Origin: Sphingomonas alba
GTDB taxonomy: Bacteria > Pseudomonadota > Alphaproteobacteria > Sphingomonadales > Sphingomonadaceae
Direction: 5' to 3'
Length of the DNA stretch: 64,000 nt
NCBI RefSeq assembly: GCF_023516555.1
Contig: NZ_JAMGBD010000001.1
Location: forward strand, 1 to 64,000
Positions within the stretch are counted from its first letter, which is position 1. Each line of letters starts with the position of its first letter. The notes beneath the pieces are model-generated. The model was not told where the DNA came from. It ran no database searches and worked only from the letters and a program-made list of their open reading frames with translations. Below, in pieces: positions 1 to 64,000 of the stretch. Position numbers and translations under genes: made by a program.

Positions 1-1
1 A

Positions 2-37
2 CCGCCGCCGCCGCCGCCGGAGCCGGAACGCGGGTAA
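2..37 (+). CDS. 3' tail of a gene entering from the left edge (proline-rich C-terminus)
   Basis: Reading frame 2 gives a short open tail of six prolines followed by Glu-Pro-Glu-Arg-Gly and a TAA stop at 35-37. A strong plus-strand terminator follows directly, so some plus-strand gene must end here. The alternative in frame 1 is an Ala-rich tail stopping at 52-54, which cannot be excluded. The rest of the gene lies outside the window, so no function can be given. Confidence 0.35.
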   Translation, partial: PPPPPPEPERG

Positions 38-60
38 GGCGACAGGGAGCCTAAAAGGAC

Positions 61-93
61 CGGCCCGGGCGCAATCCCGGGCCGTTTCTTTTT
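61..93 (+). terminator. Rho-independent terminator
   Basis: Perfect 9-bp stem CGGCCCGGG (61-69) and CCCGGGCCG (76-84) with the 6-nt loop CGCAAT, followed by a T-rich tract at 85-93. The orientation terminates the gene entering from the left. On the opposite strand the stem is followed by a short run of T, so it may also stop the minus-strand gene ending at 98. Confidence 0.85.
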
Positions 94-97
94 GCGC

Positions 98-364
98 TTA
101 GGGTTTGCGGTCTTGCCTGGTGGCGTCGGCGACATCGCGGTCGATGCCGCTCTTGTCGCTGAAGAATGCCGCGGCGAAGAGGCCACAGCCAAGCAGAACA
201 GAGAAAAAGACGCCGAGCACGGTCGCAACAACCGTGTGCACAGAAAGGGCGCCGGTCCAGTGAAGGTAGAAGAGGGCGCCGGCGACCATCAAGACGGCAG
301 CCAGCACAATCCACTTCAGGATGCTGATAAACTCCGCTTTGGCCTGGTCGCGATCCGTCGTCAT
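98..364 (-). CDS. Small two-helix inner-membrane protein, unknown function
   Basis: An 88-residue protein. A short charged N-terminus (MTTDRDQAKAEF) is followed by two hydrophobic segments, roughly residues 16-36 and 42-67, and a charged tail. This is the topology of a small inner-membrane protein with both ends on the same side. I do not recognise a named family. It is the last gene of a minus-strand run (glnB, HTH protein, DUF3309 protein, this gene) and stops just before the terminator hairpin at 61-84. Confidence that it is a gene comes from the clean hydrophobic pattern and context, not from a motif. Confidence 0.55.
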   Translation of the reverse strand: MTTDRDQAKAEFISILKWIVLAAVLMVAGALFYLHWTGALSVHTVVATVLGVFFSVLLGCGLFAAAFFSDKSGIDRDVADATRQDRKP

Positions 365-410
365 GGCGACGATATAGGAATCGCTACAGGCGATTAAAGC
401 GGTCCCGGCA

Positions 411-566
411 CTACAGCCGGCCCATCAGCAGCAATATGACGATGACGATGAGCACCAGGCCGAGGATGCCCGACGGGCCGTAGCCCCAGTTGGCGCTATG
501 GCCCCAACGCGGCAGCGCGCCGACCAGCATCAGGATGAGCAGGATGACAAGGATGGTCCAAAGCAC
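411..566 (-). CDS. DUF3309 family small membrane protein (51 aa)
   Basis: The sequence fits the DUF3309 family: two very hydrophobic segments around a conserved Leu-Pro-Arg-Trp-Gly-His...Trp-Gly-Tyr-Gly-Pro core (residues 18-31). I place the start at GTG 564-566, because GGGAGG lies six bases upstream on the minus strand and the family is about 50 residues long. A longer reading frame upstream would add an unrelated basic leader. Family members are common in alpha- and betaproteobacteria and their function is unknown. Confidence 0.8.
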   Translation of the reverse strand: MLWTILVILLILMLVGALPRWGHSANWGYGPSGILGLVLIVIVILLLMGRL

Positions 567-631
567 AGGAATCCTCCCTTTTGTTGTTGTCGGGAGGAGT
601 AACGAGCCGTTGGCCGGAGGGTTGCGCCCGA

Positions 632-850
632 TCAGTACTGCCGGCGCTGCGCTGCGATCAGCATTCTGAGCAGCATCGCCACTGGACGCGGCACGCCAAC
701 CTTGCCTTCGAGCCACAGGCTGACCGTGGAACGACTAACGCCGATCGCGCCCGCCAAATCGCCCTGAGTCCGATAACCGAGCGTCCGCATCGCTGTCTTC
801 AACTCGTCCGGTGACATGGAGGCGAGGCGGGGGTCGGTCGCGGTCGCCAT
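632..850 (-). CDS. Small helix-turn-helix (XRE-like) DNA-binding protein
   Basis: A 72-residue protein that is almost entirely one Cro/C1-type helix-turn-helix. Residues about 16-55 contain the pattern TQGDLAGAIGVSRSTVSLWLEGK, with the turn at A-I-G-V-S and the recognition helix after it. There is no effector domain. It starts three bases after the glnB stop codon on the same strand and is probably co-transcribed with it. A nitrogen-related role would be an inference from position only. Confidence 0.7.
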   Translation of the reverse strand: MATATDPRLASMSPDELKTAMRTLGYRTQGDLAGAIGVSRSTVSLWLEGKVGVPRPVAMLLRMLIAAQRRQY

Positions 851-853
851 GGC

Positions 854-2010
<1,157 letters not shown>

Positions 2011-2014
<4 letters not shown>

Positions 2015-2838
2015 TAGGGCGGGTGATCCAGCCCGGCGGGGCTCTTCGTAAAGATCTCGCAGCCGTCATCGGTAATGCCGATCGAATGCTCGAACTGCGC
2101 TGAGAGGGATCGGTCGCGGGTGACCGCGGTCCAGCCATCGTCAAGCAATTTGCAGTCCGGTCGGCCGATATTGATCATCGGTTCGATGGTGAAGATCATG
2201 CCCGGCCGAAGCTCTGGCCCGCTGTCGGGGCGGCCGGCGTGGACGACTTCCGGCGAATCATGGAACGTGCGGCCGACGCCGTGGCCGCAGAAATCGCGGA
2301 CGACGCCGTAACGCTGCGCCTCGGCATGGCGCTGGATGGCATAGCCGATGTCGCCAATGGTGTTGCCGGGCTTTGCCTGCTCGATGCCGAGCATGAGGCA
2401 TTCATAAGTCACGTCGACCAGTTTGCGTGCCTTCAGCGGCACATCGCCGACCAGGTACATGCGGCTTGTGTCGCCATGCCATCCGTCGACGATCGGCGTC
2501 ACGTCGATGTTGATGATGTCGCCGTCCTTGAGGACCCGGTCCGACGGAATGCCGTGGCAGACCACATGGTTGATCGAGGTGCAGCAGCTCTTGGTGTAGC
2601 CGCGATAGCCGAGCGTCGCCGGAAGCGCGCCCGCCTCCAGCGTCAGCCGATGGACGATGTCGTCGATTTCCTCGGTCGTCACGCCGGGGACCACATGCGG
2701 CACCAGCGCATCGAGGATGGACGCCGCGAGGCGACCGGCGGCGCGCATGCCCGCGAAGCCTTCCGGCCCATGCAGCTTGATGACGCCGTTGCGGGCTTCG
2801 GTTCGATCCTCTGCCGAGACGGTAATATATTCGGTCAT
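2011..2838 (-). CDS. map: Methionine aminopeptidase, type I
   Basis: A 275-residue cytosolic metalloprotease that removes the initiator methionine from nascent proteins. The pita-bread-fold ligands are all visible: Asp112 (IDVTP), Asp123 (HGDTS), His186 (CGHGVG), Glu219 (FTIEPM) and Glu250 (QFEHS). His91 (INHVVCHG) is the conserved substrate-binding histidine. There is no N-terminal zinc-finger extension, as expected for a bacterial type I enzyme. It runs convergent to the nucleotidyltransferase with a four-base stop-codon overlap (CTAA), and diverges from the MoCF-domain gene with about 35 bp between the starts. Confidence 0.96.
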
Positions 2839-2873
2839 TGCGACTAAATAGGATTAGATGGCCGCAAAGTCGA

Positions 2874-3647
2874 ATGGAGGTCGGCGAGTTGGGTGAGTCT
2901 CGGGTCTGGACGGCGGCGCTTGTAGTCATCGGGGACGAGATCCTCTCAGGCCGCACCCAGGACAGGAATATCGCGCAGGTCGCGACCTGGCTGAACGTGC
3001 AGGGAATCAGGCTTGCCGAGGTGCGGGTGGTGCCGGATGTCGAAGACCGCATCGCCGAAGCCATCGCTGCATTGCGAAGCGCACACGACTATCTGTTCAC
3101 GACCGGCGGCATCGGCCCGACGCACGACGACATTACGGTGGACTCGATCGCCAAGGCGCTTGGAGTAGGCGTCGTCGTCCACCCCGAGGCGTGGGCGATC
3201 CTTGAGAAATATTATGCGGACAAGGGCGGCGTCACCGATGCTCGGCTGCGAATGGCGCGCGTCCCCGAGGGCGCCGAGCTTATTCGCAATTACTTGTCAG
3301 GCGCCCCGGGCATCCGGCTGGGCAACATCTTCATCCTCGCCGGTGTGCCTCACATCTGTGCGGGCATGCTCGATGCACTGACCGGAACGCTCGAAGGTGG
3401 CAGGCCGTTGGTGTCAGTTACCGTCGGTGCATGGGCTCCCGAAAGCGAGGTCGCGGACCTGCTGCGTCAGGCTGAGCGGGCCAATGAAGGCGTGGCGATC
3501 GGCAGCTACCCCTTTTTCAAGCAGGGAAAGGTCGGCGCCAATTTCGTCGTTCGCTCGGAAGAAGAGCAATTGGCTCGCAAGGTCGCCGGCGATCTTGAAA
3601 ATGCATTGGCGTCGGCGGGTTACGACCCGGTCGAAGGCGGGATCTAG
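2874..3647 (+). CDS. Competence/damage-inducible CinA N-terminal-like MoCF (molybdopterin-binding) domain protein
   Basis: A 257-residue protein consisting of a MoaB/Mog-like domain: VVIGDEILSGR near the N-terminus and the characteristic TTGGIGPTHDDIT about residue 80, then a C-terminal region with an FF/GKVG pattern. It lacks the CinA amidohydrolase domain, so it is the single-domain type found in many alphaproteobacteria. The ligand is unknown. Start: ATG 2874 is taken, but TTG 2889 has GGAGG eight bases upstream and is a credible alternative. The gene diverges from map and precedes tRNA-Gly on the opposite strand. Confidence 0.85.
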   Translation: MEVGELGESRVWTAALVVIGDEILSGRTQDRNIAQVATWLNVQGIRLAEVRVVPDVEDRIAEAIAALRSAHDYLFTTGGIGPTHDDITVDSIAKALGVGVVVHPEAWAILEKYYADKGGVTDARLRMARVPEGAELIRNYLSGAPGIRLGNIFILAGVPHICAGMLDALTGTLEGGRPLVSVTVGAWAPESEVADLLRQAERANEGVAIGSYPFFKQGKVGANFVVRSEEEQLARKVAGDLENALASAGYDPVEGGI

Positions 3648-3724
3648 CAACTTTTGGCAAGGGTCGCTTTCGCCCCTCGGGTTCGCCTTGGGCGATCCAG
3701 GTCGCCCCAGCCAAAAGCCCGGGC

Positions 3725-3767
3725 GCTCCAAAATTCAATCGCGCCCCGCGCGATCGAGTTTTGGAGC
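3725..3767 (-). terminator. Long hairpin at the 3' end of tRNA-Gly (probable terminator)
   Basis: Two nested perfect inverted repeats: outer arms GCTCCAAAA (3725-3733) and TTTTGGAGC (3759-3767), inner arms ATCGCGC (3738-3744) and GCGCGAT (3748-3754) with a 3-nt loop. The outer right arm is the tRNA-Gly CCA tail and discriminator region on the minus strand. Read on the minus strand, the inner GC stem is followed by GAATTTT, as in an intrinsic terminator. Confidence 0.6.
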
Positions 3768-3835
3768 GGGTAGCGGGAATCGAACCCGCGCGTTCAGCTT
3801 GGGAAGCTGACAGGCTACCATTACATCATACCCGC
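3762..3835 (-). tRNA. tRNA-Gly (anticodon CCC), CCA encoded
   Basis: On the minus strand the sequence folds as a cloverleaf: acceptor GCGGGTA/TACCCGC, D-loop AATGGTA, anticodon stem TCAGC/GCTGA around the loop TTCCCAA, and T-loop GGTTCGATTCC. The loop places CCC at positions 34-36, giving glycine (GGG codon). The discriminator T and CCA end are encoded (3762-3765). The D-stem has a non-canonical T-C pair, which I read as natural variation of this isoacceptor. Confidence 0.95.
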
Positions 3836-3875
3836 CTGCGTGAGCGCTGAGTTAGGTCGCGTCCGTCTCACCGTC

Positions 3876-3916
3876 AACAAAAGGGAACGGCGCCGCCCCC
3901 GAGGGGACGACGCCGC
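3876..3916 (-). terminator. Probable terminator of the TonB-dependent receptor gene
   Basis: Just downstream (minus strand) of the receptor stop codon, a GC-rich imperfect hairpin (about 3888-3915, arms CGGCGTCGTCCCC and GGGGGCGGCGCCG with wobble and mismatch positions) is followed by TTCCCTTTTGTTG. The stem is imperfect but long. Confidence 0.55.
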
Positions 3917-3940
3917 ATCCGACCGGCGTTGGGCCGGATC

Positions 3941-6823
3941 TTAGAACGAAATGCTCAGCGAGCCGGAAACAGTACGCGGAGCGCCGATCTGGACGAACGG
4001 CGGGTTGCCCCACGTCTGTACAGTTGTCGACGTGCCGCACGCCGGGAACGACGTCGCGTTGCAGGTCCGGCTGGACAGGGCCTGCGACAGGCCACCGCCA
4101 AACCCGCCGACATAGAACTTGTCGAACAGGTTGTAGACGTTGAGCTGGAAGTAGGTCTCCTTGAGGCCAGTGAACTTCAAGTTCAGGCGAGCATCGAGGT
4201 TGAACAGCCAGTAGGCCGGCGCCGTCGCGTCATAGACCTGGAACTGTTCAAGGCGGCCAGCCGTCGGCGTGGTTACGGCGAGGTCGCCCGCAAAGACTGC
4301 GCGGTTGTCGTCGAAAATATACCGCGGACCAGTGCGCTTGGCGGTGATGCCAAGGTCGAGGATTCCGATCGAGCCACTGGCCGAGAAGCCATAGCTGTAC
4401 TTCGGCGCTCCCGACTCGCGATTGCCGGCCGTGAAGGCGCAACTCCTGATCGCCTGCAGGGCATTGCCGGGTGCAGACAGGTCAATGTTATCGCAGGTCG
4501 TGCCCGCCGGGTTGGTTGCGGAAATCGGAATCGTGCCGATCTGGATGTTGTCCTTGATCTTGGAGTCCATCCATGAGCCGAAGGCGTAGAGAGTCAGCTG
4601 CTTGAGTGGCGACCACGCAACCGAGGCATCAACGCCCCACTTGTCGACGGTTCCGAGGTTACGGAAGACGGTCTGGTTGAGTTCCGGATCGAAAGCCGAT
4701 GCCGAACGGTCGTGGAAAATGGTTTTCCACAGACCGAGCTGCGCCTGGATAGTCGTCGTACGGTACCGAACGCCGCCGTCGAAGCTGTCGGTAGTCTCCG
4801 GATCCGGCTTCGCCTGTTCCGTGCCTTCAGGGAAGAAGAAGGCGTTGTAAAGGTTGTCCGTGCTCGGGACCGACAAGCCCTTGCCGTAGTTGGCGAAGAC
4901 GCTGACCTGTGGCGTCACATCGAAGATGAAACCGAGGTTCGGCAGGATGTCATGGTACTTCAGGACGCGGTGCCCCGGAGGCGCCCAGCCAGTCACCGCA
5001 CCGGTCGTTTCATTGAACGTGTACGGGTTGTTGGCCGCCGCGATCGCGTTGAGATCGGCATTCTGGCCGGTGCACTCGACGAAGCCCGACGCGGAGCTTG
5101 TGAAGCAGTAGTTGGTCAGGTCGCGCTTGAAGAAAGGCGCGCGAAGGCCAAGGTTCACCGTCAGTCGATCGTCGAAGAACTCGCCGCGATATTCGGCCGA
5201 GACCTGGTTGAGGATCGCCTTCGAGCGGCGGTCGCGCTTCTGCAACGTCTCATTGGCGCCGTTGAACTGGATCGTCAGCGGGTCATTGACCGGGAAGACG
5301 TCGAAGGGTTCGCCATTGTTCTTGAGCAGGCCGACTTCGCCGGACTGGCGATGGTGCGCGTCGTCGAACGTATAGGTCAGGCGGACCTGATGGTTGTCGT
5401 TGATTACGTAACGAAGGCCGGAGATGACACCGAAACGGTCGGTCTGGGTCTGGCTGGGAGCCAGGAGGAGGACCTGGTCCTTGATGTCGCCGTCGCCGTT
5501 GAGGTCGACACCGCCAAAATAGGGGTTGCCGCCGAAATAGCCCGGAACGCAGACGACGTTCGGACCCGGCGCCGCCGTGCGGCAGTCGGCACGGTTGCCG
5601 GCGGGATTTGGGTTGATGTCGAAGCCGTATTCACGGGCGATCACTGTACCGCCACCATTCGCTTTCACGTACTGGTAGCTGGGATCAACCGTCAGCGTCA
5701 GATCGTCGGTAAGCGTCCAGCGGGACTGAATACGGATGTTGCCGGTGTTCGACGGATTGTAGCGGCGATCGAACTCAGTACCGCAGGCCGCGTAATCGTC
5801 ATTGGGGTCGGCACCCGGGGCGTCCGGGCCCGTCGAGCTGCTCGGGGAATCTTGGCCGGCGGTGCCTGCGGCATTGCTCGGGGTATCGACCGTGCAAGGA
5901 TAGTTGATGTTGTAGAAGCGGTCATCGCGGCTGTCGGGATAACGATTGCCGGCATTCGGGCCGACGATGCGCGGAACCGTCGTCCAGATCGGCACCGCAG
6001 AAGTGCCCAGGTTCACAACCTTTGTCTTGTCCGTGCGCAGTGGCAGCGATCCAAAGAAGTTGTTGCGGTTCTGGTTGTAGTGGCCGGCGACCGAGATGTA
6101 GTCACCATTGCTGCCGATCGGCTGGTAGATCTTGGCGTTGTACTGCTGCTTGTCGACGACGCCATAGTTGTTGAACGGGTTGTCGTTCTTGGCGGTTGAG
6201 GCCGAGAAATAGGCGCGTGTGCCCCAGGGGCCGACTTCGCCAGTGTCAATTACCGCGAAAATGCGCCGGAAGTCGTCTTCACCGAGCGAGCCGACGACGC
6301 GGCCGCCGAACGTCTTGTACGGGTTGCGGGTACGCAGGTTGACGGTGCCGCCGACGGCCGAGGCGGTGGGGCTGTCGACGTCGGTCGTGCCGAGGTTGAC
6401 GTTGACCTGCTCGATCAGTTCGGGGTCGATCTGCTGGTTCGAGAAAATGGCGTAGTTGCCCGAATCGTTCAGCTGGATGCCGTCGAAGGTCAGGCTGATG
6501 CGCGAGCTGTCGAAGCCGCGGATGGTCAGCGTGCCGCCCGACGAGCCGTAGGCGTCGTTGTTCTGGAAGCTGACGCCCGGCACGGCGTTGATCGTGTCGA
6601 GGATCGTCTGGCCCGGGTTCTGGCGGGCGATATATTCCTGCGTCAGGACGGCCTTCGCCTTGGTCGAGTCAGGCGTGACGACGCCGCCGACCTGCTGCTG
6701 GCGGGTTGCGGTGACGACGATGGCTTCGCTCTTCTTGTCGAAGTCTTGCGAGCTGGAAGATTGGGCGAAAGCGGCGGTCGGCAGGACAGCAGCCGTCGTG
6801 CAGAGAAGGATAAGCTTTTTCAC
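3941..6823 (-). CDS. TonB-dependent receptor (outer membrane beta-barrel)
   Basis: A 960-residue outer-membrane active transporter for siderophores, vitamins or glycans. There is a signal peptide (Lys-Lys, hydrophobic stretch, cleavage after AAFA), a TonB-box-like segment (SEAIVVTATR) just after it, a plug domain with VPGVSFQNND and LTIRGFDSSRI motifs, then a large barrel ending in a terminal Phe (SLSISF), the outer-membrane assembly signal. I use GTG 6821-6823 because GGGGGG lies upstream and the signal peptide starts properly there; ATG codons at 6844 and 6850 are alternatives. The substrate is not readable from sequence and no transport partners are adjacent. A tRNA-Gly lies downstream. 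Confidence 0.93.
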   Translation of the reverse strand: MKKLILLCTTAAVLPTAAFAQSSSSQDFDKKSEAIVVTATRQQQVGGVVTPDSTKAKAVLTQEYIARQNPGQTILDTINAVPGVSFQNNDAYGSSGGTLTIRGFDSSRISLTFDGIQLNDSGNYAIFSNQQIDPELIEQVNVNLGTTDVDSPTASAVGGTVNLRTRNPYKTFGGRVVGSLGEDDFRRIFAVIDTGEVGPWGTRAYFSASTAKNDNPFNNYGVVDKQQYNAKIYQPIGSNGDYISVAGHYNQNRNNFFGSLPLRTDKTKVVNLGTSAVPIWTTVPRIVGPNAGNRYPDSRDDRFYNINYPCTVDTPSNAAGTAGQDSPSSSTGPDAPGADPNDDYAACGTEFDRRYNPSNTGNIRIQSRWTLTDDLTLTVDPSYQYVKANGGGTVIAREYGFDINPNPAGNRADCRTAAPGPNVVCVPGYFGGNPYFGGVDLNGDGDIKDQVLLLAPSQTQTDRFGVISGLRYVINDNHQVRLTYTFDDAHHRQSGEVGLLKNNGEPFDVFPVNDPLTIQFNGANETLQKRDRRSKAILNQVSAEYRGEFFDDRLTVNLGLRAPFFKRDLTNYCFTSSASGFVECTGQNADLNAIAAANNPYTFNETTGAVTGWAPPGHRVLKYHDILPNLGFIFDVTPQVSVFANYGKGLSVPSTDNLYNAFFFPEGTEQAKPDPETTDSFDGGVRYRTTTIQAQLGLWKTIFHDRSASAFDPELNQTVFRNLGTVDKWGVDASVAWSPLKQLTLYAFGSWMDSKIKDNIQIGTIPISATNPAGTTCDNIDLSAPGNALQAIRSCAFTAGNRESGAPKYSYGFSASGSIGILDLGITAKRTGPRYIFDDNRAVFAGDLAVTTPTAGRLEQFQVYDATAPAYWLFNLDARLNLKFTGLKETYFQLNVYNLFDKFYVGGFGGGLSQALSSRTCNATSFPACGTSTTVQTWGNPPFVQIGAPRTVSGSLSISF

Positions 6824-7023
6824 TAAGGGACCCCCCACGGGCATGGACACAAATTGCGCGGAAAAATCTCGAATCGCAGGTTCCGGCTATAGTCCGATTG
6901 CGACAGTAGAATGACGATTCGTTCAGCTTCGCCTATGATATTTTTGATAGCGTTGCAGCGAAGACACGCATTTGCGGCGAGCCGTTGCAAGCGGCCGTGC
7001 TAAATCATTCAAAGCATTGAAAT

Positions 7024-7716
7024 TCAAGCGTTCGCGGGAGTGTCCAGTCGCTTACCAACTGCGACAAAAACATAGATTAAGGGTGGAACCAGGATCACCG
7101 ACAGGACGACCTTGGCAATCATTTGCCCAAGGAGAAGTTCACCGATGGGGAATACGCCGTAGAAGGCGACCGAAATGAAGATCAGTGTGTCAACGATCTG
7201 GCTGAGCGCGCTCGCGACCGCCGACCTCAGCCACAACAATCTGGCGCCTTCGCTGGCCTTCAGCTTGCTGAAAATCGTTACGTTGAGGAACGTCGAAATC
7301 CCGTAGGCCAGGATGCCTCCGAGCCAGATGCGCGGAGTCCCGCCCATGATCGTCTCGAACGCTGACAAGCGCTGCGGGTCCATATCCTGGGCCGCCGGAA
7401 CCGCCAGGACGGCGATGCTGAGAAGCAGCGAGAAGATCAGCGGCACGAAGCCGATCAGCACAAGCTTGTTGGCGGTTTCCCGACCGTGCAACTCGGCGAC
7501 CGAACTTGAGGTCACGACCAGCATCAAAAATGCGAAGATGCCTGCCTCGACAGCGAGCGGGCCAAGTCCGAACGCCGGGCCAATCGCCGACAAGGGCCCA
7601 AGCGCCACCTGCTTGTTGCCAAGAACGCCGGCAATACAGACCATGCCACCGTAAAAGATGGCGAAGGCAAAGAGCGAGGGAGAGATAGCGCGGCGCGCAG
7701 CTGAATCGTTCGTCAT
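7024..7716 (-). CDS. YhhQ-family membrane protein (putative queuosine precursor transporter)
   Basis: A 230-residue polytopic inner-membrane protein with about six hydrophobic segments. The family patterns VTSSSVAELHGRETANKLV, ending the third helix, and SQIVDTLIFISVAFYG in the fifth match the VUT/YhhQ family. YhhQ in Escherichia coli takes up the queuosine precursors preQ0 and preQ1; that role is transferred by family here. I chose ATG 7714-7716; an in-frame TTG three codons upstream is possible. It is separated from the receptor gene start by about 170-200 bp, and diverges from the kinase gene at 7801. Confidence 0.85.
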   Translation of the reverse strand: MTNDSAARRAISPSLFAFAIFYGGMVCIAGVLGNKQVALGPLSAIGPAFGLGPLAVEAGIFAFLMLVVTSSSVAELHGRETANKLVLIGFVPLIFSLLLSIAVLAVPAAQDMDPQRLSAFETIMGGTPRIWLGGILAYGISTFLNVTIFSKLKASEGARLLWLRSAVASALSQIVDTLIFISVAFYGVFPIGELLLGQMIAKVVLSVILVPPLIYVFVAVGKRLDTPANA

Positions 7717-7800
7717 CGGCGGCAAGGGGTAGCGGCTTCCTTTTGACGGGCAAGGGTTTTGTTGACCGCTCCGGCCAGACGCGGCTAGGCGCGCATTCCC

Positions 7801-8793
7801 GTGAGCCAGCCTTCCCTAGACATTGTTGCGATCGGCGACGCCATCGTCGACGTTATCGCCACTTGCGATGATGCGTTCCTGGTCGAGCATGCGCTGCCCA
7901 AGGGCCAGATGCAGCTGCTCGATACGGATCATGCCAACCGCCTCTACGCGGCGATGGGCAATGCGCGGGAGACCAGCGGTGGGTCGGCGGCCAACAGCAT
8001 GGCGGGCATTGCGGCCATGGGCGGCAAAGCGGCCTTCATTGGCCAGATCGCCAAGGACCAACTGGGCGAAATCTTCCGTCACGACATGCGCGCGCTCGGC
8101 GTGCAGTTCGATACGCCCGCGCTGAACAGCGGCAGCGAACATCCGACCGGGCGCTGCCTGATCCTGGTGACGCCGGACGCGCAGCGGACGATGAACACAT
8201 GTCCCGGCGCTTCGCACCAGTTGAAGGCGGAAGCACTCGATGAGGCGCTCATCGCATCGGCCTCGATCCTGATGCTCGAAGGCTATCTCTGGGGCCCGGA
8301 ATTGCCGCGCAAAGCTATGTATCGTGCGATCGAAATCGCGCGCGCGGCGGGCCGGAAAGTCGCCTTCACCTTGTCGGAGAGCGTCTGCCTTGAAGGCCGC
8401 AGCGAGGTCTTCGCCAAGATGATTGAGGACGGCGGTATCGACCTCCTTTTCGCCAACGACCATGAGGCCATGCAACTCGCTGCCGCGCCGAGCCTGGGGG
8501 AAGCCCTGGCAGTCCTGGCCGAGAAAGTGCCGACCCTTGTGATCACGCGCGGGGCTGAAGGTGCGCTCGGCCTGCAAGACGGCGTCGGTGTCGAAATCCC
8601 CGCCATCCCGGTCGCGGAAATCGTCGATACCACGGGCGCGGGGGACCTGTTCGCCGCAGGTTTCCTGACGGCGCATTGCCGTGGCCACGACTTACGCAAA
8701 TGCCTTGAAACGGGCGCCATCGCCGCCGCGGAAATCATCTCGCATTTTGGCGCCCGGCCGGAAGCCGACCTCAAGGCGCTCGTCCAGCTATGA
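7801..8793 (+). CDS. PfkB-family carbohydrate/nucleoside kinase (adenosine kinase type)
   Basis: A 330-residue ribokinase-fold kinase. The N-terminus has the substrate-binding GDAIVDVIA; the middle has SGGSAANSMAGIAAMGG; the PfkB signature 2 DTTGAGDLFAAGFL begins at residue 276, with Asp282 the catalytic base. The family length and sequence style are those of the bacterial adenosine kinase subgroup that phosphorylates adenosine to AMP. The start is GTG 7801. It overlaps the next gene by ATGA, and the following transporter is a nucleoside permease, which supports a nucleoside substrate. Confidence 0.85.
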   Translation: MSQPSLDIVAIGDAIVDVIATCDDAFLVEHALPKGQMQLLDTDHANRLYAAMGNARETSGGSAANSMAGIAAMGGKAAFIGQIAKDQLGEIFRHDMRALGVQFDTPALNSGSEHPTGRCLILVTPDAQRTMNTCPGASHQLKAEALDEALIASASILMLEGYLWGPELPRKAMYRAIEIARAAGRKVAFTLSESVCLEGRSEVFAKMIEDGGIDLLFANDHEAMQLAAAPSLGEALAVLAEKVPTLVITRGAEGALGLQDGVGVEIPAIPVAEIVDTTGAGDLFAAGFLTAHCRGHDLRKCLETGAIAAAEIISHFGARPEADLKALVQL

Positions 8794-9365
8794 ACATCAA
8801 GCGTCTCGCGGTTTATTGCGGCTCGGCAGCCGGTTCCGATCCGCGCTTTGCGGATGCAGCGCGCGAGATGGGCGAGGCCATCGTCGAACGCGGGCTGGAG
8901 CTCGTGTACGGCGGCGGTCGACTGGGGCTGATGGGGATTGTCGCCGACACGGTGATCAATGCCGGGGGCGTCGCCTATGGCGTGATCCCGCGAGCGCTGG
9001 TCGATAAGGAGGTCGCCCATACCGGCCTCACCGACCTCTACACCGTCACGACGATGCACGAGCGCAAGGCCATGATGACGGAGCTCTGCGACGCCTTCGT
9101 CTGCCTACCCGGCGGCATTGGCACACTCGATGAGCTGTATGAAGCCTGGACCTGGAACGCGCTTGGGTATCACGCTCAGCCGTTCGCGCTTCTCAACACC
9201 GCCGGTTTCTGGACGCCATTCGTGAAGATGATGGAGCATATTTCCGAATCCGGCTTCCTGTCGAAATCGCGGCTCGACCAGATGATCGTCGCCGACACGC
9301 CGAACGAAGCCATTAATTTGCTGGACGAAGCCGCGGCGGGCGCTACCCAAGGCATGGTCTGGTGA
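8790..9365 (+). CDS. LOG-family nucleoside 5'-monophosphate phosphoribohydrolase
   Basis: A 191-residue Lonely Guy-type lysine-decarboxylase-like protein. Key motifs are visible: VYGGGRLGLMG (residues 39-49), MHERK (89-93) and PGGIGTLDEL (107-116), which hold the catalytic Arg92 and Glu115. Family enzymes hydrolyse the N-glycosidic bond of AMP or cytokinin ribotides, releasing ribose 5-phosphate. Translationally coupled (ATGA) to the adenosine kinase-type gene, it would be able to use the AMP that kinase makes. Whether the substrate is plain AMP or a modified nucleotide cannot be told. Confidence 0.92.
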   Translation: MNIKRLAVYCGSAAGSDPRFADAAREMGEAIVERGLELVYGGGRLGLMGIVADTVINAGGVAYGVIPRALVDKEVAHTGLTDLYTVTTMHERKAMMTELCDAFVCLPGGIGTLDELYEAWTWNALGYHAQPFALLNTAGFWTPFVKMMEHISESGFLSKSRLDQMIVADTPNEAINLLDEAAAGATQGMVW

Positions 9366-9387
9366 GGCCGGGGAGGGCCTCGCGTAC

Positions 9388-10668
9388 ATGAACCAGTTTT
9401 CCGGTGTCCTCGGCATCGTCGCCATCCTGGCGATCGCCTGGCTATTTTCCGCCAACCGCAAATCCATCCGGCTGCGCATTGTAGCTGCCGCTTTCGCACT
9501 GCAGGCGGTCATCGCGTTTTTGGTCCTAAAGACCACAGGAGGACGTGCCGTCATTCAGGGCATGTCGGAGGGCGTCGCGGCGTTGCTGGGTTACGCCGGC
9601 GAGGGAACGAAGTTTCTGTTCGGCGCGCTGGCGGGCGACAAGCTTGGCCAGAATTTCGCATTGCTGGCGCTGCCGGTGATCGTGTTCTTCGCGTCGCTGG
9701 TGTCGATCCTTTACTACCTCGGCGTCATGCAGCGGATCGTCCGTTGGGTAGGCGGCGCAATCGGCTGGGTAACGGGCATCAGCCGGGTCGAAAGCCTGGG
9801 TGCCGCAGCTAATATATTCGTTGGTCAATCCGAGAGCCCACTGGTCGTCCGGCCTTACTTGCCGGCGCTTCCTCCGAGCCACCTGTTCACGCTGATGACA
9901 GTCGGAATGGCGGGCGTCGCTGGGACAATCCTTGCCGCCTACGCTGGTCTGCTTGGGGAGCGGTACCTGCCGTTCCTGCTGGCAGCCGCCTTCATGTCAG
10001 CGCCTGGCGGCATCCTCATGGCCAAGATGATCATGCCGGACGAGATCGCGCCGAAGGGTGAATTGCCGCTCGAAGGCGGGGCAGTCGATACCGCGCCGGA
10101 GGACCATATCGAAGTTCATGGCTTCGAAGAAGGCGAACAGCCGGTGAACATCATCCAGGCGGCCGGGCAAGGCGCCCAAACGGGCGTCAAGCTCGCCGTC
10201 GCCGTCGGCGCCATGGTCCTGGCCTTCGTGGCGTTGGTGGCGCTCCTCAATGGCATCATCGGCGGGATCGGCCACTTGTTCCACCAGGATGGCTGGAGCT
10301 TGCAGGCAGGCCTTGGCGCGATCTTCGCCCCTGTCATGTACCTTATGGGCATCCCGTGGCAGGAAGCGGGGACTGCCGGCGGCCTCTTCGGCACCAAGAT
10401 CGTTCTCAACGAATTCGTGGCCTTCATTAATTTGGGCGACCCTGCCAATATTGCCGCCACGCTGAGCGACCGCAGCCGCGCAATTGTGATCTTCGCGCTC
10501 TGCGGATTTGCAAACTTCAGCTCGATCGCGATCCAGTTGGCCGTTGTCGGCAACCTTGCACCCAACCAGCGTCCAGTCATCGCGCGCCTCGGACTAAGGG
10601 CCCTTCTTGCCGGCTCGCTCGCCAATTTGATGAGCGCAGCGCTGGCAGGATTGATGATTCCAGCTTAA
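9388..10668 (+). CDS. Concentrative nucleoside transporter, NupC/CNT family
   Basis: A 426-residue inner-membrane nucleoside:cation symporter. The CNT signatures are present: GQSESPLVVRPYL near residue 148 (the nucleoside-binding region) and the C-terminal NEFVAFINL and GFANFSSIAIQL. There are about eight to ten hydrophobic segments and an unusually long hydrophilic linker (about residues 215-255, rich in Glu) between the two halves. It lies 22 bp after the LOG gene in a plus-strand run of kinase, phosphoribohydrolase, transporter and oxygenase, which points to uptake and breakdown of a nucleoside. Confidence 0.93.
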   Translation: MNQFSGVLGIVAILAIAWLFSANRKSIRLRIVAAAFALQAVIAFLVLKTTGGRAVIQGMSEGVAALLGYAGEGTKFLFGALAGDKLGQNFALLALPVIVFFASLVSILYYLGVMQRIVRWVGGAIGWVTGISRVESLGAAANIFVGQSESPLVVRPYLPALPPSHLFTLMTVGMAGVAGTILAAYAGLLGERYLPFLLAAAFMSAPGGILMAKMIMPDEIAPKGELPLEGGAVDTAPEDHIEVHGFEEGEQPVNIIQAAGQGAQTGVKLAVAVGAMVLAFVALVALLNGIIGGIGHLFHQDGWSLQAGLGAIFAPVMYLMGIPWQEAGTAGGLFGTKIVLNEFVAFINLGDPANIAATLSDRSRAIVIFALCGFANFSSIAIQLAVVGNLAPNQRPVIARLGLRALLAGSLANLMSAALAGLMIPA

Positions 10669-10677
10669 ATCAACGCC

Positions 10678-11625
10678 ATGACCACGATGACCGCCGATCA
10701 TATCGCATCGGTCAGCCTCAAAGAGGCCGACCGCGACCCAGACGCCTTTGCCCAGAAGCTTGGCCGCAGCTTCGAGGAATATGGCTTTGCCATTATTGCC
10801 GACCACGGCATTCCTGACGAGCTGATCCACAGGGCCGAGGAGAAGTCGAAGCAGTTCTTCGCTCTCCCGGAAGAGGCCAAGCGCAAATATCTCATCGAGG
10901 GGAAGGGCGGCGCCCGCGGCTACACGCCATTCGGGATCGAGACCGCCAAGGGCCACAAGGCGCATGACCTGAAGGAATTCTGGCACGTCGGCCGCGACCT
11001 GCCGGAAGGCCACAAGTTCAGTGCGCACATGCCGAACAACCTCTGGCCGTCCGAGGTGCCGAGTTTCCGGGACACGTTCGAGGAGCTGTTCACCACCTTC
11101 GACCGCACGGGCCTCAAGGTGTTGAGCGCGATCGCCCGTTACCTCGGCCTTGGCGAAGATTACTTCGTCGACACGGTGCACGAGGGCAATTCGGTCCTGC
11201 GCCTTTTGCATTATCCGCCACAGAGCGAGCCGACTGGCGAACACATCCGGGCCGGCGCCCATGAGGACATCAACACGATCACTCTGCTGCTCGGCGCTGA
11301 AGAAGCGGGACTTGAGCTCCTGACAAAGGACGGCCGCTGGATTCCGGTATCGCCCAAGCCCGGTGAACTGGTGATCAACATCGGTGACATGCTGCAGCGA
11401 TTGACCAACGGACGCCTGCGGTCGACCTCACACCGTGTGGTCAATCCCACGCCGGATCGGGCATCGAACGCGCGTTATTCCATGCCTTTCTTCCTGCACT
11501 TCCGCTCCGATTTCCTGATCGAAGCGCTGCCGGGCACGGTGCCCGCGGGCGAGAAGCCGAAATGGGCGCCGATTACGGCGGACGGCTATCTCCAGGAGCG
11601 GCTCCGCGAGATCAAGCTGAAGTAG
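10678..11625 (+). CDS. 2-oxoglutarate/Fe(II)-dependent oxygenase, isopenicillin N synthase family
   Basis: A 315-residue DIOX_N plus 2OG-FeII_Oxy protein. The iron facial triad is complete: His195, Asp197 and His252 (contexts AHEDINT and TSHRV). The co-substrate-binding Arg266-x-Ser268 is also present (RYSMPFF). The closest generic annotation is isopenicillin N synthase-like, but with Arg-x-Ser it should use 2-oxoglutarate. It follows the nucleoside transporter by nine bases, so the real substrate may be a nucleoside or base; that is inference from context. ATG 10678 is taken; a second ATG at 10687 is possible. Confidence 0.88.
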   Translation: MTTMTADHIASVSLKEADRDPDAFAQKLGRSFEEYGFAIIADHGIPDELIHRAEEKSKQFFALPEEAKRKYLIEGKGGARGYTPFGIETAKGHKAHDLKEFWHVGRDLPEGHKFSAHMPNNLWPSEVPSFRDTFEELFTTFDRTGLKVLSAIARYLGLGEDYFVDTVHEGNSVLRLLHYPPQSEPTGEHIRAGAHEDINTITLLLGAEEAGLELLTKDGRWIPVSPKPGELVINIGDMLQRLTNGRLRSTSHRVVNPTPDRASNARYSMPFFLHFRSDFLIEALPGTVPAGEKPKWAPITADGYLQERLREIKLK

Positions 11626-11707
11626 GGCGTCCGGGGGACGTCCGTGCTGAAGCTTGCTGAAGTAGGTTTCATCCTGAGTTCATGACCGCATGTCTAGGCG
11701 CAACCCT

Positions 11708-12193
11708 ATGACAAAGCTGCCTTTCCTGGGGCTGGCCGTGCTTGCACTTGCTTCGTCTGCGAGCGCCGATCCGCGCGAGACCAGTCCCAACGACAAATCG
11801 TGCGACAGTCCGTCGCTGCCGACGATGACCGTGCATGTGACCGGCCTCAAGAGCGGGGCCGGCTCGGTGCGTGTGCAGGCCTATGGCGCGTCGGGTTTCC
11901 TTTCCAAGGGCAAATGGATCCGGCGGGTCGACATGCCGCTGAACGGACGCCGTTCCGTTGACGTCTGCGTGCCTTTGCCCAAAGCCGGCCAATATGCCTT
12001 CGTGGTCCGTCACGATGCCAATGTGAACCGCAAGTCGGACTGGAACGACGGCGGCGGTTTCTCCCGCAACCCGAAGTTGTCGCTAATGGGCAAGCCGAGT
12101 TTCGGCCAAACCGCAATTTCGGTCAGCGGGCGCGAGCGGACCAGCGTCGTGATGAACTATCGCAGCGGCCTGTCGGTCAGGCCGATCGGCTAA
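11708..12193 (+). CDS. DUF2141 domain secreted protein
   Basis: A 161-residue protein with an N-terminal signal peptide (MTKLPFLGLAVLALASSASA, cleavage after Ala-Ser-Ala). The remainder fits DUF2141: MTVHVTGLKSGAGSVRVQAYG, then a beta-rich region with Gln-Tyr-Ala-Phe-Val-Val-Arg-His-Asp-Ala-Asn and the C-terminal GFSRNP...GKPSFGQTAI. Function is unknown; a periplasmic or secreted location is likely. I start at ATG 11708 because it opens the signal peptide; ATG 11690 would add six polar residues. It converges on the cytidine deaminase gene with shared stop bases CTAA. Confidence 0.85.
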   Translation: MTKLPFLGLAVLALASSASADPRETSPNDKSCDSPSLPTMTVHVTGLKSGAGSVRVQAYGASGFLSKGKWIRRVDMPLNGRRSVDVCVPLPKAGQYAFVVRHDANVNRKSDWNDGGGFSRNPKLSLMGKPSFGQTAISVSGRERTSVVMNYRSGLSVRPIG

Positions 12194-12633
12194 GCCGCGT
12201 CGCCGAGGTTGGCCGGCCCGAAGCCATGCGGAATGAGTTCCGAGATTCGGTGGTTTTCCACCTGGTCGCCGTTGCCGTTGGCGCAAATGATCTCGACATC
12301 GTTACCCGACAATTGCGCCGCTTCCAGAATCGCCTGTCGGCAACCGCCACAGGGCGTGCAGACTATGTTGCCTGAGAGGCTGGCGCCCGACCCGTCGCCG
12401 CCGGCGACGGCAATGCGCGCGACCTTGTCGAGCCCGAATGCGTGCTGGGCTGCGGTGAGCGTGCTCTGCTCGGCGCAAAGGCCAAGACGGTAGCAGGCGT
12501 TCTCCATATTGGCGCCTGTCACGACCTCGCCATCGACCGATTCTATCGCGCAGCCGACCGAAAAGCCGGAATAGGGAGCGTAAGCGCGTAGTGCGGCCTC
12601 TCGGGCCTTTTCGATCAGTTGCCGGTCGTACAT
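12190..12633 (-). CDS. cdd: Cytidine deaminase
   Basis: A 147-residue homotetrameric-type cytidine deaminase, converting cytidine and deoxycytidine to uridine forms in the cytosol. The zinc site is complete: Cys53-Ala-Glu55 (catalytic glutamate) and Pro94-Cys95-Gly-Gly-Cys98. The substrate-binding NMENACY is at residues 42-48. The start MYDRQLIEKAREA is family-like; a longer frame upstream would add 34 residues of no similarity and run into the divergent gene's start. It fits the nucleoside salvage surroundings. Confidence 0.95.
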   Translation of the reverse strand: MYDRQLIEKAREAALRAYAPYSGFSVGCAIESVDGEVVTGANMENACYRLGLCAEQSTLTAAQHAFGLDKVARIAVAGGDGSGASLSGNIVCTPCGGCRQAILEAAQLSGNDVEIICANGNGDQVENHRISELIPHGFGPANLGDAA

Positions 12634-12679
12634 GAGGTGCGACCATAGAAGCTGCGCTGCGATGAGCGAAGGAAAAGTA

Positions 12680-14371
12680 ATGCGTTGGAAGATTGCCCTT
12701 GCACCGATGCTGGCATTGGCCGCCTGTACGACCACGCCCCGGCCGATTGCGTCCGTCGCTCAAGGACCGGTCGAGGTGCAGATTCTCGCCTTCAACGACT
12801 TCCACGGCAATATCGAGACCCCGCCCGCGGTTGAGGTGACGAACCTTGACGGGACCAAGCAGAAGATCGTCACTGGCGGCGCGGCGAACCTTGCGGGAGC
12901 GCTGGCTCAGGCCCGGACTGGCCAGCCCCACACCGTCACCGTCTCGGCCGGCGACACGATCGGCGCATCCCCGTTGATTTCCGCCAATTATCTAGACGAG
13001 CCGACGATTGCCGCGATGAACTTGCTGGGCCTTGAGTTCAATTCCGTCGGCAACCACGAATTCGACAAGGGCGGCGACGAGCTCAAGCGCATGCAGAACG
13101 GCGGCTGCGCCAAGTTTACTCGCCGCCAGCCTTGCGCGGTGGATCCTTTTGCCGGCGCCAAGTTCCGCTACCTCGCCGCCAACGTCATCGGCCCCGACGG
13201 CCAGACGTTGTTTCCCGCAACCGGCATCAAGCGCTTTGGCAGCGGCACCGGCGCTGTCACCATCGGGTTCATCGGTATGACGCTCCGGGGAACCGCCAAC
13301 ATCGTCACGCCGTCCGGCGTCAAGGGCCTGACTTTCGCCGATGAAGCCGCCACGGCAAATGCGTTGGTGCCTGGCTTGAAGGCACAGGGAGCAGACGCCA
13401 TCGTCTTGCTGGTCCACCAGGGCGGGAAGACCAAGGCTTTCACGACCGGCAATGACTGCAACGGCCTCGATGGCGCGATCTTGCCGATCCTCGCCAAGCT
13501 CGACCCGGCCATCACGACCGTCGTTTCTGGTCACACGCACTGGGCCTATGTCTGCCAGAATGGCGAAGGCGGCACGGCCGGCGGCCGGCTGCTCACGAGC
13601 GCCGGCAAGAACGGCTATTTCTTCACCGATATTCGCCTCGATTTCGATCCCGCCACCCATCGGCTGATCAGTCAACGAGCATCGAACTTGACGGTCGGGA
13701 CTGGTGAGCGCGGGCAGGCGCCGGCGGTCGAAGCGCTAGTCGCCCGTTACGCCACGGCAGTCGCTCCAGTCGCCAACCGCATCATCGGTCACCTGACGGC
13801 GACGGCAACTCGCGACGAGAACGACTGGGAAAGCGCTGCGTCCGACCTCATCGCCGATTCCATGCTGGCCGCCACCAAGGCGCTCGACATGGGTGGTGCC
13901 CAGCTTGCCTTGGTGAACGTCACGGGCGTTCGCGTCGCCATTCCGGCGGGCGATGTCCGCTACGCCGATGCGTTTTCGATGATGCCGTTCGGGAACAACC
14001 TCCTAGTCATGACCCTGACAGGTGCCCAGTTGAAGCATGTCATCGAACAGCAGTTCGCAGGTTCGAACCGCGCAAACGGCCGTCCCGCCGCGCTCGGCCC
14101 GTCGTCCGGCTTCAACTACACCGTCGATCTCAGCCGCCCGAGCGGAGAACGCGTCGTCGCGATGACGTTGAACGGGAAGTCCGTCGTGCCGACCGGCCGC
14201 TACCGCGTGGTGGTAAACAACTATTTGGCTTCCGGCGGTGATGGCCTGTCAGGCTTTACTGAGGGCACCGACATCACTGACAAAGGCATGGTCGACCTTG
14301 ATGCACTCGTCGACTGGATCGCGAAGGGACAGACGCCACCCAAGCCGGATCGGGTGGGCGTTCGCAGCTAG
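12680..14371 (+). CDS. Lipoprotein 5'-nucleotidase / bifunctional metallophosphatase (UshA-like)
   Basis: A 563-residue protein with a lipoprotein signal (lipobox LAAC, Cys16), so it is probably anchored in the cell envelope. The metallophosphatase domain has FNDFHGN (39-44), GNHEFDKGG and SGHTHWAY; the 5'-nucleotidase C-terminal domain has the pattern NVTGVR and PFGNNL. Family enzymes dephosphorylate extracellular nucleotides to nucleosides, some with 2',3'-cyclic phosphodiesterase activity. ATG 12680 is preceded by AAGGAAAAG; the reading frame is open from 12632. It diverges from cdd and converges on the AMP nucleosidase gene with the shared stop bases CTAG. It would feed the nucleoside transporter nearby. 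Confidence 0.93.
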   Translation: MRWKIALAPMLALAACTTTPRPIASVAQGPVEVQILAFNDFHGNIETPPAVEVTNLDGTKQKIVTGGAANLAGALAQARTGQPHTVTVSAGDTIGASPLISANYLDEPTIAAMNLLGLEFNSVGNHEFDKGGDELKRMQNGGCAKFTRRQPCAVDPFAGAKFRYLAANVIGPDGQTLFPATGIKRFGSGTGAVTIGFIGMTLRGTANIVTPSGVKGLTFADEAATANALVPGLKAQGADAIVLLVHQGGKTKAFTTGNDCNGLDGAILPILAKLDPAITTVVSGHTHWAYVCQNGEGGTAGGRLLTSAGKNGYFFTDIRLDFDPATHRLISQRASNLTVGTGERGQAPAVEALVARYATAVAPVANRIIGHLTATATRDENDWESAASDLIADSMLAATKALDMGGAQLALVNVTGVRVAIPAGDVRYADAFSMMPFGNNLLVMTLTGAQLKHVIEQQFAGSNRANGRPAALGPSSGFNYTVDLSRPSGERVVAMTLNGKSVVPTGRYRVVVNNYLASGGDGLSGFTEGTDITDKGMVDLDALVDWIAKGQTPPKPDRVGVRS

Positions 14372-15816
14372 CGCAGCGGCGGTTCGTCGAAGCTGCGCAG
14401 CTTCCGGCTGTGGAGGTCGTCGCCCTCGCGCTTGAGCAGGGTCAGCGTCTCGATGCCGATCTTCAAATGCTGGCTGATCGCGCGCTCGTAGAAGGCATTG
14501 GCCTGGCCCGGGAGTTTCAGCTCCCCGTGTAACGGCTTGTCTGAGACGCAAAGCAGCGTGCCGTAGGGCACTCGGAACCGGTAACCCTGCGCGGCGACCG
14601 TCGCCGATTCCATGTCGATGCCGACTGCCCGACTCTGGTTGAAGCGCAGCGCCGAGAGTGTGTAGCGCAGCTCCCAGTTGCGATCGTCGGTGGTGACGAC
14701 GGTCCCGGTGCGCAGGCGGCGCTTGACGCTGTCTTCATCTTCGCCGGTGACCAGCACCGCCGCATCGAACAGCGCCTTCTGCACTTCGGCGATGGCGGGG
14801 AGCGGCACTTCCGGCGGCAGCACATCGTCGAGGACATGGTCGTCGCGCAAATAAGCGTGGGCGAGCACGTAGTCGCCGATCGTCTGGCTGGGGCGGAGGC
14901 CGCCGCAGTGGCCGATCATGAGCCAGGCTTCCGGCCGCAGCACCGCAATATGGTCGCAAATCGTCTTGGCGTTGCTTGGCCCCACGCCGATATTGACGAG
15001 GGTCACGCCGTCGCCGTCCGCCGTCATCAGGTGGTAGGCCGGCATTTGGTGCCGCCGCCAGACACCGGCAGCGATCTGTGCCTCCGCGTCGGCGAGGCCG
15101 CCTGCCTCATAAACGCCGCCCGGAACCGACAGTCCGATGAACGGGCTGTCGGGCTGGCGGAGAGCGTCGATTGCGAAGCGAACGAACTCGTCGACGTAGC
15201 GGACGTAGTTGGTGAAGAGGACGAAATGCTGGAAATGCTCCGCCGGCGTCCCGCTATAGTGACGGAGCCGTGCCAGGCTAAAGTCGGTGCGCGGCCCATC
15301 GAACAGGGCAAGCGGGCGAATGCCTTGCGATGTGTCATAGACGCCGTCGGCAATCTCGTCGCCGATGTGGACCAGCTCGGTTGAGGGGAACCAGCGCGAC
15401 AGTTCGGCGGTGCTCATGCCGCCGAGTTCCAGCTCGGCGCCGTCGATCACATAGGGGTAGCTGATCTCGCTGGCCGATCGGCCGACCGTGACGTCGACGC
15501 CATAATCGCGGATCAAATGGCCTAGCTGTTCGGCCAAGTAGGCGCGGAACAGTTGGGGCCGTGCAATCGAGCTAACATAGATGCCCGGTTGGTTGAGCCG
15601 GGCGAAGGCGCGCGCTGAGCTGGGAGGCGGTCCTTCGGGCTCGTAGGCGATTCGCAGTTCAGGATACGCAAAGGCGCCAACGTCCCTGGCGTTGCGGTCG
15701 GGACGAACCCCATCGCGGGCATAAGCGTTTAGGGCAGCGCGCAAATTGGCGACGGAGCTGTCGTAGATGGCCTCCAGTTCGTCGAGGATGGCCGGAATCT
15801 GGTCAATCGATGTCAT
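14368..15816 (-). CDS. amn: AMP nucleosidase
   Basis: A 482-residue two-domain enzyme that splits AMP into adenine and ribose 5-phosphate in the cytosol. The N-terminal AMNp_N domain (about residues 10-190, with SYPYVIDGAEL) is followed by a PNP/UDP-phosphorylase-type domain with NIGVGPSNAKTI, GHCGGLRPSQ and the catalytic region AVGIDMESATVAAQGYR. Length agrees with the family. It diverges from the MarR gene, with the palindromic operator between the two starts, so its expression may be touched by that regulator. Confidence 0.94.
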   Translation of the reverse strand: MTSIDQIPAILDELEAIYDSSVANLRAALNAYARDGVRPDRNARDVGAFAYPELRIAYEPEGPPPSSARAFARLNQPGIYVSSIARPQLFRAYLAEQLGHLIRDYGVDVTVGRSASEISYPYVIDGAELELGGMSTAELSRWFPSTELVHIGDEIADGVYDTSQGIRPLALFDGPRTDFSLARLRHYSGTPAEHFQHFVLFTNYVRYVDEFVRFAIDALRQPDSPFIGLSVPGGVYEAGGLADAEAQIAAGVWRRHQMPAYHLMTADGDGVTLVNIGVGPSNAKTICDHIAVLRPEAWLMIGHCGGLRPSQTIGDYVLAHAYLRDDHVLDDVLPPEVPLPAIAEVQKALFDAAVLVTGEDEDSVKRRLRTGTVVTTDDRNWELRYTLSALRFNQSRAVGIDMESATVAAQGYRFRVPYGTLLCVSDKPLHGELKLPGQANAFYERAISQHLKIGIETLTLLKREGDDLHSRKLRSFDEPPLR

Positions 15817-15867
15817 GCGCCATTCGCTTGGCCGGACTGCTCAGCGGATGCAAGAAGCAGGTTGATT

Positions 15868-15885
15868 TAATAAGCACACTTATTA
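15868..15885. promoter_or_regulatory. Putative MarR operator
   Basis: A perfect inverted repeat TAATAAG (15868-15874) and CTTATTA (15879-15885) with the 4-bp centre CACA. It ends 12 bp before the marR start codon and lies between the divergent amn and marR genes. AT-rich palindromes of this size are typical of MarR-family operators, so this is the probable autoregulatory site of the marR-emrAB operon. Confidence 0.75.
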
Positions 15886-15896
15886 TATGCAGGCGC

Positions 15897-16334
15897 ATGG
15901 AAACACTTCCGTTTGAGATTGCCGAGACCGCGCATGCGTTGCGGCGGGCCTTCGATCGCCGGGCCGCGACGCTGGGCGTGACGCGAGCGCAGTGGAAGGT
16001 GCTGTTCCGGGTGGACCGGCAGCCTGGGCTTCGTCAGGTCGAGCTTGCGGACATCCTCGATGTCGAGCCGATTACACTTTGCCGCATTGTCGATCGGCTG
16101 GAGGAGGCTGGCCTCGTCGAGCGTCAGCGCGACCCCGCAGATCGCCGCGCCTGGCGCCTGGAAGTGACCGGCCAGGCCGCGCCGCTGATCGCCAAACTCA
16201 GGGCTTTGGCCGACGACCTCATGGCTGAAGCATTCGCCGGTCTTTCGGAACCGGAGCTGGAGTTGATGCGGACCAAACTCACCAAGATCCGCAACAATCT
16301 GACCGCAAATCCCCAGGGCAGGATGACCGCATGA
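15897..16334 (+). CDS. MarR-family transcriptional regulator of the efflux operon
   Basis: A 145-residue winged-helix repressor. The DNA-binding part is at about residues 33-100: RQVELADILDVEPITLCRIVDRLEEAGLVERQRDPADRR is read across the recognition helix and wing. The start METLPFEIAE is chosen over a longer frame because the operator palindrome would otherwise lie inside the gene. The stop overlaps the emrA start (ATGA), so it heads the operon. Such regulators usually lose DNA affinity on binding phenolic or lipophilic compounds exported by the pump. Confidence 0.93.
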   Translation: METLPFEIAETAHALRRAFDRRAATLGVTRAQWKVLFRVDRQPGLRQVELADILDVEPITLCRIVDRLEEAGLVERQRDPADRRAWRLEVTGQAAPLIAKLRALADDLMAEAFAGLSEPELELMRTKLTKIRNNLTANPQGRMTA

Positions 16335-17383
16335 ACAAGATGCAGGCTGTGACCGTCGAAGAGGCGGAGGCCGCGCCGGCGCCTAAGAAGCGGAAGCGGA
16401 TTGCCGTCCGGAAGACGCGCTGGGGCGTGATGCTGGCCATCCCGCTGATCATCCTCGCCGTCCTCGCTTATTGGTGGATGACGAGCGGATCGACGGTCAG
16501 CACCGACAATGCGGCGGTGAAGCAGGACATCGTCTCCGTCGCGCCGCAGATCAACGGCCCGCTGATCGAGGTCGACGTCAAGAACGGCGACAACGTCAAG
16601 CAAGGCCAGGTGCTCTACCGCATCGATCCGGAGCCCTTCCGGGTCGCGCTGCTCGATGCGGAAGCGAAACTCGCCGCGGCGCAATTGCAAACGAGCCAGC
16701 TGAGGACGCAGGCCGCCGGAACCAGCGGCGACATTGCCGGTGCGCAAGCGAACTTGTCGATCAAGCAGAACGCGCTTGGCCGGCAGCAGGCGCTGCTGAA
16801 GCGCGGGTTCACAACCAAAGCCGACTACGAGGACGCGCTCAACGAGGTGAAGGCGGCCGAGACGCAACTCTCCGATGCGCGTGCCCGTTCAGCCAATGCA
16901 TCGGCCGCGATCGCTACAGGTGAGCAGCCCTCGATTGCAGCGGCGCTGGCGGCCGTTGCCAAGGCGAAGCTCGATCTAAAGCGAACAACCGTCGTCGCGC
17001 CAATGGCCGGACAAATCGCCAATGCCGATCGCGTGCAGGTCGGCAATATGGCCGTGATCGGGGTCGGAATGCTTTCGCTGGTCCGTAGCAAGGGCGCCTG
17101 GGTCGATGCCAATTTCAAGGAAAAGGACGTCGGCCGGATCGTCCCGGGCCAGAAGGTCAAGATCAAGATCGACGCCTACCCGGGAACCGCCTTCCAAGGG
17201 CATGTCCAGAGCATTGGCGCCGGTACCGGCAGCGAGTTCTCGATCCTTCCGGCCCAAAATGCCAATGGCAATTGGGTGAAGGTCACGCAGCGCGTCCCAG
17301 TCCGCATCGCTTTCGACGGCAAGACCGACAAGCCGCTGATTGCCGGCCTTTCGGCTGACGTCACCGTCTACCTCGACGACTAG
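16331..17383 (+). CDS. emrA: HlyD/EmrA-type periplasmic adaptor of a multidrug efflux pump
   Basis: A 350-residue membrane-fusion protein. A basic N-terminus, one transmembrane helix (about residues 33-52), a barrel-sandwich hybrid half-motif (VKNGDNVKQGQVLYRIDPEPF), a long coiled-coil hairpin rich in Ala, Gln and Lys (about 110-225), and the second lipoyl half (KRTTVVAPMAGQI) are seen in order. It links the inner-membrane transporter EmrB to an outer-membrane channel. It is coupled to marR upstream and to emrB downstream (one-base overlap). Confidence 0.93.
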   Translation: MNKMQAVTVEEAEAAPAPKKRKRIAVRKTRWGVMLAIPLIILAVLAYWWMTSGSTVSTDNAAVKQDIVSVAPQINGPLIEVDVKNGDNVKQGQVLYRIDPEPFRVALLDAEAKLAAAQLQTSQLRTQAAGTSGDIAGAQANLSIKQNALGRQQALLKRGFTTKADYEDALNEVKAAETQLSDARARSANASAAIATGEQPSIAAALAAVAKAKLDLKRTTVVAPMAGQIANADRVQVGNMAVIGVGMLSLVRSKGAWVDANFKEKDVGRIVPGQKVKIKIDAYPGTAFQGHVQSIGAGTGSEFSILPAQNANGNWVKVTQRVPVRIAFDGKTDKPLIAGLSADVTVYLDD

Positions 17384-18942
17384 TGGCGCAGCCCCCCGGC
17401 CAGATGGAAGCGCATCCCTTGCCGCGGGGGGAGCGGATCATCGTCACGATCGGCGTGATGATGGCGGTGCTCCTCCAGGTACTCGACACGACCATCGCCA
17501 ACGTCGCGCTGCCGCATATGGCCGCCGACCTCAGCGCCACGCAGGAACAGATCAACTGGGTCCTGACGAGCTATATCGTCGCTTCGGCAATTGCTCTGCC
17601 AATCAGCGGCTGGCTGGCCGATCGCGTCGGCCGGAAGAGATTGCTGCTGATTTCGGTCGTCGGTTTCACGGTGAGTTCCGTGCTTTGCGCCTCAGCCGTA
17701 TCACTGACCGAGATGGTCGTTTTCCGGGCCCTGCAAGGTGTCAGCGGCGCTTTCATCGTTCCGTTGGCGCAGGCCACCCTGTTCGACATCAATCCCCGCG
17801 AAAAGCACGGGCAGGCCATGGCCCTGTTCGGTGGTGGCGTGATGATCGGCCCGATCATGGGCCCGGTGTTGGGCGGCTGGCTCACAGATAATTACAACTG
17901 GCGCTGGGTGTTCCTGGTCAACCTCCCGGTCGGCATCATTTGCGCGCTGGTGATGCTCAGGTTCATGCCGAAGACCGAGACGCATCGCCGCAGATTTGAC
18001 CTGTTCGGCTTTGCCCTACTGGCCATTGCGCTTGGGGCACTGCAGATGTTCCTCGATCGCGGAGAACAGAAGGACTGGCTGCAAAGCTGGGAAATCATCA
18101 TCGAGCTTGGCCTCGCCATCGCCGCGGCCTGGATGTTCGTGGTCCACATCGTCACGGCAAAAAACCCGTTGTTCGATCGCCAAATGTTTGCCGACCGCAA
18201 TTTCTCGACCGGATTAGTGTTCATGGCGGTGACTGGCGTCCTGCTGCTTGCAGGGCTCGCGCTGCTGCCGCCGCTGCTCCAGAATCTCTACGGCTATTCG
18301 GTCCTGCAATCGGGGTTCCTGACGGCGCCACGCGGCGTCGGGACGCTCATTTCCATGCTCGCGGCCGGCCGTCTGGTCGGCAAGGTCGACTCTCGAATAC
18401 TTGTTGGGCTCGGCGTAACCTTGATGGCGGTTTCGCTCTACCTGATGACGGGATTCGCCATCGATCAACCGTCAAAGCCCGTCATCATCAGCGGCGTTGT
18501 TCAGGGCCTCGGTCTGGGACTCATCTTCGTACCCCTTCAGAGCCTGGCGTTCGAGACGCTGGGGCCGCGCATGCGGACCACGGCGGCGTCGCTGCTCAAC
18601 CTGTCGCGCAATATCGGTGGCTCGGTCGGCATTTCGGTCGTTAGCGCGCAGCTCGTTCGGATGACGCAGGTCGCGCACGCCGATCTCGCCAGCGCCGTCA
18701 CCCAACAGTCCATTCCGACGGCAAGCCCTGAAATCCTGCAGACAATTGGGCCGTCCTACGGTCCCGTGGCGATGGCGCTTCTCAACGCCGAGATTACCCG
18801 CCAAGCGCTGTTCATCGCCTATCTCGACGACTTCAAGCTGATGATGATCGTTACGCTCGCCGTCCTGCCGCTGCTGCTCCTCATGAAGCGCGGCAGGAAG
18901 GTCGGGACGGGCGACGCCCAACATCATTTGGCGATGGATTGA
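17383..18942 (+). CDS. emrB: DHA2-family MFS multidrug efflux transporter
   Basis: A 519-residue inner-membrane drug:proton antiporter with about 14 hydrophobic segments. Signature features are LDTTIANVALPHMA in the first helix, GWLADRVGRKR in the loop 2-3, and the motif C region GGGVMIGPIMGPVLGGW. The start is GTG 17383 inside the emrA stop codon (TAGTG). With EmrA and MarR it forms a regulated tripartite pump, the outer-membrane component being elsewhere. Confidence 0.95.
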   Translation: MAQPPGQMEAHPLPRGERIIVTIGVMMAVLLQVLDTTIANVALPHMAADLSATQEQINWVLTSYIVASAIALPISGWLADRVGRKRLLLISVVGFTVSSVLCASAVSLTEMVVFRALQGVSGAFIVPLAQATLFDINPREKHGQAMALFGGGVMIGPIMGPVLGGWLTDNYNWRWVFLVNLPVGIICALVMLRFMPKTETHRRRFDLFGFALLAIALGALQMFLDRGEQKDWLQSWEIIIELGLAIAAAWMFVVHIVTAKNPLFDRQMFADRNFSTGLVFMAVTGVLLLAGLALLPPLLQNLYGYSVLQSGFLTAPRGVGTLISMLAAGRLVGKVDSRILVGLGVTLMAVSLYLMTGFAIDQPSKPVIISGVVQGLGLGLIFVPLQSLAFETLGPRMRTTAASLLNLSRNIGGSVGISVVSAQLVRMTQVAHADLASAVTQQSIPTASPEILQTIGPSYGPVAMALLNAEITRQALFIAYLDDFKLMMIVTLAVLPLLLLMKRGRKVGTGDAQHHLAMD

Positions 18943-19211
18943 GCTCAATCCTCGCCATCCGCGTCACCCCGCGCTCGGCGAAGCCCGGCCTTGGCGAGTG
19001 GAAGACCGATCCCGGGCGCCGCCCCTTCCTGGAAGTCCGCGTCGCTGCCGCGCCCGCCGACGGATCGGCGAATGAAGAGGTGATCAAGCTGATCGCAAAT
19101 GCACTCGGTGTGCCGAAAAGCGAGGTGCGGATCGTTAGTGGAGCGACTGCCCGCCTGAAACGGCTCGAGGTGCCTCTGAGCGATGAGGATTGCCGCGCGC
19201 GGCTGACCTAA
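18939..19211 (+). CDS. DUF167 (YggU-family) protein
   Basis: A 90-residue protein with the family pattern RVTPRSAKPG near the N-terminus, VAAAPADGSANEEVIKLIA in the middle and VRIVSGATARLKRLEV. Function of the family is unknown. The start appears to be TTG 18939, overlapping the emrB stop codon (TTGA); no ATG or GTG is available in frame before the conserved part. It converges with the following hydrolase gene with shared stop bases CTAA. Confidence 0.85.
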   Translation: MSSILAIRVTPRSAKPGLGEWKTDPGRRPFLEVRVAAAPADGSANEEVIKLIANALGVPKSEVRIVSGATARLKRLEVPLSDEDCRARLT

Positions 19212-19978
19212 TCGGCGATGAGGCTCATGCAGGTGCCGCCGGCTTCCGCTTTCTGAAGTTCCGACAGGTCAAGCTCGACGACATCGAAGCCTCGCTCGCG
19301 GAGGCGGGCCGCGGTCGCCGGGCTGCCCTTTGCATAAATTAGCCGGTCGCCGGCGAGCACGGCATTCGCGCCGAATGGCTCGCCATCCGCGACTTCGACG
19401 ATCGCGGCATTGCCAAAGACGGCCGGGTCGACCCATTCCGGATTTGCAAGCAGCACCGGTTGGTTTCCATCCCATCCCGCCAAGGTGACCGCCGTCTTGA
19501 GATGCAGGCATCGGCCGAGTTCGACCGGAACCACGCTGTAGCCAAGTGGATTCACAACCTTTGCCAGCGCTTCCGTGCCTTCGGCGTCAGTGCGGTTCGA
19601 TTGGCCGACATAGAGCGTGCTGCCGACCTTGAGCACATCGCCGCCATCGAGGTTCCCGGAAGCCAGCCGGTGCACCGTAAAGTAGGGCGCGAGGCCACGG
19701 GCCGTTGAGTCCACCTCGTCCCGGCGCGAGGCCGTTCCGGGACGCGTGATGACGGCTTGGTTCCCCAGGAGGAGCGCGGTGTCCTCGACAAACACCGCGT
19801 CCGGGTCTTCGGCTAGATACTCCAGCCGATGGACTGTGAAGCCGGTATCGCTGAGTGCCCGTTCGTAGCTTTCATGCTGCTCCACAGCGCGCACGGGATC
19901 GATCGCCTGGCGCTCAAGATGGGTAAGAGCGCAGTCGACAATCCTTGGGCTGACTGCGCGGGTGAAAGCTAGCAGCAT
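19208..19978 (-). CDS. Dimethylarginine dimethylaminohydrolase-type amidinohydrolase (DDAH family)
   Basis: A 256-residue guanidine-modifying superfamily enzyme. Visible catalytic elements are Glu65-Asp66 (VFVEDTALL), NLDGGDVL, the general-base His159 (CLHLKT) and the nucleophilic Cys250 (GGTCMSL). Family members hydrolyse methylated arginines to citrulline and amines, or related guanidino compounds; the true substrate is not fixed by the sequence. The start MLLAFTRAVSPRI is family-like. The next gene on this strand starts right before, with four bases between them. Confidence 0.9.
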   Translation of the reverse strand: MLLAFTRAVSPRIVDCALTHLERQAIDPVRAVEQHESYERALSDTGFTVHRLEYLAEDPDAVFVEDTALLLGNQAVITRPGTASRRDEVDSTARGLAPYFTVHRLASGNLDGGDVLKVGSTLYVGQSNRTDAEGTEALAKVVNPLGYSVVPVELGRCLHLKTAVTLAGWDGNQPVLLANPEWVDPAVFGNAAIVEVADGEPFGANAVLAGDRLIYAKGSPATAARLRERGFDVVELDLSELQKAEAGGTCMSLIAD

Positions 19979-19982
19979 GCCC

Positions 19983-21200
19983 TTACCCCGTCCGGAACTG
20001 CAGCTTCACCGGGATCGGCACTGGCAGACGAAGTGCCGGAATCCTGGCCGCGAAGGGTGCAAGCCGTTCCGCCTGCGCGTTGCGATCGCTATTGTACTCA
20101 TTCTGCCCAACATGTTCGCGGCCGCCTGGCGTGGGTGTCGGGAAAGGTTGGGCGCGGTGGGCCGGGAAGCAACGGTCGTGGACCATCACTTGATCTCGGA
20201 TCGCCGGCCAGACCTGGTCGCGCAGGAAATACTGGTCCCAGTTGGTGCTCTGAGGCTTTTCGCCGATGAACTTCTCAATGCATCCGGTCATGTCCGGGAA
20301 GACACCGGCGATCCCGCCCCACAGGCCAGCAAGCATTGGGTCGGTATGCGTCCACCAGTCGCGCATAGTGTGGAAGGGCAGGCCGGATTCGATCCATTCG
20401 CTGACGGCCGCTGCCTCACGCGGATTGACGACGCTGTCGCAGTCCCGGACCATGAAACGCCCGACCTTTGGGTCGTCGGCAACCAGGAACCTGCGCGTCA
20501 GCAGGTGGCGGGTGTCGCGATTGCCGCTGCCGTCGCGAATGACCTCGGCGCCTTCCTCTTCGAGTACTCCGAGGAAAGTCTCATCGACGCTGTCGTCGAC
20601 ATAAAAGCGGCAGATCCAGCCAGGATAGAGATCTCGAGCTATCAGGACGTTATCGAGCGCTCCGCGCAGGTACCGCGGATCCGAGCCGAATAAGGTGAAG
20701 GCGATGACCTGTTTCTTCTTGCCCGGCTTCTTCGCCTTGAGCTTCGGCTGGCCAAATCGATCCGCGACGAGCTTGTCCTTTTCCTGGAGAGCGAGAGTGC
20801 CGAACAGCTTGGCCTTGATGAGGTCGCCGGTCTCGGCGTGGCTGGAAGCGAGGGCGTCATAGGCGCTGGCATCGGAAAAGCCGATGGCGATGAAGCGTTC
20901 GAGGAAGGGGAGGGCCTGCTGATGATGCCGCGCGCGATTATGGGCGCTGCCGAGGCTCAGGAGTACCATCGGGTGATTCGGATATCGCTCGAGAGCGCGG
21001 TTCAATATGCTTACCGCCTCGTCGAAGCGGTCGAGTTGGAAGAGGTAGAAACCCGGCTGGATGAAGGCGTCGGGGTCAGGCTGCGCCATCTGCTCCAGCG
21101 TCTCCAGCGACTTAGCGAGCGCTGCGTCCCTCAGCCCCGCCTTCCACAGCAGCGAGGCCTCCTTGTCCCAACGTTCCGGCTTGTGGACGAAGCTTCCCAT
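19983..21200 (-). CDS. TPR-repeat protein fused to a glycosyltransferase-like domain
   Basis: A 405-residue protein. Residues about 10-145 form tetratricopeptide-like helices (for example FDEAVSILNRALERYPNHP and QALPFLERFIAIG). A Lys-rich linker (KAKKPGKKKQ) follows at about 155. The C-terminal half resembles a nucleotide-sugar transferase fold: VIAFTLFGSDPRYL, then FMVRDCDSVVNPREA, whose Asp-Cys-Asp is DxD-like, and WWTHTDPMLAGLWGG. No signal peptide is present. The acceptor and donor are unknown. The gene stands alone with the DDAH gene downstream, after the rpsI terminator. Confidence 0.6.
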   Translation of the reverse strand: MGSFVHKPERWDKEASLLWKAGLRDAALAKSLETLEQMAQPDPDAFIQPGFYLFQLDRFDEAVSILNRALERYPNHPMVLLSLGSAHNRARHHQQALPFLERFIAIGFSDASAYDALASSHAETGDLIKAKLFGTLALQEKDKLVADRFGQPKLKAKKPGKKKQVIAFTLFGSDPRYLRGALDNVLIARDLYPGWICRFYVDDSVDETFLGVLEEEGAEVIRDGSGNRDTRHLLTRRFLVADDPKVGRFMVRDCDSVVNPREAAAVSEWIESGLPFHTMRDWWTHTDPMLAGLWGGIAGVFPDMTGCIEKFIGEKPQSTNWDQYFLRDQVWPAIRDQVMVHDRCFPAHRAQPFPTPTPGGREHVGQNEYNSDRNAQAERLAPFAARIPALRLPVPIPVKLQFRTG

Positions 21201-21262
21201 GGCCGAAAGCTAGCAGGAGAGTGCCTTTCGAAGAAGCGTCGCCGTGAGAGTGTCCCGAAACG

Positions 21263-21291
21263 AAAAAGGCGGCCAGGTTACCCTGACCGCC
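21263..21291 (-). terminator. Rho-independent terminator of rplM-rpsI
   Basis: On the minus strand a 10-bp stem (GGCGGTCAGG/CCTGGCCGCC, one G-T wobble) with a 4-nt loop at 21268-21291 is followed by TTTTT at 21263-21267. It lies about 25 bp after the rpsI stop codon. Confidence 0.85.
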
Positions 21292-21316
21292 CTTCGCGTG
21301 ACGATATGTCGAAATT

Positions 21317-21895
21317 CTAGCGCTTCGAGAACTGGAAGCTGCGGCGAGCCTTGGCCCGGCCGTACTTCTTGCGCTCGACGACGCGGCTGTCGCGGGTCAG
21401 GAACCCGGCGCGCTTGACGGTCGTGCGCAGCGCCGGCTCGTAGCGCGAAAGCGCTTGGGCGATGCCGTGCAGCACCGCACCGGCCTGGCCCGACAAACCG
21501 CCGCCCTTGACAGTGGCGATCACGTCGTACTGGCCCGCGCGGTCGGTAAGGCCGAACGGCTGGTTGATGACGAGGCGCAGCGACGGGCGGGCGAAATAAA
21601 CTTCCTGCTCGCGGCCGTTGATGACGATCTTGCCCGAGCCCGGCTTCAGCCAGACGCGCGCAACGGCATCCTTGCGGCGGCCGGTCGCATAAGCGCGGCC
21701 ATGCTTGTCGAGCTGCTGCTCGCGAAGCGGGGCTTCGGCCTGGACCGGAGCCTGCGGGGCCGGAGCCTCGGCGACATCGGCGGCAGGAGCTTCGGCGGCG
21801 GCGGGAACCTCGGCGGCTTCTGGAGCCGGAGCCGGGGTTTCGGCGGCCTGCTGGGTCAGTGCACCCAGGTCGGAAAGGGACTTCTTGTCGGCCAT
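21317..21895 (-). CDS. rpsI: 30S ribosomal protein S9 with Ala/Pro-rich N-terminal extension
   Basis: The C-terminal 128 or so residues are canonical S9: [28 protein letters not shown] and the basic C-terminus ending in RRSFQFSKR, whose tail reaches the ribosomal P site. Before it lie about 63 residues dominated by Ala, Pro and Glu, absent from standard S9 (about 130 residues). The reading frame is continuous from ATG 21895, one base after the rplM stop. Extended S9 proteins occur in some alphaproteobacteria. The extension is probably disordered; a role is unknown. Confidence 0.95.
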
Positions 21896-21896
21896 G

Positions 21897-22376
21897 TTAT
21901 GCGCCCACCTTGTTCTTGCGGTTCATCGAGGCGACGTCGAGCACCTGCGGGTCCTGGCCCGCATGCGGGTGCTCGGTGCCGTTATAGAGGTGCAGGGCGC
22001 GCATTTGATCGCGGCCCAGCGGCCCGCGCGGGATCATCCGCTCGACGGCCTTTTCCAGCACGCGCTCGGGAAAGCGTCCCTCGAGCACTTTGCCAGCGGT
22101 CACTTCCTTGAGGCCGCCAGCATAGCCGGTGTGCTTGTAATAGGTCTTCTGCGCCAGCTTGCGGCCGGTGAAGCGTACCTTGTCGGCGTTGATGACGACG
22201 ACATGATCGCCGCAATCCACGTGCGGGGTGAAGCTCGGCTTGTGCTTGCCGCGCAGGATATTGGCGATGATCGTCGCGACACGGCCGACAACCAGCCCGT
22301 CCGCATCGATCAGATGCCACTTCTTCTCGACCTCGGCCGGCTTCGCCGACTTGGTGGTCTTCATCAGCGCCTTCAT
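21897..22376 (-). CDS. rplM: 50S ribosomal protein L13
   Basis: A 159-residue L13, slightly longer than the usual 142-150. Conserved parts are [46 protein letters not shown] and [13 protein letters not shown]. It is followed one base later by rpsI, the normal L13-S9 operon. A sigma-70-like promoter lies 60-90 bp upstream, and the start has AAGGAAAG as ribosome binding site. In E. coli L13 represses its own mRNA through the leader; an inverted repeat in this leader could serve a similar purpose, which is inference. Confidence 0.97.
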
Positions 22377-22438
22377 GGGCTGCTTTCCTTCATTAGAAAC
22401 AGGAAAACGCCGCCTCGCGGGCAGCGTCTGTGAGCGCG

Positions 22439-22467
22439 ATAATCGCGGCGAGGCGCAAAAAAGTCAA
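22439..22467 (-). promoter_or_regulatory. Promoter of rplM-rpsI
   Basis: On the minus strand TTGACT (22462-22467) and GATTAT (22439-22444) are separated by exactly 17 bp. The leader between here and rplM contains arms GCGCCTCGC and GCGAGGCGGC that could form a hairpin ending in TTTT, which may serve as cutA terminator or as an L13 autoregulatory leader. Confidence 0.7.
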
Positions 22468-22499
22468 GCAAAAGCGGGCGTTTCTCGACGGGTAAAATA

Positions 22500-22817
22500 T
22501 TACCCGGACACATTTTCCTCGACCCAGTCGGCAAAAGCGAAGGGCAATTTTGTGATCGGCCAGATGACGAGTGCGGGATTGGCGTAGCTGTGCAGTTCGG
22601 TGATCCGCTCGATAATCCGATCGGCGACTTCCAGTGTAGTCTTGAAGAGCGCCGGTACCTCGCTCGCGGTCTCGATGGCGCCTTCCCAGCGGTAAATGGA
22701 CCGGCAGGGCTGGAGGATGTTGACGCAGGCGGCGAGCTGTTCCTCGACCATCTGCCGGCCGATCCTCTGAGCTTCGGCCATGTCAGCGAAGACGGCGTAG
22801 AGGGTGACGGCGGTCAT
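22500..22817 (-). CDS. cutA: Divalent cation tolerance protein
   Basis: A 105-residue CutA1, a trimeric cytosolic protein of the PII-like fold. Conserved elements are the N-terminal VTLYAVFADMAEA, LAACVNILQPCRSIYRWEG, and the C-terminal HSYANPALVIWPI. Its cellular role is unsettled; it binds copper in vitro. The gene overlaps the end of ctaA by four bases, so it is translationally coupled to heme A synthase, another copper/heme-linked function. Confidence 0.93.
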   Translation of the reverse strand: MTAVTLYAVFADMAEAQRIGRQMVEEQLAACVNILQPCRSIYRWEGAIETASEVPALFKTTLEVADRIIERITELHSYANPALVIWPITKLPFAFADWVEENVSG

Positions 22818-23836
22818 TTCCGCCGTCCTACCACATGCGAGCCCCAGGTGGTCGAGGCGAGAACCAGCGCGCCGACGGCCTGGTGGAGCACCGCGAGGAC
22901 AATGTTAACGCCGCTCATGACCGTGGCGATGCCGAGGATGATTTGCGTGCCGAAGGCGCTTTGGATCGCGATCGAAGCCTTGCGGTCGCGCGGTTTCACC
23001 TGCCGGGCGAAGATCACCAGCGCTGCGACCACGACCCAGGCCCACCAGCGATGCATGAAATGGATGAGATAGGGGTCGTAGGTCAGGGCATGCAGCACGC
23101 CCTGCGACCAGTCGACGCCGTCGGGATAGAGCTTGCCCTGCATGGTCGGCCAGTCGCTGGCGATGTAACCGGCGTTAAGGCCTGCCACCCAAGCGCCGAG
23201 CATCAGCTGGATAAAGACGATGATGAGTGTCCAGACGGCCGCGCCCGTGAGCCTGGCAGGGCGCTCGCCCGCTACGGCCAGCCGGCGGAAGTCGAACGCG
23301 GTCCAGATCAGCGCCGCGAAAAGGAACAGGGCCAGAAGCAAATGCGCTGATAGTCGCAGGTGACTGACGTCAGTTCGAACCGAAAGACCGGAAACAACCA
23401 TGTACCAGCCGAGAGCACCCTGAGCGCCACCAAGCAGGAAGATGGCGACCAAGCGGGTGCCATAGCCCTTGGGGATCGCCCGTTTCCACGCGAACCAGAC
23501 CAGTGGAAGGAATACGGCAAGGCCGATGATGCGGCCGAGAAGGCGATGCACCCATTCCCAAAAAAAGATGAATTTGAATCCGGCAAGGGTCATTCCCGCC
23601 GGGCCGTTGATTTCCCGAAACTCAGGCGTCTGCCGGTAGAGGTCGAAGGCGTGCTGCCAGTCGGCTTGCGTCAGGGGCGGGATGGCGCCGCTGATCGGTT
23701 TCCATTCCGTGATCGACAGGCCGCTCTCCGTCAGCCGGGTAATGCCGCCGACGACGACCATGCAGAAGACGAGGCCGGCAATAATGAGCAGCCAGCGGGA
23801 TAGTGCCATCGGGCGGGCGGGAGAGGTCGAATCCAT
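22814..23836 (-). CDS. ctaA: Heme A synthase (type 2 CtaA/COX15)
   Basis: A 340-residue inner-membrane protein with about eight hydrophobic segments that oxidises the C8 methyl of heme O to make heme A for aa3-type cytochrome oxidase. Heme-binding histidines sit in the conserved contexts FFWEWVHRLLGR, RLSAHLLLAL, IHFMHRWWAW and VLHQAVGA, and GLSITEWKPISGAIPPL is the COX15 signature. I start at ATG 23834-23836; a longer frame would add 25 basic residues of no similarity. An aa3-oxidase subunit IV gene is found elsewhere in the window. Confidence 0.95.
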   Translation of the reverse strand: MDSTSPARPMALSRWLLIIAGLVFCMVVVGGITRLTESGLSITEWKPISGAIPPLTQADWQHAFDLYRQTPEFREINGPAGMTLAGFKFIFFWEWVHRLLGRIIGLAVFLPLVWFAWKRAIPKGYGTRLVAIFLLGGAQGALGWYMVVSGLSVRTDVSHLRLSAHLLLALFLFAALIWTAFDFRRLAVAGERPARLTGAAVWTLIIVFIQLMLGAWVAGLNAGYIASDWPTMQGKLYPDGVDWSQGVLHALTYDPYLIHFMHRWWAWVVVAALVIFARQVKPRDRKASIAIQSAFGTQIILGIATVMSGVNIVLAVLHQAVGALVLASTTWGSHVVGRRK

Positions 23837-23901
23837 GGCGCGCCTATGGAGGCGGGAACGCCATGTGCCAAGGCGGGGCAAAATACCGCTGATGTGATGT
23901 T

Positions 23902-23920
23902 GTAACTTCAATCATGTTAC
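23902..23920. promoter_or_regulatory. Inverted repeat in the merC promoter, candidate Zur/Fur-family operator
   Basis: GTAAC (23902-23906) and GTTAC (23916-23920) form an inverted repeat with a 9-bp centre. It lies within the spacer of a weak promoter (TTGTAA, 17 bp, TATCTC) just upstream of merC, whose neighbour is a Fur-family regulator. A metal-responsive operator is suggested by position; the sequence is not an exact match to a Zur consensus I know. Confidence 0.4.
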
Positions 23921-23939
23921 GCTATCTCATCGCTACCCG

Positions 23940-24308
23940 ATGAATGTGATGCGCGTCTCGACCGGCCGGCTCGACCGGATTGCCATGGGCCTTTCCGGCC
24001 TGTGCCTGGTGCACTGCCTAGCGACCGCTGTCCTTCTGGCGCTGGTCAGCGCCGCCGGCGGGATCCTCGGCGAGCCCATTTTTCATGAGGTGGGGCTTGG
24101 CCTCGCCATGATCTTGGGCGCGATTGCCCTTGTTCGCGGGATTGTGGAGCATGGTTTCGCAATGCCGAGCGCCATCGGCGGCCTCGGCCTTGGCGTGATG
24201 GCTGGGGCGCTGACATTTCCTGAAGGTGGCGGCGAGGCGCTCTATACCGTGATTGGTGTCGGCATTCTTGCTCTGGGCCACAGGCTGAACGCCATCGCCG
24301 CCGAGTAA
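23940..24308 (+). CDS. MerC-domain membrane protein
   Basis: A 122-residue inner-membrane protein with four hydrophobic segments. The first contains the MerC-family cysteines in GLCLVHCLATA. The original MerC is a mercury transporter, but short MerC-domain proteins in alphaproteobacteria often lie beside a Fur/Zur regulator, as here, and are more likely linked to zinc homeostasis; that link is inference. No merA, merR or merT is present. The start is either ATG 23940 or ATG 23949. Confidence 0.75.
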   Translation: MNVMRVSTGRLDRIAMGLSGLCLVHCLATAVLLALVSAAGGILGEPIFHEVGLGLAMILGAIALVRGIVEHGFAMPSAIGGLGLGVMAGALTFPEGGGEALYTVIGVGILALGHRLNAIAAE

Positions 24309-24345
24309 ACTTGTTGCGGAAGCTCACACGGCCTATCTGATTCCC

Positions 24346-24804
24346 GTGGCCCGTCACGATCATCATCTTCATGAAGGCGAGTCGCTCCGCAGTGCCGCGA
24401 AGGCGCGCCTGCAGGGGCGCGGCGAGCAATGGACGGATATGCGCCAGGCGGTGTTCGATGCCTTGGCCAATTTTGAGAAGCCGGCGTCCGCCTATGACAT
24501 TGCCGAAGAGGTATCGAAAAGGCAGGGCCGACGCGTCGCCGCCAATAGTGTTTACCGCATCCTCGACCTGTTCGTATCGTCCAACCTCGCAATGCGGGTC
24601 GAGAGCGCCAATGCTTATGTCGCCAATCAGCATCCGGGCTGCCTGCACGACTGCATCTTCCTGATCTGTGACAGTTGCGGTCAGACGACGCACCTCGACG
24701 ACGACAAATTGTCTGGCGGCGTCCGCGAAGCCGCAGCCAATGCCGGTTTCGCCGCCACGCGCCCGGTGATCGAGGTTCGCGGCAAGTGCGGGGACTGTTC
24801 CTAG
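24346..24804 (+). CDS. zur: Fur-family transcriptional regulator, Zur type
   Basis: A 152-residue protein with the winged helix at about residues 25-90 (TDMRQAVFDALANFEKPASAYD, then NSVYRILDLFV). A dimerisation domain follows with CDSCG (about 120) and terminal CGDC, forming a structural zinc site, and a His-rich start (RHDHHLHEGE). The closest subgroup is Zur, the zinc-uptake repressor. The start GTG 24346 is the only fitting one. A TTGTTG-17 bp-TATCTG element ends only a few bases before it, so the transcript could be leaderless. It follows merC by 37 bp. Confidence 0.83.
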   Translation: MARHDHHLHEGESLRSAAKARLQGRGEQWTDMRQAVFDALANFEKPASAYDIAEEVSKRQGRRVAANSVYRILDLFVSSNLAMRVESANAYVANQHPGCLHDCIFLICDSCGQTTHLDDDKLSGGVREAAANAGFAATRPVIEVRGKCGDCS

Positions 24805-24837
24805 GCAATGCCTGGCTTGTCTGCGTAGCTTGATCTG

Positions 24838-25395
24838 ATGGGGGGCATCGAAATCGCGGCGGCGCTGCTTGGCGTCATCAACATCATATTGGTCGTCCGC
24901 CGATCGATCTGGAATTACCCGTTCGGCATCGCCATGGTGGCGCTCTACTTCTTCGTTTTCTGGGACGCGAAGCTCTACTCAGACGCGCTCCTGCAAATTT
25001 TCTTCCTGTTGATCCAGTTTTACGGCTGGTGGGCCTGGTTGAAGTCGCCCCAGGTCGACCATGGCGTGGCCGTCGAGTGGATGCGGTGGCCACAGCGGAT
25101 ACGCTGGCTTGTCGTCACCATGATCTTCGCGATCGCCTGGGGCGCGGTGATGGCAAGGTACACGGATGCTGCCGCACCTTTCGCTGACGCAACCGTCGCC
25201 GGTCTGAGCGTCGCCGCCCAGATCCTGCAGTCGCTCCGGCGGGTCGAAAGCTGGGTCTTGTGGATCACCGTCGATGCCTTCGCGGTCGGCCTCTATCTTT
25301 GGCGCGGCCTCAACGTCACATCCGGCCTCTACGCTTTGTTCTTCGTCCTCGCGGTTGTTGGCCTGCGCGAGTGGGCCCAGAAGGCGAAGGCATGA
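24838..25395 (+). CDS. pnuC: Nicotinamide riboside transporter
   Basis: A 185-residue membrane protein with about seven hydrophobic segments. PnuC patterns are the early RSIWNYPFGIAMVALYF, LLIQFYGWWAWLKS and the late VLWITVDAFAVGLYLWRGL. Family members let nicotinamide riboside diffuse into the cell, where it is trapped by phosphorylation. The stop codon overlaps the start of the NadR-like gene (ATGA), which supplies the kinase activity needed for trapping, so the pair is a complete NAD salvage module. Confidence 0.93.
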   Translation: MGGIEIAAALLGVINIILVVRRSIWNYPFGIAMVALYFFVFWDAKLYSDALLQIFFLLIQFYGWWAWLKSPQVDHGVAVEWMRWPQRIRWLVVTMIFAIAWGAVMARYTDAAAPFADATVAGLSVAAQILQSLRRVESWVLWITVDAFAVGLYLWRGLNVTSGLYALFFVLAVVGLREWAQKAKA

Positions 25396-26393
25396 AGCGC
25401 GGCTTCATCCTCGGCAAGTTCCTGCCGCCCCACGCAGGCCACGTCACGCTGATCCAGGCGGCCCGTGCGTTGGTCGACGAGCTGACGATCCTGGTCTGCT
25501 CGACCCCCGGGGACACGATTCCGGGCGAGGAACGTGTGCAATGGTTGCGGCAGCTTTTCCCCACCTGCACCATTGCCTGGCACAATGAGGAACTGCCGCG
25601 CCATAGCTCGGACAGCCCCGACTTCTGGAAGATTTGGCGCGGTCTCATTACCGAGACGCATCCCAAGCGGATCGACTATTTCTTCGGTGGAGAAGCTTAT
25701 GGGGCGGACCTGGCGCGCGAATTCCATGCCTTTTTCGTGCCGCTTGGCGCCCGGGTGCTCGAGGCCGACCAGTCGGCGCTGGGCGGCCTGTCGGGAGAAA
25801 AGATTCGCGCTGATCCGTGGAAGCATTGGGATTTCCTGCCAGGGCCGGTCCGCAGTCATTATGCAATGACGATTTGCCTTCACGGCGTGGAAAGTGTCGG
25901 CAAATCCATGCTCGCCGAGCGGTTGGCGCAGCATTATCGAACACTCGTTGTACCTGAATATGGGCGTACGCATTGCGAAACCCACGGTACGGATTGCCGA
26001 GAGCTCGACCTTTTGCTGATCGGTGAAGCCCAGCAGGCCATGATTGAAGCCGCACGGCCGTGGTGCAACCGTCTGCTGATCGCGGATACGGACGCGCTGA
26101 TGACGGCCGCCTGGTCGCAGATGATGATCGGCTACATGCCCGATCAGCTCATCTGTCATCGCAAGGCCGACCTGTATCTGGTCCTCGGTACCGACGCACC
26201 ATTCATCGACGATGGAACCCGGATCTATGGCGAACCCGAAACGCGGGCCCGCTTTGATCGCGTTGCACGTGATGTGCTTCGGATCGCGCAGTCCAATATC
26301 GTCGAGATTTCTGGTAACTGGGACGAGCGTTTCCATGCATCGTGCGCCGCCATCGAAGGGCTGATTGCAGCGAGGGGACTGAGCATTTCCTGA
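25392..26393 (+). CDS. nadR: Bifunctional NMN adenylyltransferase / ribosylnicotinamide kinase (NadR type, without HTH)
   Basis: A 333-residue protein. The N-terminal half is an NMN adenylyltransferase: GKFLPPHAGH (8-17) and GLSGEKIR (132-139). The C-terminal half is the ribosylnicotinamide kinase with Walker A GVESVGKS (165-172) and VVPEYGR. It phosphorylates nicotinamide riboside to NMN and adenylylates it to NAD. The N-terminal repressor HTH of enterobacterial NadR is absent, so it is an enzyme only. ATG 25392 overlaps the pnuC stop. Confidence 0.93.
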   Translation: MKRGFILGKFLPPHAGHVTLIQAARALVDELTILVCSTPGDTIPGEERVQWLRQLFPTCTIAWHNEELPRHSSDSPDFWKIWRGLITETHPKRIDYFFGGEAYGADLAREFHAFFVPLGARVLEADQSALGGLSGEKIRADPWKHWDFLPGPVRSHYAMTICLHGVESVGKSMLAERLAQHYRTLVVPEYGRTHCETHGTDCRELDLLLIGEAQQAMIEAARPWCNRLLIADTDALMTAAWSQMMIGYMPDQLICHRKADLYLVLGTDAPFIDDGTRIYGEPETRARFDRVARDVLRIAQSNIVEISGNWDERFHASCAAIEGLIAARGLSIS

Positions 26394-26468
26394 GGAATTG
26401 CTGAAAACGTCCTTGATAAGGTTGCAGATTGATGACTTGGCCGCCTCTTGGCGTTAAGGCCCGCGGCG

Positions 26469-28394
26469 ATGTCAGACCGTCCTGAAACACCGCTGCTCGA
26501 CAGCGTTAAGTATCCCGCGGACATCCGCGCACTCGACAAGTCCCAGCTGCCGCAGCTAGCCGACGAGCTTCGTGCCGAGATGATCTCGGCCGTGTCGCAA
26601 TCGGGAGGGCATCTGGGCTCAGGCCTCGGCGTCGTCGAGCTGACCGTGGCGGTCCATTACGTGTTCGACACCCCCAAAGACAAATTGATCTGGGATGTCG
26701 GCCACCAGGCCTATCCGCACAAGATCGTCACGGGCCGCCGCGACCGCATTCGCACCTTGCGGCAGGGAGGCGGCCTCAGCGGCTTCACCCGCCGCAGCGA
26801 GAGCGAATATGACCCGTTCGGCGCTGCCCACAGCTCGACCAGCATCTCCGCGGCGCTCGGCTTTGCGATCGCCAACAAGCTGGCGGGCGAGTCCGGCAGG
26901 GCGATCGCCGTCATCGGCGACGGCGCGCTTAGCGCCGGCATGGCCTATGAGGCGATGAACAATGCCGAGGCGGCGGGCAACCGGCTGATCGTCATCTTGA
27001 ACGACAATGACATGTCGATCGCGCCGCCGGTCGGGTCGCTCCGCAACAGTCTCGCGCGGCTGGTGAGCTCCAGCAAATATCTGACGCCGCGCCGCCTGGC
27101 GCAGAAGCTCGCCCGCGCGATGCCGGAACCGCTCCATGCGGCGGCTCGGAAAGCCGAGGAATATACCCGCGGCTGGATGACCGGCGGCACGCTCTTCGAG
27201 GAGCTCGGTTTCTACTATGTCGGCCCGATCGACGGCCACAATGTCGAGGCGCTGGTCGAGGTCTTGGAGAATGTCCGCGACGCCGCCGAGGGCCCGATGC
27301 TCGTCCACGTCGTCACCAAGAAGGGCAAGGGTTACGCGCCGGCCGAGAACGCGGCCGACAAGTATCACGGCGTCGTCAAGTTCGACGTCGTTTCCGGCAA
27401 GCAGGACAAGGGTCCAGGTGGCGGCCCGCCGACTTACACCGCTGTCTTTGCCAAAGCTCTGACAGCCGAGATGGAGCGCGACGAAAGGATAGTCGCCATC
27501 ACGGCCGCGATGCCGTCGGGCACTGGCCTGGACAAGGTTGGGGAGGCCTTTCCCGACCGGACTTTCGATGTCGGAATCGCCGAACAGCATGCCGTGACCT
27601 TCGCCGCCGGACTGGCCGCTCAAGGCTACCGGCCGTTCGCGACGATTTATTCGACATTCCTGCAGCGCGCCTACGACCAAGTCGTCCACGACGTCGCGAT
27701 CCAGAATTTGCCGGTCCGCTTTGCGATGGACCGCGCCGGGCTGGTCGGAGCCGACGGATCGACGCACGCAGGCTCCTTCGACCTGGCTTACCTCTGCACC
27801 TTGCCGAATTTCGTGGTGATGGCGGCCGCCGATGAGGCCGAGCTTTGCCACATGGTCCACACCATGGCGGTGCACGACAGCGGGCCGACGGCCGTTCGCT
27901 ATCCGCGCGGCGAGGGGGTGGGGGTACCGCTTCCGGAAAATCCGCAGGTTCTGGAGATCGGCAAGGGCCGGATGATCCGGGAAGGCAGACAAGTCGCGAT
28001 CCTGTCGCTCGGAACGCGGCTGGAGGAAGCCAAGAAGGCCGCAGACCAGCTTGACGCCAAGGGACTGTCGACGAGCGTCGCCGACCTACGCTTTGCCAAG
28101 CCGCTGGACGATGCACTCATCCGCAGGCTGCTGACGACGCACGAAGTCGCGATCACGATCGAGGAGGCGGCGGTCGGCGGCTTGGGCGCCCATGTCCTGA
28201 CGCTGGCCAGCGACGAGGGCCTCACCGACGGCGGCCTTAAGATCCGCACTATGCGCCTGCCTGATCGTTTCCAGGAGCATGACAAGCCCGAGAAGCAATA
28301 TGCGGAGGCAGGCCTCGATGCCGCCGGCATCGTCGAAACGGCGCTCAAGGCCCTGCGCGTCAACAGCGCCGGCGTCGAAGAGGTGCGCGCCTGA
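26469..28394 (+). CDS. dxs: 1-deoxy-D-xylulose-5-phosphate synthase
   Basis: A 641-residue thiamine-diphosphate enzyme that condenses pyruvate and glyceraldehyde 3-phosphate, the first step of the MEP isoprenoid pathway. Motifs are [17 protein letters not shown], the [17 protein letters not shown] ThDP-binding signature ending in the Asn metal ligand, [15 protein letters not shown] and the transketolase C-terminal domain. ATG 26469 opens the family N-terminus; an upstream in-frame start at 26448 is less likely. It heads a long run of plus-strand genes that continues to ilvE. Confidence 0.96.
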
Positions 28395-28420
28395 GCGGCT
28401 GGGTCGCTGTAGGTATCGTT

Positions 28421-28804
28421 TTGGCGGCACTCGTCGTCTTAACAATCGCTTGGAACGTTCAAGAGCGCCGGCCTCAGCGGCGCATGGCTGCGCATCGCGA
28501 GCCACTCAGCGAGTCCGACTTCATTTCACAAATGATTGCGGCTGGTATTTGCGGAGAAACTGCGAGGTTCATCTGGGGCGAGGCCGTTCGTTACTACATC
28601 AAGCCGCTGAGACCAGATCCGTCCGATCGTTGGGAATCCACAATGCGGATCGACCCAGAAGACCTTGAAGACATCACCGCGAGCTTTTGGAGGCGACAGG
28701 GGTGGGCAGAAACGAACCGCAAAGAGCCAGTAATTCTTCCGGCTGATCCCACGCTCCAAGAATACGGACTTTGGTTGGGTCAACAGCGGCAACTCCAAAA
28801 ATGA
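28421..28804 (+). CDS. Unrecognised small protein with one N-terminal membrane anchor
   Basis: A 127-residue frame. Codons upstream of the TTG 28421 (from CTG 28391, overlapping the dxs stop) also read as hydrophobic residues, and together they make one transmembrane helix (GWVAVGIVLAALVVLTIAW), so the true start may be further upstream than 28421. The rest is hydrophilic, with several Trp and many acidic residues (ADPTLQEYGLWLGQQ near the end). I recognise no family. Codon use is visibly AT-richer than in dxs and tlyA around it, hinting at a recent or fast-evolving gene. The stop overlaps the tlyA start (ATGA), which supports that it is translated. Confidence 0.6.
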   Translation: MAALVVLTIAWNVQERRPQRRMAAHREPLSESDFISQMIAAGICGETARFIWGEAVRYYIKPLRPDPSDRWESTMRIDPEDLEDITASFWRRQGWAETNRKEPVILPADPTLQEYGLWLGQQRQLQK

Positions 28805-29538
28805 GCAAATCCCGCGCAGACCAGATGCTCGTCGCCCGCGGGCTGGCGGATAGCCGGACGCGGGCCCAGGCTTTGATCATGGCGGGGACGGTGTTCAGCG
28901 GCGAGAAAAAGATCACCAAGGCCGGCGACATGCTTGCCGAGGATGCTGCGCTGGAGGTGCGAGGCAAGGATCATCCATGGGTGTCGCGCGGCGGACTCAA
29001 GCTCGATCATGGACTGACCCACTTCGGCTTCAACGTAACCGGCGCGGTGGCGCTCGACGTCGGCTCCTCGACGGGCGGGTTCACCGACGTGCTGCTCAGC
29101 CGCGGCGCGACCAAGGTTTACGCCGTCGATGTCGGCACCAACCAGCTGGCCTGGAAGCTTCGGCAGGACCCACGAGTCATCGTCCACGAGCAGACGAACG
29201 CTCGCAACCTCGCAGCCGAAATCGTCCCTGAGCCGGTTGACATCGTCGTCTGCGACGCCAGCTTCATCAGCCTGGCGAAGGTGCTTCCAGCGGCGCTCGG
29301 GCTTGCCAGGCAAGGGGCGAAACTGGTCGCATTGGTGAAGCCCCAATTCGAGGCGGGGCGCGAGGAAGTGGGAAAGGGCGGCGTGATCCGGGACGAGGCC
29401 GTTCACCGCCGTGTCTGCGACGAAGCCGCCGAATGGGTCGCTTCGCAGGGATGGCGCGTTCTCGGGCTGACCGAGAGTCCGATCACCGGGCCGGAAGGGA
29501 ACAGGGAGTTCCTGCTCGGCGCGATTAAGGAGTTGTGA
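28801..29538 (+). CDS. tlyA: TlyA-family rRNA 2'-O-methyltransferase
   Basis: A 245-residue protein. The N-terminus is an S4 RNA-binding domain (SRADQMLVARGLADSRTRAQ), followed by an FtsJ-like methyltransferase domain: ALDVGSSTGGFTDVLL for SAM binding, KVYAVDVGTNQLAWKLR, and LVKPQFEAGREEVGKGG. Family enzymes methylate ribose of rRNA; some were first named hemolysins. The start ATG 28801 overlaps the preceding stop, and the stop codon overlaps the tspO start by four bases. Confidence 0.93.
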   Translation: MSKSRADQMLVARGLADSRTRAQALIMAGTVFSGEKKITKAGDMLAEDAALEVRGKDHPWVSRGGLKLDHGLTHFGFNVTGAVALDVGSSTGGFTDVLLSRGATKVYAVDVGTNQLAWKLRQDPRVIVHEQTNARNLAAEIVPEPVDIVVCDASFISLAKVLPAALGLARQGAKLVALVKPQFEAGREEVGKGGVIRDEAVHRRVCDEAAEWVASQGWRVLGLTESPITGPEGNREFLLGAIKEL

Positions 29539-30068
29539 GCGTGCAAGAGGCCAGAACAGAAAGCTACTGGCGGTTTGCCATTCCGGCGGCTCTGGTCATC
29601 GTCGCCCTCGGCAGCCTGTCCGGCTATCTGTCGAACAGCGGCTATTCGAACGGCTGGTTCTCCGGCTTGCAGAAGCCGTCCTTCATGCCGCCCGGCTGGG
29701 TCTTCGGGGTCGCCTGGACGACACTCTATACATTGATGGGGCTCGCTTTCGCGTTCGTGTGGCTGGCCTGGCCGTCTCGCCTGCGCCGTAACGCGCTGCG
29801 GCTCTTCCATGCCCAGCTCCTGGTCAATCTTGCCTGGTCGCCGATCTTCTTTGGCTGGCACATGATCGACATCGGGCTGTTGACCATCATCGTTCTGTTC
29901 ATCCTTGTCGCCCTGTCGGCATGGCACTTCGCACGCATCGAACCACTGGCGGGATGGCTGCTGGTTCCCTATCTGGCTTGGTTGTGCCTGGCGACCGCGC
30001 TCAACTTCGAGATCGGCCGCCTCAACCCGGGTGCAGACGCAATGAACCTGGGCCTGTTCGGAGGTTAA
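29535..30068 (+). CDS. tspO: TspO/MBR family tryptophan-rich sensory protein
   Basis: A 177-residue membrane protein with five hydrophobic helices. The family pattern is clear: GWFSGLQKPSFMPPGWVFGVAWT after the first helix and the LLVNLAWSPIFFGWH segment. TspO binds porphyrins and in alphaproteobacteria modulates tetrapyrrole or stress responses. The start is GTG 29535 within the tlyA stop. The N-terminus is somewhat longer than in minimal TspO proteins (about 155-160 residues). Confidence 0.93.
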   Translation: MSVQEARTESYWRFAIPAALVIVALGSLSGYLSNSGYSNGWFSGLQKPSFMPPGWVFGVAWTTLYTLMGLAFAFVWLAWPSRLRRNALRLFHAQLLVNLAWSPIFFGWHMIDIGLLTIIVLFILVALSAWHFARIEPLAGWLLVPYLAWLCLATALNFEIGRLNPGADAMNLGLFGG

Positions 30069-30071
30069 GAA

Positions 30072-30353
30072 ATGCAGTCCGAAAACAAGATGTTCGACGA
30101 CTTTGTTCGCATGATGAACGGCGTTGCCGGGACGGTCGCCGGCATGGGCCGCGAAGCAGAATCCTCGGCGCGCGAAAAAATGCGCGAATGGGTCGGCGGC
30201 ATGGATTTCGTCAGCCGTGACGAGTTTGAGGCGGTGAAGGCGATGGCGGCTGCAGCCCGTGACGAAAACGAGGCGCTGAAGGCCCGCGTGGCTGCGCTCG
30301 AAGGCAAGGCACCGGCCAAGCCTAAGGCGGCTCCCAAGGCCAAGGGCGCTTAA
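30072..30353 (+). CDS. ubiK: UbiK-family (BMFP) ubiquinone biosynthesis accessory factor
   Basis: A 93-residue protein with an amphipathic N-terminal helix (FDDFVRMMNGVAGTV), the core MDFVSRDEFEAVKAMAAAARDEN, a short coiled-coil (about residues 52-76) and an Ala/Lys/Pro tail. UbiK (formerly YqiC) forms trimers and assists the ubiquinone biosynthesis complex at the membrane. It is two bases after tspO and one base before the likely extended start of the YbjN gene. Confidence 0.85.
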   Translation: MQSENKMFDDFVRMMNGVAGTVAGMGREAESSAREKMREWVGGMDFVSRDEFEAVKAMAAAARDENEALKARVAALEGKAPAKPKAAPKAKGA

Positions 30354-30393
30354 GCTGGCCGACGACGTCGAAACCGACGAGCGCGACGACGGC

Positions 30394-30858
30394 TTGCCGA
30401 TCGAGGTGCTCGAACAATATTTCGAGGCGCGCGGCTGGGCGTGCGAGCGGACCGGAGAGGGCGAGATCGTCGCTTCCGCGAGCGGCAGCTGGGCGCAGTA
30501 TGAGTTGCGCGGGGTATGGCGGAACGAGGACCAGGTTCTCCAATTCCTCGCATTTCCGGACATCAAGGTCGCGACCGAGAAGCGCGCTGCAATTTATGAG
30601 GCGCTGGGCCTCATCAACGAACAGCTCTGGTTGGGCCATTTCGAGATGTGGTCCGGTTCGGGCCTGATCGTTTTCCGCCACGCTGCAATGGTCGGGGAGG
30701 CCGACAGCCTGAGCTTCGAGCAGGCCGAGGCAATTGCCGAAGCCGCGCTGGAGGAATGCGAGCGCTTCTACCCTGTTTTCCAGTTCGTCCTGTGGGGCGG
30801 CAAGTCGCCCGGCGAGGCCATCTCTGCGGCACTGATCGAGACGGCCGGGGAGGCCTGA
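30394..30858 (+). CDS. YbjN domain-containing protein
   Basis: A 154-residue YbjN-like protein, a fold related to type III secretion chaperones. It shows IEVLEQYFEARGW at the start, a central ALGLINEQLWLGHFEMW, and ALEECERFYPVFQFVLWGGKSP at the end. Function is unknown. The start is uncertain: TTG 30394 is the first standard codon, but the frame is open back to CTG 30355, right after the ubiK stop, with AAGGG at a good distance, so 13 more residues (LADDVETDERDDG) may belong to it. It is directly followed by proC. Confidence 0.8.
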   Translation: MPIEVLEQYFEARGWACERTGEGEIVASASGSWAQYELRGVWRNEDQVLQFLAFPDIKVATEKRAAIYEALGLINEQLWLGHFEMWSGSGLIVFRHAAMVGEADSLSFEQAEAIAEAALEECERFYPVFQFVLWGGKSPGEAISAALIETAGEA

Positions 30859-31668
30859 TTGCCGATCCCGCTTCCGCCAATCTGGTTTGTCGGCTGCGGC
30901 AATATGGCCGGCGCACTGATAGCCGGTTGGCGTTCCGCTGACGTTGATTTCTCCAATGCAATTGCGATCCGGCCGAGCGGCAAGCAAGTCGACGGCGTCA
31001 CGACCATCACCGAGCTTCCCGACGGCCCGCCGCCGCTGCGCTGCGTGCTCGGATTCAAGCCGCAGAAGCTTTCCGAAATTGCGCCGGAGCTTGCGCCGAG
31101 ATTGTCGGAAGAGACAATCCTCGTATCGATGCTTGCCGGGGTCGAAGCCGAGACCCTGCGCAAACTGTTCCCGAACGTCCAGGCAGTGGTCCGGATCATG
31201 CCGAACCTCGCGGTCGAGGACCGAAAGGGGGTTACTGCTCTCTACAGTGCCGATGACCTGCCCGACCATCGCCAGAGGCTGCAATTCCTGTTCGGCCTGC
31301 TGGGCAGCGCGATCTGGTGCGAAACCGAGGCCGAACTCGCAGCTGTAGGGTCAGTTGCTGGTGCGGGCCCCGCCTACGTCGCGCGTTTCATTGCCGCCTT
31401 GGCGAAGGCCGGCGAGGGACGCGGGCTGGCGCCGGACGTTGCCGGCCAAATTGCCCTCCAGACTGTCCTGGGCACTGCCATTATGGCGGAGCGGCGAGCA
31501 GAAACGCTGGACGAGCTGGCCCGTCGCGTAGCGAGCCCGAAAGGCACTACCGAAGCCGGCCTCGCCGTGCTCGATGCGGATGGCGCACTGGATCGTCTCG
31601 TCGCTGAAACGATTGCGGCTGCCGCAAGGCGCGGAGCGGAACTTGCCGCAGAGGCCCGCAAGCCCTAG
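30859..31668 (+). CDS. proC: Pyrroline-5-carboxylate reductase
   Basis: A 269-residue NAD(P)H-dependent enzyme completing proline synthesis. The N-terminal Rossmann motif reads WFVGCGNMAGALIAGW, and the C-terminal family signature is about residues 220-245 (RVASPKGTTEAGLAVLD). The start is TTG 30859, adjacent to the previous stop, with GGGGAGG as a strong ribosome binding site. It sits in the run dxs to ilvE and lies next to a branched-chain aminotransferase gene. Confidence 0.94.
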   Translation: MPIPLPPIWFVGCGNMAGALIAGWRSADVDFSNAIAIRPSGKQVDGVTTITELPDGPPPLRCVLGFKPQKLSEIAPELAPRLSEETILVSMLAGVEAETLRKLFPNVQAVVRIMPNLAVEDRKGVTALYSADDLPDHRQRLQFLFGLLGSAIWCETEAELAAVGSVAGAGPAYVARFIAALAKAGEGRGLAPDVAGQIALQTVLGTAIMAERRAETLDELARRVASPKGTTEAGLAVLDADGALDRLVAETIAAAARRGAELAAEARKP

Positions 31669-31696
31669 GCGCCGAGCCTGAGAGGATTAAGAACAA

Positions 31697-32587
31697 ATGG
31701 CCGAGCCGACGACTTACGACGACCGCGACGGATGGATTTGGTTCGACGGCAAGCTGGTGCCGTGGCGTGAGGCCAACGTCCATGTCCTGACGCACGGCCT
31801 GCATTATGCGTCGTCCGTTTTCGAAGGCCAGCGCGCCTATAACGGCACGATCTTCAAGCTGACCGAGCATAGCGAGCGCCTGCGCCGCAGCGCGGCGCTC
31901 CTCGGTTTCGAATTGCCCTGGAGCACCGCGGAGATCGACGCAGCCTGCAAGGAAGTCCTGTCCGCTAATGGCATGACCGACGCGTATATGCGCCCAGTCG
32001 CTTGGCTGGGCTCCGAAAAGATGGGCGTGTCGCCGACGGGCGCCAAGCCGCACCTCGCCATAGCCGCCTGGGAATGGGGCAAATACTATCCGCCGGAAAA
32101 GGCCGAGCAGGGCATTCGCCTAACCATCGCGCCCTGGCGGCGTCCGGCCCCCTATACGGCGCCGACCGAGTCCAAGGCGGCCGGCCTCTATATGATCTGC
32201 ATGATGTCGAAAAAGCATGCCGAGACTAGCGGTTACGACGATGCGCTGATGTTCGATTGGCGCGGACGGGTTGCCGAAGCCACGGGCGCCAACATCTTCT
32301 TCGTCCGTGACAACGCCGTGCACACGCCGGTTCCGGACTGCTTCCTCGATGGCATTACCCGCCGCACGGTCATGGACCTTGCGCGCAATCGCGGAGTCGA
32401 GGTCCAGGAGCGCGAAATCTGGCCGGATGAGCTCGAATCGTTCGAACAGTGCTTCCTTACCGGCACTGCCGCGGAGGTCACTCCGGTCGGCTCGATCGGA
32501 CCGTGGGATTTCAAGGTCGGGGACCTGACTCGCCAGCTCGTCAAGGATTATGACGACTTGGTCTATGGCCGCCTGCCGAACGACTGA
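31697..32587 (+). CDS. ilvE: Branched-chain-amino-acid aminotransferase
   Basis: A 296-residue fold-type IV PLP enzyme, the last step of valine, leucine and isoleucine synthesis. It has HGLHYASSVFEGQRAY near residue 34, the PLP-lysine in ESKAAGLYMICMMSKKHA, the EATGANIFFVRD motif, the CFLDGITRRTVMDLA region and GTAAEVTPVGSI. The N-terminal YDDRDGWIWFDGKLVPW is typical of the alphaproteobacterial subgroup. It is 28 bp after proC. Confidence 0.94.
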   Translation: MAEPTTYDDRDGWIWFDGKLVPWREANVHVLTHGLHYASSVFEGQRAYNGTIFKLTEHSERLRRSAALLGFELPWSTAEIDAACKEVLSANGMTDAYMRPVAWLGSEKMGVSPTGAKPHLAIAAWEWGKYYPPEKAEQGIRLTIAPWRRPAPYTAPTESKAAGLYMICMMSKKHAETSGYDDALMFDWRGRVAEATGANIFFVRDNAVHTPVPDCFLDGITRRTVMDLARNRGVEVQEREIWPDELESFEQCFLTGTAAEVTPVGSIGPWDFKVGDLTRQLVKDYDDLVYGRLPND

Positions 32588-32663
32588 GAATTTCCTTCAC
32601 ATTTAGTTTGCTTTTAGTCCTTAATGGCAAAAGGTCTGGGGCAGCGGCGCGGAGCGTTAGCGG

Positions 32664-35054
32664 GTGATCGGAGTTGAGATTTTCCAGGCGTTTCGTCCGC
32701 GCGAGGGCGAGGCTGGAAGCATTCCCACGAACGACAGCCTGCGCGACCTCCTGACTCTTCGGGAGCCGACCGACGTTGTCGGTCGGGCGGTTCGCTCCGC
32801 CCAGCTTGATGCGCTCGTCAGGATGGTTCCGGTCACTGTCGCCGCGCAACTGGTGGCTGCCGGGCTGGTTGCCTGGTCGCTGCGCGGCATGGTTGCCGAC
32901 ATCTGGCTGCAAACCTGGTTCGGCGGTGCGCTGGCTCTGTGCTCGTCTCGCGGCTATCGCGCAATTCGGCTCCGCCGCGACCGCGATTACGCGATGAGAA
33001 AGCCGCCAAACCTCAAGGTCATCATGACTATCGTCTCCCTGCTTGGGACGATGTGGCTGATCCCTCCGCTGTTCTGGTACAGGCACGCGGATACCGAGCA
33101 CAGGATGATGCTCGGCGTGCTCCTGATCGGGTTGATGAGCGCGGCCGGCGTCAGCCTGGCGACCGTGCCGCAGGCATGTCTCGTCTACCTTGCCATTCTG
33201 ACGCTGGGCGGCGTCGTGATGACGTCGCAGTCCGCCGGCTTGGTACCCACAGGCCTCATGCTGATTTTCGCGTTCGCGGTGACTTTCGCGGCAATCGTCA
33301 GTGCCCGGCGGTTCGTCGGCCATGTCCGTACCCAGTTCGAGCTCCAGGAACAGAGCGCGTTGATTGGGCTGCTTCGCGAGTTCGAAGCGAGCGGTTCTGA
33401 CTGGTTGTGGCAGCTCGACGAAAATCTGAAGCTTACATACATGTCGCGCGCTATGGCCGAAGCGATCGGCAAGCCATTGTCCAAGCTCATTGGCATCCAC
33501 GCCCGTTTCATCCTCGATCCCGATGGCAATGCCGTGCAGCTGTCCACTGGCATGCGCCGGCTGATGCACCATGCCGCCGAGCGCACCGCCTTCCGCGATA
33601 TCGCCATTCCAATCGACCACGGCCGTCGCTGGTGGTCGATCTCCGCCAAGCCTTTGATCGATGCGGAAGGGCGCTTCCAAGGGTGGCGAGGCGTCGGATC
33701 GGACATCACCGACACCCGCCTGAGCGGCAGCGATTCCGTCCGTGCGGCACGACTGGATCCGCTGACCGGCGTCGCCAACCGCCTGCTCCTTCGTGAGCAG
33801 CTGGAAGAGGTGCTGTTGCGCCAGCTCGGCGGCGATTGCGACTGCGCGTTGCTGCTCGTGGACCTCGACCGGTTCAAGCTGGTCAACGACACGCTTGGTC
33901 ATTCAGTCGGCGACCAACTCCTCTGTGAGGTCGCGCGGCGACTTGAGAATTGTGCGGGTCACGACGGTGTCGTCGGCCGCCTCGGCGGCGACGAGTTCGC
34001 CATCGTTTGGCGCGGCGAAGGCGATGAGGAGACGCTTGGCCGCCTCGCCGAAAGAGTCATCGCCGAGCTCACTCGCACGGTCACCATTGGTGCCGCTGAT
34101 CTCCACGTCGGCGCGACCATCGGCATCTCCCGGGCGCCGCGAGACGGCAATCGAGAAGAGGTCCTAATCCGCTGCGCCGACCTCGCCCTCTACAGCGGCA
34201 AGGAAGCGGGCAGAGGCGGCTATGCCTTTTTCGAGCAGCAGATGTATGTCGATGCCGAGGATTATCGGAGCCTCGAAAACGACGTTCGCAATGCATTGTC
34301 GAGCGATGGGCTGGCGTTGCATTACCAGCCGATCATCGACTCTCGGACGGGGAAGCTGGTCGGCCGCGAGGCCCTGCTGCGCTGGAGCCATCCGGTACGC
34401 GGGCCAATCCCGCCCGATCAGTTCGTCCCGATCATCGAGGACGCGGGCCTGATCCACCAGATCGGCGACTGGGTCATTCGTGAAGCCTGTTCCGAGGCCA
34501 TTCACTGGCCCGGTGAGATGCGGGTCGCGGTCAACGTTTCCGCAGCCCAACTTTCCGGGCCTGGCATCGCCGAGACGGTGCTCGGCGCGCTCGCGTCGAC
34601 CGGCTTGGCGCCCGGCCGGCTTGAGCTTGAAGTGACGGAGAGCATCTTCATCGGCGACGATGTCAGCACATTGGCCGCGCTCGAGCGGCTGCGCGCCATC
34701 GGGGTGCGCCTCGTGCTGGACGATTTCGGCAAGGGATATTCGTCCTTCGGTTATTTGAGCCGCGCCCATTTCTCGAAGATCAAGATCGACCGCAGTTTCG
34801 TCCACGGCGCCGCAGAGGGCGAGCGCGACTGCAGCGCCATCGTCCGCGCTATCCTTGCCCTTGCTCGCGGACTGAGTGTCGAGACCACCGCAGAGGGCGT
34901 CGAGAACGAGCGCGAGGCGGCCGTCATGCGGGCGCTCGGCTGCGACCAGCTACAGGGCTATCTATTCGGCCGTCCGGTTCCCGCCACCGATCTGATCGAC
35001 GAGCAGGACTTGGTCGACCTCCACCCCTTTTCACGAGCCGCGCGGGCGCTATAA
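32664..35054 (+). CDS. Membrane-bound PAS-GGDEF-EAL cyclic-di-GMP enzyme
   Basis: A 796-residue protein. Order: cytoplasmic start, five or so membrane helices (about residues 55-215), a PAS domain (about 235-350, ending in WRGVGSDITD), a diguanylate cyclase domain with an intact GRLGGDEFAIV (about 440), and an EAL domain with REALLRW (about 567), DDFGKGYSSFGYL and KIDRSFV. Both catalytic motifs look intact, so it could make and break c-di-GMP. Start GTG 32664. It stands between ilvE and a tRNA-Gln gene. Confidence 0.94.
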   Translation: MIGVEIFQAFRPREGEAGSIPTNDSLRDLLTLREPTDVVGRAVRSAQLDALVRMVPVTVAAQLVAAGLVAWSLRGMVADIWLQTWFGGALALCSSRGYRAIRLRRDRDYAMRKPPNLKVIMTIVSLLGTMWLIPPLFWYRHADTEHRMMLGVLLIGLMSAAGVSLATVPQACLVYLAILTLGGVVMTSQSAGLVPTGLMLIFAFAVTFAAIVSARRFVGHVRTQFELQEQSALIGLLREFEASGSDWLWQLDENLKLTYMSRAMAEAIGKPLSKLIGIHARFILDPDGNAVQLSTGMRRLMHHAAERTAFRDIAIPIDHGRRWWSISAKPLIDAEGRFQGWRGVGSDITDTRLSGSDSVRAARLDPLTGVANRLLLREQLEEVLLRQLGGDCDCALLLVDLDRFKLVNDTLGHSVGDQLLCEVARRLENCAGHDGVVGRLGGDEFAIVWRGEGDEETLGRLAERVIAELTRTVTIGAADLHVGATIGISRAPRDGNREEVLIRCADLALYSGKEAGRGGYAFFEQQMYVDAEDYRSLENDVRNALSSDGLALHYQPIIDSRTGKLVGREALLRWSHPVRGPIPPDQFVPIIEDAGLIHQIGDWVIREACSEAIHWPGEMRVAVNVSAAQLSGPGIAETVLGALASTGLAPGRLELEVTESIFIGDDVSTLAALERLRAIGVRLVLDDFGKGYSSFGYLSRAHFSKIKIDRSFVHGAAEGERDCSAIVRAILALARGLSVETTAEGVENEREAAVMRALGCDQLQGYLFGRPVPATDLIDEQDLVDLHPFSRAARAL

Positions 35055-35097
35055 GCCGCCGCTCTCCCGGCGCGCCTATGTGAGCGCCGACGCCTGC

Positions 35098-35172
35098 TGG
35101 GGCGTCGCCAAGTGGTAAGGCACCGGTTTTTGGTACCGGCATTCGCAGGTTCGAATCCTGCCGCCCCAGCCA
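35098..35172 (+). tRNA. tRNA-Gln (anticodon TTG), CCA encoded
   Basis: The sequence closely follows bacterial tRNA-Gln: acceptor TGGGGCG/CGCCCCA, D-arm GCCAAGTGGTAAGGC, anticodon stem ACCGG/CCGGT-type around a loop with TTG, and T-arm CAGGTTCGAATCCTG. The encoded GCCA tail ends at 35172. Confidence 0.96.
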
Positions 35173-35212
35173 AAGCTTGCTCATCTGACAGGTTGAAGGG
35201 CATCACAGCCGC

Positions 35213-36298
35213 ATGGCGGGACCGCTTGCAGGGTTTAATATCGTCGAAATGGCCGGAATTGGGCCGGGACCATTTGCGGCGATGATGCTTGCCGACCATG
35301 GCGCCGAAGTGATCAGGGTGGAACGGCCGGGCAACCTGGCGGTCCCCAACGACCCGCTGACCAGGTCTCGGCGGAGCATCGCACTGGACCTTCGAACCGA
35401 AGAGGGCGCAGCAATCGTTCGCCAGTTGGCGAAGCGAGCGGACGGACTCATCGAAGGCTATCGGCCCGGAGTGATGGAACGGCTCGACCTTGCGCCCGAC
35501 ACGCTACTTCTGGACAATCCCAAGCTCGTTTACGGCAGGGTGACCGGCTGGGGGCAGGAGGGGCCGCTTGCCTCCGAGGCCGGTCACGACATCAACTATC
35601 TTGCCATTACTGGCCTGCTTTCAGGCATCGGGCCCAAGGCAGGGCCGTTGGCGCCATCCAACTACCTGGCCGACTTCGCTGGCGGCGGCATGATGCTCGC
35701 CTTTGCGATGGTATCGGCGCTCCTGGCGGTGCAGCGGGGCGGGGAGGGGCAGGTGATCGACGCGGCAATGACCGATGGCGCAGCCCTGGTCGGCGCTTTG
35801 ACTTACGGAATGCGCGCGGCGGGCATGTGGAGCGACGATCGCGAGGCGAACCTGTTGGATGGCGGCGACCCGTTCTACGGCTGCTACAAATGTGCCGACG
35901 GCAAATATTTGGCTCTGGGTGCAATCGAGCCCCAGTTCCGTGATGCGCTCGCCGAGGGCCTGGGTGTCACCGAAGTAACCAAGATCAACGTCACCAAGGC
36001 AGTCGCCCGAAAAACCCGCGATCAGTGGGTGTCCCAGTTTGCCGGCAGGGATGCCTGCGTCGCGCCGGTCTTGTCCCTGAGCGAGGCACCGGCGCACCTG
36101 CACAATCGGGCTCGGGGCACATTTCTCGATGTCGGCGGAGTCCTGCAGCCGGGACCGGCGCCGCGCTATTCGCGTACCGAATGCGATCCGCCTGAAGCGC
36201 CACGCCGGGAAGGCGCCGATGGCGATAGCATCCTGGCGGAACTCGGCTATGGATCGGCCGAAATTGCCGGCCTCAGGTCCCGAGGAGTGCTTGCTTGA
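35213..36298 (+). CDS. Alpha-methylacyl-CoA racemase (CaiB/BaiF CoA-transferase family)
   Basis: A 361-residue type III CoA-transferase superfamily protein. The start GPLAGFNIVEMAGIGPGPFAAMMLADHGAEVIRVER is read as the racemase signature, followed by a catalytic-type His in GHDINYL, Asp in LADFAGGGMM and Glu in GAIEPQF. These match the His/Asp/Glu set of methylacyl-CoA racemases rather than a CoA-transferase. It would interconvert 2-methylacyl-CoA epimers in branched fatty-acid degradation. Its stop overlaps the aminotransferase start. Confidence 0.87.
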   Translation: MAGPLAGFNIVEMAGIGPGPFAAMMLADHGAEVIRVERPGNLAVPNDPLTRSRRSIALDLRTEEGAAIVRQLAKRADGLIEGYRPGVMERLDLAPDTLLLDNPKLVYGRVTGWGQEGPLASEAGHDINYLAITGLLSGIGPKAGPLAPSNYLADFAGGGMMLAFAMVSALLAVQRGGEGQVIDAAMTDGAALVGALTYGMRAAGMWSDDREANLLDGGDPFYGCYKCADGKYLALGAIEPQFRDALAEGLGVTEVTKINVTKAVARKTRDQWVSQFAGRDACVAPVLSLSEAPAHLHNRARGTFLDVGGVLQPGPAPRYSRTECDPPEAPRREGADGDSILAELGYGSAEIAGLRSRGVLA

Positions 36299-37449
36299 AC
36301 CCGCTGTACGAGCAGATGGAAACCAGCGTCTTCGAACGCATGAGTTTGGCGGCCGCGCGCCACAATGCGGTGAACCTGGGGCAGGGCTTTCCCGACTTCG
36401 GCTGGCCCGACGAGATCCTCGAGGCGGCGGCAAAGGCGGTTACCGAAGGCTCAAACCAATATGCGCCATCGCGCGGCCTGCCGGTGCTACGTGAGGCGGT
36501 TGCCGCGCATTACAATCGCCATCACGGCCTTGATCTAAAAGCCGAGCATGTCTGCGTGACGTCGGGTGCAACTGAGGCGCTGGCCGCCGCGATCCTTGCA
36601 GCACTCTCGCCCGGCGATGAAGCGATCATTTTCACGCCCGCCTACGATGCCTATGCGCCGTTGATCAGGCGCGCAGGGGCCAGTGTCCGAGAGGTTGCGC
36701 TGCAGCCGCCCGAATGGAAAATCGATCGCGACAGGTTGGCCGCTGCCGTCGGCCCCCAGACACGGGCCATCATCTTCAACAACCCGCACAATCCGACCGG
36801 CCGGTTATTCGATGCAGACGAGCTGGAATCCGTCGCCTCCGTCGCGCGCGAGCATGATTTGGTCGTCATCAGCGATGAAGTCTGGGAACATATCCTGCTC
36901 GACGGGCAGCGCTTCGCCCCGCTTGCGTCGCTTCCGGACATGGCCGACCGGGTCATAAAATGCGGCTCAGCCGGCAAGATTTTCTCGCTGACCGGTTGGA
37001 AGATCGGCTGGACCGTTGCGGCGCCGGAGATGGCGACGCTTGCTGCGCGCGCGCATCAGTTTCTGACCTTCGCCAGTGCGCCGAACTTGCAGGCGGCGGT
37101 CGCATTCGGCCTCAACGACGGCGATGCCTGGATCGCCCCGATGCGCGAGCGTTTTGCACGCGCTCGCGACCGTATGACGGAGGGCCTGCGCTCGGCAGGG
37201 TATGTAGTACTCGACAGCGCCGCCAGCTATTTTCTGTGCGTCGATCTTGAGGCGTCGGGGATCGGCCTCGACGATGAGAGCTTCGCCAGATTGGCGGTCG
37301 AACAGGCCGGTGTCGCTGTCGTGCCCCTGTCGGCGTTCGCCGAGCAGAATCCGCCGACGCACATGATCCGCCTTTGCTTTGCCAAAAGGGATGAAACGGT
37401 TGAGGCCGGTGTCGCCGCACTCGCCAAGGCGCGGGAGCTGGCGCGATGA
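36295..37449 (+). CDS. Class I PLP-dependent aminotransferase (methionine/kynurenine aminotransferase-like)
   Basis: A 384-residue fold-type I aminotransferase. It has VNLGQGFPDF and SNQYAPSRGLPVLREAVA near the start, NNPHNPTGR, and the PLP-binding lysine in SAGKIFSLTGWKIGW. The style matches the YbdL/kynurenine aminotransferase subgroup acting on methionine and related amino acids. The start is TTG 36295, overlapping the racemase stop (TTGA), and its stop overlaps the aldehyde dehydrogenase start (ATGA), so three genes form one unit. Confidence 0.9.
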   Translation: MNPLYEQMETSVFERMSLAAARHNAVNLGQGFPDFGWPDEILEAAAKAVTEGSNQYAPSRGLPVLREAVAAHYNRHHGLDLKAEHVCVTSGATEALAAAILAALSPGDEAIIFTPAYDAYAPLIRRAGASVREVALQPPEWKIDRDRLAAAVGPQTRAIIFNNPHNPTGRLFDADELESVASVAREHDLVVISDEVWEHILLDGQRFAPLASLPDMADRVIKCGSAGKIFSLTGWKIGWTVAAPEMATLAARAHQFLTFASAPNLQAAVAFGLNDGDAWIAPMRERFARARDRMTEGLRSAGYVVLDSAASYFLCVDLEASGIGLDDESFARLAVEQAGVAVVPLSAFAEQNPPTHMIRLCFAKRDETVEAGVAALAKARELAR

Positions 37450-38933
37450 GCCCCGCGGAGGAAGCCCGGCAAATTCTCACGACGCTAGGCGTTAGCACGT
37501 CGGGCCCGCTCGAAAGCCGGTCACCGATCGACGGACAGGCTATTGGTTCGGTTGGCCCCGCCGCCATCGAAGACGTCGCTGTCGCTTGTGCCAAGGGCCA
37601 TGAAGCCTTCCTGCAGTGGCGCAAAGTGCCGGCACCCCGCCGCGGCGAGCTCGTTCGCCTCATTGGCGAGGAATTGCGAGCGGCAAAGGAGCCGCTGGCA
37701 CGGCTCGTGACGCTGGAGGCAGGCAAGATCACCTCCGAAGGCCTCGGCGAGGTCCAGGAGATGATCGACATCTGCGATTTCGCGGTCGGACTCTCCCGGC
37801 AGCTCTATGGCCTGACCATTGCCAGCGAGCGGCCGAACCACCGCATGATCGAACAGTGGCATCCGCTCGGCGTCGTCTGCGTCATCACCGCCTTCAACTT
37901 CCCGGTCGCGGTCTGGGCCTGGAATGCATGCCTCGCATTGGTCTGTGGCGACCCTGTGATCTGGAAGCCGAGCGAGAAGACGCCACTGACCGCCGAAGCA
38001 GTCATGGCGATCGCGCGAAAAGCGCTGTCGAAGTTCGGCGACGCCCCTGACGGCCTGTTGCAGGTCGTTCACGGCCATCGCGATGTTGGCGAAGCGCTGG
38101 TCGACGATTCTCGCGTTGCGCTCGTCAGCGCGACGGGATCGACGGCGATGGGCCGGGAAGTCGGTCCGCGTGTCGCCCGCCGGTTCGGGCGCTCGCTGCT
38201 GGAGCTTGGTGGCAACAATGCGATGATCGTCGCGCCATCGGCTGACTTAAAGCTCGCTGAGAGAGCAATCCTGTTCTCGGCGGCCGGAACGGCGGGCCAG
38301 CGCTGCACATCGCTTCGGCGATTGATTGTTCACGAAAGCGTGGCCGACGAGTTGGTCGCGCGCCTTCGCGGCCTATTTGACCAGATTAGGATTGGGGATC
38401 CGCGCGATGCCGGTACCCTCGTCGGTCCGCTGATCGATGAGGCCGCGCTCGAAGGCATGCAGCGCGCCCTTCAGGGCAAAGCTGAGCTTGTCGAGGCAGT
38501 CCATGGCGGCGTCTATGTCCGCCCGGCGATTGTCGAGGTAGACGCACAGGAAGGCGTCGTCCTCCAGGAGACGTTTGCGCCGATCCTCTATGTCCTTCGC
38601 TATCGCGAGCTGGGTGAGGCGCTCGCTCTGAATAATTCGGTCGTCCAAGGTCTGTCCTCGTCAATCTTCACGAACGACCTCAGGGAGGCCGAGCTTTTCC
38701 TGTCTTCAACGGGGTCCGACTGCGGCATCGCCAACGTCAACATCGGTCCTTCGGGCGCCGAGATCGGCGGTGCCTTTGGCGGCGAGAAGGAAACCGGGGG
38801 AGGGCGCGAGAGCGGATCCGATAGCTGGCGCGCCTACATGCGGCGCAGCACCAACACGATCAATTATGGCAGCGACCTGCCATTGGCGCAGGGGGTCAAA
38901 TTCGAAGTGTCTGGGGGACACTCCGACATTTGA
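37446..38933 (+). CDS. Aldehyde dehydrogenase, ALDH7 type (alpha-aminoadipic semialdehyde dehydrogenase-like)
   Basis: A 495-residue NAD(P)-dependent aldehyde dehydrogenase. Asn in ITAFNFPVAVW, Glu in LLELGGNNAMIV and the nucleophilic Cys in AGTAGQRCTSLRR are present; GAFGGEKETGGGRESGSD is characteristic of ALDH7. Members oxidise alpha-aminoadipate semialdehyde in lysine catabolism. The last seven or so codons differ from the usual family end and lie in a strong hairpin (38892-38937), so the native tail may have been altered. Third gene of an operon with a racemase and an aminotransferase; together they could act in lysine or branched-chain catabolism, which is inference. Confidence 0.9.
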   Translation: MSPAEEARQILTTLGVSTSGPLESRSPIDGQAIGSVGPAAIEDVAVACAKGHEAFLQWRKVPAPRRGELVRLIGEELRAAKEPLARLVTLEAGKITSEGLGEVQEMIDICDFAVGLSRQLYGLTIASERPNHRMIEQWHPLGVVCVITAFNFPVAVWAWNACLALVCGDPVIWKPSEKTPLTAEAVMAIARKALSKFGDAPDGLLQVVHGHRDVGEALVDDSRVALVSATGSTAMGREVGPRVARRFGRSLLELGGNNAMIVAPSADLKLAERAILFSAAGTAGQRCTSLRRLIVHESVADELVARLRGLFDQIRIGDPRDAGTLVGPLIDEAALEGMQRALQGKAELVEAVHGGVYVRPAIVEVDAQEGVVLQETFAPILYVLRYRELGEALALNNSVVQGLSSSIFTNDLREAELFLSSTGSDCGIANVNIGPSGAEIGGAFGGEKETGGGRESGSDSWRAYMRRSTNTINYGSDLPLAQGVKFEVSGGHSDI

Positions 38934-38937
38934 CCCC
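38892..38937. repeat. Long interrupted hairpin at the 3' end of the ALDH7 gene (REP-like)
   Basis: Outer perfect arms GGGGTCAAAT (38892-38901) and ATTTGACCCC (38928-38937); inner perfect arms AGTGTC (38906-38911) and GACACT (38917-38922) around TGGGG, with a 3-bp stem and a bulge between. It contains the last codons and stop of the ALDH7 gene. The form resembles REP/RAYT-type repetitive hairpins; it has no T tract, so it is not a standard terminator. I see no second full copy in the window. Confidence 0.65.
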
Positions 38938-38957
38938 TTCGCTTCGATGTTGGCTGA

Positions 38958-39800
38958 TTAGTTCAAGGCCTGCCGCGGAGGCGGCTTGCCGGCCTTTCGC
39001 TCGCCGGTCGCCTTGGTCCAGCGTTTGGCGAATTCCTTTTCCCAGACACCGAGCTTTTCGGGCTCCAAAGGCTGGGCGATCCAATAGCCCTGGCCGACGT
39101 CGCAGCCGATTTCGCGCAGCAGCATCGCCTGGGCTTCGGTCTCGATGCCTTCGGCCGTTGCCGTCATGCCAAGCCCGTGAGCGAGGTCGATCGTAGCTTT
39201 CACAATAAGCAGGGAGTCGTTCGACGTCGTCATGTCGCGCACGAAGAATCGGTCGATTTTGACTTCGGTGAACGGCAGTTGGCGAAGCTGCATTAGCGAA
39301 GAAAAGCCGGTACCGAAGTCGTCGAGCGCGAGGCCGATGCCCTTGATGCGGAAACGGGTCAGCGTGTCCATCAACTTAACGAGCGGCTGCGTCGCGCCTT
39401 CGGTCAATTCCAGCACCAGGCGGTCGGGCGGCACAGCCAATGCGCGGCACATGCGTTCGACCAGGTCGGGGAAATCGAGGTGCTGCAGCGACAATGCGGA
39501 GATGTTGAACGCGATATGCGTATCGCGGCCCTTCTCGCGCCACTTCAACCATTGGCGAAGCGTCGTCCTGAGGCCCCATTGGGTCAGCGGGTCGATCAGC
39601 CCATGGCGCTCAGCGAGGGGAACGAAGCGCGAAGGCGCCACGGCGCCGAACACTGGGTCGTCCCAGCGTACGAGGGCCTCGACGCGCTGCAGGCTGCCGT
39701 CGGCCAGCGCCACCTTGGGCTGGTAGACCATATGCAGGCGATTGTTGATCAGAGCCCGCTCGAAGCCGTCGAGGAGGCCAAGGTCAGCCGCGCCGATCAT
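38958..39800 (-). CDS. EAL-domain cyclic-di-GMP phosphodiesterase
   Basis: A 280-residue protein that is nearly all EAL domain (about residues 12-250). The signature reads VEALVRW, followed by FNISALSLQ, ELTEGATQ, LDDFGTGFSSLMQL and KIDRFFVRD. The key acidic residues appear conserved, so it is probably an active phosphodiesterase degrading c-di-GMP to pGpG. The start overlaps the end of the receiver protein gene by four bases, so the two are coupled and may work as a split response regulator. Confidence 0.92.
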   Translation of the reverse strand: MIGAADLGLLDGFERALINNRLHMVYQPKVALADGSLQRVEALVRWDDPVFGAVAPSRFVPLAERHGLIDPLTQWGLRTTLRQWLKWREKGRDTHIAFNISALSLQHLDFPDLVERMCRALAVPPDRLVLELTEGATQPLVKLMDTLTRFRIKGIGLALDDFGTGFSSLMQLRQLPFTEVKIDRFFVRDMTTSNDSLLIVKATIDLAHGLGMTATAEGIETEAQAMLLREIGCDVGQGYWIAQPLEPEKLGVWEKEFAKRWTKATGERKAGKPPPRQALN

Positions 39801-40186
39801 GGTGTCGGCGCCGGTCGGTGCTCGCGGAGAATGGACTCGAGCGCGTCGAGGCGTGCCGGCTTCTCCAGCGGCCCTACCATCTTGAGACCAAGCGCCTCAC
39901 CGAGCCGGAAAGCGCTCTCCAGCACGCGGCGATCAAACCCGCTGATGATCAGGACCGGCCCATCGAATGATTCCGCCGACAGGAAGCGCAGCAGTTCGAC
40001 TCCGTCCATGCCGGGCATGCCCAGGTCCAGCGCGACCATCGCCGGCGCTTGGCTGTGGAATTCGTCACGGAACAAGCTGTCGTTGTCGGTGACGACAGGG
40101 TCGAACCCGCTCATCGCCGCGGCGTCCGCGACAAAGGTCGCGAGCGCGGGCTCGTCGTCAATCAACAGCAGCCGTGGCCGCACCAT
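39797..40186 (-). CDS. Single-domain response regulator (receiver)
   Basis: A 129-residue CheY-like protein with RLLLIDDEPALATF (acidic pocket), MVALDLGMPGMDGVELL with the phosphoacceptor Asp, and the conserved Lys in GPLEKPARLD. No output domain. ATG 40184-40186 is preferred to a 34-residue longer frame because the receiver begins at once. Coupled to the EAL gene by a four-base overlap, it probably controls it by protein contact; the sensor kinase is not nearby. Confidence 0.9.
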   Translation of the reverse strand: MVRPRLLLIDDEPALATFVADAAAMSGFDPVVTDNDSLFRDEFHSQAPAMVALDLGMPGMDGVELLRFLSAESFDGPVLIISGFDRRVLESAFRLGEALGLKMVGPLEKPARLDALESILREHRPAPTP

Positions 40187-40482
40187 CGCGCCTGCTCTCC
40201 CGTTCAGTGCGCCCGGCATTGACCCTGCGCACTTTTCCGAGCTCAGGTCAAACGCCCGAAACCTTAAAAATCCTGCAATTCGCCCCATTTTACCCTGTCC
40301 TTGTAACCAAGGTTAGTTCAGGCCCGGGACGCAACAGGGGCCTGCCCCTTGAACGCAAAAAGGAATCGATCCGCCGGCAGGGACCAGACGGATCGATTCC
40401 AGTGCCGACTCCAAAGGGGAAGGGTCGACATGACACGTTGCCGATGTTAAGGCTACAAATGTTGCATTAGGGGATTGGCGGC
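40187..40482. other. Intergenic region between the receiver and TetR genes
   Basis: About 296 bp between divergent genes. No convincing protein gene is present. It holds the 12-bp perfect inverted repeat at 40361-40399 with a T run on its minus-strand side, described separately, and a small GC palindrome (AGGGGC/GCCCCT near 40334-40348). A 37-codon minus-strand frame passes through the terminator-like hairpin and is not supported by a ribosome binding site. Confidence 0.5.
40356..40399 (-). terminator. Orphan minus-strand Rho-independent terminator
   Basis: Perfect 12-bp arms GGAATCGATCCG (40361-40372) and CGGATCGATTCC (40388-40399) with a 15-nt loop; on the minus strand the stem is followed by TTTTTGCG (40353-40360). 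No minus-strand gene ends before it, so it would terminate a short unassigned transcript, or act as an attenuator in the leader of the receiver-EAL operon. Confidence 0.65.
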
Positions 40483-41100
40483 ATGGCGTCAAGCCGAATT
40501 GAACCTGTTTTCAACTCCGATGGAGCCGCGGCCCGCTCGCGACCAGGGGGACGCACCGCCGATATCACTCGGCGCATCCACGATGCGGTGCTGGAATTGA
40601 TCATCTCCGGCGGTGAGGAGAAATGCACATTTCAGAACGTTGCGCGCCGGGCGAACATCGAGCGCTCGACATTGTACCGCCGCTATCCAACCCGCTGGGC
40701 GATGATGAGCGACGCCTTTGCGGCGGCCTACACCAATGACCTGTCGTTCGAGCCTACCGGGAGCTTCCGAGGCGACTTGATCTGCCATCTCTCCCGCGTC
40801 GCCCACACCCTAAGCTCACCGCTCGGCATGGCGATGCTCGCGGCAGGCGCCGTCGCCCGGCTTGATCCCGCTTCACGGCCCGCCGCGGGCGGCTTCTGGG
40901 AGTTTCGGAAGCAGCAGCAGGAGCCATTCATACGGGCGGCAATTGAGCGGGGAGAACTGCGCCCGGAAGTCAGTCTTGATGAATTGTTCGCCGCCGCCGA
41001 CGGACCCCTCTATTTCCGCTTGCTCATCATTGGCCAGCCAATCGACCAGCAGTGGGTGGAAACCACTGTTGACCAGGTCTGCAGGGCCTTCTCGCCCTGA
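40483..41100 (+). CDS. TetR-family transcriptional regulator
   Basis: A 205-residue repressor-type protein. The HTH is at about residues 30-75, where FQNVARRANIERSTLYRRYPTRWAMM shows the TetR recognition-helix pattern. A C-terminal TetR ligand-binding domain (about 85-200) follows. The start is ATG 40483. No enzyme or pump is divergently paired with it; the nearest divergent gene is the receiver protein, so the target is not evident. Confidence 0.9.
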   Translation: MASSRIEPVFNSDGAAARSRPGGRTADITRRIHDAVLELIISGGEEKCTFQNVARRANIERSTLYRRYPTRWAMMSDAFAAAYTNDLSFEPTGSFRGDLICHLSRVAHTLSSPLGMAMLAAGAVARLDPASRPAAGGFWEFRKQQQEPFIRAAIERGELRPEVSLDELFAAADGPLYFRLLIIGQPIDQQWVETTVDQVCRAFSP

Positions 41101-41190
41101 TCGTCGCAGCGTAGGTTGGAAACGCCTTCTTAACCCAATTTATACTAGGGCTAAGCGCTTGATGTGTTTGGTCTCGACTGGGGATGAGGG

Positions 41191-41889
41191 ATGTTCGGCT
41201 CGCTGATCAGGCGTAAACCGGGAATGACGCTCGACCAGGGCGACCCGGCGTTCGATTCCACGACATTCTCGCTGTCGACTACCGTACCGCGGCCATTGGA
41301 GCGGCGGGGCGACGATCGAGTTCTACCGACGCTCTGCATCGTCAAGCTCAGCAGCGACAGGGGCGACCAGCTGATGCGTGCCCGCAATGTCTCGGCGGGC
41401 GGTATGATGTGCGAGGTTGGCCGCGAAGTTTCAGTCGGCGACAAGGTCGAAATCGAGTTCAACTCCCAGAAGATTCCGTCGACCGTTATCTGGACGCGCG
41501 ACACCACTGCGGGATTCAAATTCGATGCCGATATCGACCTTGGCGAAATGCTGGCCGGTCGCAAGCCGCGCCACGGTTTCCGCGCCCGCCCGCCGCGCCT
41601 GGACGTGCAGTGCAAGGCCAATGTCCGGGTCGGCAAAACCTACTACAATTGCGATGTCCATGACATCTCGCTTGGCGGAATGAAGATCGAGCCGATCGAG
41701 GAATATTGCCTGGGCAAGCAAGTCGTTGTTGTTGTCGAGAGCCTGCGTCCTATCAAGGGCGAGGTTCGTTGGTTCAATGAACGCAAGGCGGGTATCGTAT
41801 TCGACGACCCGCTGACCTTCGAGGAACTGGCCGAGTGGGTGGGCAAGCGCCTGGAGCTCGCGACGCTTAAGGCCGCCTACAAGCGCTAA
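41191..41889 (+). CDS. Tandem PilZ-domain cyclic-di-GMP receptor
   Basis: A 232-residue protein with two PilZ-like units. The first (about residues 38-105) has RRGDDR and NVSAGGMM; the second (about 128-215) has [11 protein letters not shown] and [10 protein letters not shown]. Both hold the RxxxR and (D/N)xSxxG elements only partly: the first arginine motif is Arg38-Arg39...Arg43, the second is weaker. No enzyme domain. It stands next to the receiver-EAL pair and may report its c-di-GMP output. Confidence 0.85.
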
Positions 41890-41953
41890 TCGGGCGAGCC
41901 TTTTCAACAGACATCGCCGTTCCTATCTCCGGCCCAAGGCAAAGGAGATGGAC

Positions 41954-42505
41954 ATGGCCGACCAAGTCGCGGTTCTCGCGGGCGGATGTTTCTGGTGCAC
42001 TGAAGCGGTGTTCCTCGACCTCGTCGGAGTGAAGAAGGTCGAAAGCGGCTATACAGGCGGCTCCACCGTCAATCCGACCTACAAGCAGGTTTGCGGCGGA
42101 GATACCGGCCACGCCGAAGCGATCCGCGTGACTTTCGATCCCGACCAATTGTCCTACGCGGACCTGCTCGACATCTTTTTCGCGACCCACGACCCGACCC
42201 AGCTCAATCGGCAGGGCAACGACATCGGCACGCAATACCGTTCCGCGATCTTCCCACAGGATGAGGGGCAGGAAGCCGAGGCGCGGGCCGCAATCACTCG
42301 CAACCAGGAAGGGCTCGACCAGCCGATCGTGACAACAATCGAGCCGAAAGCTGAATGGTATCCCGCCGAGGATTATCATCAGGATTATTGGGCCGGCGAA
42401 GGGCAGAGCAATCCCTATTGCCTCGCGGTCATCCCGCCGAAGCTGCAGAAGCTGAGGAAAAGCTTCCTGTCCAGGACTAAGAGCGCGGCGCCGCAGCCCT
42501 CTTAA
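41954..42505 (+). CDS. msrA: Peptide-methionine (S)-S-oxide reductase
   Basis: A 183-residue MsrA that reduces the S-epimer of methionine sulfoxide. The catalytic [10 protein letters not shown] is at residues 11-20, and GYTGG, TGHAEA and GTQYRSAI are present. ATG 41954 is chosen because AAGGAG lies six bases before it, whereas ATG 41948 directly abuts that ribosome binding site. The gene runs 29 bp into the convergent sua5 gene, an unusually long tail-to-tail overlap. Confidence 0.95.
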
Positions 42506-43400
42506 GCCGGTCGCGGATCGCGGCGGCGAGCCCGTCTCCCGGAATCGGTGCGACCGCAATCCGCGGCTGCGAGGCGGCGTCGGCCTGATGGAGCAGGTCG
42601 AAGAGTCGCGCAGCGGCTTCGACCAGGCTGCTTGATGCACTGAGGGTGGCGTCTCCCGCGACCTGTCCAAAGCCGATGAGGAATTCGCCGGCTTCGCCGC
42701 TGGTCGCGTCAAGGCGCAGCGGCTTCGAGGGCGCGTAATGGCTGGCCATCATGCCCGGCGCCTCAATCGCCCCTGACGCTTCCGGAGCGTTAATTTGCAC
42801 AGGTCCTCGCCGCAGCAAGCGCAGGGGTCCCCCGGTCGCTGCCACGATGGTCGATTCAATTCCCCGCTCGGCCGATCCGCCATCGATGATCAGTGGAATG
42901 CGACTATCCAGGCTTGCGAGCACGTGCTCTGCCTTGGTCGGGCTGATCCGCCCGCTGGCATTTGCCGAGGGCGCCGCAAGCGGTTTTCCAACGGCCTTCA
43001 GGAGCGCTTGCATGGCTGGATGGGCCGGCACCCGCAATGCAATCGTCGGCAATCCAGCGGTAACAAGCGACGCAATTTGCGCCTCGCGCTTGAGAGGGAC
43101 GACCAGGGTCAGCGGCCCCGGCCAATATGCCTTCGCCAGTGCTCGCGCAGCTTCATTGAAATCTCCGAGTTGCTCGGCGGCGGCAACGTCCGGCACGTGC
43201 ACGATCAATGGATTGAAGCTCGGCCGGCCCTTGGCTTCGTAAATGCGCGCGACCGCTTCCGGGTTGGTCGCATCGGCGGCGAGGCCATAGACTGTCTCGG
43301 TCGGCACAGCGACCGGTTCGCCCGCCAGCACCAGCCGAGCCGCCTCGGCGATGGCGTCATTTGAAAAGGCGATGACGCGGGTGCGCGTTGGCTTGGCCAT
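42477..43400 (-). CDS. tsaC: L-threonylcarbamoyladenylate synthase (Sua5/YrdC/YwlC)
   Basis: A 307-residue Sua5-type enzyme that makes the threonylcarbamoyl-AMP donor for t6A37 in tRNA. The YrdC domain has [39 protein letters not shown] and APSANASG; the C-terminal Sua5 domain (about 220-305) carries the extra Rossmann-like fold. ATG 43398-43400 gives the family start; a longer frame adds 15 residues. Convergent 29-bp overlap with msrA; the acyl-CoA dehydrogenase gene diverges 47 bp away. Confidence 0.95.
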
Positions 43401-43447
43401 GGTGACGCCGCTATGGGAAGCCGCGCGACGCATCAAGGGAAACACGA

Positions 43448-45094
43448 ATGAGCTTCAAATGCCCGGTTACCGACCAACGCTTCGTCCTTGACCATGTGGT
43501 CGGCATCGGAGACCTCACCAACGACCTGGAAATCGTCGACGCCGTGCTGGAGGGCGCCGCGGCGCTGGCTGAGGGCGAATTCGCTCCGTTGAACCGGGTC
43601 GGCGATGAACAGCCTTCGCGGTGGAACGAGGGTGAAGTCACAACGCCCCCGGGCTTCAAGGGCGCCTGGCGCTCCTTCGTCGAGGGCGGCTGGATGGGGT
43701 TGTCGGCGCCCGAATATGCGGGCGGGCAGGGCCTGCCGTTGATCTTGTCAGCGGCACTGATGGAGGACCTGAATGGCGCGAACCTCGGCTTCGCGCTTTG
43801 TCCGATGTTGAGTTTCGCCGGCATCGAGGCGCTGGATCGCCACGGCAGCGACGAACTGAAGCGCGACTATCTGCCGAAGATCGTCAGCGGCGAATGGCCG
43901 GCAACCATGAACCTCACAGAGCCGCAGGCCGGCAGCGATGTCGGCGCATTGAAGACTCGAGCCGAACCCAATGGCGACGGCAGCTGGAGGCTCAAGGGCA
44001 CCAAGATCTTCATCACCTACGGCGAGCATGATCTTAGCGAGAACATCATTCATCTCGTCCTCGCTCGCACCCCCGGCGCGCCGGGAGGCACTAGCGGTAT
44101 CTCCTTGTTCCTCGTGCCGAAGATCCTGCCCGACGGCACCCGCAATGACCTTCGTTGCGTCTCGATCGAACATAAGCTCGGCATCCATGCATCGCCGACC
44201 TGTGTCCTAAGCTTTGGTGACGATGATGGCGCCATCGGCTGGCTGGTCGGGCCGGAGATGGGCGGGATGCGCGCAATGTTCACGATGATGAACAACGCCC
44301 GCCTCAACGTTGGCTTGCAGGGCGTCGGCATTGCCGAGGCAGCCACCCAGCGCGCGGTCGCTTATGCGCAGGAGCGCCGCCAAGGCGGAAAAGCGATTTC
44401 GGATTATCCCGACGTGCGCCGAATGCTGCTGCGGATGAGGGCGCTGACTTCTGGCGCACGTAGTCTTGTTTATTACGCTTTCGGCCAAGCCGATCGTGGC
44501 CATCGTGGAGACGAGGGCGCGGCCTTGCGGGCCGACGTGCTGACCCCTCTGGCCAAGGCCTGGGGCACAGACGTCGGCTGCGACATCGCCAGCCTCGGAA
44601 TCCAGGTGCATGGCGGCATGGGCTTCATCGAAGAGACTGGCGCCGCCCAACACCTCCGCGACGCGCGTATCGCCCCGATCTACGAAGGGACGAACGGCAT
44701 CCAAGCCGCCGACCTCGTCGGCCGCAAGCTTGGTCTCATCGGTGGAGCGGCGTTCGACCTGCTTCTTGCGGACATCCGCGCCGAGGCCGCCGACCCGCGT
44801 CTCATTGCGCTGGTGGATGCGGTCGAGATCGCCGCGACGACTTTCCGCCAGTCGCCGTCCGAAGATCGTCTGGCCGGCAGCTACCCGTTCCTGACCATGT
44901 GCTCGATTCTGGTTGCCGGCTGGCTCCTGGAGCGCCAGGCCAACATCCTCGGCGACGGCGCCTTCCATGATGCCAAGCGCGCTTCCGCCGATTACTTCCT
45001 CAGCGTCATCGTACCGGAAGCTCTGGGACTGGCGGCCGGCGCTCAATCGGGCGCCAGCCTGCTCTATTCGGTGGCGGTGGAGGCCCTGGCCTAG
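43448..45094 (+). CDS. Acyl-CoA dehydrogenase (DmdC/AcdA-like large subfamily)
   Basis: A 548-residue FAD-dependent dehydrogenase. It begins with the subfamily N-terminal segment YrdC-unrelated CPVTDQRFVLDHVVGI, has LTEPQAGSDVGALKT and GTKIFITYGEHDL for FAD and substrate, GVGIAEAATQRAVAYAQ, and the catalytic region PIYEGTNGIQAADLVGRKL. Length is slightly below the 580-600 residues common in this subgroup. The substrate is unknown. Ribosome binding site AAGGGA is eight bases before ATG 43448. It shares stop bases CTAG with the convergent GntR gene. Confidence 0.93.
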   Translation: MSFKCPVTDQRFVLDHVVGIGDLTNDLEIVDAVLEGAAALAEGEFAPLNRVGDEQPSRWNEGEVTTPPGFKGAWRSFVEGGWMGLSAPEYAGGQGLPLILSAALMEDLNGANLGFALCPMLSFAGIEALDRHGSDELKRDYLPKIVSGEWPATMNLTEPQAGSDVGALKTRAEPNGDGSWRLKGTKIFITYGEHDLSENIIHLVLARTPGAPGGTSGISLFLVPKILPDGTRNDLRCVSIEHKLGIHASPTCVLSFGDDDGAIGWLVGPEMGGMRAMFTMMNNARLNVGLQGVGIAEAATQRAVAYAQERRQGGKAISDYPDVRRMLLRMRALTSGARSLVYYAFGQADRGHRGDEGAALRADVLTPLAKAWGTDVGCDIASLGIQVHGGMGFIEETGAAQHLRDARIAPIYEGTNGIQAADLVGRKLGLIGGAAFDLLLADIRAEAADPRLIALVDAVEIAATTFRQSPSEDRLAGSYPFLTMCSILVAGWLLERQANILGDGAFHDAKRASADYFLSVIVPEALGLAAGAQSGASLLYSVAVEALA

Positions 45095-45447
45095 GCGCTT
45101 TCGCGCTTCATCAACTCGTCGGCGTCGATCCCCAGCCGGCTCATCCGCTCGCGGATTGCTGGCCATTCGTCGCGAAGGAAGATCGTACGCTCGGAATCGC
45201 GGAGGCGTGAGCGCGCGCCAGACGCGACGAACATGCCGACGCCGCGCTTGACGACGATCAAGCCCTCGTCCTGAAAACCCTGATAGGCTTTCGCGACTGT
45301 CAGCGGGTTGGCACCTTGCTCGGCAGCGAGTGCGCGGACCGAGGGCAGGGGGTCGCCGTCGCCGTAACGCCCGGCCATGATCGCATCGGCGATCACTTCG
45401 CGAAGGCGGACGTAGACAGGCTTTTCGTGGGCGGTTCGAAGCGTCAT
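45091..45447 (-). CDS. Short GntR-family regulator (YtrA type)
   Basis: A 118-residue protein with a GntR winged helix at about residues 10-80 (PVYVRLREVIADAIMAGRYGDGDPLPSVRALA and NPLTVAKAYQGFQDEGLI, read in parts) and only a short C-terminal helical tail, the size of the YtrA subfamily. I start at ATG 45445-45447; the longer frame upstream would run into the nitroreductase gene and has no similarity. A palindrome overlaps this start codon. It follows the nitroreductase gene on the same strand by 31 bp. Confidence 0.9.
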   Translation of the reverse strand: MTLRTAHEKPVYVRLREVIADAIMAGRYGDGDPLPSVRALAAEQGANPLTVAKAYQGFQDEGLIVVKRGVGMFVASGARSRLRDSERTIFLRDEWPAIRERMSRLGIDADELMKRESA

Positions 45448-45464
45448 GCTGTGGTAATACAGCA
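45447..45464. promoter_or_regulatory. Palindrome overlapping the GntR start codon, putative operator
   Basis: TGCTGT (45447-45452) and ACAGCA (45459-45464) form perfect 6-bp arms around GGTAAT. The left arm takes in the first base of the gene's start codon, in place of a recognisable ribosome binding site. This fits autorepression by the GntR protein or a leaderless start. Confidence 0.5.
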
Positions 45465-45478
45465 CGGCGGAAAATGTT

Positions 45479-46075
45479 TCAACCCTCTGAGATATTTGGC
45501 GGCGACCACCGCCTGGCGACGTCGGCAAGGGCGGGGCGTGGGCGCTCTTCAAGTTCGCGGTCCGGCTTTCCGATGAAGATGAAGCCCGCGATCCGCTCGC
45601 CGTCGCCGCAGAATGCCGAGCGCACCCGCTCATTGTAGGCGCGCCAGCCGGTAATCCACCCGCCGACAAAGCCCAGCGCATGCGCTGCCAGCAGTAGGTT
45701 CATGCCCGCCGCGCCGCATGACAGTTCCTGCTCCCACACCGGAATCTTGTGACCCTGGACAGGCGCCGAAACGAGCACGACCAGTGCCGGCGCCTGCTGC
45801 GCGAACTCGTCTTCCTTCTCGTGATGAGCGGCCGTCGCACACGGATCGTGCTCATTGAGCGCGAGATGGAGGAGGACGGCAAGGTCGTCGCGCTGGTCGC
45901 GGCCGACCGTTACGAAGCGCCACGGGTTGAGCTTGCCGTGATCGGGCGTCCGGGCAGCAATGGCGAGGATTTGCTGCAATTCATCGTCGGTCGGGCCGGG
46001 GCCGGCCATCTCTCGCGGCTTACCGGAACGGCGGGTTTCGAGGAGGGCGAGCGTGCTGGAAAGATCGTTGAGCAT
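45479..46075 (-). CDS. Nitroreductase-family flavoprotein
   Basis: A 198-residue FMN-dependent oxidoreductase. It has LETRRSGKP near the N-terminus (FMN phosphate binding), ARTPDHGKLNPWRFV, a central AGMNLLLAAHALGFVGGWITGW, and C-terminal GFIFIGKPD. It resembles the YdjA subgroup with the shorter chain. The electron acceptor is unknown. It is upstream of the GntR gene on the same strand and diverges from the POT transporter. Confidence 0.92.
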   Translation of the reverse strand: MLNDLSSTLALLETRRSGKPREMAGPGPTDDELQQILAIAARTPDHGKLNPWRFVTVGRDQRDDLAVLLHLALNEHDPCATAAHHEKEDEFAQQAPALVVLVSAPVQGHKIPVWEQELSCGAAGMNLLLAAHALGFVGGWITGWRAYNERVRSAFCGDGERIAGFIFIGKPDRELEERPRPALADVARRWSPPNISEG

Positions 46076-46206
46076 TGCCCGTCCGTCTAGCCGGGCGGCC
46101 CTTCCGCAACAATGCGCTTCACAAGAGGATTTTCGCCGTTAGGGTGCCGCCAAATTTCAATCGCGGCCGCACGCGACGGCCGACCGTCAGGTGAGGAGTA
46201 AATTGC

Positions 46207-48018
46207 ATGGTGGACACGCCGACGGCTGACAGCCCGGTCGAGCCCGATATCAGCCACGAGAACCCGGCGAGCAAGGCCGAGTGGTTCGGCCACCCCCGGC
46301 AACTTGCCCGCTTGTTCACCACCGAAATGTGGGAGCGCTTCGGCTATTACGGCATGCGCGCCTTGCTGACGCTGTATCTCACCAAGCACTTCCTCTTCTC
46401 CGACCAGACGACCAACGGCCTCTACGGCGGTTTCACCGCGCTGGTTTACTTGACGCCCTTGATCGGCGGACTGCTGGCCGACCGTTTCCTCGGCCACAAG
46501 CGCTCCGTAAAATTCGGTGCGGTGCTGATGAGCCTTGGCTATTTCATCCTGTGCTTCGGCGGCGAGACCGCCAAGCCGGTCGCGACGATCGCCGGTCACA
46601 CCTACGAAGTTCAGGTCGAAAACGCGGTCGACCGTCCGACGTCGACCGGCGACGAGGTCCGCTACATTGTCGCGGGCGACGAGAAGCTGAAGGTCCAGGG
46701 CAACGAGGACGGCACCGTCTCGCTGCTGCGCGCCGACAACAGCGTGGCCCAGCAAGTGCCCGGCGACCAGTTTAAGGCCGACGGCCACCGTAACCCGTTC
46801 TTCGTCATGCTTATGCTGATCGGCCTTTCCATGGTCACCATCGGCAACGGCTTCTTCAAGCCGAACATCTCGACGGTAGTCGGCCAGCTCTATGAAAGCG
46901 GCGATCGTCGGCGCGACGCCGGTTTCACCATCTTCTACATGGGCATCAACCTCGGCTCGCTCTTCTCGCAGCTGCTCTGCCCGTGGCTGGCCGATACGGT
47001 CGGCTGGTGGGCCGGCTTCGGCCTCGCCGCGCTCGGCATGCTGTTCAGTTGGAGCCTGATCCAGTTCGATGGCGGCAAGCTCGACGGTTATGGCGAGCGC
47101 CCGGAAGGCGCCGACGCCGGGAAGGATTGGTTTATCTACGGCGGCGCCCTGGTCGCCGTGCCAATCGCCTATTTCCTGTTCACCAACCTGATGAACGCGA
47201 CACCGCCGGCAGAAGGATCAGGCCTCGTCGGCTACCTCCTGTCCTTGCCGCTCATGGGCAAGTTGCTGTTCGGCACCTTCATCCTGTCGGTCCCGGGCAT
47301 TCTCGGCTGGGCGTTCTTCAACGGCGACCGCAAGGAATTCCAGATGATGGTCGCCGCGATGGTCCTCATCGTCTTCAACGTCGTCTTCTGGACACTGTTC
47401 GAGCAGGCGGGATCCTCTCTGACGCTCTTCGCCGACCGCAATACCGACCTGCACGTCACGTCGGGCTTCGCAATCTCGGCCGGCCAGACGCAGTTCTTCA
47501 ACGCCTTCTTCATCGTCGTCCTGGCGCCCTTGTTCTCGATGCTTTGGAACGGCATGGCCAAGCGCGGGCTGGAGCCGTCGATCCCGGTCAAGTTCGGCAT
47601 TGCTTTGATGGGCGTCGGCGCGGGCTTCCTGTTCCTGGTCTGGGGCTCGAACTTTGCCGGGCCTGACTTCAAGGTCGCTTTGTGGTGGCTCGCGGGTCTC
47701 TACCTGATCCACTCGATCGCCGAGCTTTGCATCTCGCCGGTCGGTCTCAGCATGATCACCAAGCTGTCGATCGCGCGGATCATCGGCTTCATGATGGGCG
47801 TCTGGTTCCTGTCGATCGCCTGCGCCCAGTATGTCGCCGGCATCGTCGCCCAGTTCGCCAGCGTCGAAACCGTTGGCGGACAGGTCACCAACCTCAAAGT
47901 CAGTCTCGACACCTACGTTGGCACGTTCACCACGATCGCCTGGATCGCCATCGGTGTCGGTGTCGGCCTCCTGGTACTGAGCTGGCCGCTCAAGAAGCTG
48001 ATGCATGGAGTGAAGTGA
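46207..48018 (+). CDS. POT/PTR-family proton-dependent oligopeptide transporter
   Basis: A 603-residue inner-membrane transporter with about 14 hydrophobic segments. Signatures are TTEMWERFGYYGMRALLTLYL in the first helix (including ExxERFxYY), FYMGINLGSLFSQ and the late SPVGLSMITKLSIAR. An unusual hydrophilic insertion (about residues 125-190) lies between early helices, as in many alphaproteobacterial members. It takes up di- and tripeptides. The two amidohydrolase genes directly downstream may process the imported peptides. Confidence 0.94.
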   Translation: MVDTPTADSPVEPDISHENPASKAEWFGHPRQLARLFTTEMWERFGYYGMRALLTLYLTKHFLFSDQTTNGLYGGFTALVYLTPLIGGLLADRFLGHKRSVKFGAVLMSLGYFILCFGGETAKPVATIAGHTYEVQVENAVDRPTSTGDEVRYIVAGDEKLKVQGNEDGTVSLLRADNSVAQQVPGDQFKADGHRNPFFVMLMLIGLSMVTIGNGFFKPNISTVVGQLYESGDRRRDAGFTIFYMGINLGSLFSQLLCPWLADTVGWWAGFGLAALGMLFSWSLIQFDGGKLDGYGERPEGADAGKDWFIYGGALVAVPIAYFLFTNLMNATPPAEGSGLVGYLLSLPLMGKLLFGTFILSVPGILGWAFFNGDRKEFQMMVAAMVLIVFNVVFWTLFEQAGSSLTLFADRNTDLHVTSGFAISAGQTQFFNAFFIVVLAPLFSMLWNGMAKRGLEPSIPVKFGIALMGVGAGFLFLVWGSNFAGPDFKVALWWLAGLYLIHSIAELCISPVGLSMITKLSIARIIGFMMGVWFLSIACAQYVAGIVAQFASVETVGGQVTNLKVSLDTYVGTFTTIAWIAIGVGVGLLVLSWPLKKLMHGVK

Positions 48019-48019
48019 T

Positions 48020-49408
48020 ATGATCCGGGGGGCAATTGCTTCACTCGCGTTGCTGGCGCTCGTCGGCTGCGCCAACAACCCGCCGCCGAAGAAGAAGGCC
48101 GCGCCGGTGCGGATCAATGAGGATCCGTACCCTTCGACGTATCACGCCTATCCGGGGACGCTCACGGTCATCCGTGGCGCGACCATCTTCGACGGTGAAG
48201 GCGGGCAGATCGACAATGGCACGATCGTTCTTGCCGACGGCGCCATCCAGGCGGTCGGCGGGGCCGATACGCCGGTTCCGGCCGGCGCCTATGAGGTTGA
48301 CGGCCATGGCAAGTGGGTGACCCCGGGCGTCATCGACGTCCACAGCCACCTGGGCGATTATCCTTCGCCGGGGACATCGTCTTTGTCCGACGGCAACGAA
48401 GCGACCGGGCCCGTCCGGCCGGAAGTCTGGGCCGAGCATAGCGTCTGGCCGCAGGACGCAGGTTTCAGCCGGGCCCTGGCCAACGGCGGCATCACGACGC
48501 TGCAGGTCCTTCCCGGGTCGGCGAACCTGTTCGGCGGCCGCTCGGTCGTCCTCAAGAACGTACCGGCCCGCACTGTGCAGGGCATGAAGTTCCCCGGCGC
48601 GCCCTACGGCCTGAAGATGGCCTGCGGCGAGAACCCAAAACGCGTCTATGGCCAGAAGGGCGGACCGCAGACCCGCATGGGCAATATCGCTGTTACCCGC
48701 GCGACCTGGCTCAAGGCGCAATCATACAAGCGCAAATGGGAAAAATATGAGCGCGACGGCGGTGACATGCCGGAGCGTGACCTCGCGATGGACACGCTTC
48801 GTGGCGTGCTCGACGGCAAGATCCTCGTTCACAACCACTGTTACCGTGCCGACGAAATGGCCATCATGATCGATCTCAGCCACGAGATGGGCTACAAGAT
48901 CACGGCCTTTCACCACGCCGTCGAAGCCTACAAGATCGCCGACCTCCTGCAGAAGGAAGGCATTTGCGCGGCGATGTGGGCCGACTGGTGGGGCTTCAAG
49001 ATGGAAGCATACGACGGCATCAAGGAGAACATCCCGTTCGTCGACAAGGCGGGTGCCTGCGCCATCGTCCATTCCGACGATCCCAACGGGATCCAGCATT
49101 TGAACCAGGAGGCGGCCAAGGCGCTCGCTGATGGCCGGCGCGCCGGCTACAACATCACCGATGCCTCCGCATGGCGCTGGCTGGCGATCAATCCGGCCAA
49201 GGCACTGGGCATCGCCGACAAGACCGGCAGTCTGAAGCAAGGCAAGATGGCCGATGTCGTCCTGTGGAACGGCAATCCGCTCAGCACCTACACCCGGCCT
49301 GACAAGGTCTGGATCGACGGGGCGATGATGTACGACGCCGAAAACCCGCGCATCCGTCCGGTGAGCGACTTCGAGCTTGGCCAGCCTGGCGAGGGAGACG
49401 TGAAATGA
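48020..49408 (+). CDS. Lipoprotein amidohydrolase with intact HxH metal motif
   Basis: A 462-residue amidohydrolase-superfamily protein. It has a lipoprotein signal (lipobox LVGC, Cys17), the metal motif GVIDVHSHLG (about residue 115), the distal metal region HNHCYRADEMA, the second histidine in TAFHHAVEAYK, and the acid ligand in VHSDDPNG. Family members hydrolyse peptide-like or cyclic amide bonds. The location would be the envelope. The stop overlaps the start of a second, related amidohydrolase (ATGA). Confidence 0.9.
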   Translation: MIRGAIASLALLALVGCANNPPPKKKAAPVRINEDPYPSTYHAYPGTLTVIRGATIFDGEGGQIDNGTIVLADGAIQAVGGADTPVPAGAYEVDGHGKWVTPGVIDVHSHLGDYPSPGTSSLSDGNEATGPVRPEVWAEHSVWPQDAGFSRALANGGITTLQVLPGSANLFGGRSVVLKNVPARTVQGMKFPGAPYGLKMACGENPKRVYGQKGGPQTRMGNIAVTRATWLKAQSYKRKWEKYERDGGDMPERDLAMDTLRGVLDGKILVHNHCYRADEMAIMIDLSHEMGYKITAFHHAVEAYKIADLLQKEGICAAMWADWWGFKMEAYDGIKENIPFVDKAGACAIVHSDDPNGIQHLNQEAAKALADGRRAGYNITDASAWRWLAINPAKALGIADKTGSLKQGKMADVVLWNGNPLSTYTRPDKVWIDGAMMYDAENPRIRPVSDFELGQPGEGDVK

Positions 49409-50823
49409 TCCGCTCCGCACTTGCCGCATTGCTCATCACCGCCGCTGCGCCGCTGTCGGCGCAGTCCGTCGCCATTGTCGGCGGCACGGTTGCCCTCGGC
49501 GATGGGTCGGAGCCGATCCAGAACGCCAATGTCGTCATCCGCAACGGCAAGATCGTCGGCGCGGGCTATAATTACCCCGTTCCCCGCGACGCCGAGATCA
49601 TCGACGCCCGCGGGAAGTGGGTGACGCCTGGCATCGTTGCGGGGTTCTCGCGTCTCGGGCTCGCTGAAGTCGACCTGTCGATGCACGAGGAAGAGGGTGC
49701 GGGCGGATCCCAGGATACTGCCGGCAGTGCCGATGATTCGACCCCGAACGGCCCGTTCAGCGCCGCCATTGACGTCGTTCCCGCCATCAATCCGTTGAAC
49801 ACAACGATCGCGGTCAATCGTGCCGATGGCGTGACGCGCGCGGTCGTTGCGCCCAACGCTGGTCGCAGCATCTTTGCCGGCCAGGGTGCGGTCATAGACT
49901 TGGGCGCCGACATGGACCCGGTGACGGCCCGTCGCCGCTTCCAGTTCGTCGAACTGGGCCAGGCCGGCGCCGAACATGCAGGCGGTTCTCGCGCCTCGGC
50001 GCACGTCCTGTTCCGCAATGCCCTTCGCGAGGCCTCCGAACTTCAGCGCTACGCCGTGTCCGTCTCGTCCAATGCGATTCCGGAGCAGGGCGAAGACCCG
50101 GTCATCAAGGATCCCAATGAGTCCCGCCTGATTGGCCCCAATGCCAAGCGCAGCGAGGACGTCATGCTGACGCGCTTCGATGCGGCTGCGCTCGTCCCGG
50201 TGTTGCAGGGCAAGCAGTATCTGCTCGTCCACGTCGAACGGGCCAGCGACATCCTCCAGGTCCTTCGGCTCAAGCGCGAGTTTCCCAACCTGAAACTGGT
50301 GATCGTCGGCGCCACCGAGGGCTGGACGGTGGCCGACAAGATCGCGGCCTCCGGCATTCCGGTCATCGCTTCGGCGGCCAACGACCTGCCGGCCAGCTTC
50401 GAACAATTGGCGGCGACCTGGTCGAACGTCGGCCGGATGCGCAACGCAGGGGTCAAGGTGTCGATCGGCATGATCGACGACAATGACACGCGCTATTTGT
50501 TCAACGAGCGCCAATATGCGGGCAATCTGGTCGGATTGGCCCGCGTGCCGGGCGCGACTGCGGTCAGCTGGGGCGATGCGATGGCAATGCTGACATCGGC
50601 GCCTGCCGCCGCGGTCGGACTTGAGGGGCAGATCGGAAGCCTCAAGGCAGGCCGGCGCGGCGATGTCGTGATCTGGAACGGCGATCCGCTGGAAATGACC
50701 AGCAATGTCGATGCCGTCTGGATCGACGGCGTGAAGCAGCCTCTGGAAACGCGCCAGACCAAGCTTCGCGACCGGTACCGCGATTTGACGCCCAATACCT
50801 TGCCGGAGGCGTACCGGCGGTGA
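49405..50823 (+). CDS. Amidohydrolase-like protein lacking the metal-binding HxH
   Basis: A 472-residue paralogue-like protein with a signal peptide (cleavage after PLSA). The beta-sandwich ends keep VTPGIV and the C-terminal KAGRRGDVVIWNGDP, but the position that should read DxHxHxG reads GIVAGFSRLG, and the usual downstream metal histidines are not evident (one His in LLVHVERA). It therefore probably does not bind the two-metal centre in the normal way. Coupled (ATGA) to the active-looking amidohydrolase, it may form a complex with it or be a divergent enzyme. Confidence 0.85.
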   Translation: MIRSALAALLITAAAPLSAQSVAIVGGTVALGDGSEPIQNANVVIRNGKIVGAGYNYPVPRDAEIIDARGKWVTPGIVAGFSRLGLAEVDLSMHEEEGAGGSQDTAGSADDSTPNGPFSAAIDVVPAINPLNTTIAVNRADGVTRAVVAPNAGRSIFAGQGAVIDLGADMDPVTARRRFQFVELGQAGAEHAGGSRASAHVLFRNALREASELQRYAVSVSSNAIPEQGEDPVIKDPNESRLIGPNAKRSEDVMLTRFDAAALVPVLQGKQYLLVHVERASDILQVLRLKREFPNLKLVIVGATEGWTVADKIAASGIPVIASAANDLPASFEQLAATWSNVGRMRNAGVKVSIGMIDDNDTRYLFNERQYAGNLVGLARVPGATAVSWGDAMAMLTSAPAAAVGLEGQIGSLKAGRRGDVVIWNGDPLEMTSNVDAVWIDGVKQPLETRQTKLRDRYRDLTPNTLPEAYRR

Positions 50824-51482
50824 CGCTGCAGATGGGCCTCGTCCTGTCTGCAATCGCCTTCCTCGGCACGCATTTCCTGATGTCCCACCCGCTCCGCGCG
50901 CCGCTTGTGCGCGCAATGGGTGAGGGACCGTTCCGCGTTGTCTATTCGCTGGTCGCGATCCTGACCTTCGGGGCGATGATTTATTTCTACGGCAAGATCG
51001 GCCGCGAGCCGCCCTTGTGGGATGTCGGGGAAGCGGGATGGATCGCCGGCACCTTGCTGATGTGGCTTGGCTCGATCCTGTTTGTCGGGTCTTTCGTTGG
51101 CAATCCGGCCTTACCGGGCATGCGCGGTCCTTCCGGCGCGCCGCCGCGCGGTGTCTTCGCCATCACCCGCCATCCGATGATGTGGGGCTTCGCGTTGTGG
51201 GGAATCGTGCACCTGGCCCTGGTTGCCATACCGAAGGCGCTGTTCCTTGACGGCTCTATCATCCTGCTCGCCTTGGCCGGGGCCGCGGGTCAGGACCGCA
51301 AGAAGGAAAAGCTGCTGGGTGATCGCTGGTACGCCTGGGTTGCCCACACCTCTTTCATCCCCTTCGCGCGGGGCATCCGGTCCCCCGGCGCCCTGGCGTT
51401 CGTCGGCGGGACAGTGCTTTGGCTCGGCGCGACCTGGTTGCATCCTGGCCATGCCGCCGGCGTGTGGCGCTGGATAGGCTGA
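50820..51482 (+). CDS. NnrU-family membrane protein
   Basis: A 220-residue membrane protein with five or six hydrophobic segments. NnrU-family motifs are FLGTHFLMSHPLR at the start and FAITRHPMMWGFALWGIVHL centrally, then GDRWYAWVAHTSFIPF. The family was linked to nitrite/nitric oxide reduction and isoprenoid-like isomerase relatives; the role here is unknown. The start GTG 50820 overlaps the preceding stop. Confidence 0.9.
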   Translation: MTLQMGLVLSAIAFLGTHFLMSHPLRAPLVRAMGEGPFRVVYSLVAILTFGAMIYFYGKIGREPPLWDVGEAGWIAGTLLMWLGSILFVGSFVGNPALPGMRGPSGAPPRGVFAITRHPMMWGFALWGIVHLALVAIPKALFLDGSIILLALAGAAGQDRKKEKLLGDRWYAWVAHTSFIPFARGIRSPGALAFVGGTVLWLGATWLHPGHAAGVWRWIG

Positions 51483-51505
51483 GGCCGCGGCGCTAGAGCG
51501 GGCCG

Positions 51506-52840
51506 ATGACGCGCAAATTCTTTGGGACCGATGGCATTCGCGGCCTGACCAACAGCCCGCCGATGACGGCCGAGACCGCCCTCAAGGTCGGACAGGCCGC
51601 CGGGACCTATTTCCTGCGCGGCGACCATCGCCACCGCGTGGTGATCGGCAAGGACACCCGTCTCAGCGGCTACATGATGGAATCGGCGCTGGTCGCCGGT
51701 TTCGCGTCAGTCGGTATGGACGTCGTTTTGCTTGGACCGATGCCGACACCGGCCGTCGCGATGCTGACCAAATCGATGCGCGCCGATCTGGGTGTGATGA
51801 TCTCTGCCAGCCACAATCCGTTTTATGACAATGGCATCAAGCTCTTTGGGCCGGATGGCTACAAGCTCAGCGACGAAGCCGAGCGTGCGATCGAGCGCCT
51901 GCTCGAGAAAGAGCCGAGGCTCGCGAAATCGGAAATGATCGGCCGCGCCAAGCGCATCGACGATGCCCGCGGCCGCTACGTCCATTTTGCTAAATCGACG
52001 TTCCCCGATCGCTTGCGTCTGGATGGTCTCAAGATTGTCGTGGATTGCGCCAACGGCGCGGCCTACCACGTCGCGCCCGATGCGCTGTGGGAGCTCGGTG
52101 CCGACGTCATCCCGCTGGGTGTGAAGCCGAACGGTCTCAACATCAACGACGCGTGCGGGTCGACCCACCCGGAATTGCTGCGCGAAACGGTTGTCGCCAG
52201 CGGCGCCGACATCGGCTTGGCGCTGGACGGGGACGCGGACCGCCTGATCGTTGTCGACGAGAAAGGGAAAGTGATCGACGGCGACCAGCTGATGGCGCTG
52301 GTCGGCACCGGCTACGCGCGCCGCGGCGACTTGAAGGGCGGGGCGGTCGTTGCGACCGTCATGTCGAACCTCGGTCTTGAGCAACGCCTGGCCAAGGACA
52401 AGATCGGCCTGAAACGCACGGCCGTCGGCGACCGCTATGTGCTTGAGGAGATGCGGACATCAGGCTGCAATGTCGGCGGCGAGCAGTCGGGCCACATCAT
52501 TCTCAGCGACCATGCGACGACCGGCGATGGCCTGGTCGCGGGCCTGCAAGTCTTGGCCGCCCTGGTCGAGGAGCAGAAACCGGCGAGCGAGGTCCTGCAT
52601 CAGTTCGACCCCGTCCCGCAGCTGCTGAAAAACGTTCGGTTCAACGGCGGCGAGCCTTTGGCCCGCAAGCACGTCAAGGACGCCATCGCCGCGGCCGAAG
52701 CGGAACTGGGCAAGAAGGGGCGCCTCGTCATCCGCAAGTCCGGAACCGAGCCCTTGATCCGTGTCATGGCCGAAGGAAATGACGCCGCCCAGGTCGAGCG
52801 ACTCGTGGACGAAATCTGCGCGGCGGTTGCAGCTGATTAA
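51506..52840 (+). CDS. glmM: Phosphoglucosamine mutase
   Basis: A 444-residue alpha-phosphohexomutase that interconverts glucosamine 6- and 1-phosphate for cell-wall and LPS precursors. It starts with [14 protein letters not shown], has the phosphoserine loop [15 protein letters not shown], the metal loop [33 protein letters not shown] and the C-terminal phosphate-binding [14 protein letters not shown]. All elements are intact. Confidence 0.97.
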
Positions 52841-52924
52841 CTATTGTAGGCCTATCTAACGGGCGTTTTGAAGCTGACCCACAATGAATTCGACTCGAAA
52901 CGGACGGGATCGGAGAGCGGATCC

Positions 52925-54103
52925 GTGATTGCGCGCGTCCTCGTCATAGCCGGGTCGGACAGCGGCGGCGGCGCGGGAATCCAGGCCGATATCAAGACCA
53001 TAACGATGCTTGGTGGCCATGCGATGACGGCCATCACGGCGATTACCGCGCAGAACACGCAGGGCGTCAGCGGCGTCCACCCCGTGCCAGCCGAGATGGT
53101 CCTCGCTCAAATTGACGCCGTCACGGCCGACATTGGCATCGATGCGGTGAAGATCGGTATGATCGGCAGCGCCTTTGCCGCCGAGGTCATCGCCGAGCGG
53201 CTCAAACAGTTCGAGAATGTACCGATCGTCTTCGACCCGGTCATGGTCGCTACCAGCGGTGCATCGCTGGCGGACGAAGCTACCATCGCTGCTTTCGGCA
53301 AGCTGATGGACATTGCGACAATCGCCACGCCTAACCTGCCGGAACTGCGTAGCCTCACGGGCGAGGATGACCCGGTTTCAGGCGCTTTGAACCTTGTCGG
53401 CAAGCATGGTTGCTCCGTCCTCATCAAAGGCGGGCATGAGGAGGGCGACGCGCTCGCAGATGTCCTTATCGAAACCGACAATATCACGACCTGGCAGGGC
53501 CAGCGGATCGATACGACGTCAACGCACGGCACCGGCTGCACGCTGGCCAGTGCCATTGCTGTCTATCTCGCCAACGGCGCGAGATTGACCGATGCGGTGG
53601 CCAACGCCCGCGAATTCGTGCGTGTCGCGCTTTATGCGGCGCCGGGGCTTGGCGAGGGCGCGGGGCCGTTGGGCCAGGGCGATGTCCGCCTCGACGTTGG
53701 CCCTCCAGGCGCGCCGCGGCTCAACCAGGTCACGGTCACGGTCAACGACTATGCCAAGTCTGTGCAGTTCTACCGCGCGCTCGGCATTCGACAGATCGTC
53801 GATAGCCCCGAGAACGGCTACGCTCGCTTCGAGACCGGCGGTGGCGCAACCCTGTCGATACAGGCGGATCCCGAAGAGACGATCGCTGCGACGACCGCTG
53901 TCTATCTCGAATGTGCCGACCTTGACGCTTTGGTCGACAAGCTGGCGCGGCTCGGCATTGCCTTCGAGCATGGCCCGCGCAACCAGCCCTGGATGTGGCG
54001 CGAGGCGCGGCTGCGCGACCCGTCGGGCAACACCATCTTCCTCTACAAGGCCGGCGAAGCCCGCCGCTTCCCGCCTTGGCGGATGGACGACAAGGGCCTA
54101 TAA
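52925..54103 (+). CDS. thiD: ThiD hydroxymethylpyrimidine kinase fused to a VOC/glyoxalase-like domain
   Basis: A 392-residue fusion. Residues about 1-255 are HMP/HMP-P kinase of thiamine synthesis: VLVIAGSDSGGGAGIQADIKT, FDPVMVATSGASL, and the anionic hole STHGTGCTLASA. Residues about 268-385 are a VOC domain: NQVTVTVNDYAKSVQFYRALG, later WREARLRDPSGNTIFLY. The reading frame is continuous with no internal start that looks native, so it appears to be a real fusion. I start at GTG 52925, preceded by GGAG; TTG 52868 would add 19 polar residues. The VOC ligand is unknown. Confidence 0.88.
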   Translation: MIARVLVIAGSDSGGGAGIQADIKTITMLGGHAMTAITAITAQNTQGVSGVHPVPAEMVLAQIDAVTADIGIDAVKIGMIGSAFAAEVIAERLKQFENVPIVFDPVMVATSGASLADEATIAAFGKLMDIATIATPNLPELRSLTGEDDPVSGALNLVGKHGCSVLIKGGHEEGDALADVLIETDNITTWQGQRIDTTSTHGTGCTLASAIAVYLANGARLTDAVANAREFVRVALYAAPGLGEGAGPLGQGDVRLDVGPPGAPRLNQVTVTVNDYAKSVQFYRALGIRQIVDSPENGYARFETGGGATLSIQADPEETIAATTAVYLECADLDALVDKLARLGIAFEHGPRNQPWMWREARLRDPSGNTIFLYKAGEARRFPPWRMDDKGL

Positions 54104-54165
54104 TCCACAAAAATTTCAGTGACCTGCTGGCGGCGGCGCAAATCGCGGCCTAGCCTTGCCGGTTC

Positions 54166-54825
54166 ATGGCTCGTCCCTGCTTCAAGCTCGAACGCGACTT
54201 CCCGATGCCGCTGGCCGGCGTCGATGAAGCAGGTTGCGCGCCATTGGCTGGCCCGGTCGTCGCCGCCGCCGTCATCCTCGACCGCGAGAAATTCCCGCGC
54301 GGCATAGATGACAGCAAGAAGCTGGACCTTGAAACCCGCGAAGCCATTTTCGGTCGCTTGCAGAAAGTCGCGATCATCGGCGTCGGCATTTGCAGCCCGC
54401 AGGAGATCGACCAGCTCAACATTTACTGGGCACGGATGTTGGCCATGACTCGCGCCGTTGCGGCCTTGCCCCAGGAGCCAGTGTTTGTGCTCGTCGACGG
54501 CAACGCCACGCCGCGCTGGGAGCGGCCATCGAAGGCCATCGTCGCCGGCGATGCGAAGTGCCGCTCGATCGCCGCCGCCTCAATCGTCGCCAAAGTTACC
54601 CGCGACCGCATCATGGCGGACTATGCTCGCGAATATCCCGGCTACGGCTGGGAAAGGAACCGCGGCTACCCAACGCCGGAGCATATCCGCGCCCTGGACG
54701 CGCTCGGACTAACCCCCATCCACCGCCGGACCTTCTCCAAAGTCCGCGACAAGCTCGAGGCCACTGTGCCTCTTCCGCTAGAAATGCCGGGGGCGAGTCT
54801 TTCGAGTCACACCGCTATTAGTTGA
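54166..54825 (+). CDS. rnhB: Ribonuclease HII with altered GRG motif
   Basis: A 219-residue RNase HII, which removes ribonucleotides from DNA. The catalytic Asp-Glu is present in GVDEAGCAPLAGPV (about residues 18-31), the second Asp in VLVDGNATP, and the third in VAGDAKCRSIAAASIVAKVTRD. The first motif usually reads DEAGRGPLAG; here Arg-Gly is replaced by Cys-Ala, which affects the GRG loop that reads the ribonucleotide junction. The C-terminal tail is Ser-rich. The ccrM gene follows after a GANTC-dense gap. Confidence 0.92.
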   Translation: MARPCFKLERDFPMPLAGVDEAGCAPLAGPVVAAAVILDREKFPRGIDDSKKLDLETREAIFGRLQKVAIIGVGICSPQEIDQLNIYWARMLAMTRAVAALPQEPVFVLVDGNATPRWERPSKAIVAGDAKCRSIAAASIVAKVTRDRIMADYAREYPGYGWERNRGYPTPEHIRALDALGLTPIHRRTFSKVRDKLEATVPLPLEMPGASLSSHTAIS

Positions 54826-54946
54826 GTCTATCGGACCCCGCGGGACTCAACATCTTGTGGTCGCGAATCTTCGGACTCCTTTCGTTCGCACCGCCTCGAA
54901 TCCGGCGTTAACCTCTCTTCGCTTGACCGCGACTCCGGCCTGACTC
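54795..54946. promoter_or_regulatory. Cluster of nine GANTC sites upstream of ccrM
   Basis: GANTC occurs at 54795, 54804, 54824, 54844, 54865, 54874, 54898, 54931 and 54942 (first base of each), from the end of rnhB to 28 bp before the ccrM start. GANTC is the CcrM target, so this is a likely methylation-controlled regulatory region (GcrA-type or hemimethylation sensing). Confidence 0.8.
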
Positions 54947-54958
54947 ACCCTTTCATGA

Positions 54959-56113
<1,155 letters not shown>

Positions 56114-56156
56114 GGCTTGCGCCGGACTGTTTCGGCGTGGTGATATCGCCGCTGTG

Positions 56157-57014
56157 ATGCGCCGCCTGGCCCTCGTTGCTTTTGCCTGCCTTGCGCTTGG
56201 CCATGCCTCCGCGCAGGTGTTGCAACCGGCCGCCGACGATCCACGCTTGAATGCGGCGCTTGCGGCCCTGAAGCCGCAAAGGCCGGGCGCGGTCGATGCC
56301 TATGTGATCGTTGCCGCGCTCGACACGGATCCGGTCTTCAATCGCGAGGCAAGGGAGGCCGGCCGGGTTCTGGCTGAGCGTTTTGGTGCCGAAGGCCGCG
56401 TGATTACGCTCGCCGAAGACGAAGGCGACGACCGTGCCGCCGCAGCCGGAACTCCCGCGGACCTCGCCGCAGCGCTGGCGCGGGCCGGAGCCTTGATGGA
56501 CAGGAATGAGGACGTGCTGGTGCTCTACACCACTAGCCACGGTTCGCCTCATTCGGGGCTCAGCTACGACAATGGCGCCCGCGGCAGCGGCATCGTCAAG
56601 CCTCAGGACCTGACCGCAATGCTTGCGGGCAACGGCGCCCAGAACCGGCTGATCATCCTCCAGGCCTGCTTTTCGGGCCAGTTCGTGCCGGCTCTGGCAG
56701 GCCCCCGCTCCGTCGTTGTGACGGCCGCTTCGTCGATGAAATCTTCGTTCGGCTGTTCGGCCAGCAATGATTGGACTTTCTTCGGCCACGCCTTGATCAA
56801 TCAGGCGATGCGTACCCCCGACACCCTGGCTCGACAGATCCGTCGGGCCTTCGTGACGATCATCGGTTGGGAGCAGAAGCTCGGCATCGAATCGTCCAAT
56901 CCCCAGGTCAGCGTCGGTGCGGATACGGGGCCGTGGCTGGCCGCGCTTGACGCAGAGGCTCGCCCTGTGCCGCCAACGCCGGTCGGCAAGCCGCCTTCGG
57001 AACTCGGAAATTAG
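56157..57014 (+). CDS. C13 (legumain-type) family peptidase, secreted
   Basis: A 285-residue protein with a signal peptide (MRRLALVAFACLALGHASA, cleavage after Ala-Ser-Ala). The caspase-fold dyad is visible: His128 in YTTSHGSPHSG and Cys171 in IILQACFSGQF. The family (Peptidase_C13) includes legumain and GPI transamidase; bacterial members are poorly studied. ATG 56157 is used, with GTG 56154 just before it. It lies between ccrM and folP. Confidence 0.88.
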   Translation: MRRLALVAFACLALGHASAQVLQPAADDPRLNAALAALKPQRPGAVDAYVIVAALDTDPVFNREAREAGRVLAERFGAEGRVITLAEDEGDDRAAAAGTPADLAAALARAGALMDRNEDVLVLYTTSHGSPHSGLSYDNGARGSGIVKPQDLTAMLAGNGAQNRLIILQACFSGQFVPALAGPRSVVVTAASSMKSSFGCSASNDWTFFGHALINQAMRTPDTLARQIRRAFVTIIGWEQKLGIESSNPQVSVGADTGPWLAALDAEARPVPPTPVGKPPSELGN

Positions 57015-57021
57015 GACCTCG

Positions 57022-58092
57022 ATGCGCAAACTCATTCGCCCTACCGGCTTCGTCGATTCGCCGTTCGGGCATGACGGCAAAGTAGCGCGCCTTGCCTGTG
57101 GCCTCACCTGGTTCGCCTCGGTCGAGTTGCTGACCGTCGAGGATGGGAGGCGTACCTCGACCGAGTTGCTTGCCGTCGAAGGTCTCGAATCCCGCTTTGA
57201 CGACGATCTTGGCGCGCAATGGCAAGCGCTGACGGCCACGCGCCCCCCGATGCAGCTTGGCGAGCGGACCGTTCGCCTCGATCAGCCGCAAGTCATGGGC
57301 ATCGTTAACGTGACCCCGGACAGCTTTTCCGATGGCGGCCAGTTCGGCGATGCGGTGTCAGCCGCGGACGCGGGAGCCCGCATGTCTTCGGCGGGCGCTG
57401 CGATCATCGATGTCGGCGGCGAATCCACCCGCCCGGGCGCCTCTCTCGTCTGGGAAGGCGATGAAGCCGAGCGCGTGGTTCCCGTCATCCGCCAGCTTGC
57501 CGGCGGCGGCTGCGCGGTATCGGTCGACACACGCAAGGCGGCGGTAATCGAAGCGGCGCTTGGGGCAGGGGCGAGGATGGTCAACGACGTGTCGGCGCTG
57601 ACCTTTGACCAGCGCTCGGCGGAGGCCGTCGCCGCTTCGGGTGTGCCGGTGGTGCTGATGCATCATCAGGGCGATCCGCAGACGATGCAGGACAACCCTC
57701 GCTACGGGGACGTGCTGATTGAGGTCTACGAGTGGTTGGAAGGCCGCATTGCCGCCGCCGAGGAGGCCGGGATTTCCCGTGACAAGATTCTCATCGATCC
57801 CGGCTTTGGCTTCGGCAAATCGGTCGCGCACAACCTTGAGCTCATGAATGGCCTCGCACTGCTGCATTCACTGGGATGCCCGATCGTCCTCGGCGCCAGC
57901 CGCAAACGTACCATCGGCGCCCTGTCCAACGAAGCGCCCTCAGGTCAACGCCTGGCCGGCTCACTGGCCTTTGCGCTGAAGGCTGTGGAGCAGGGCGCGC
58001 AGATTGTCCGCGTCCACGATGTCCCCGAAACCGTCCAGGCCCTCAAGGTTTGGCGGGGCCTCCGCGACCAGGCTTTGACGCCTCGGGCTTGA
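57022..58092 (+). CDS. folP: Dihydropteroate synthase with N-terminal extension
   Basis: A 356-residue enzyme joining pterin pyrophosphate to p-aminobenzoate in folate synthesis. The core begins near residue 90 with QVMGIVNVTPDSFSDGG, then IDVGGESTRPGA, VSVDTRKAAV, DVSAL, DPGFGFGKSVAHNLELM and ASRKRTIG. About 80 residues precede it (GLTWFASVELLTVEDGRRT and so on) that are absent from typical 270-280-residue enzymes, but similar leaders occur in sphingomonads. It runs 50 bp into the convergent glycosidase-like gene. Confidence 0.94.
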   Translation: MRKLIRPTGFVDSPFGHDGKVARLACGLTWFASVELLTVEDGRRTSTELLAVEGLESRFDDDLGAQWQALTATRPPMQLGERTVRLDQPQVMGIVNVTPDSFSDGGQFGDAVSAADAGARMSSAGAAIIDVGGESTRPGASLVWEGDEAERVVPVIRQLAGGGCAVSVDTRKAAVIEAALGAGARMVNDVSALTFDQRSAEAVAASGVPVVLMHHQGDPQTMQDNPRYGDVLIEVYEWLEGRIAAAEEAGISRDKILIDPGFGFGKSVAHNLELMNGLALLHSLGCPIVLGASRKRTIGALSNEAPSGQRLAGSLAFALKAVEQGAQIVRVHDVPETVQALKVWRGLRDQALTPRA

Positions 58093-58816
58093 AGGCAACT
58101 ACGATAGGCCCAAGTTCCGAATGGCTGTCCTGCCGGCCATTCGCCGGATCCCACAGCGAACTGACCGACCCATCAAAATAGAGCGCGTCCGGCGTCTTCA
58201 ATTCGTCGCGAAAGAATCGCGCGAATTTGCCGAGTGACACGGCGCTCTTTGAAATGACGAAAACGGCCTTCCCATCGCGAACCCCGACGCCATTGCGGAT
58301 CAGCCGCGACTGTCCGTCCGCCTGCAGCTTGGGGTGCAGCTTGCCCTGGATGACCAGCATGGGGCCTGATTGAGTCATCAGGTGAGGCGCGCAACGGAAG
58401 GCGGGAATCGCGTCACTCGGAGAGATCATCGCCCCGCCGCCACATCCGACGATGAAGACTCCATTCGGTTTCAGGTGAAAATTGCCTGGGCCATCCCTCA
58501 GGTTGAGCTTGTGCAGTTCCCGGCCGTCCGCAACCGCATAACCGATTGGTCGTCCCTGCTCGTCGAACATCCCCGCGTTCATTGCAAAGGCGACGCGGGT
58601 CGGGTCCACCTTGCGCATTAGGTCTGAAAAGCTGCGGGCCGGAACCTCGTTCTTCCCGGCTGCGAACAGCTTCACCTCGCCGCCCTTGTTGTCGCAAACC
58701 GTGAAATGCGATGTTTCGAACACCTGCTCATGGCAGAAGGATTGTGGCGCCTTGTCTGGCTTCGCCTGCGCGCAATCTGCCGTGAATAAGAATAAAGGAA
58801 GCAACCAGATACGCAT
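58043..58816 (-). CDS. Phosphodiester glycosidase family protein (NAGPA/DUF2233), secreted
   Basis: A 257-residue protein with a signal peptide (MRIWLLPLFLFTADCAQA). The core matches the NAGPA fold: VAFAMNAGMFDEQGRPIGYAV, NGVFIVG, TQSGPMLVIQGKLHP, LIRNGVGVRDGKAVFVIS and ALYFDGSVSSLWDP. Relatives remove covering N-acetylglucosamine phosphodiesters; many bacterial members act on wall or exopolysaccharide. It is the last of three minus-strand genes (NtrC-like regulator, hypothetical, this), and overlaps folP tail to tail by 50 bp. Confidence 0.88.
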   Translation of the reverse strand: MRIWLLPLFLFTADCAQAKPDKAPQSFCHEQVFETSHFTVCDNKGGEVKLFAAGKNEVPARSFSDLMRKVDPTRVAFAMNAGMFDEQGRPIGYAVADGRELHKLNLRDGPGNFHLKPNGVFIVGCGGGAMISPSDAIPAFRCAPHLMTQSGPMLVIQGKLHPKLQADGQSRLIRNGVGVRDGKAVFVISKSAVSLGKFARFFRDELKTPDALYFDGSVSSLWDPANGRQDSHSELGPIVVAFKPEASKPGRGGPAKP

Positions 58817-58841
58817 GCGGGCAGGCTAGGGCTTTTGCTGG

Positions 58842-59609
58842 TCAGACACCACGCTCAGCAGCCTTACGGTCGGCACGCCGCTTCCGCATACCACGGCGCC
58901 AATCGTCCTCAAGTTCCGGGTGGCGGTCGAGAAACTCGTTGTGAAGCCGGTCCCGTATCTCGAAATATTCGGGACGGATGAGCGTGATTTGCGCTGGCGC
59001 GCCAATCGCCGAAGCGAGCAATTGGGCCGCAATCTCCGCTGCCTCTGGATCGAATAAAGGACGCTCACCCGGCCTTCGCTGGTACTTCAGTTCCTGCTCC
59101 ATCCGTGCTTCTTGATGCCCGCTATCATGGCCCGCCGTCGGGAGGCTCCAGGTTGTGCCGTCGGGCAAGTTTAGCTGAAGTCCCCCGCATCCGTCACGAT
59201 CCCAACGCCCTTCGAGGGCTGCCCCGAGACTAGGGCTGCGAAACCGCCATCCGCCTCGCGACCGCGGTCCAGGTGGCTCACGGATGGCGTCTGGGAGTGG
59301 CTCGGCCGGGCCGATTGTGACCTTGCCCAACTCACGCAAGAGCCGGCCGCCCGGCCCATCGTGGGAGAAATAGTCGCGGACGGCCTGGTCACGAGCTCGC
59401 GACAATTCCTGATCGCGCAGAGTCTCCTCGCGACGCTTGGCCTGCTTCTCCATTTCCCTGCGCAGGCGTTCCCGCCCTTCAGGCGAGTTCTGCATTCTTG
59501 CGGCGAGGGGAAGGAGCGCGACGCTGGCGAGCGCCATGCCCGCAGTGACGATTGGATTGCCGAAGAAGCGCCTTAGCCCCTCGAAGACTTCATCGTTACG
59601 CTCGGACAT
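58842..59609 (-). CDS. Hypothetical membrane-anchored protein
   Basis: A 255-residue protein of no family I recognise. One hydrophobic segment (about residues 18-37, NPIVTAGMALASVALLPLAA) is followed by a highly charged, Arg/Glu-rich stretch (about 42-70, probably helical or coiled coil) and a C-terminal region with GRWDRDGCGGLQLNLPDGTTW and a basic tail (RRGMRKRRADRKAAERG). It lies 12 bp after the NtrC-like regulator gene and 25 bp before the glycosidase-like gene, so all three are probably co-transcribed. Confidence 0.65.
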   Translation of the reverse strand: MSERNDEVFEGLRRFFGNPIVTAGMALASVALLPLAARMQNSPEGRERLRREMEKQAKRREETLRDQELSRARDQAVRDYFSHDGPGGRLLRELGKVTIGPAEPLPDAIREPPGPRSRGGWRFRSPSLGAALEGRWDRDGCGGLQLNLPDGTTWSLPTAGHDSGHQEARMEQELKYQRRPGERPLFDPEAAEIAAQLLASAIGAPAQITLIRPEYFEIRDRLHNEFLDRHPELEDDWRRGMRKRRADRKAAERGV

Positions 59610-59621
59610 GCTTTGCGAGGT

Positions 59622-61055
59622 CTATGCGGCAGTGTCGATGCCGAGTTCGCCCAGTTTGCGGTAAAGTGTCGAGCGCCCAATGCCGAGGCGACGCGCTACT
59701 TCCGTCATGCGCCCGCGATAATGGCCGATCGCGAGGCGAATGATGTCCGCTTCCAGCTCTTCGATCGACCGGATGTGACCGTCGGGGCGATAGAGCGTTA
59801 GTTGTGGGCCGCCCATGGCCGCGTCCGCGCTCGCCTTGGTGATGTCGGGCAAATGGTCGCTACGGCGGCCGCTGAAGCGCGACTGGATGGCGATGTGGGG
59901 GAAATGGTCGGCGGTCAGCGAGCTACCTTCGCACTGCAGTGCGGCCCGGAACAGGACGCCGGCCAGCTGGCGGACGTTGCCCGGCCAGCCGTAACGCATC
60001 AGCACGGCCAAAGCGTCATTGCCGATCGACAGCGGCTTCAGGCCGCGGTGCTCGGCGATCCGGCCAAGCAGGTGCCGGGCGAGGGTCGGGATGTCGCTGG
60101 CGCGGTCGCGGAGCGCTGGAATGACCACGCTTGTGGCGCCGATGCGCTCGGCCAGATTGCCGTCAAAACCGTCCGGGAGCGGCCGGCTGGAGGTTGCGAT
60201 GACCCGGACATCGACCGAGTTGGACCCGTTGCAGCCGACCGGACGCACTTCGCCGGTTGCTAGCACGCGATCGAGCCGCTGCTGGGTCTCGGGTGGCAGT
60301 TCGCCGATTTCGTCGAGCAGCAGGGTGCCCCCGTCCGCCTGGACGATGGCACCAACCTTTTCGGAGAATGCGCCCGGAAAGGCTCCGGCGACATGACCGA
60401 ACAAAGTGCTGTCGATGATGTTCGCAGCAACCGCCTTGCAGTCGACCTGGATCATCGGGCCCTTGGCGCGCAGCGAGGCCGCGTGGATGGCACGAGCAAA
60501 GGTCTCTTTGCCGGTTCCTGGCTCACCGATAATCAGGATCGGCAGGCGGTTGCGGGCCGCCTTGGCGGCTACGGCCAGGGCTGCGCGGAAATCAGGAGCG
60601 GCGCCAACCAGCTCTTCAAGCGCCAGGTCCGGCGCTAGTTTCTCTGACAAAGGAGCTAGCTCACCAGACGCGCGACGGCGGTCGCGGTGAGCGCTCAAAG
60701 CCTCGAGCAGGCGCTCCGGAGCGACCGGCTTGGCCAGGAAATCGCTGGCGCCGGCGCGCATCGCATCGACCGCAAGGTCGATCGAACCGCCATCCGCCAA
60801 GACGATGACCGGAAGGTCGGGGCGAACCTTGCGCATGGCGGCGATCAGGCCGGGTCCGCTCTCGCTATCCCAACTGGACAGGAGGGACGCGCGCACTTCG
60901 CGGCCGTGGGGTCCTTGCAGCAGGCCTGCGGCGGTTTCCGGATCGGCAGCGCTGACGACGCTCCAGCCGGCGCGCGACGCCGTCGCGGAGACGATGCGCC
61001 GCTCGCCGGGATCGGCGTCGACCAATAGCAATGAGCGTAGGACTTCTTCGCGCAT
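59622..61055 (-). CDS. NtrC-like AAA+ regulator with degenerate receiver and GAFPGA instead of GAFTGA
   Basis: A 477-residue protein. Residues 1-115 are a receiver fold with Asp13/Asp15 and Lys109 but no canonical phosphoacceptor Asp (region RASLLSSWDSES). The AAA+ domain has Walker A GEPGTGKE (177-184), Walker B TLLLDEIGEL (248-249 acidic) and the R-finger region, and a Fis-type HTH ends it (RMTEVARRLGIGRSTLYRKL). The sigma-54 contact loop reads GAFPGA (224-229), with Pro for the usual Thr. It may not activate sigma-54 normally, or may act on sigma-70 promoters. It diverges from the aa3 subunit gene. Confidence 0.92.
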   Translation of the reverse strand: MREEVLRSLLLVDADPGERRIVSATASRAGWSVVSAADPETAAGLLQGPHGREVRASLLSSWDSESGPGLIAAMRKVRPDLPVIVLADGGSIDLAVDAMRAGASDFLAKPVAPERLLEALSAHRDRRRASGELAPLSEKLAPDLALEELVGAAPDFRAALAVAAKAARNRLPILIIGEPGTGKETFARAIHAASLRAKGPMIQVDCKAVAANIIDSTLFGHVAGAFPGAFSEKVGAIVQADGGTLLLDEIGELPPETQQRLDRVLATGEVRPVGCNGSNSVDVRVIATSSRPLPDGFDGNLAERIGATSVVIPALRDRASDIPTLARHLLGRIAEHRGLKPLSIGNDALAVLMRYGWPGNVRQLAGVLFRAALQCEGSSLTADHFPHIAIQSRFSGRRSDHLPDITKASADAAMGGPQLTLYRPDGHIRSIEELEADIIRLAIGHYRGRMTEVARRLGIGRSTLYRKLGELGIDTAA

Positions 61056-61183
61056 GTGTGCCTCAGCTTGCCACGTGCGCGCGACAATAGACTCTCAACG
61101 GTAAAGGTCGGCTTAAAGGGCTTGGGACAATGCGGATCGGTTGGTAAGACCCTTGCCGAAACTCATCCTCTCAGGGGTCAAAT

Positions 61184-61333
61184 ATGGTCAATTTTCCAGA
61201 CGCTGAAGGCGGGCACGATTCCAACTTCCCGGTACACGTGCGCAATTACCTCGGCTTTATGAACCTCGTGAAGTGGACCATCGTCGTTGTCGCGATCATC
61301 GCGGCCGTCGTCATCTACGTCATCGCAAACTAG
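61184..61333 (+). CDS. aa3-type cytochrome c oxidase subunit IV (49 aa)
   Basis: A 49-residue protein of the bacterial aa3 subunit IV family. A soluble start (MVNFPDAEGGHDSNFPVHVRN) leads into the family Tyr-x-x-Phe pattern (YLGFMNLVKW) and one transmembrane helix (about residues 30-47). It has AGGGG six bases before ATG 61184. Subunit IV packs beside the oxidase core. It is followed 12 bp later by pntAA, an arrangement seen in related bacteria. Confidence 0.9.
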   Translation: MVNFPDAEGGHDSNFPVHVRNYLGFMNLVKWTIVVVAIIAAVVIYVIAN

Positions 61334-61345
61334 GCTGGAGCGGCC

Positions 61346-62455
61346 ATGAAGATCGCGGTCCTTAGAGAAGCGGACGGCGAAACCAGGGTCGCCGCCATTC
61401 CCGAGACGGTGAAGAAATTCATCGGCCTCGGAGCTCAAGTCGCCGTCGAATCCGGTGCCGGCGAAAAGGCCGGGATCAGCGATTCCGACTATAAGGACGC
61501 GGGCGCCAGCGTCGCCGGCCGAGCCGCGGCGCTGAAGGACGCCGGCATCATCCTCTGCATCGCCGGGCCGGATCCGGCGACTCTGAAAGGCGCGGCCAAG
61601 GGCGCCATGCTGGCGGGCGCGCTCGATCCAGCCCACCGCGCGGGCGACATTGCCGCCTACGCCAAGGCGGGGATTGAGCCGCTGGCGATGGAGAAAATGC
61701 CGCGGATCACGCGCGCGCAGTCGATGGACATCCTGTCCTCGCAGTCGAACCTTGCCGGTTACAAGGCCGTCGTCGATGCCGCCGCCGTTTATGGCCGGGC
61801 CTTGCCGATGATGATGACTGCGGCCGGGACGGTCAGCGCCGCCAAGGTCTTCGTCATGGGAGTCGGCGTGGCTGGCCTTCAGGCAATTGCAACCGCGCGC
61901 CGGCTCGGCGCCCAGGTGAGCGCCACCGACGTCCGTTCGGCGACGAAGGAGCAGATCCTTTCGCTCGGCGCCAAGCCGATCTTCGTCGAGGGTGTTGCCG
62001 GCATAGAAGGCGAAGGGCAGGGCGGTTACGCAAGCGAGACCAGCCCCGAATACCAAAAAGCGCAGGCTGAGCTGGTATCGGGTCACATCGCCAAGCAGGA
62101 TATCGTCATCACCACGGCATTGATCCCGGGGCGCCCTGCGCCGCGCCTGATCAGCGACGCGCAGCTGGCCTCCATGCGGCCGGGCAGCGTCATCGTCGAT
62201 TTGGCTGCTGAGGCAGGCGGGAATGTGGAAGGTACTAGCCCCGGAAAGACCGTCGTTCGCCACGGCGTCACCATCGTCGGCGCGGTCCAGCTGGCGCGCA
62301 CTTTGCCAGCGGATTCATCCGCGCTCTTCGCCCGCAACCTTTATAATTTCCTCAGCGCGTTCTGGGACAAAGAGGCGGGGAAGGTCGATCTTCCGGCCGA
62401 TGACGAAATCGGCAAGGCGCTCCGAGTCGCAGTGACTGAAGACGCAGTCGGCTAA
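61346..62455 (+). CDS. pntAA: NAD(P) transhydrogenase alpha subunit, NAD-binding part
   Basis: A 369-residue soluble domain I protein: the AlaDh_PNT N-terminal half (KIAVLREADGETRVAAIPETVKK, read in parts) and the C-terminal Rossmann half with AAGTVSAAKVFVMGVGVAGLQAIATARRLGA and the mobile loop region. It binds NAD(H) for the proton-pumping transhydrogenase. It contains no membrane part; the PntAB and PntB genes that normally follow are not in the window, because a minus-strand unit and an EAL gene come next. Confidence 0.94.
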   Translation: MKIAVLREADGETRVAAIPETVKKFIGLGAQVAVESGAGEKAGISDSDYKDAGASVAGRAAALKDAGIILCIAGPDPATLKGAAKGAMLAGALDPAHRAGDIAAYAKAGIEPLAMEKMPRITRAQSMDILSSQSNLAGYKAVVDAAAVYGRALPMMMTAAGTVSAAKVFVMGVGVAGLQAIATARRLGAQVSATDVRSATKEQILSLGAKPIFVEGVAGIEGEGQGGYASETSPEYQKAQAELVSGHIAKQDIVITTALIPGRPAPRLISDAQLASMRPGSVIVDLAAEAGGNVEGTSPGKTVVRHGVTIVGAVQLARTLPADSSALFARNLYNFLSAFWDKEAGKVDLPADDEIGKALRVAVTEDAVG

Positions 62456-62490
62456 GACTGCCTGACCAGGCGGCGGCGCCGCCCGCTTTA

Positions 62491-62530
62491 CCCCAAAAGA
62501 AAAGACCGGCCAGTCTTCCTGGGCCGGTCT
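62491..62530 (-). terminator. Rho-independent terminator of the microprotein gene
   Basis: Perfect 9-bp stem AGACCGGCC (62503-62511) and GGCCGGTCT (62522-62530) with a 10-nt loop. On the minus strand it is followed by TTTCTTTTGGGG, a good U tract. On the plus strand no T tract follows, so it serves the minus strand rather than pntAA. Confidence 0.88.
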
Positions 62531-62561
62531 AATCTATAAAAAACTCAATGGTTTGGGCGGA

Positions 62562-62642
62562 TCAACCGCCGCTGCCGGCGTTGCTCCAGCCACCGCCAAA
62601 GAGCCAGCTCCAGAAGCCCTTCACGGGCGGACGCTTCTTCAT
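62562..62642 (-). CDS. Unlisted 26-residue Trp-rich microprotein
   Basis: On the minus strand ATG 62640-62642 opens a 26-codon frame ending at TGA 62562-62564. The peptide starts MKKRPPVKGFWSWLFGGGW and ends SNAGSGG. It is basic at the start, with three Trp and two Phe in the middle and a glycine-rich end, which could lie on a membrane surface. AAGGGGGAG stands eight bases before the ATG, a near-ideal promoter lies 50-77 bp upstream and a strong terminator 32 bp downstream. I recognise no family. Translation is inferred, not proven; the unit could also act as a small RNA. Confidence 0.7.
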   Translation of the reverse strand: MKKRPPVKGFWSWLFGGGWSNAGSGG

Positions 62643-62690
62643 GGGACAACTCCCCCTTTGTTACGTGCGAATCACGTCGGCACGTCGGGG

Positions 62691-62719
62691 ATATTAACCC
62701 TAATGGATATGGTTATCAA
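62691..62719 (-). promoter_or_regulatory. Promoter of the microprotein gene
   Basis: On the minus strand TTGATA (62714-62719) and TAATAT (62691-62696) with a 17-bp spacer. The predicted transcript would start near 62684, carry a leader of about 40 nt with a strong Shine-Dalgarno (62651-62658) and end at the terminator, about 190 nt in all. Confidence 0.7.
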
Positions 62720-62863
62720 ACGATTAACTATTTCACCTCAGATCGGGCCGCAAAGCACATGGCCGGTGCCTCAAAGCACAGCGCTGACTCTGCCGCGATC
62801 AAGCAACCGCGAACGAGTATTTGTTAACTATTTGGGGAATGGCGCCTATATTGGCGCTTTGAC

Positions 62864-64000
62864 TTAAGCCGCTGTGCGGCGGCGCTCGACGAGCAGGCGA
62901 CGGACGATCTCTTCGTAGCTCATCGGCCGACCGACGATGAAGCCTTGGGCGATGTCGCATTTCAGCATCGTCAGCTGCTCGAGGCTTTGCGGGTCCTCGA
63001 CGCCTTCGGCGACGACGGTCCGCCCAAGCGAATGGGCGAGGGCGATCGTCGACTGCACCATGATGAGGTCGCTGCGGTTGTCGCGCATCGATTTGACGAA
63101 GCTCTGGTCGATCTTGATCTCGCTCGCGGGAATCTTCTTCAAATACTCCAGCGTCGACAGGCCAGTGCCGTAATCGTCGATGGCAATCTTGACTCCCAAC
63201 TCACGCAAGCCCGCCAGCAGCTCAATGCCATAGCCGGTGCCCGACACGGCAGCCGTCTCGGTCAGCTCGAGCGTCAGCTTGCCGGGCTCCAGCCCATGCT
63301 TGTCGAGGACCGCCGCGACCCTTGCCGGCAGGCGCCGGTCAGTCAGCATGCGTGCTGACAGGTTGACGGCGATTTCGAATTCGATGCCGCGCTTGCCGAT
63401 GTTTGCCGCGGCCTCGACCGCTTTATCGAGGACGAAGTCGGTCAGCGGCTCGATGCGGTCATGCTGCTCGGCGGCGGAAATGAATTCCACCGGGCTGATC
63501 GGGCCCTTTTCAGGGTGAGTCCATCGCGCCAGCGCCTCGGCGCCGATCGTCCGCCGCGTCGCCAGGTCCAGCTTGGGCTGGTAGGCGAGCCAGACCTCCC
63601 CATTCTCGATCGCCTTGTCGAGCTGGGACAGGAGGGAAAGCCGCCACGGCACGTCTTCAAGCCGGGCGGGATCGTGGAATTTCCACTTGAGCGATTCCGT
63701 GTCGGCATCGTCGGCGGCGACCAGGGCGCTGCCGAGACGGCTCGTCGGCGAGCGGCTGCTGCCAAGCTCGACACCGAAGCTGAGCACGGCATCGATGCTG
63801 GTTCCGCCGACCCGGACCGGGCTACGAAACAAGGCGTGCAGCGCATCCAGGTGCGATGCGAAAGGCGTGCCCTTGGGAGCGAACCATGCAAAAATTCCCT
63901 CGTCGCCCTGGTAGATGCGGCGATTTTCCTGGCCCAAGGTCAGGCGGGCCACGATTTGTTCGATGAACTGCCGCTCGCCGGCGGCATCGAGTGTCGATGC
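62864..64000 (-). CDS. EAL-domain protein with degenerate GGDEF, 5' part beyond the window
   Basis: The frame is open to the right edge (positions 63953-64000 still encode protein), so this is the C-terminal 378 residues. The first part resembles a degenerate diguanylate cyclase domain: the GGDEF site appears as YQGDEGIFAW. The EAL domain follows with GAEALARW, VNLSARML, ELTETAAV, IDDYGTGLSTLEYL and KIDQSFVKSM, and looks catalytically competent. It probably degrades c-di-GMP, with the GGDEF remnant as sensor. The GTG at 63950-63952 is not its real start. Confidence 0.92.
   Translation of the reverse strand, partial: ASTLDAAGERQFIEQIVARLTLGQENRRIYQGDEGIFAWFAPKGTPFASHLDALHALFRSPVRVGGTSIDAVLSFGVELGSSRSPTSRLGSALVAADDADTESLKWKFHDPARLEDVPWRLSLLSQLDKAIENGEVWLAYQPKLDLATRRTIGAEALARWTHPEKGPISPVEFISAAEQHDRIEPLTDFVLDKAVEAAANIGKRGIEFEIAVNLSARMLTDRRLPARVAAVLDKHGLEPGKLTLELTETAAVSGTGYGIELLAGLRELGVKIAIDDYGTGLSTLEYLKKIPASEIKIDQSFVKSMRDNRSDLIMVQSTIALAHSLGRTVVAEGVEDPQSLEQLTMLKCDIAQGFIVGRPMSYEEIVRRLLVERRRTAA

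Follow-up and report, generated by a model that had tools for sequence, protein, structure and literature searches.

Membrane-associated small proteins and the CtrA regulon are the described systems that come closest to the microgene reported here. SpoVM of Bacillus subtilis is a 26-aa amphipathic membrane peptide. MgrB is a small-protein regulator of membrane signalling with a transmembrane segment, and HfiA is a small-protein regulator in Caulobacter. In MinD, basic residues precede the targeting helix, which has a Gly-Gly end. HfiA is named in the abstract of PMC9648850, and a passage of PMC6803595 describes the MinD/FtsA-type amphipathic helix, located at the protein end, as binding membranes peripherally. 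For CtrA, the relevant passages of PMC6180460 give the consensus and associate sites near −35 with activation, half-sites that cover the −10 being tied to repression. A CtrA site is likewise described in part of PMC9437464, and retention of CckA-ChpT-CtrA in Sphingomonadales is stated in part of PMC2877005.

The peptide considered here resembles the MinD/FtsA-type targeting sequences in its predicted short amphipathic helix and in its presumed peripheral membrane binding. It differs from them in that the helix is nearly the whole protein, is rich in Trp, spans about 8–10 residues and is attached to no ATPase or FtsA fold. With SpoVM, taken from its general description, it would share size, stand-alone amphipathic nature and developmental regulation, whereas the regulator and the phylum are different. 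MgrB and HfiA, likened by description, are also tiny proteins tied to membrane signalling or adhesion control, but the peptide is too short for a transmembrane segment of the MgrB kind. The CtrA-regulated alphaproteobacterial genes treated in parts of PMC6180460 and PMC9437464 have in common with the microgene a TTAA-N7-TTAACCAT site over the −35. The product of the microgene, however, is not a known regulon member, and its control by CtrA is read here from sequence.

Gene Layout at the Locus

The microgene sits in the window, the whole stretch of 64,000 nucleotides that was analysed, between pntAA (61346–62455, plus strand) and an EAL gene (62864 onward, minus strand). Its features and those of its surroundings are the following.

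62562..62642, minus strand: 26-codon microprotein gene, MKKRPPVKGFWSWLFGGGWSNAGSGG, with TGA stop (frame reading, homologues, pN<pS)
62650..62658, minus strand: Shine-Dalgarno sequence (SD) AAGGGGGAG, 7 nt 5′ of the ATG
62714..62719, minus strand: −35 element TTGATA (sigma-70 scan)
62691..62696, minus strand: −10 element TAATAT, overlapped by a TTAA half-site (promoter scan, recurrence in relatives)
62709..62727, minus strand: candidate CtrA-type full site TTAA-TCGTTTG-ATAACCAT, 11/12 consensus bases, overlapping the −35 (consensus of PMC6180460)
62687..62691, minus strand: UCCCC, 5′ strand of the leader clamp, predicted to pair with the SD (pairing tests, fold; start site predicted)
62651..62655, minus strand: GGGGA, 3′ strand of the predicted leader clamp, within the SD (pairing tests, fold)
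62663..62677, minus strand: predicted inner leader hairpin ACGUG-AUUCG-CACGU (minimum-energy fold; the centroid pairs differently)
62668..62674, minus strand: TGATTCG, extended CcrM/GcrA motif in the leader (motif of PMC7987155)
62495..62530, minus strand: intrinsic terminator with 9-bp stem, 10-nt loop and U-rich tail (sequence, fold; GC-rich hairpins behind homologues)
62864..64000, on to genome position 65182, minus strand: CHASE2-EAL gene, putative upstream partner (frame of 772 aa, domain search, adjacency)

The preliminary description had assigned to this gap a complete minus-strand unit, and its parts are indeed in place. TTGATA (62719–62714) and TAATAT (62696–62691) are separated by 17 bp. 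The 26-codon frame opens with ATG at 62642, closes with TGA at 62564–62562 and encodes three Trp, two Phe, a basic N-terminus and a Gly-rich C-terminal end. The perfect 9-bp terminator stem AGACCGGCC/GGCCGGTCT (62530–62522 / 62511–62503) encloses a 10-base loop and is followed by a T-rich tail. Two details had to be amended: the SD is present but lies seven bases from the ATG, not eight, and the neighbouring EAL gene, rightly recognized, passes the window end (772 aa when read from the genome). The CtrA-type site, the leader-SD pairing and the fixed link to the CHASE2-EAL gene are additions to that description.

A sigma-70 promoter scan of 4 kb returned two sites, the microgene promoter among them, against a shuffle mean of 0.5. 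The terminator is missing from the scanner output because scanner loops were limited to 3–8 bases, while the loop here has 10. On the plus strand, at 62548–62697 of the window, there is a 49-aa frame antisense to the microgene.

Conservation Within the Genus

When 61 genomes were searched with the peptide, 34 had a match at E ≤ 10; every match at E ≤ 0.016 came from the same genus, with 48–62% identity, and the same-genus matching loci that were read share the layout of the window. A profile of 24 same-genus loci (A1) was then applied to 71 genomes of the genus (Sphingomicrobium). It matched 65 of them at E ≤ 1, of which 60 were judged real, each with a clear ORF including SD and stop. These 60 genomes yield 62 ORFs because G030 and G036 each have a second tandem copy; in both (L061 and L062) the two microgenes carry their own promoter block, leader and downstream hairpin. 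The start codon is ATG in 61 ORFs and GTG in one. A G-rich SD of the AGGGG, CGGGG, AGGGA or AGGAG type precedes all 62, as picked by a script that favoured starts having an SD.

The weak A1 matches in G004, G063 and G068 were confirmed by their position behind the EAL gene. Those of G072 and G081 were dropped as located elsewhere, the ORF of G072 being found instead behind its EAL gene, and second weak matches inside some genus genomes were dropped as well. Reading downstream of the EAL gene revealed the ORF in 8 further genomes, in forms too divergent or short for a confident A1 match: MAKNNTQTRRWVIWDIWRELIGGGNGGTGGAG and two similar peptides, MKRKTETRGVLYDILARIFGGGSGNTGSAG (which has no Trp), MWSYLFGCGWR, MWSWLFGCGWR, MKKRFNIWNWLIGSGGSGAGGTA and MKKQTRGFWDLLGWFWR.

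Substitutions in the 62 ORFs are mainly synonymous. pN was lower than pS in 1821 of 1891 pairs (mean pN 0.35, mean pS 0.60), and the pooled dN/dS across 954 closer pairs was 0.55, the pairs in both counts not being independent. The clearest single case is G014 against G064, whose identical 28-aa peptides are encoded with 7 synonymous differences and 0 others. In the nine-codon core, two invariant Gly codons differ at the third base only. Loss or frameshifting of the frame in relatives had been named beforehand as evidence against a gene, and synonymous change as the check in its favour; the frames are kept (60 of 71 genomes plus 8), the synonymous excess is there, and start, SD and stop are retained with the frame in the genus genomes. 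It had also been argued that such elements would hardly line up around a non-gene, and the recurrence of frame, SD, promoter block and terminator in relatives bears this out. The 26-codon frame is thus almost certainly a real gene. Selection is, on the codon evidence, acting on it at the protein level, and we infer its translation from this evolutionary record.

Distribution Beyond the Genus and Novelty

A second profile (A2, 61 rows) was searched in a family sample of 298 genomes from 96 genera. Matches at E ≤ 0.05 were found in 43 genomes of 18 genera, a few weak ones being chance; 5 of the 43 belong to the own genus and 38 lie outside it. With 38 of 298 sampled genomes matched outside the genus, the family is either patchy or too divergent to detect. 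Twenty-five extra-genus loci were read, with ORFs such as MAKRTKQPVRGFWDWLLGGGWSN, MKTKKAVYPAPTKRGFWDWLMGGGWKNG and MRTNATRKPTQPAKGFWDWLFGGSYL, and most have a clear SD and a GC-rich terminator. A more diverse alignment (A3) was searched in 296 genomes of the order and matched 31 at E ≤ 0.01, all of them Sphingomonadaceae; among 289 genomes of the class, the own genome gave its only credible match. One match of the class search, inside a 4548-aa frame, was dropped, as was the A2 match of G246 at E 0.0016, which lies inside the EAL gene of that genome (C64:62158); the G246 ORF was found downstream instead. The homologues, of 11–42 aa and from Sphingomonadaceae, share the core [F/L/I]W-x-W-L-x-G-x-G-W.

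Scanning named genomes with a DNA pattern returned 24 stretches; the microgene ORF accounts for 22, at loci that overlap the other sampled genomes. Carriers include Sphingomicrobium lutaoense, Sphingomonas rhizophila and Sphingomonas ursincola, Blastomonas natatoria and Blastomonas aquatica, Chakrabartia godavariana and Parasphingopyxis marina. Pattern matches titled Aminicenantes and Rhodobacteraceae are chance. A locus titled Rhodospirillales (L234) encodes a peptide identical to that of the Sphingomicrobium genome G035 beside an EAL gene 67% identical to that of the window, and is probably a mislabelled bin.

Among described families no counterpart was found. The 24 A1 members have no useful match in Pfam, where one member touches Actin at E 0.95, and no match in NCBIfam; 3 of the 24 match PHROG 29326 weakly (E 0.016). 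In Rfam, 14 loci gave no family at gathering score, and matches at E 0.09–4 below it were taken as chance. The PDB sequences hold no match to the peptide. Phages gave none to the window peptide, and a Blastomonas-type query against plasmids returned three records at chance level (E 4–8). The open-licence literature gave no description of the peptide family among the matches listed, and one may exist in other print. The initial impression of an undescribed-looking microprotein is in agreement with the Pfam, NCBIfam, Rfam (gathering score), PDB and literature searches, and we are apparently dealing with an undescribed Sphingomonadaceae family of ultra-short Trp-rich peptides.

Linkage to the CHASE2-EAL Gene

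Domain search identified CHASE2 and EAL domains in the product of the upstream gene. Inspection of this protein by eye added membrane segments, EAL motifs that are intact and a GGDEF-like region that is degenerate. The protein is predicted to be a c-di-GMP phosphodiesterase.

The EAL gene was found in 68 of the 71 genus genomes. The three genomes lacking it are 72–83% complete and show no credible ORF match. Since the ORF is present in 60 genomes by profile and in 8 as a divergent form, all 68 EAL-bearing genomes carry it behind that gene. Row by row, the EAL gene group lies upstream of 61 of the 62 ORFs; in the remaining row (G090) the script chose an overlapping frame, and the EAL gene was located there too. 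Similarly, in other genera the gene is upstream in 27 of 29 loci examined, the exceptions being L130/G249 and L164/G479, and in named records it is upstream in 20 of 22 true loci, the exceptions being B. aquatica and one Blastomonas bin (L238, L247).

Starting from the EAL side, the 20 best extra-genus homologues (E ≤ 1.5e-161) have the ORF behind 19; in the twentieth (G249) the ORF and its promoter are at a different place. Among 35 weaker extra-genus homologues that were fetched, the ORF was found in 9, four of these being loose 12–14-aa matches, and four other weak homologues (G138, G178, G183, G287) have it. EAL paralogues were judged to have no such ORF behind them, neither those of the genus (4 of 4) nor the second copies of other genera (6 of 6). 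Four script matches were dismissed by eye as chance: a 57-aa TTG frame at the second EAL copy of G149, flagged by the script as core-bearing, and Trp-containing frames in G235, G245 and G249.

The two genes are separated in G249 (L130, L180), L238 and L247. In G249 the microgene retains the promoter and downstream neighbour of related genomes and therefore looks like an autonomous unit. G075 (L071) has an EAL gene broken into two frames and an intact microgene. The gene on the far side of the microgene differs between lineages, which makes the EAL gene the linked neighbour. Comparison of the genomes shows the position of the microgene behind the CHASE2-EAL gene to be fixed. Shared position is no proof of a physical or functional partnership, and that the peptide is a functional partner of the EAL protein we regard as a real possibility, just short of an even balance.

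Promoter and the CtrA-Type Site

A promoter block, GGTTAAT-n6-GCTAACCAT-n-ATTAAGGTTAATAT, recurs in the relatives. It contains TTAA-N7-TTAACCAT, that is, the CtrA full site and its TTAACCAT variant. The consensus is matched at 9/12 or better in 61 of 62 promoters and at 10/12 or better in 45 of 62, against 5.5% and 0.5% of shuffles, respectively; these shuffles were generated as random dinucleotide walks, of which some came out shorter than the source sequence and those below 40 bases were excluded. With at most one mismatch allowed, the whole genome has 15 CtrA-type sites (two of which overlap), and the reversed control motif has 0. The genome encodes a CtrA equivalog (NF045991, 420.6 bits, cut-off 350; PDB match 4qpj, CtrA), and a CtrA-type motif lies 48 bp from the start of its ctrA, between two divergent ORFs, either of which it could serve. 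From these motif counts, the microgene is probably CtrA-controlled.

Other CtrA-type sites of the same genome stand before genes whose products were assigned by eye: a second CHASE2-like protein (G000:C1:807284, L254), a chemotaxis receptor-like protein and two spore-coat-U-like proteins (L256, L260 and L262 of G000). The last three sites suggest a CtrA regulon for motility and adhesion.

The leader also carries a match to YGAKTCK, an extended CcrM/GcrA motif that a passage of PMC7987155 reports in Caulobacter. On either strand it occurs in 42 of 62 leaders, against 4% of shuffles, and is absent in 20. It lies downstream of the predicted start and within the leader hairpin, and may be either a methylation site or a loop sequence. 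The GcrA gene is present in the genome.

Leader and the Predicted SD Clamp

The predicted transcript begins with bases that are able to pair with the SD, as UCCCC/GGGGA in the window, and both sides of this clamp change together across species (CUGCUCCC/GGGAGCAG, GUCCCC/GGGGAC, UGCCC/GGGCA). Pair counts were not taken from the MAFFT alignment, which covered 39 of 62 leaders, because helices were misaligned in it; direct pairing tests were employed instead. Leaders paired with their own SD gave a mean of −13.2 kcal/mol against −10.6 kcal/mol for permuted pairs, and none of 2000 between-species permutations was as strong. By helix score, none of 5000 permutations equalled the own pairs, and the result was the same (0 of 5000) when the 41 leaders without an initial TCC were taken alone; these permutation tests ignore relatedness. 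Helices of 5 bp or longer are present in 58 of 62 leaders; in seven leaders (G007, G008, G009, G025, G067, G076, G082) the start was set ~3 bases late, which may make their helices score too low. Leader-SD pairing is kept across species, with the best helix missing the SD in 8 of 62. The window leader alone is no more stable than mononucleotide shuffles (z −0.15), and in the whole-transcript fold the clamp is part of the minimum-energy structure and absent from the centroid. Judged from this pairing, the clamp is rather likely to act on translation.

A structured leader would also suit a dual-function RNA, one of the two roles considered in the preliminary description, or a mainly regulatory RNA, in which the ~200-nt transcript acts as an sRNA and the peptide is secondary. 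Such an RNA could make use of the 5′ hairpin, the C-rich 5′ end and the strong terminator; leader pairing and terminator recur, the predicted transcript, terminator included, folds better than shuffles (z −2.54), and there is a weak sub-threshold Rfam likeness to SdsR and RcsR1 (E 2.7 and 3.5). Conservation of the ORF nevertheless follows codons, the frame is retained even at 11 codons, and the Rfam scan of 14 loci reached the gathering threshold for no family, which leaves an RNA with a secondary peptide an unlikely reading.

Peptide Properties and Membrane Association

In a set of 96 peptides (identical sequences included) the length is 11–38 residues with a median of 26, one homologue outside the set having 42; Trp makes up 11% and Gly 24% of residues. 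The segment N-terminal to the core is net positive in 76 of the 96 and negative in 1. The hydrophobic core has about 8–10 residues. Its helical moment, computed over 8 residues, averages 0.47, on average the 73rd percentile of own shuffles, which is a modest amphipathicity. AlphaFold2 folded a 35-aa homologue with one helix at residues 19–28 (10 residues, VRGFWDWLFG, pLDDT about 75), in a model that is weak overall (mean pLDDT 66, pTM 0.23). On balance, these calculations and the model favour a peptide that would bind the membrane peripherally; membrane association, the other role considered in the preliminary description, is plausible.

Type I toxins, small membrane-damaging peptides silenced by RNA structure or antisense RNA, come to mind for a short, aromatic and basic peptide with its SD paired in the leader and with tandem copies in G030 and G036. 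The core of 8–10 residues is, however, too short to span a membrane and does not qualify as a transmembrane segment. The sigma-70 scan placed no antisense site in the window ORF, its sole plus-strand site being at 62824, and no phage matched while plasmid matches stayed at chance level. Unlike mobile toxin loci, the microgene is in most genomes of the genus present once, at a single locus, and it is linked to a signalling gene. We consider a toxin improbable. Equally improbable is a secreted or exported signalling or antimicrobial peptide under CtrA control. Cationic, Trp-rich and Gly-rich short peptides are often membrane-active, which would fit this composition, but no signal peptide was seen by eye and the recurring neighbour groups include no constant transporter or modification gene.

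Three Trp codons in a short ORF followed by a terminator hairpin recall the trp leaders, yet a leader peptide or attenuator would have to control a downstream gene; pntAA, which comes next, is convergent, different lineages have different genes downstream, and the Trp positions are kept within a motif with Gly and Leu, so that attenuation is very improbable. That the ORF is a product of chance, lying where the 3′ region of the EAL gene is conserved, is barely conceivable: short frames are common (92 ORFs ≥20 aa in 6 kb), but chance does not explain why dozens of genomes share one frame with its start, SD, stop and motif and show a synonymous bias.

Proposed Mechanism and Significance

The model we favour, if only slightly when taken as a whole, is that of a CtrA-activated, translation-gated membrane peptide that modulates or positions the neighbouring phosphodiesterase. 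In the first step, CtrA would bind over the −35 and activate transcription of the microgene, and therefore the peptide would be made in the CtrA-active cell state. The leader clamp would then restrain translation until it is opened. Once made, the peptide may bind to the cytoplasmic face of the inner membrane through the short amphipathic aromatic helix GFWSWLFGG, aided by the basic N-terminus. In the last and weakest step, it could dock on or near the membrane-bound CHASE2-EAL enzyme and tune its activity or location, by which it would couple CtrA to c-di-GMP. Support for these parts likely falls in the order of CtrA-activated transcription, SD clamp, membrane-bound peptide and phosphodiesterase modulation.

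More tentatively, the peptide might be a dedicated subunit, down to 11 residues in size (MWSWLFGCGWR), which is switched by CtrA and controls or localises the CHASE2-EAL enzyme, with the SD clamp as a second control layer, possibly sensitive to temperature, to an sRNA or to the CcrM/GcrA cycle. If true, such a subunit would rank with the smallest known regulatory proteins that are conserved.

Selection apparently acts on these peptides even at a length of 11 residues, a kind absent from the curated family libraries that were searched. As the apparently undescribed gene has a clear genetic partner, its function is directly testable. For the Sphingomonadaceae, the arrangement suggests a direct signalling link from CtrA to c-di-GMP.
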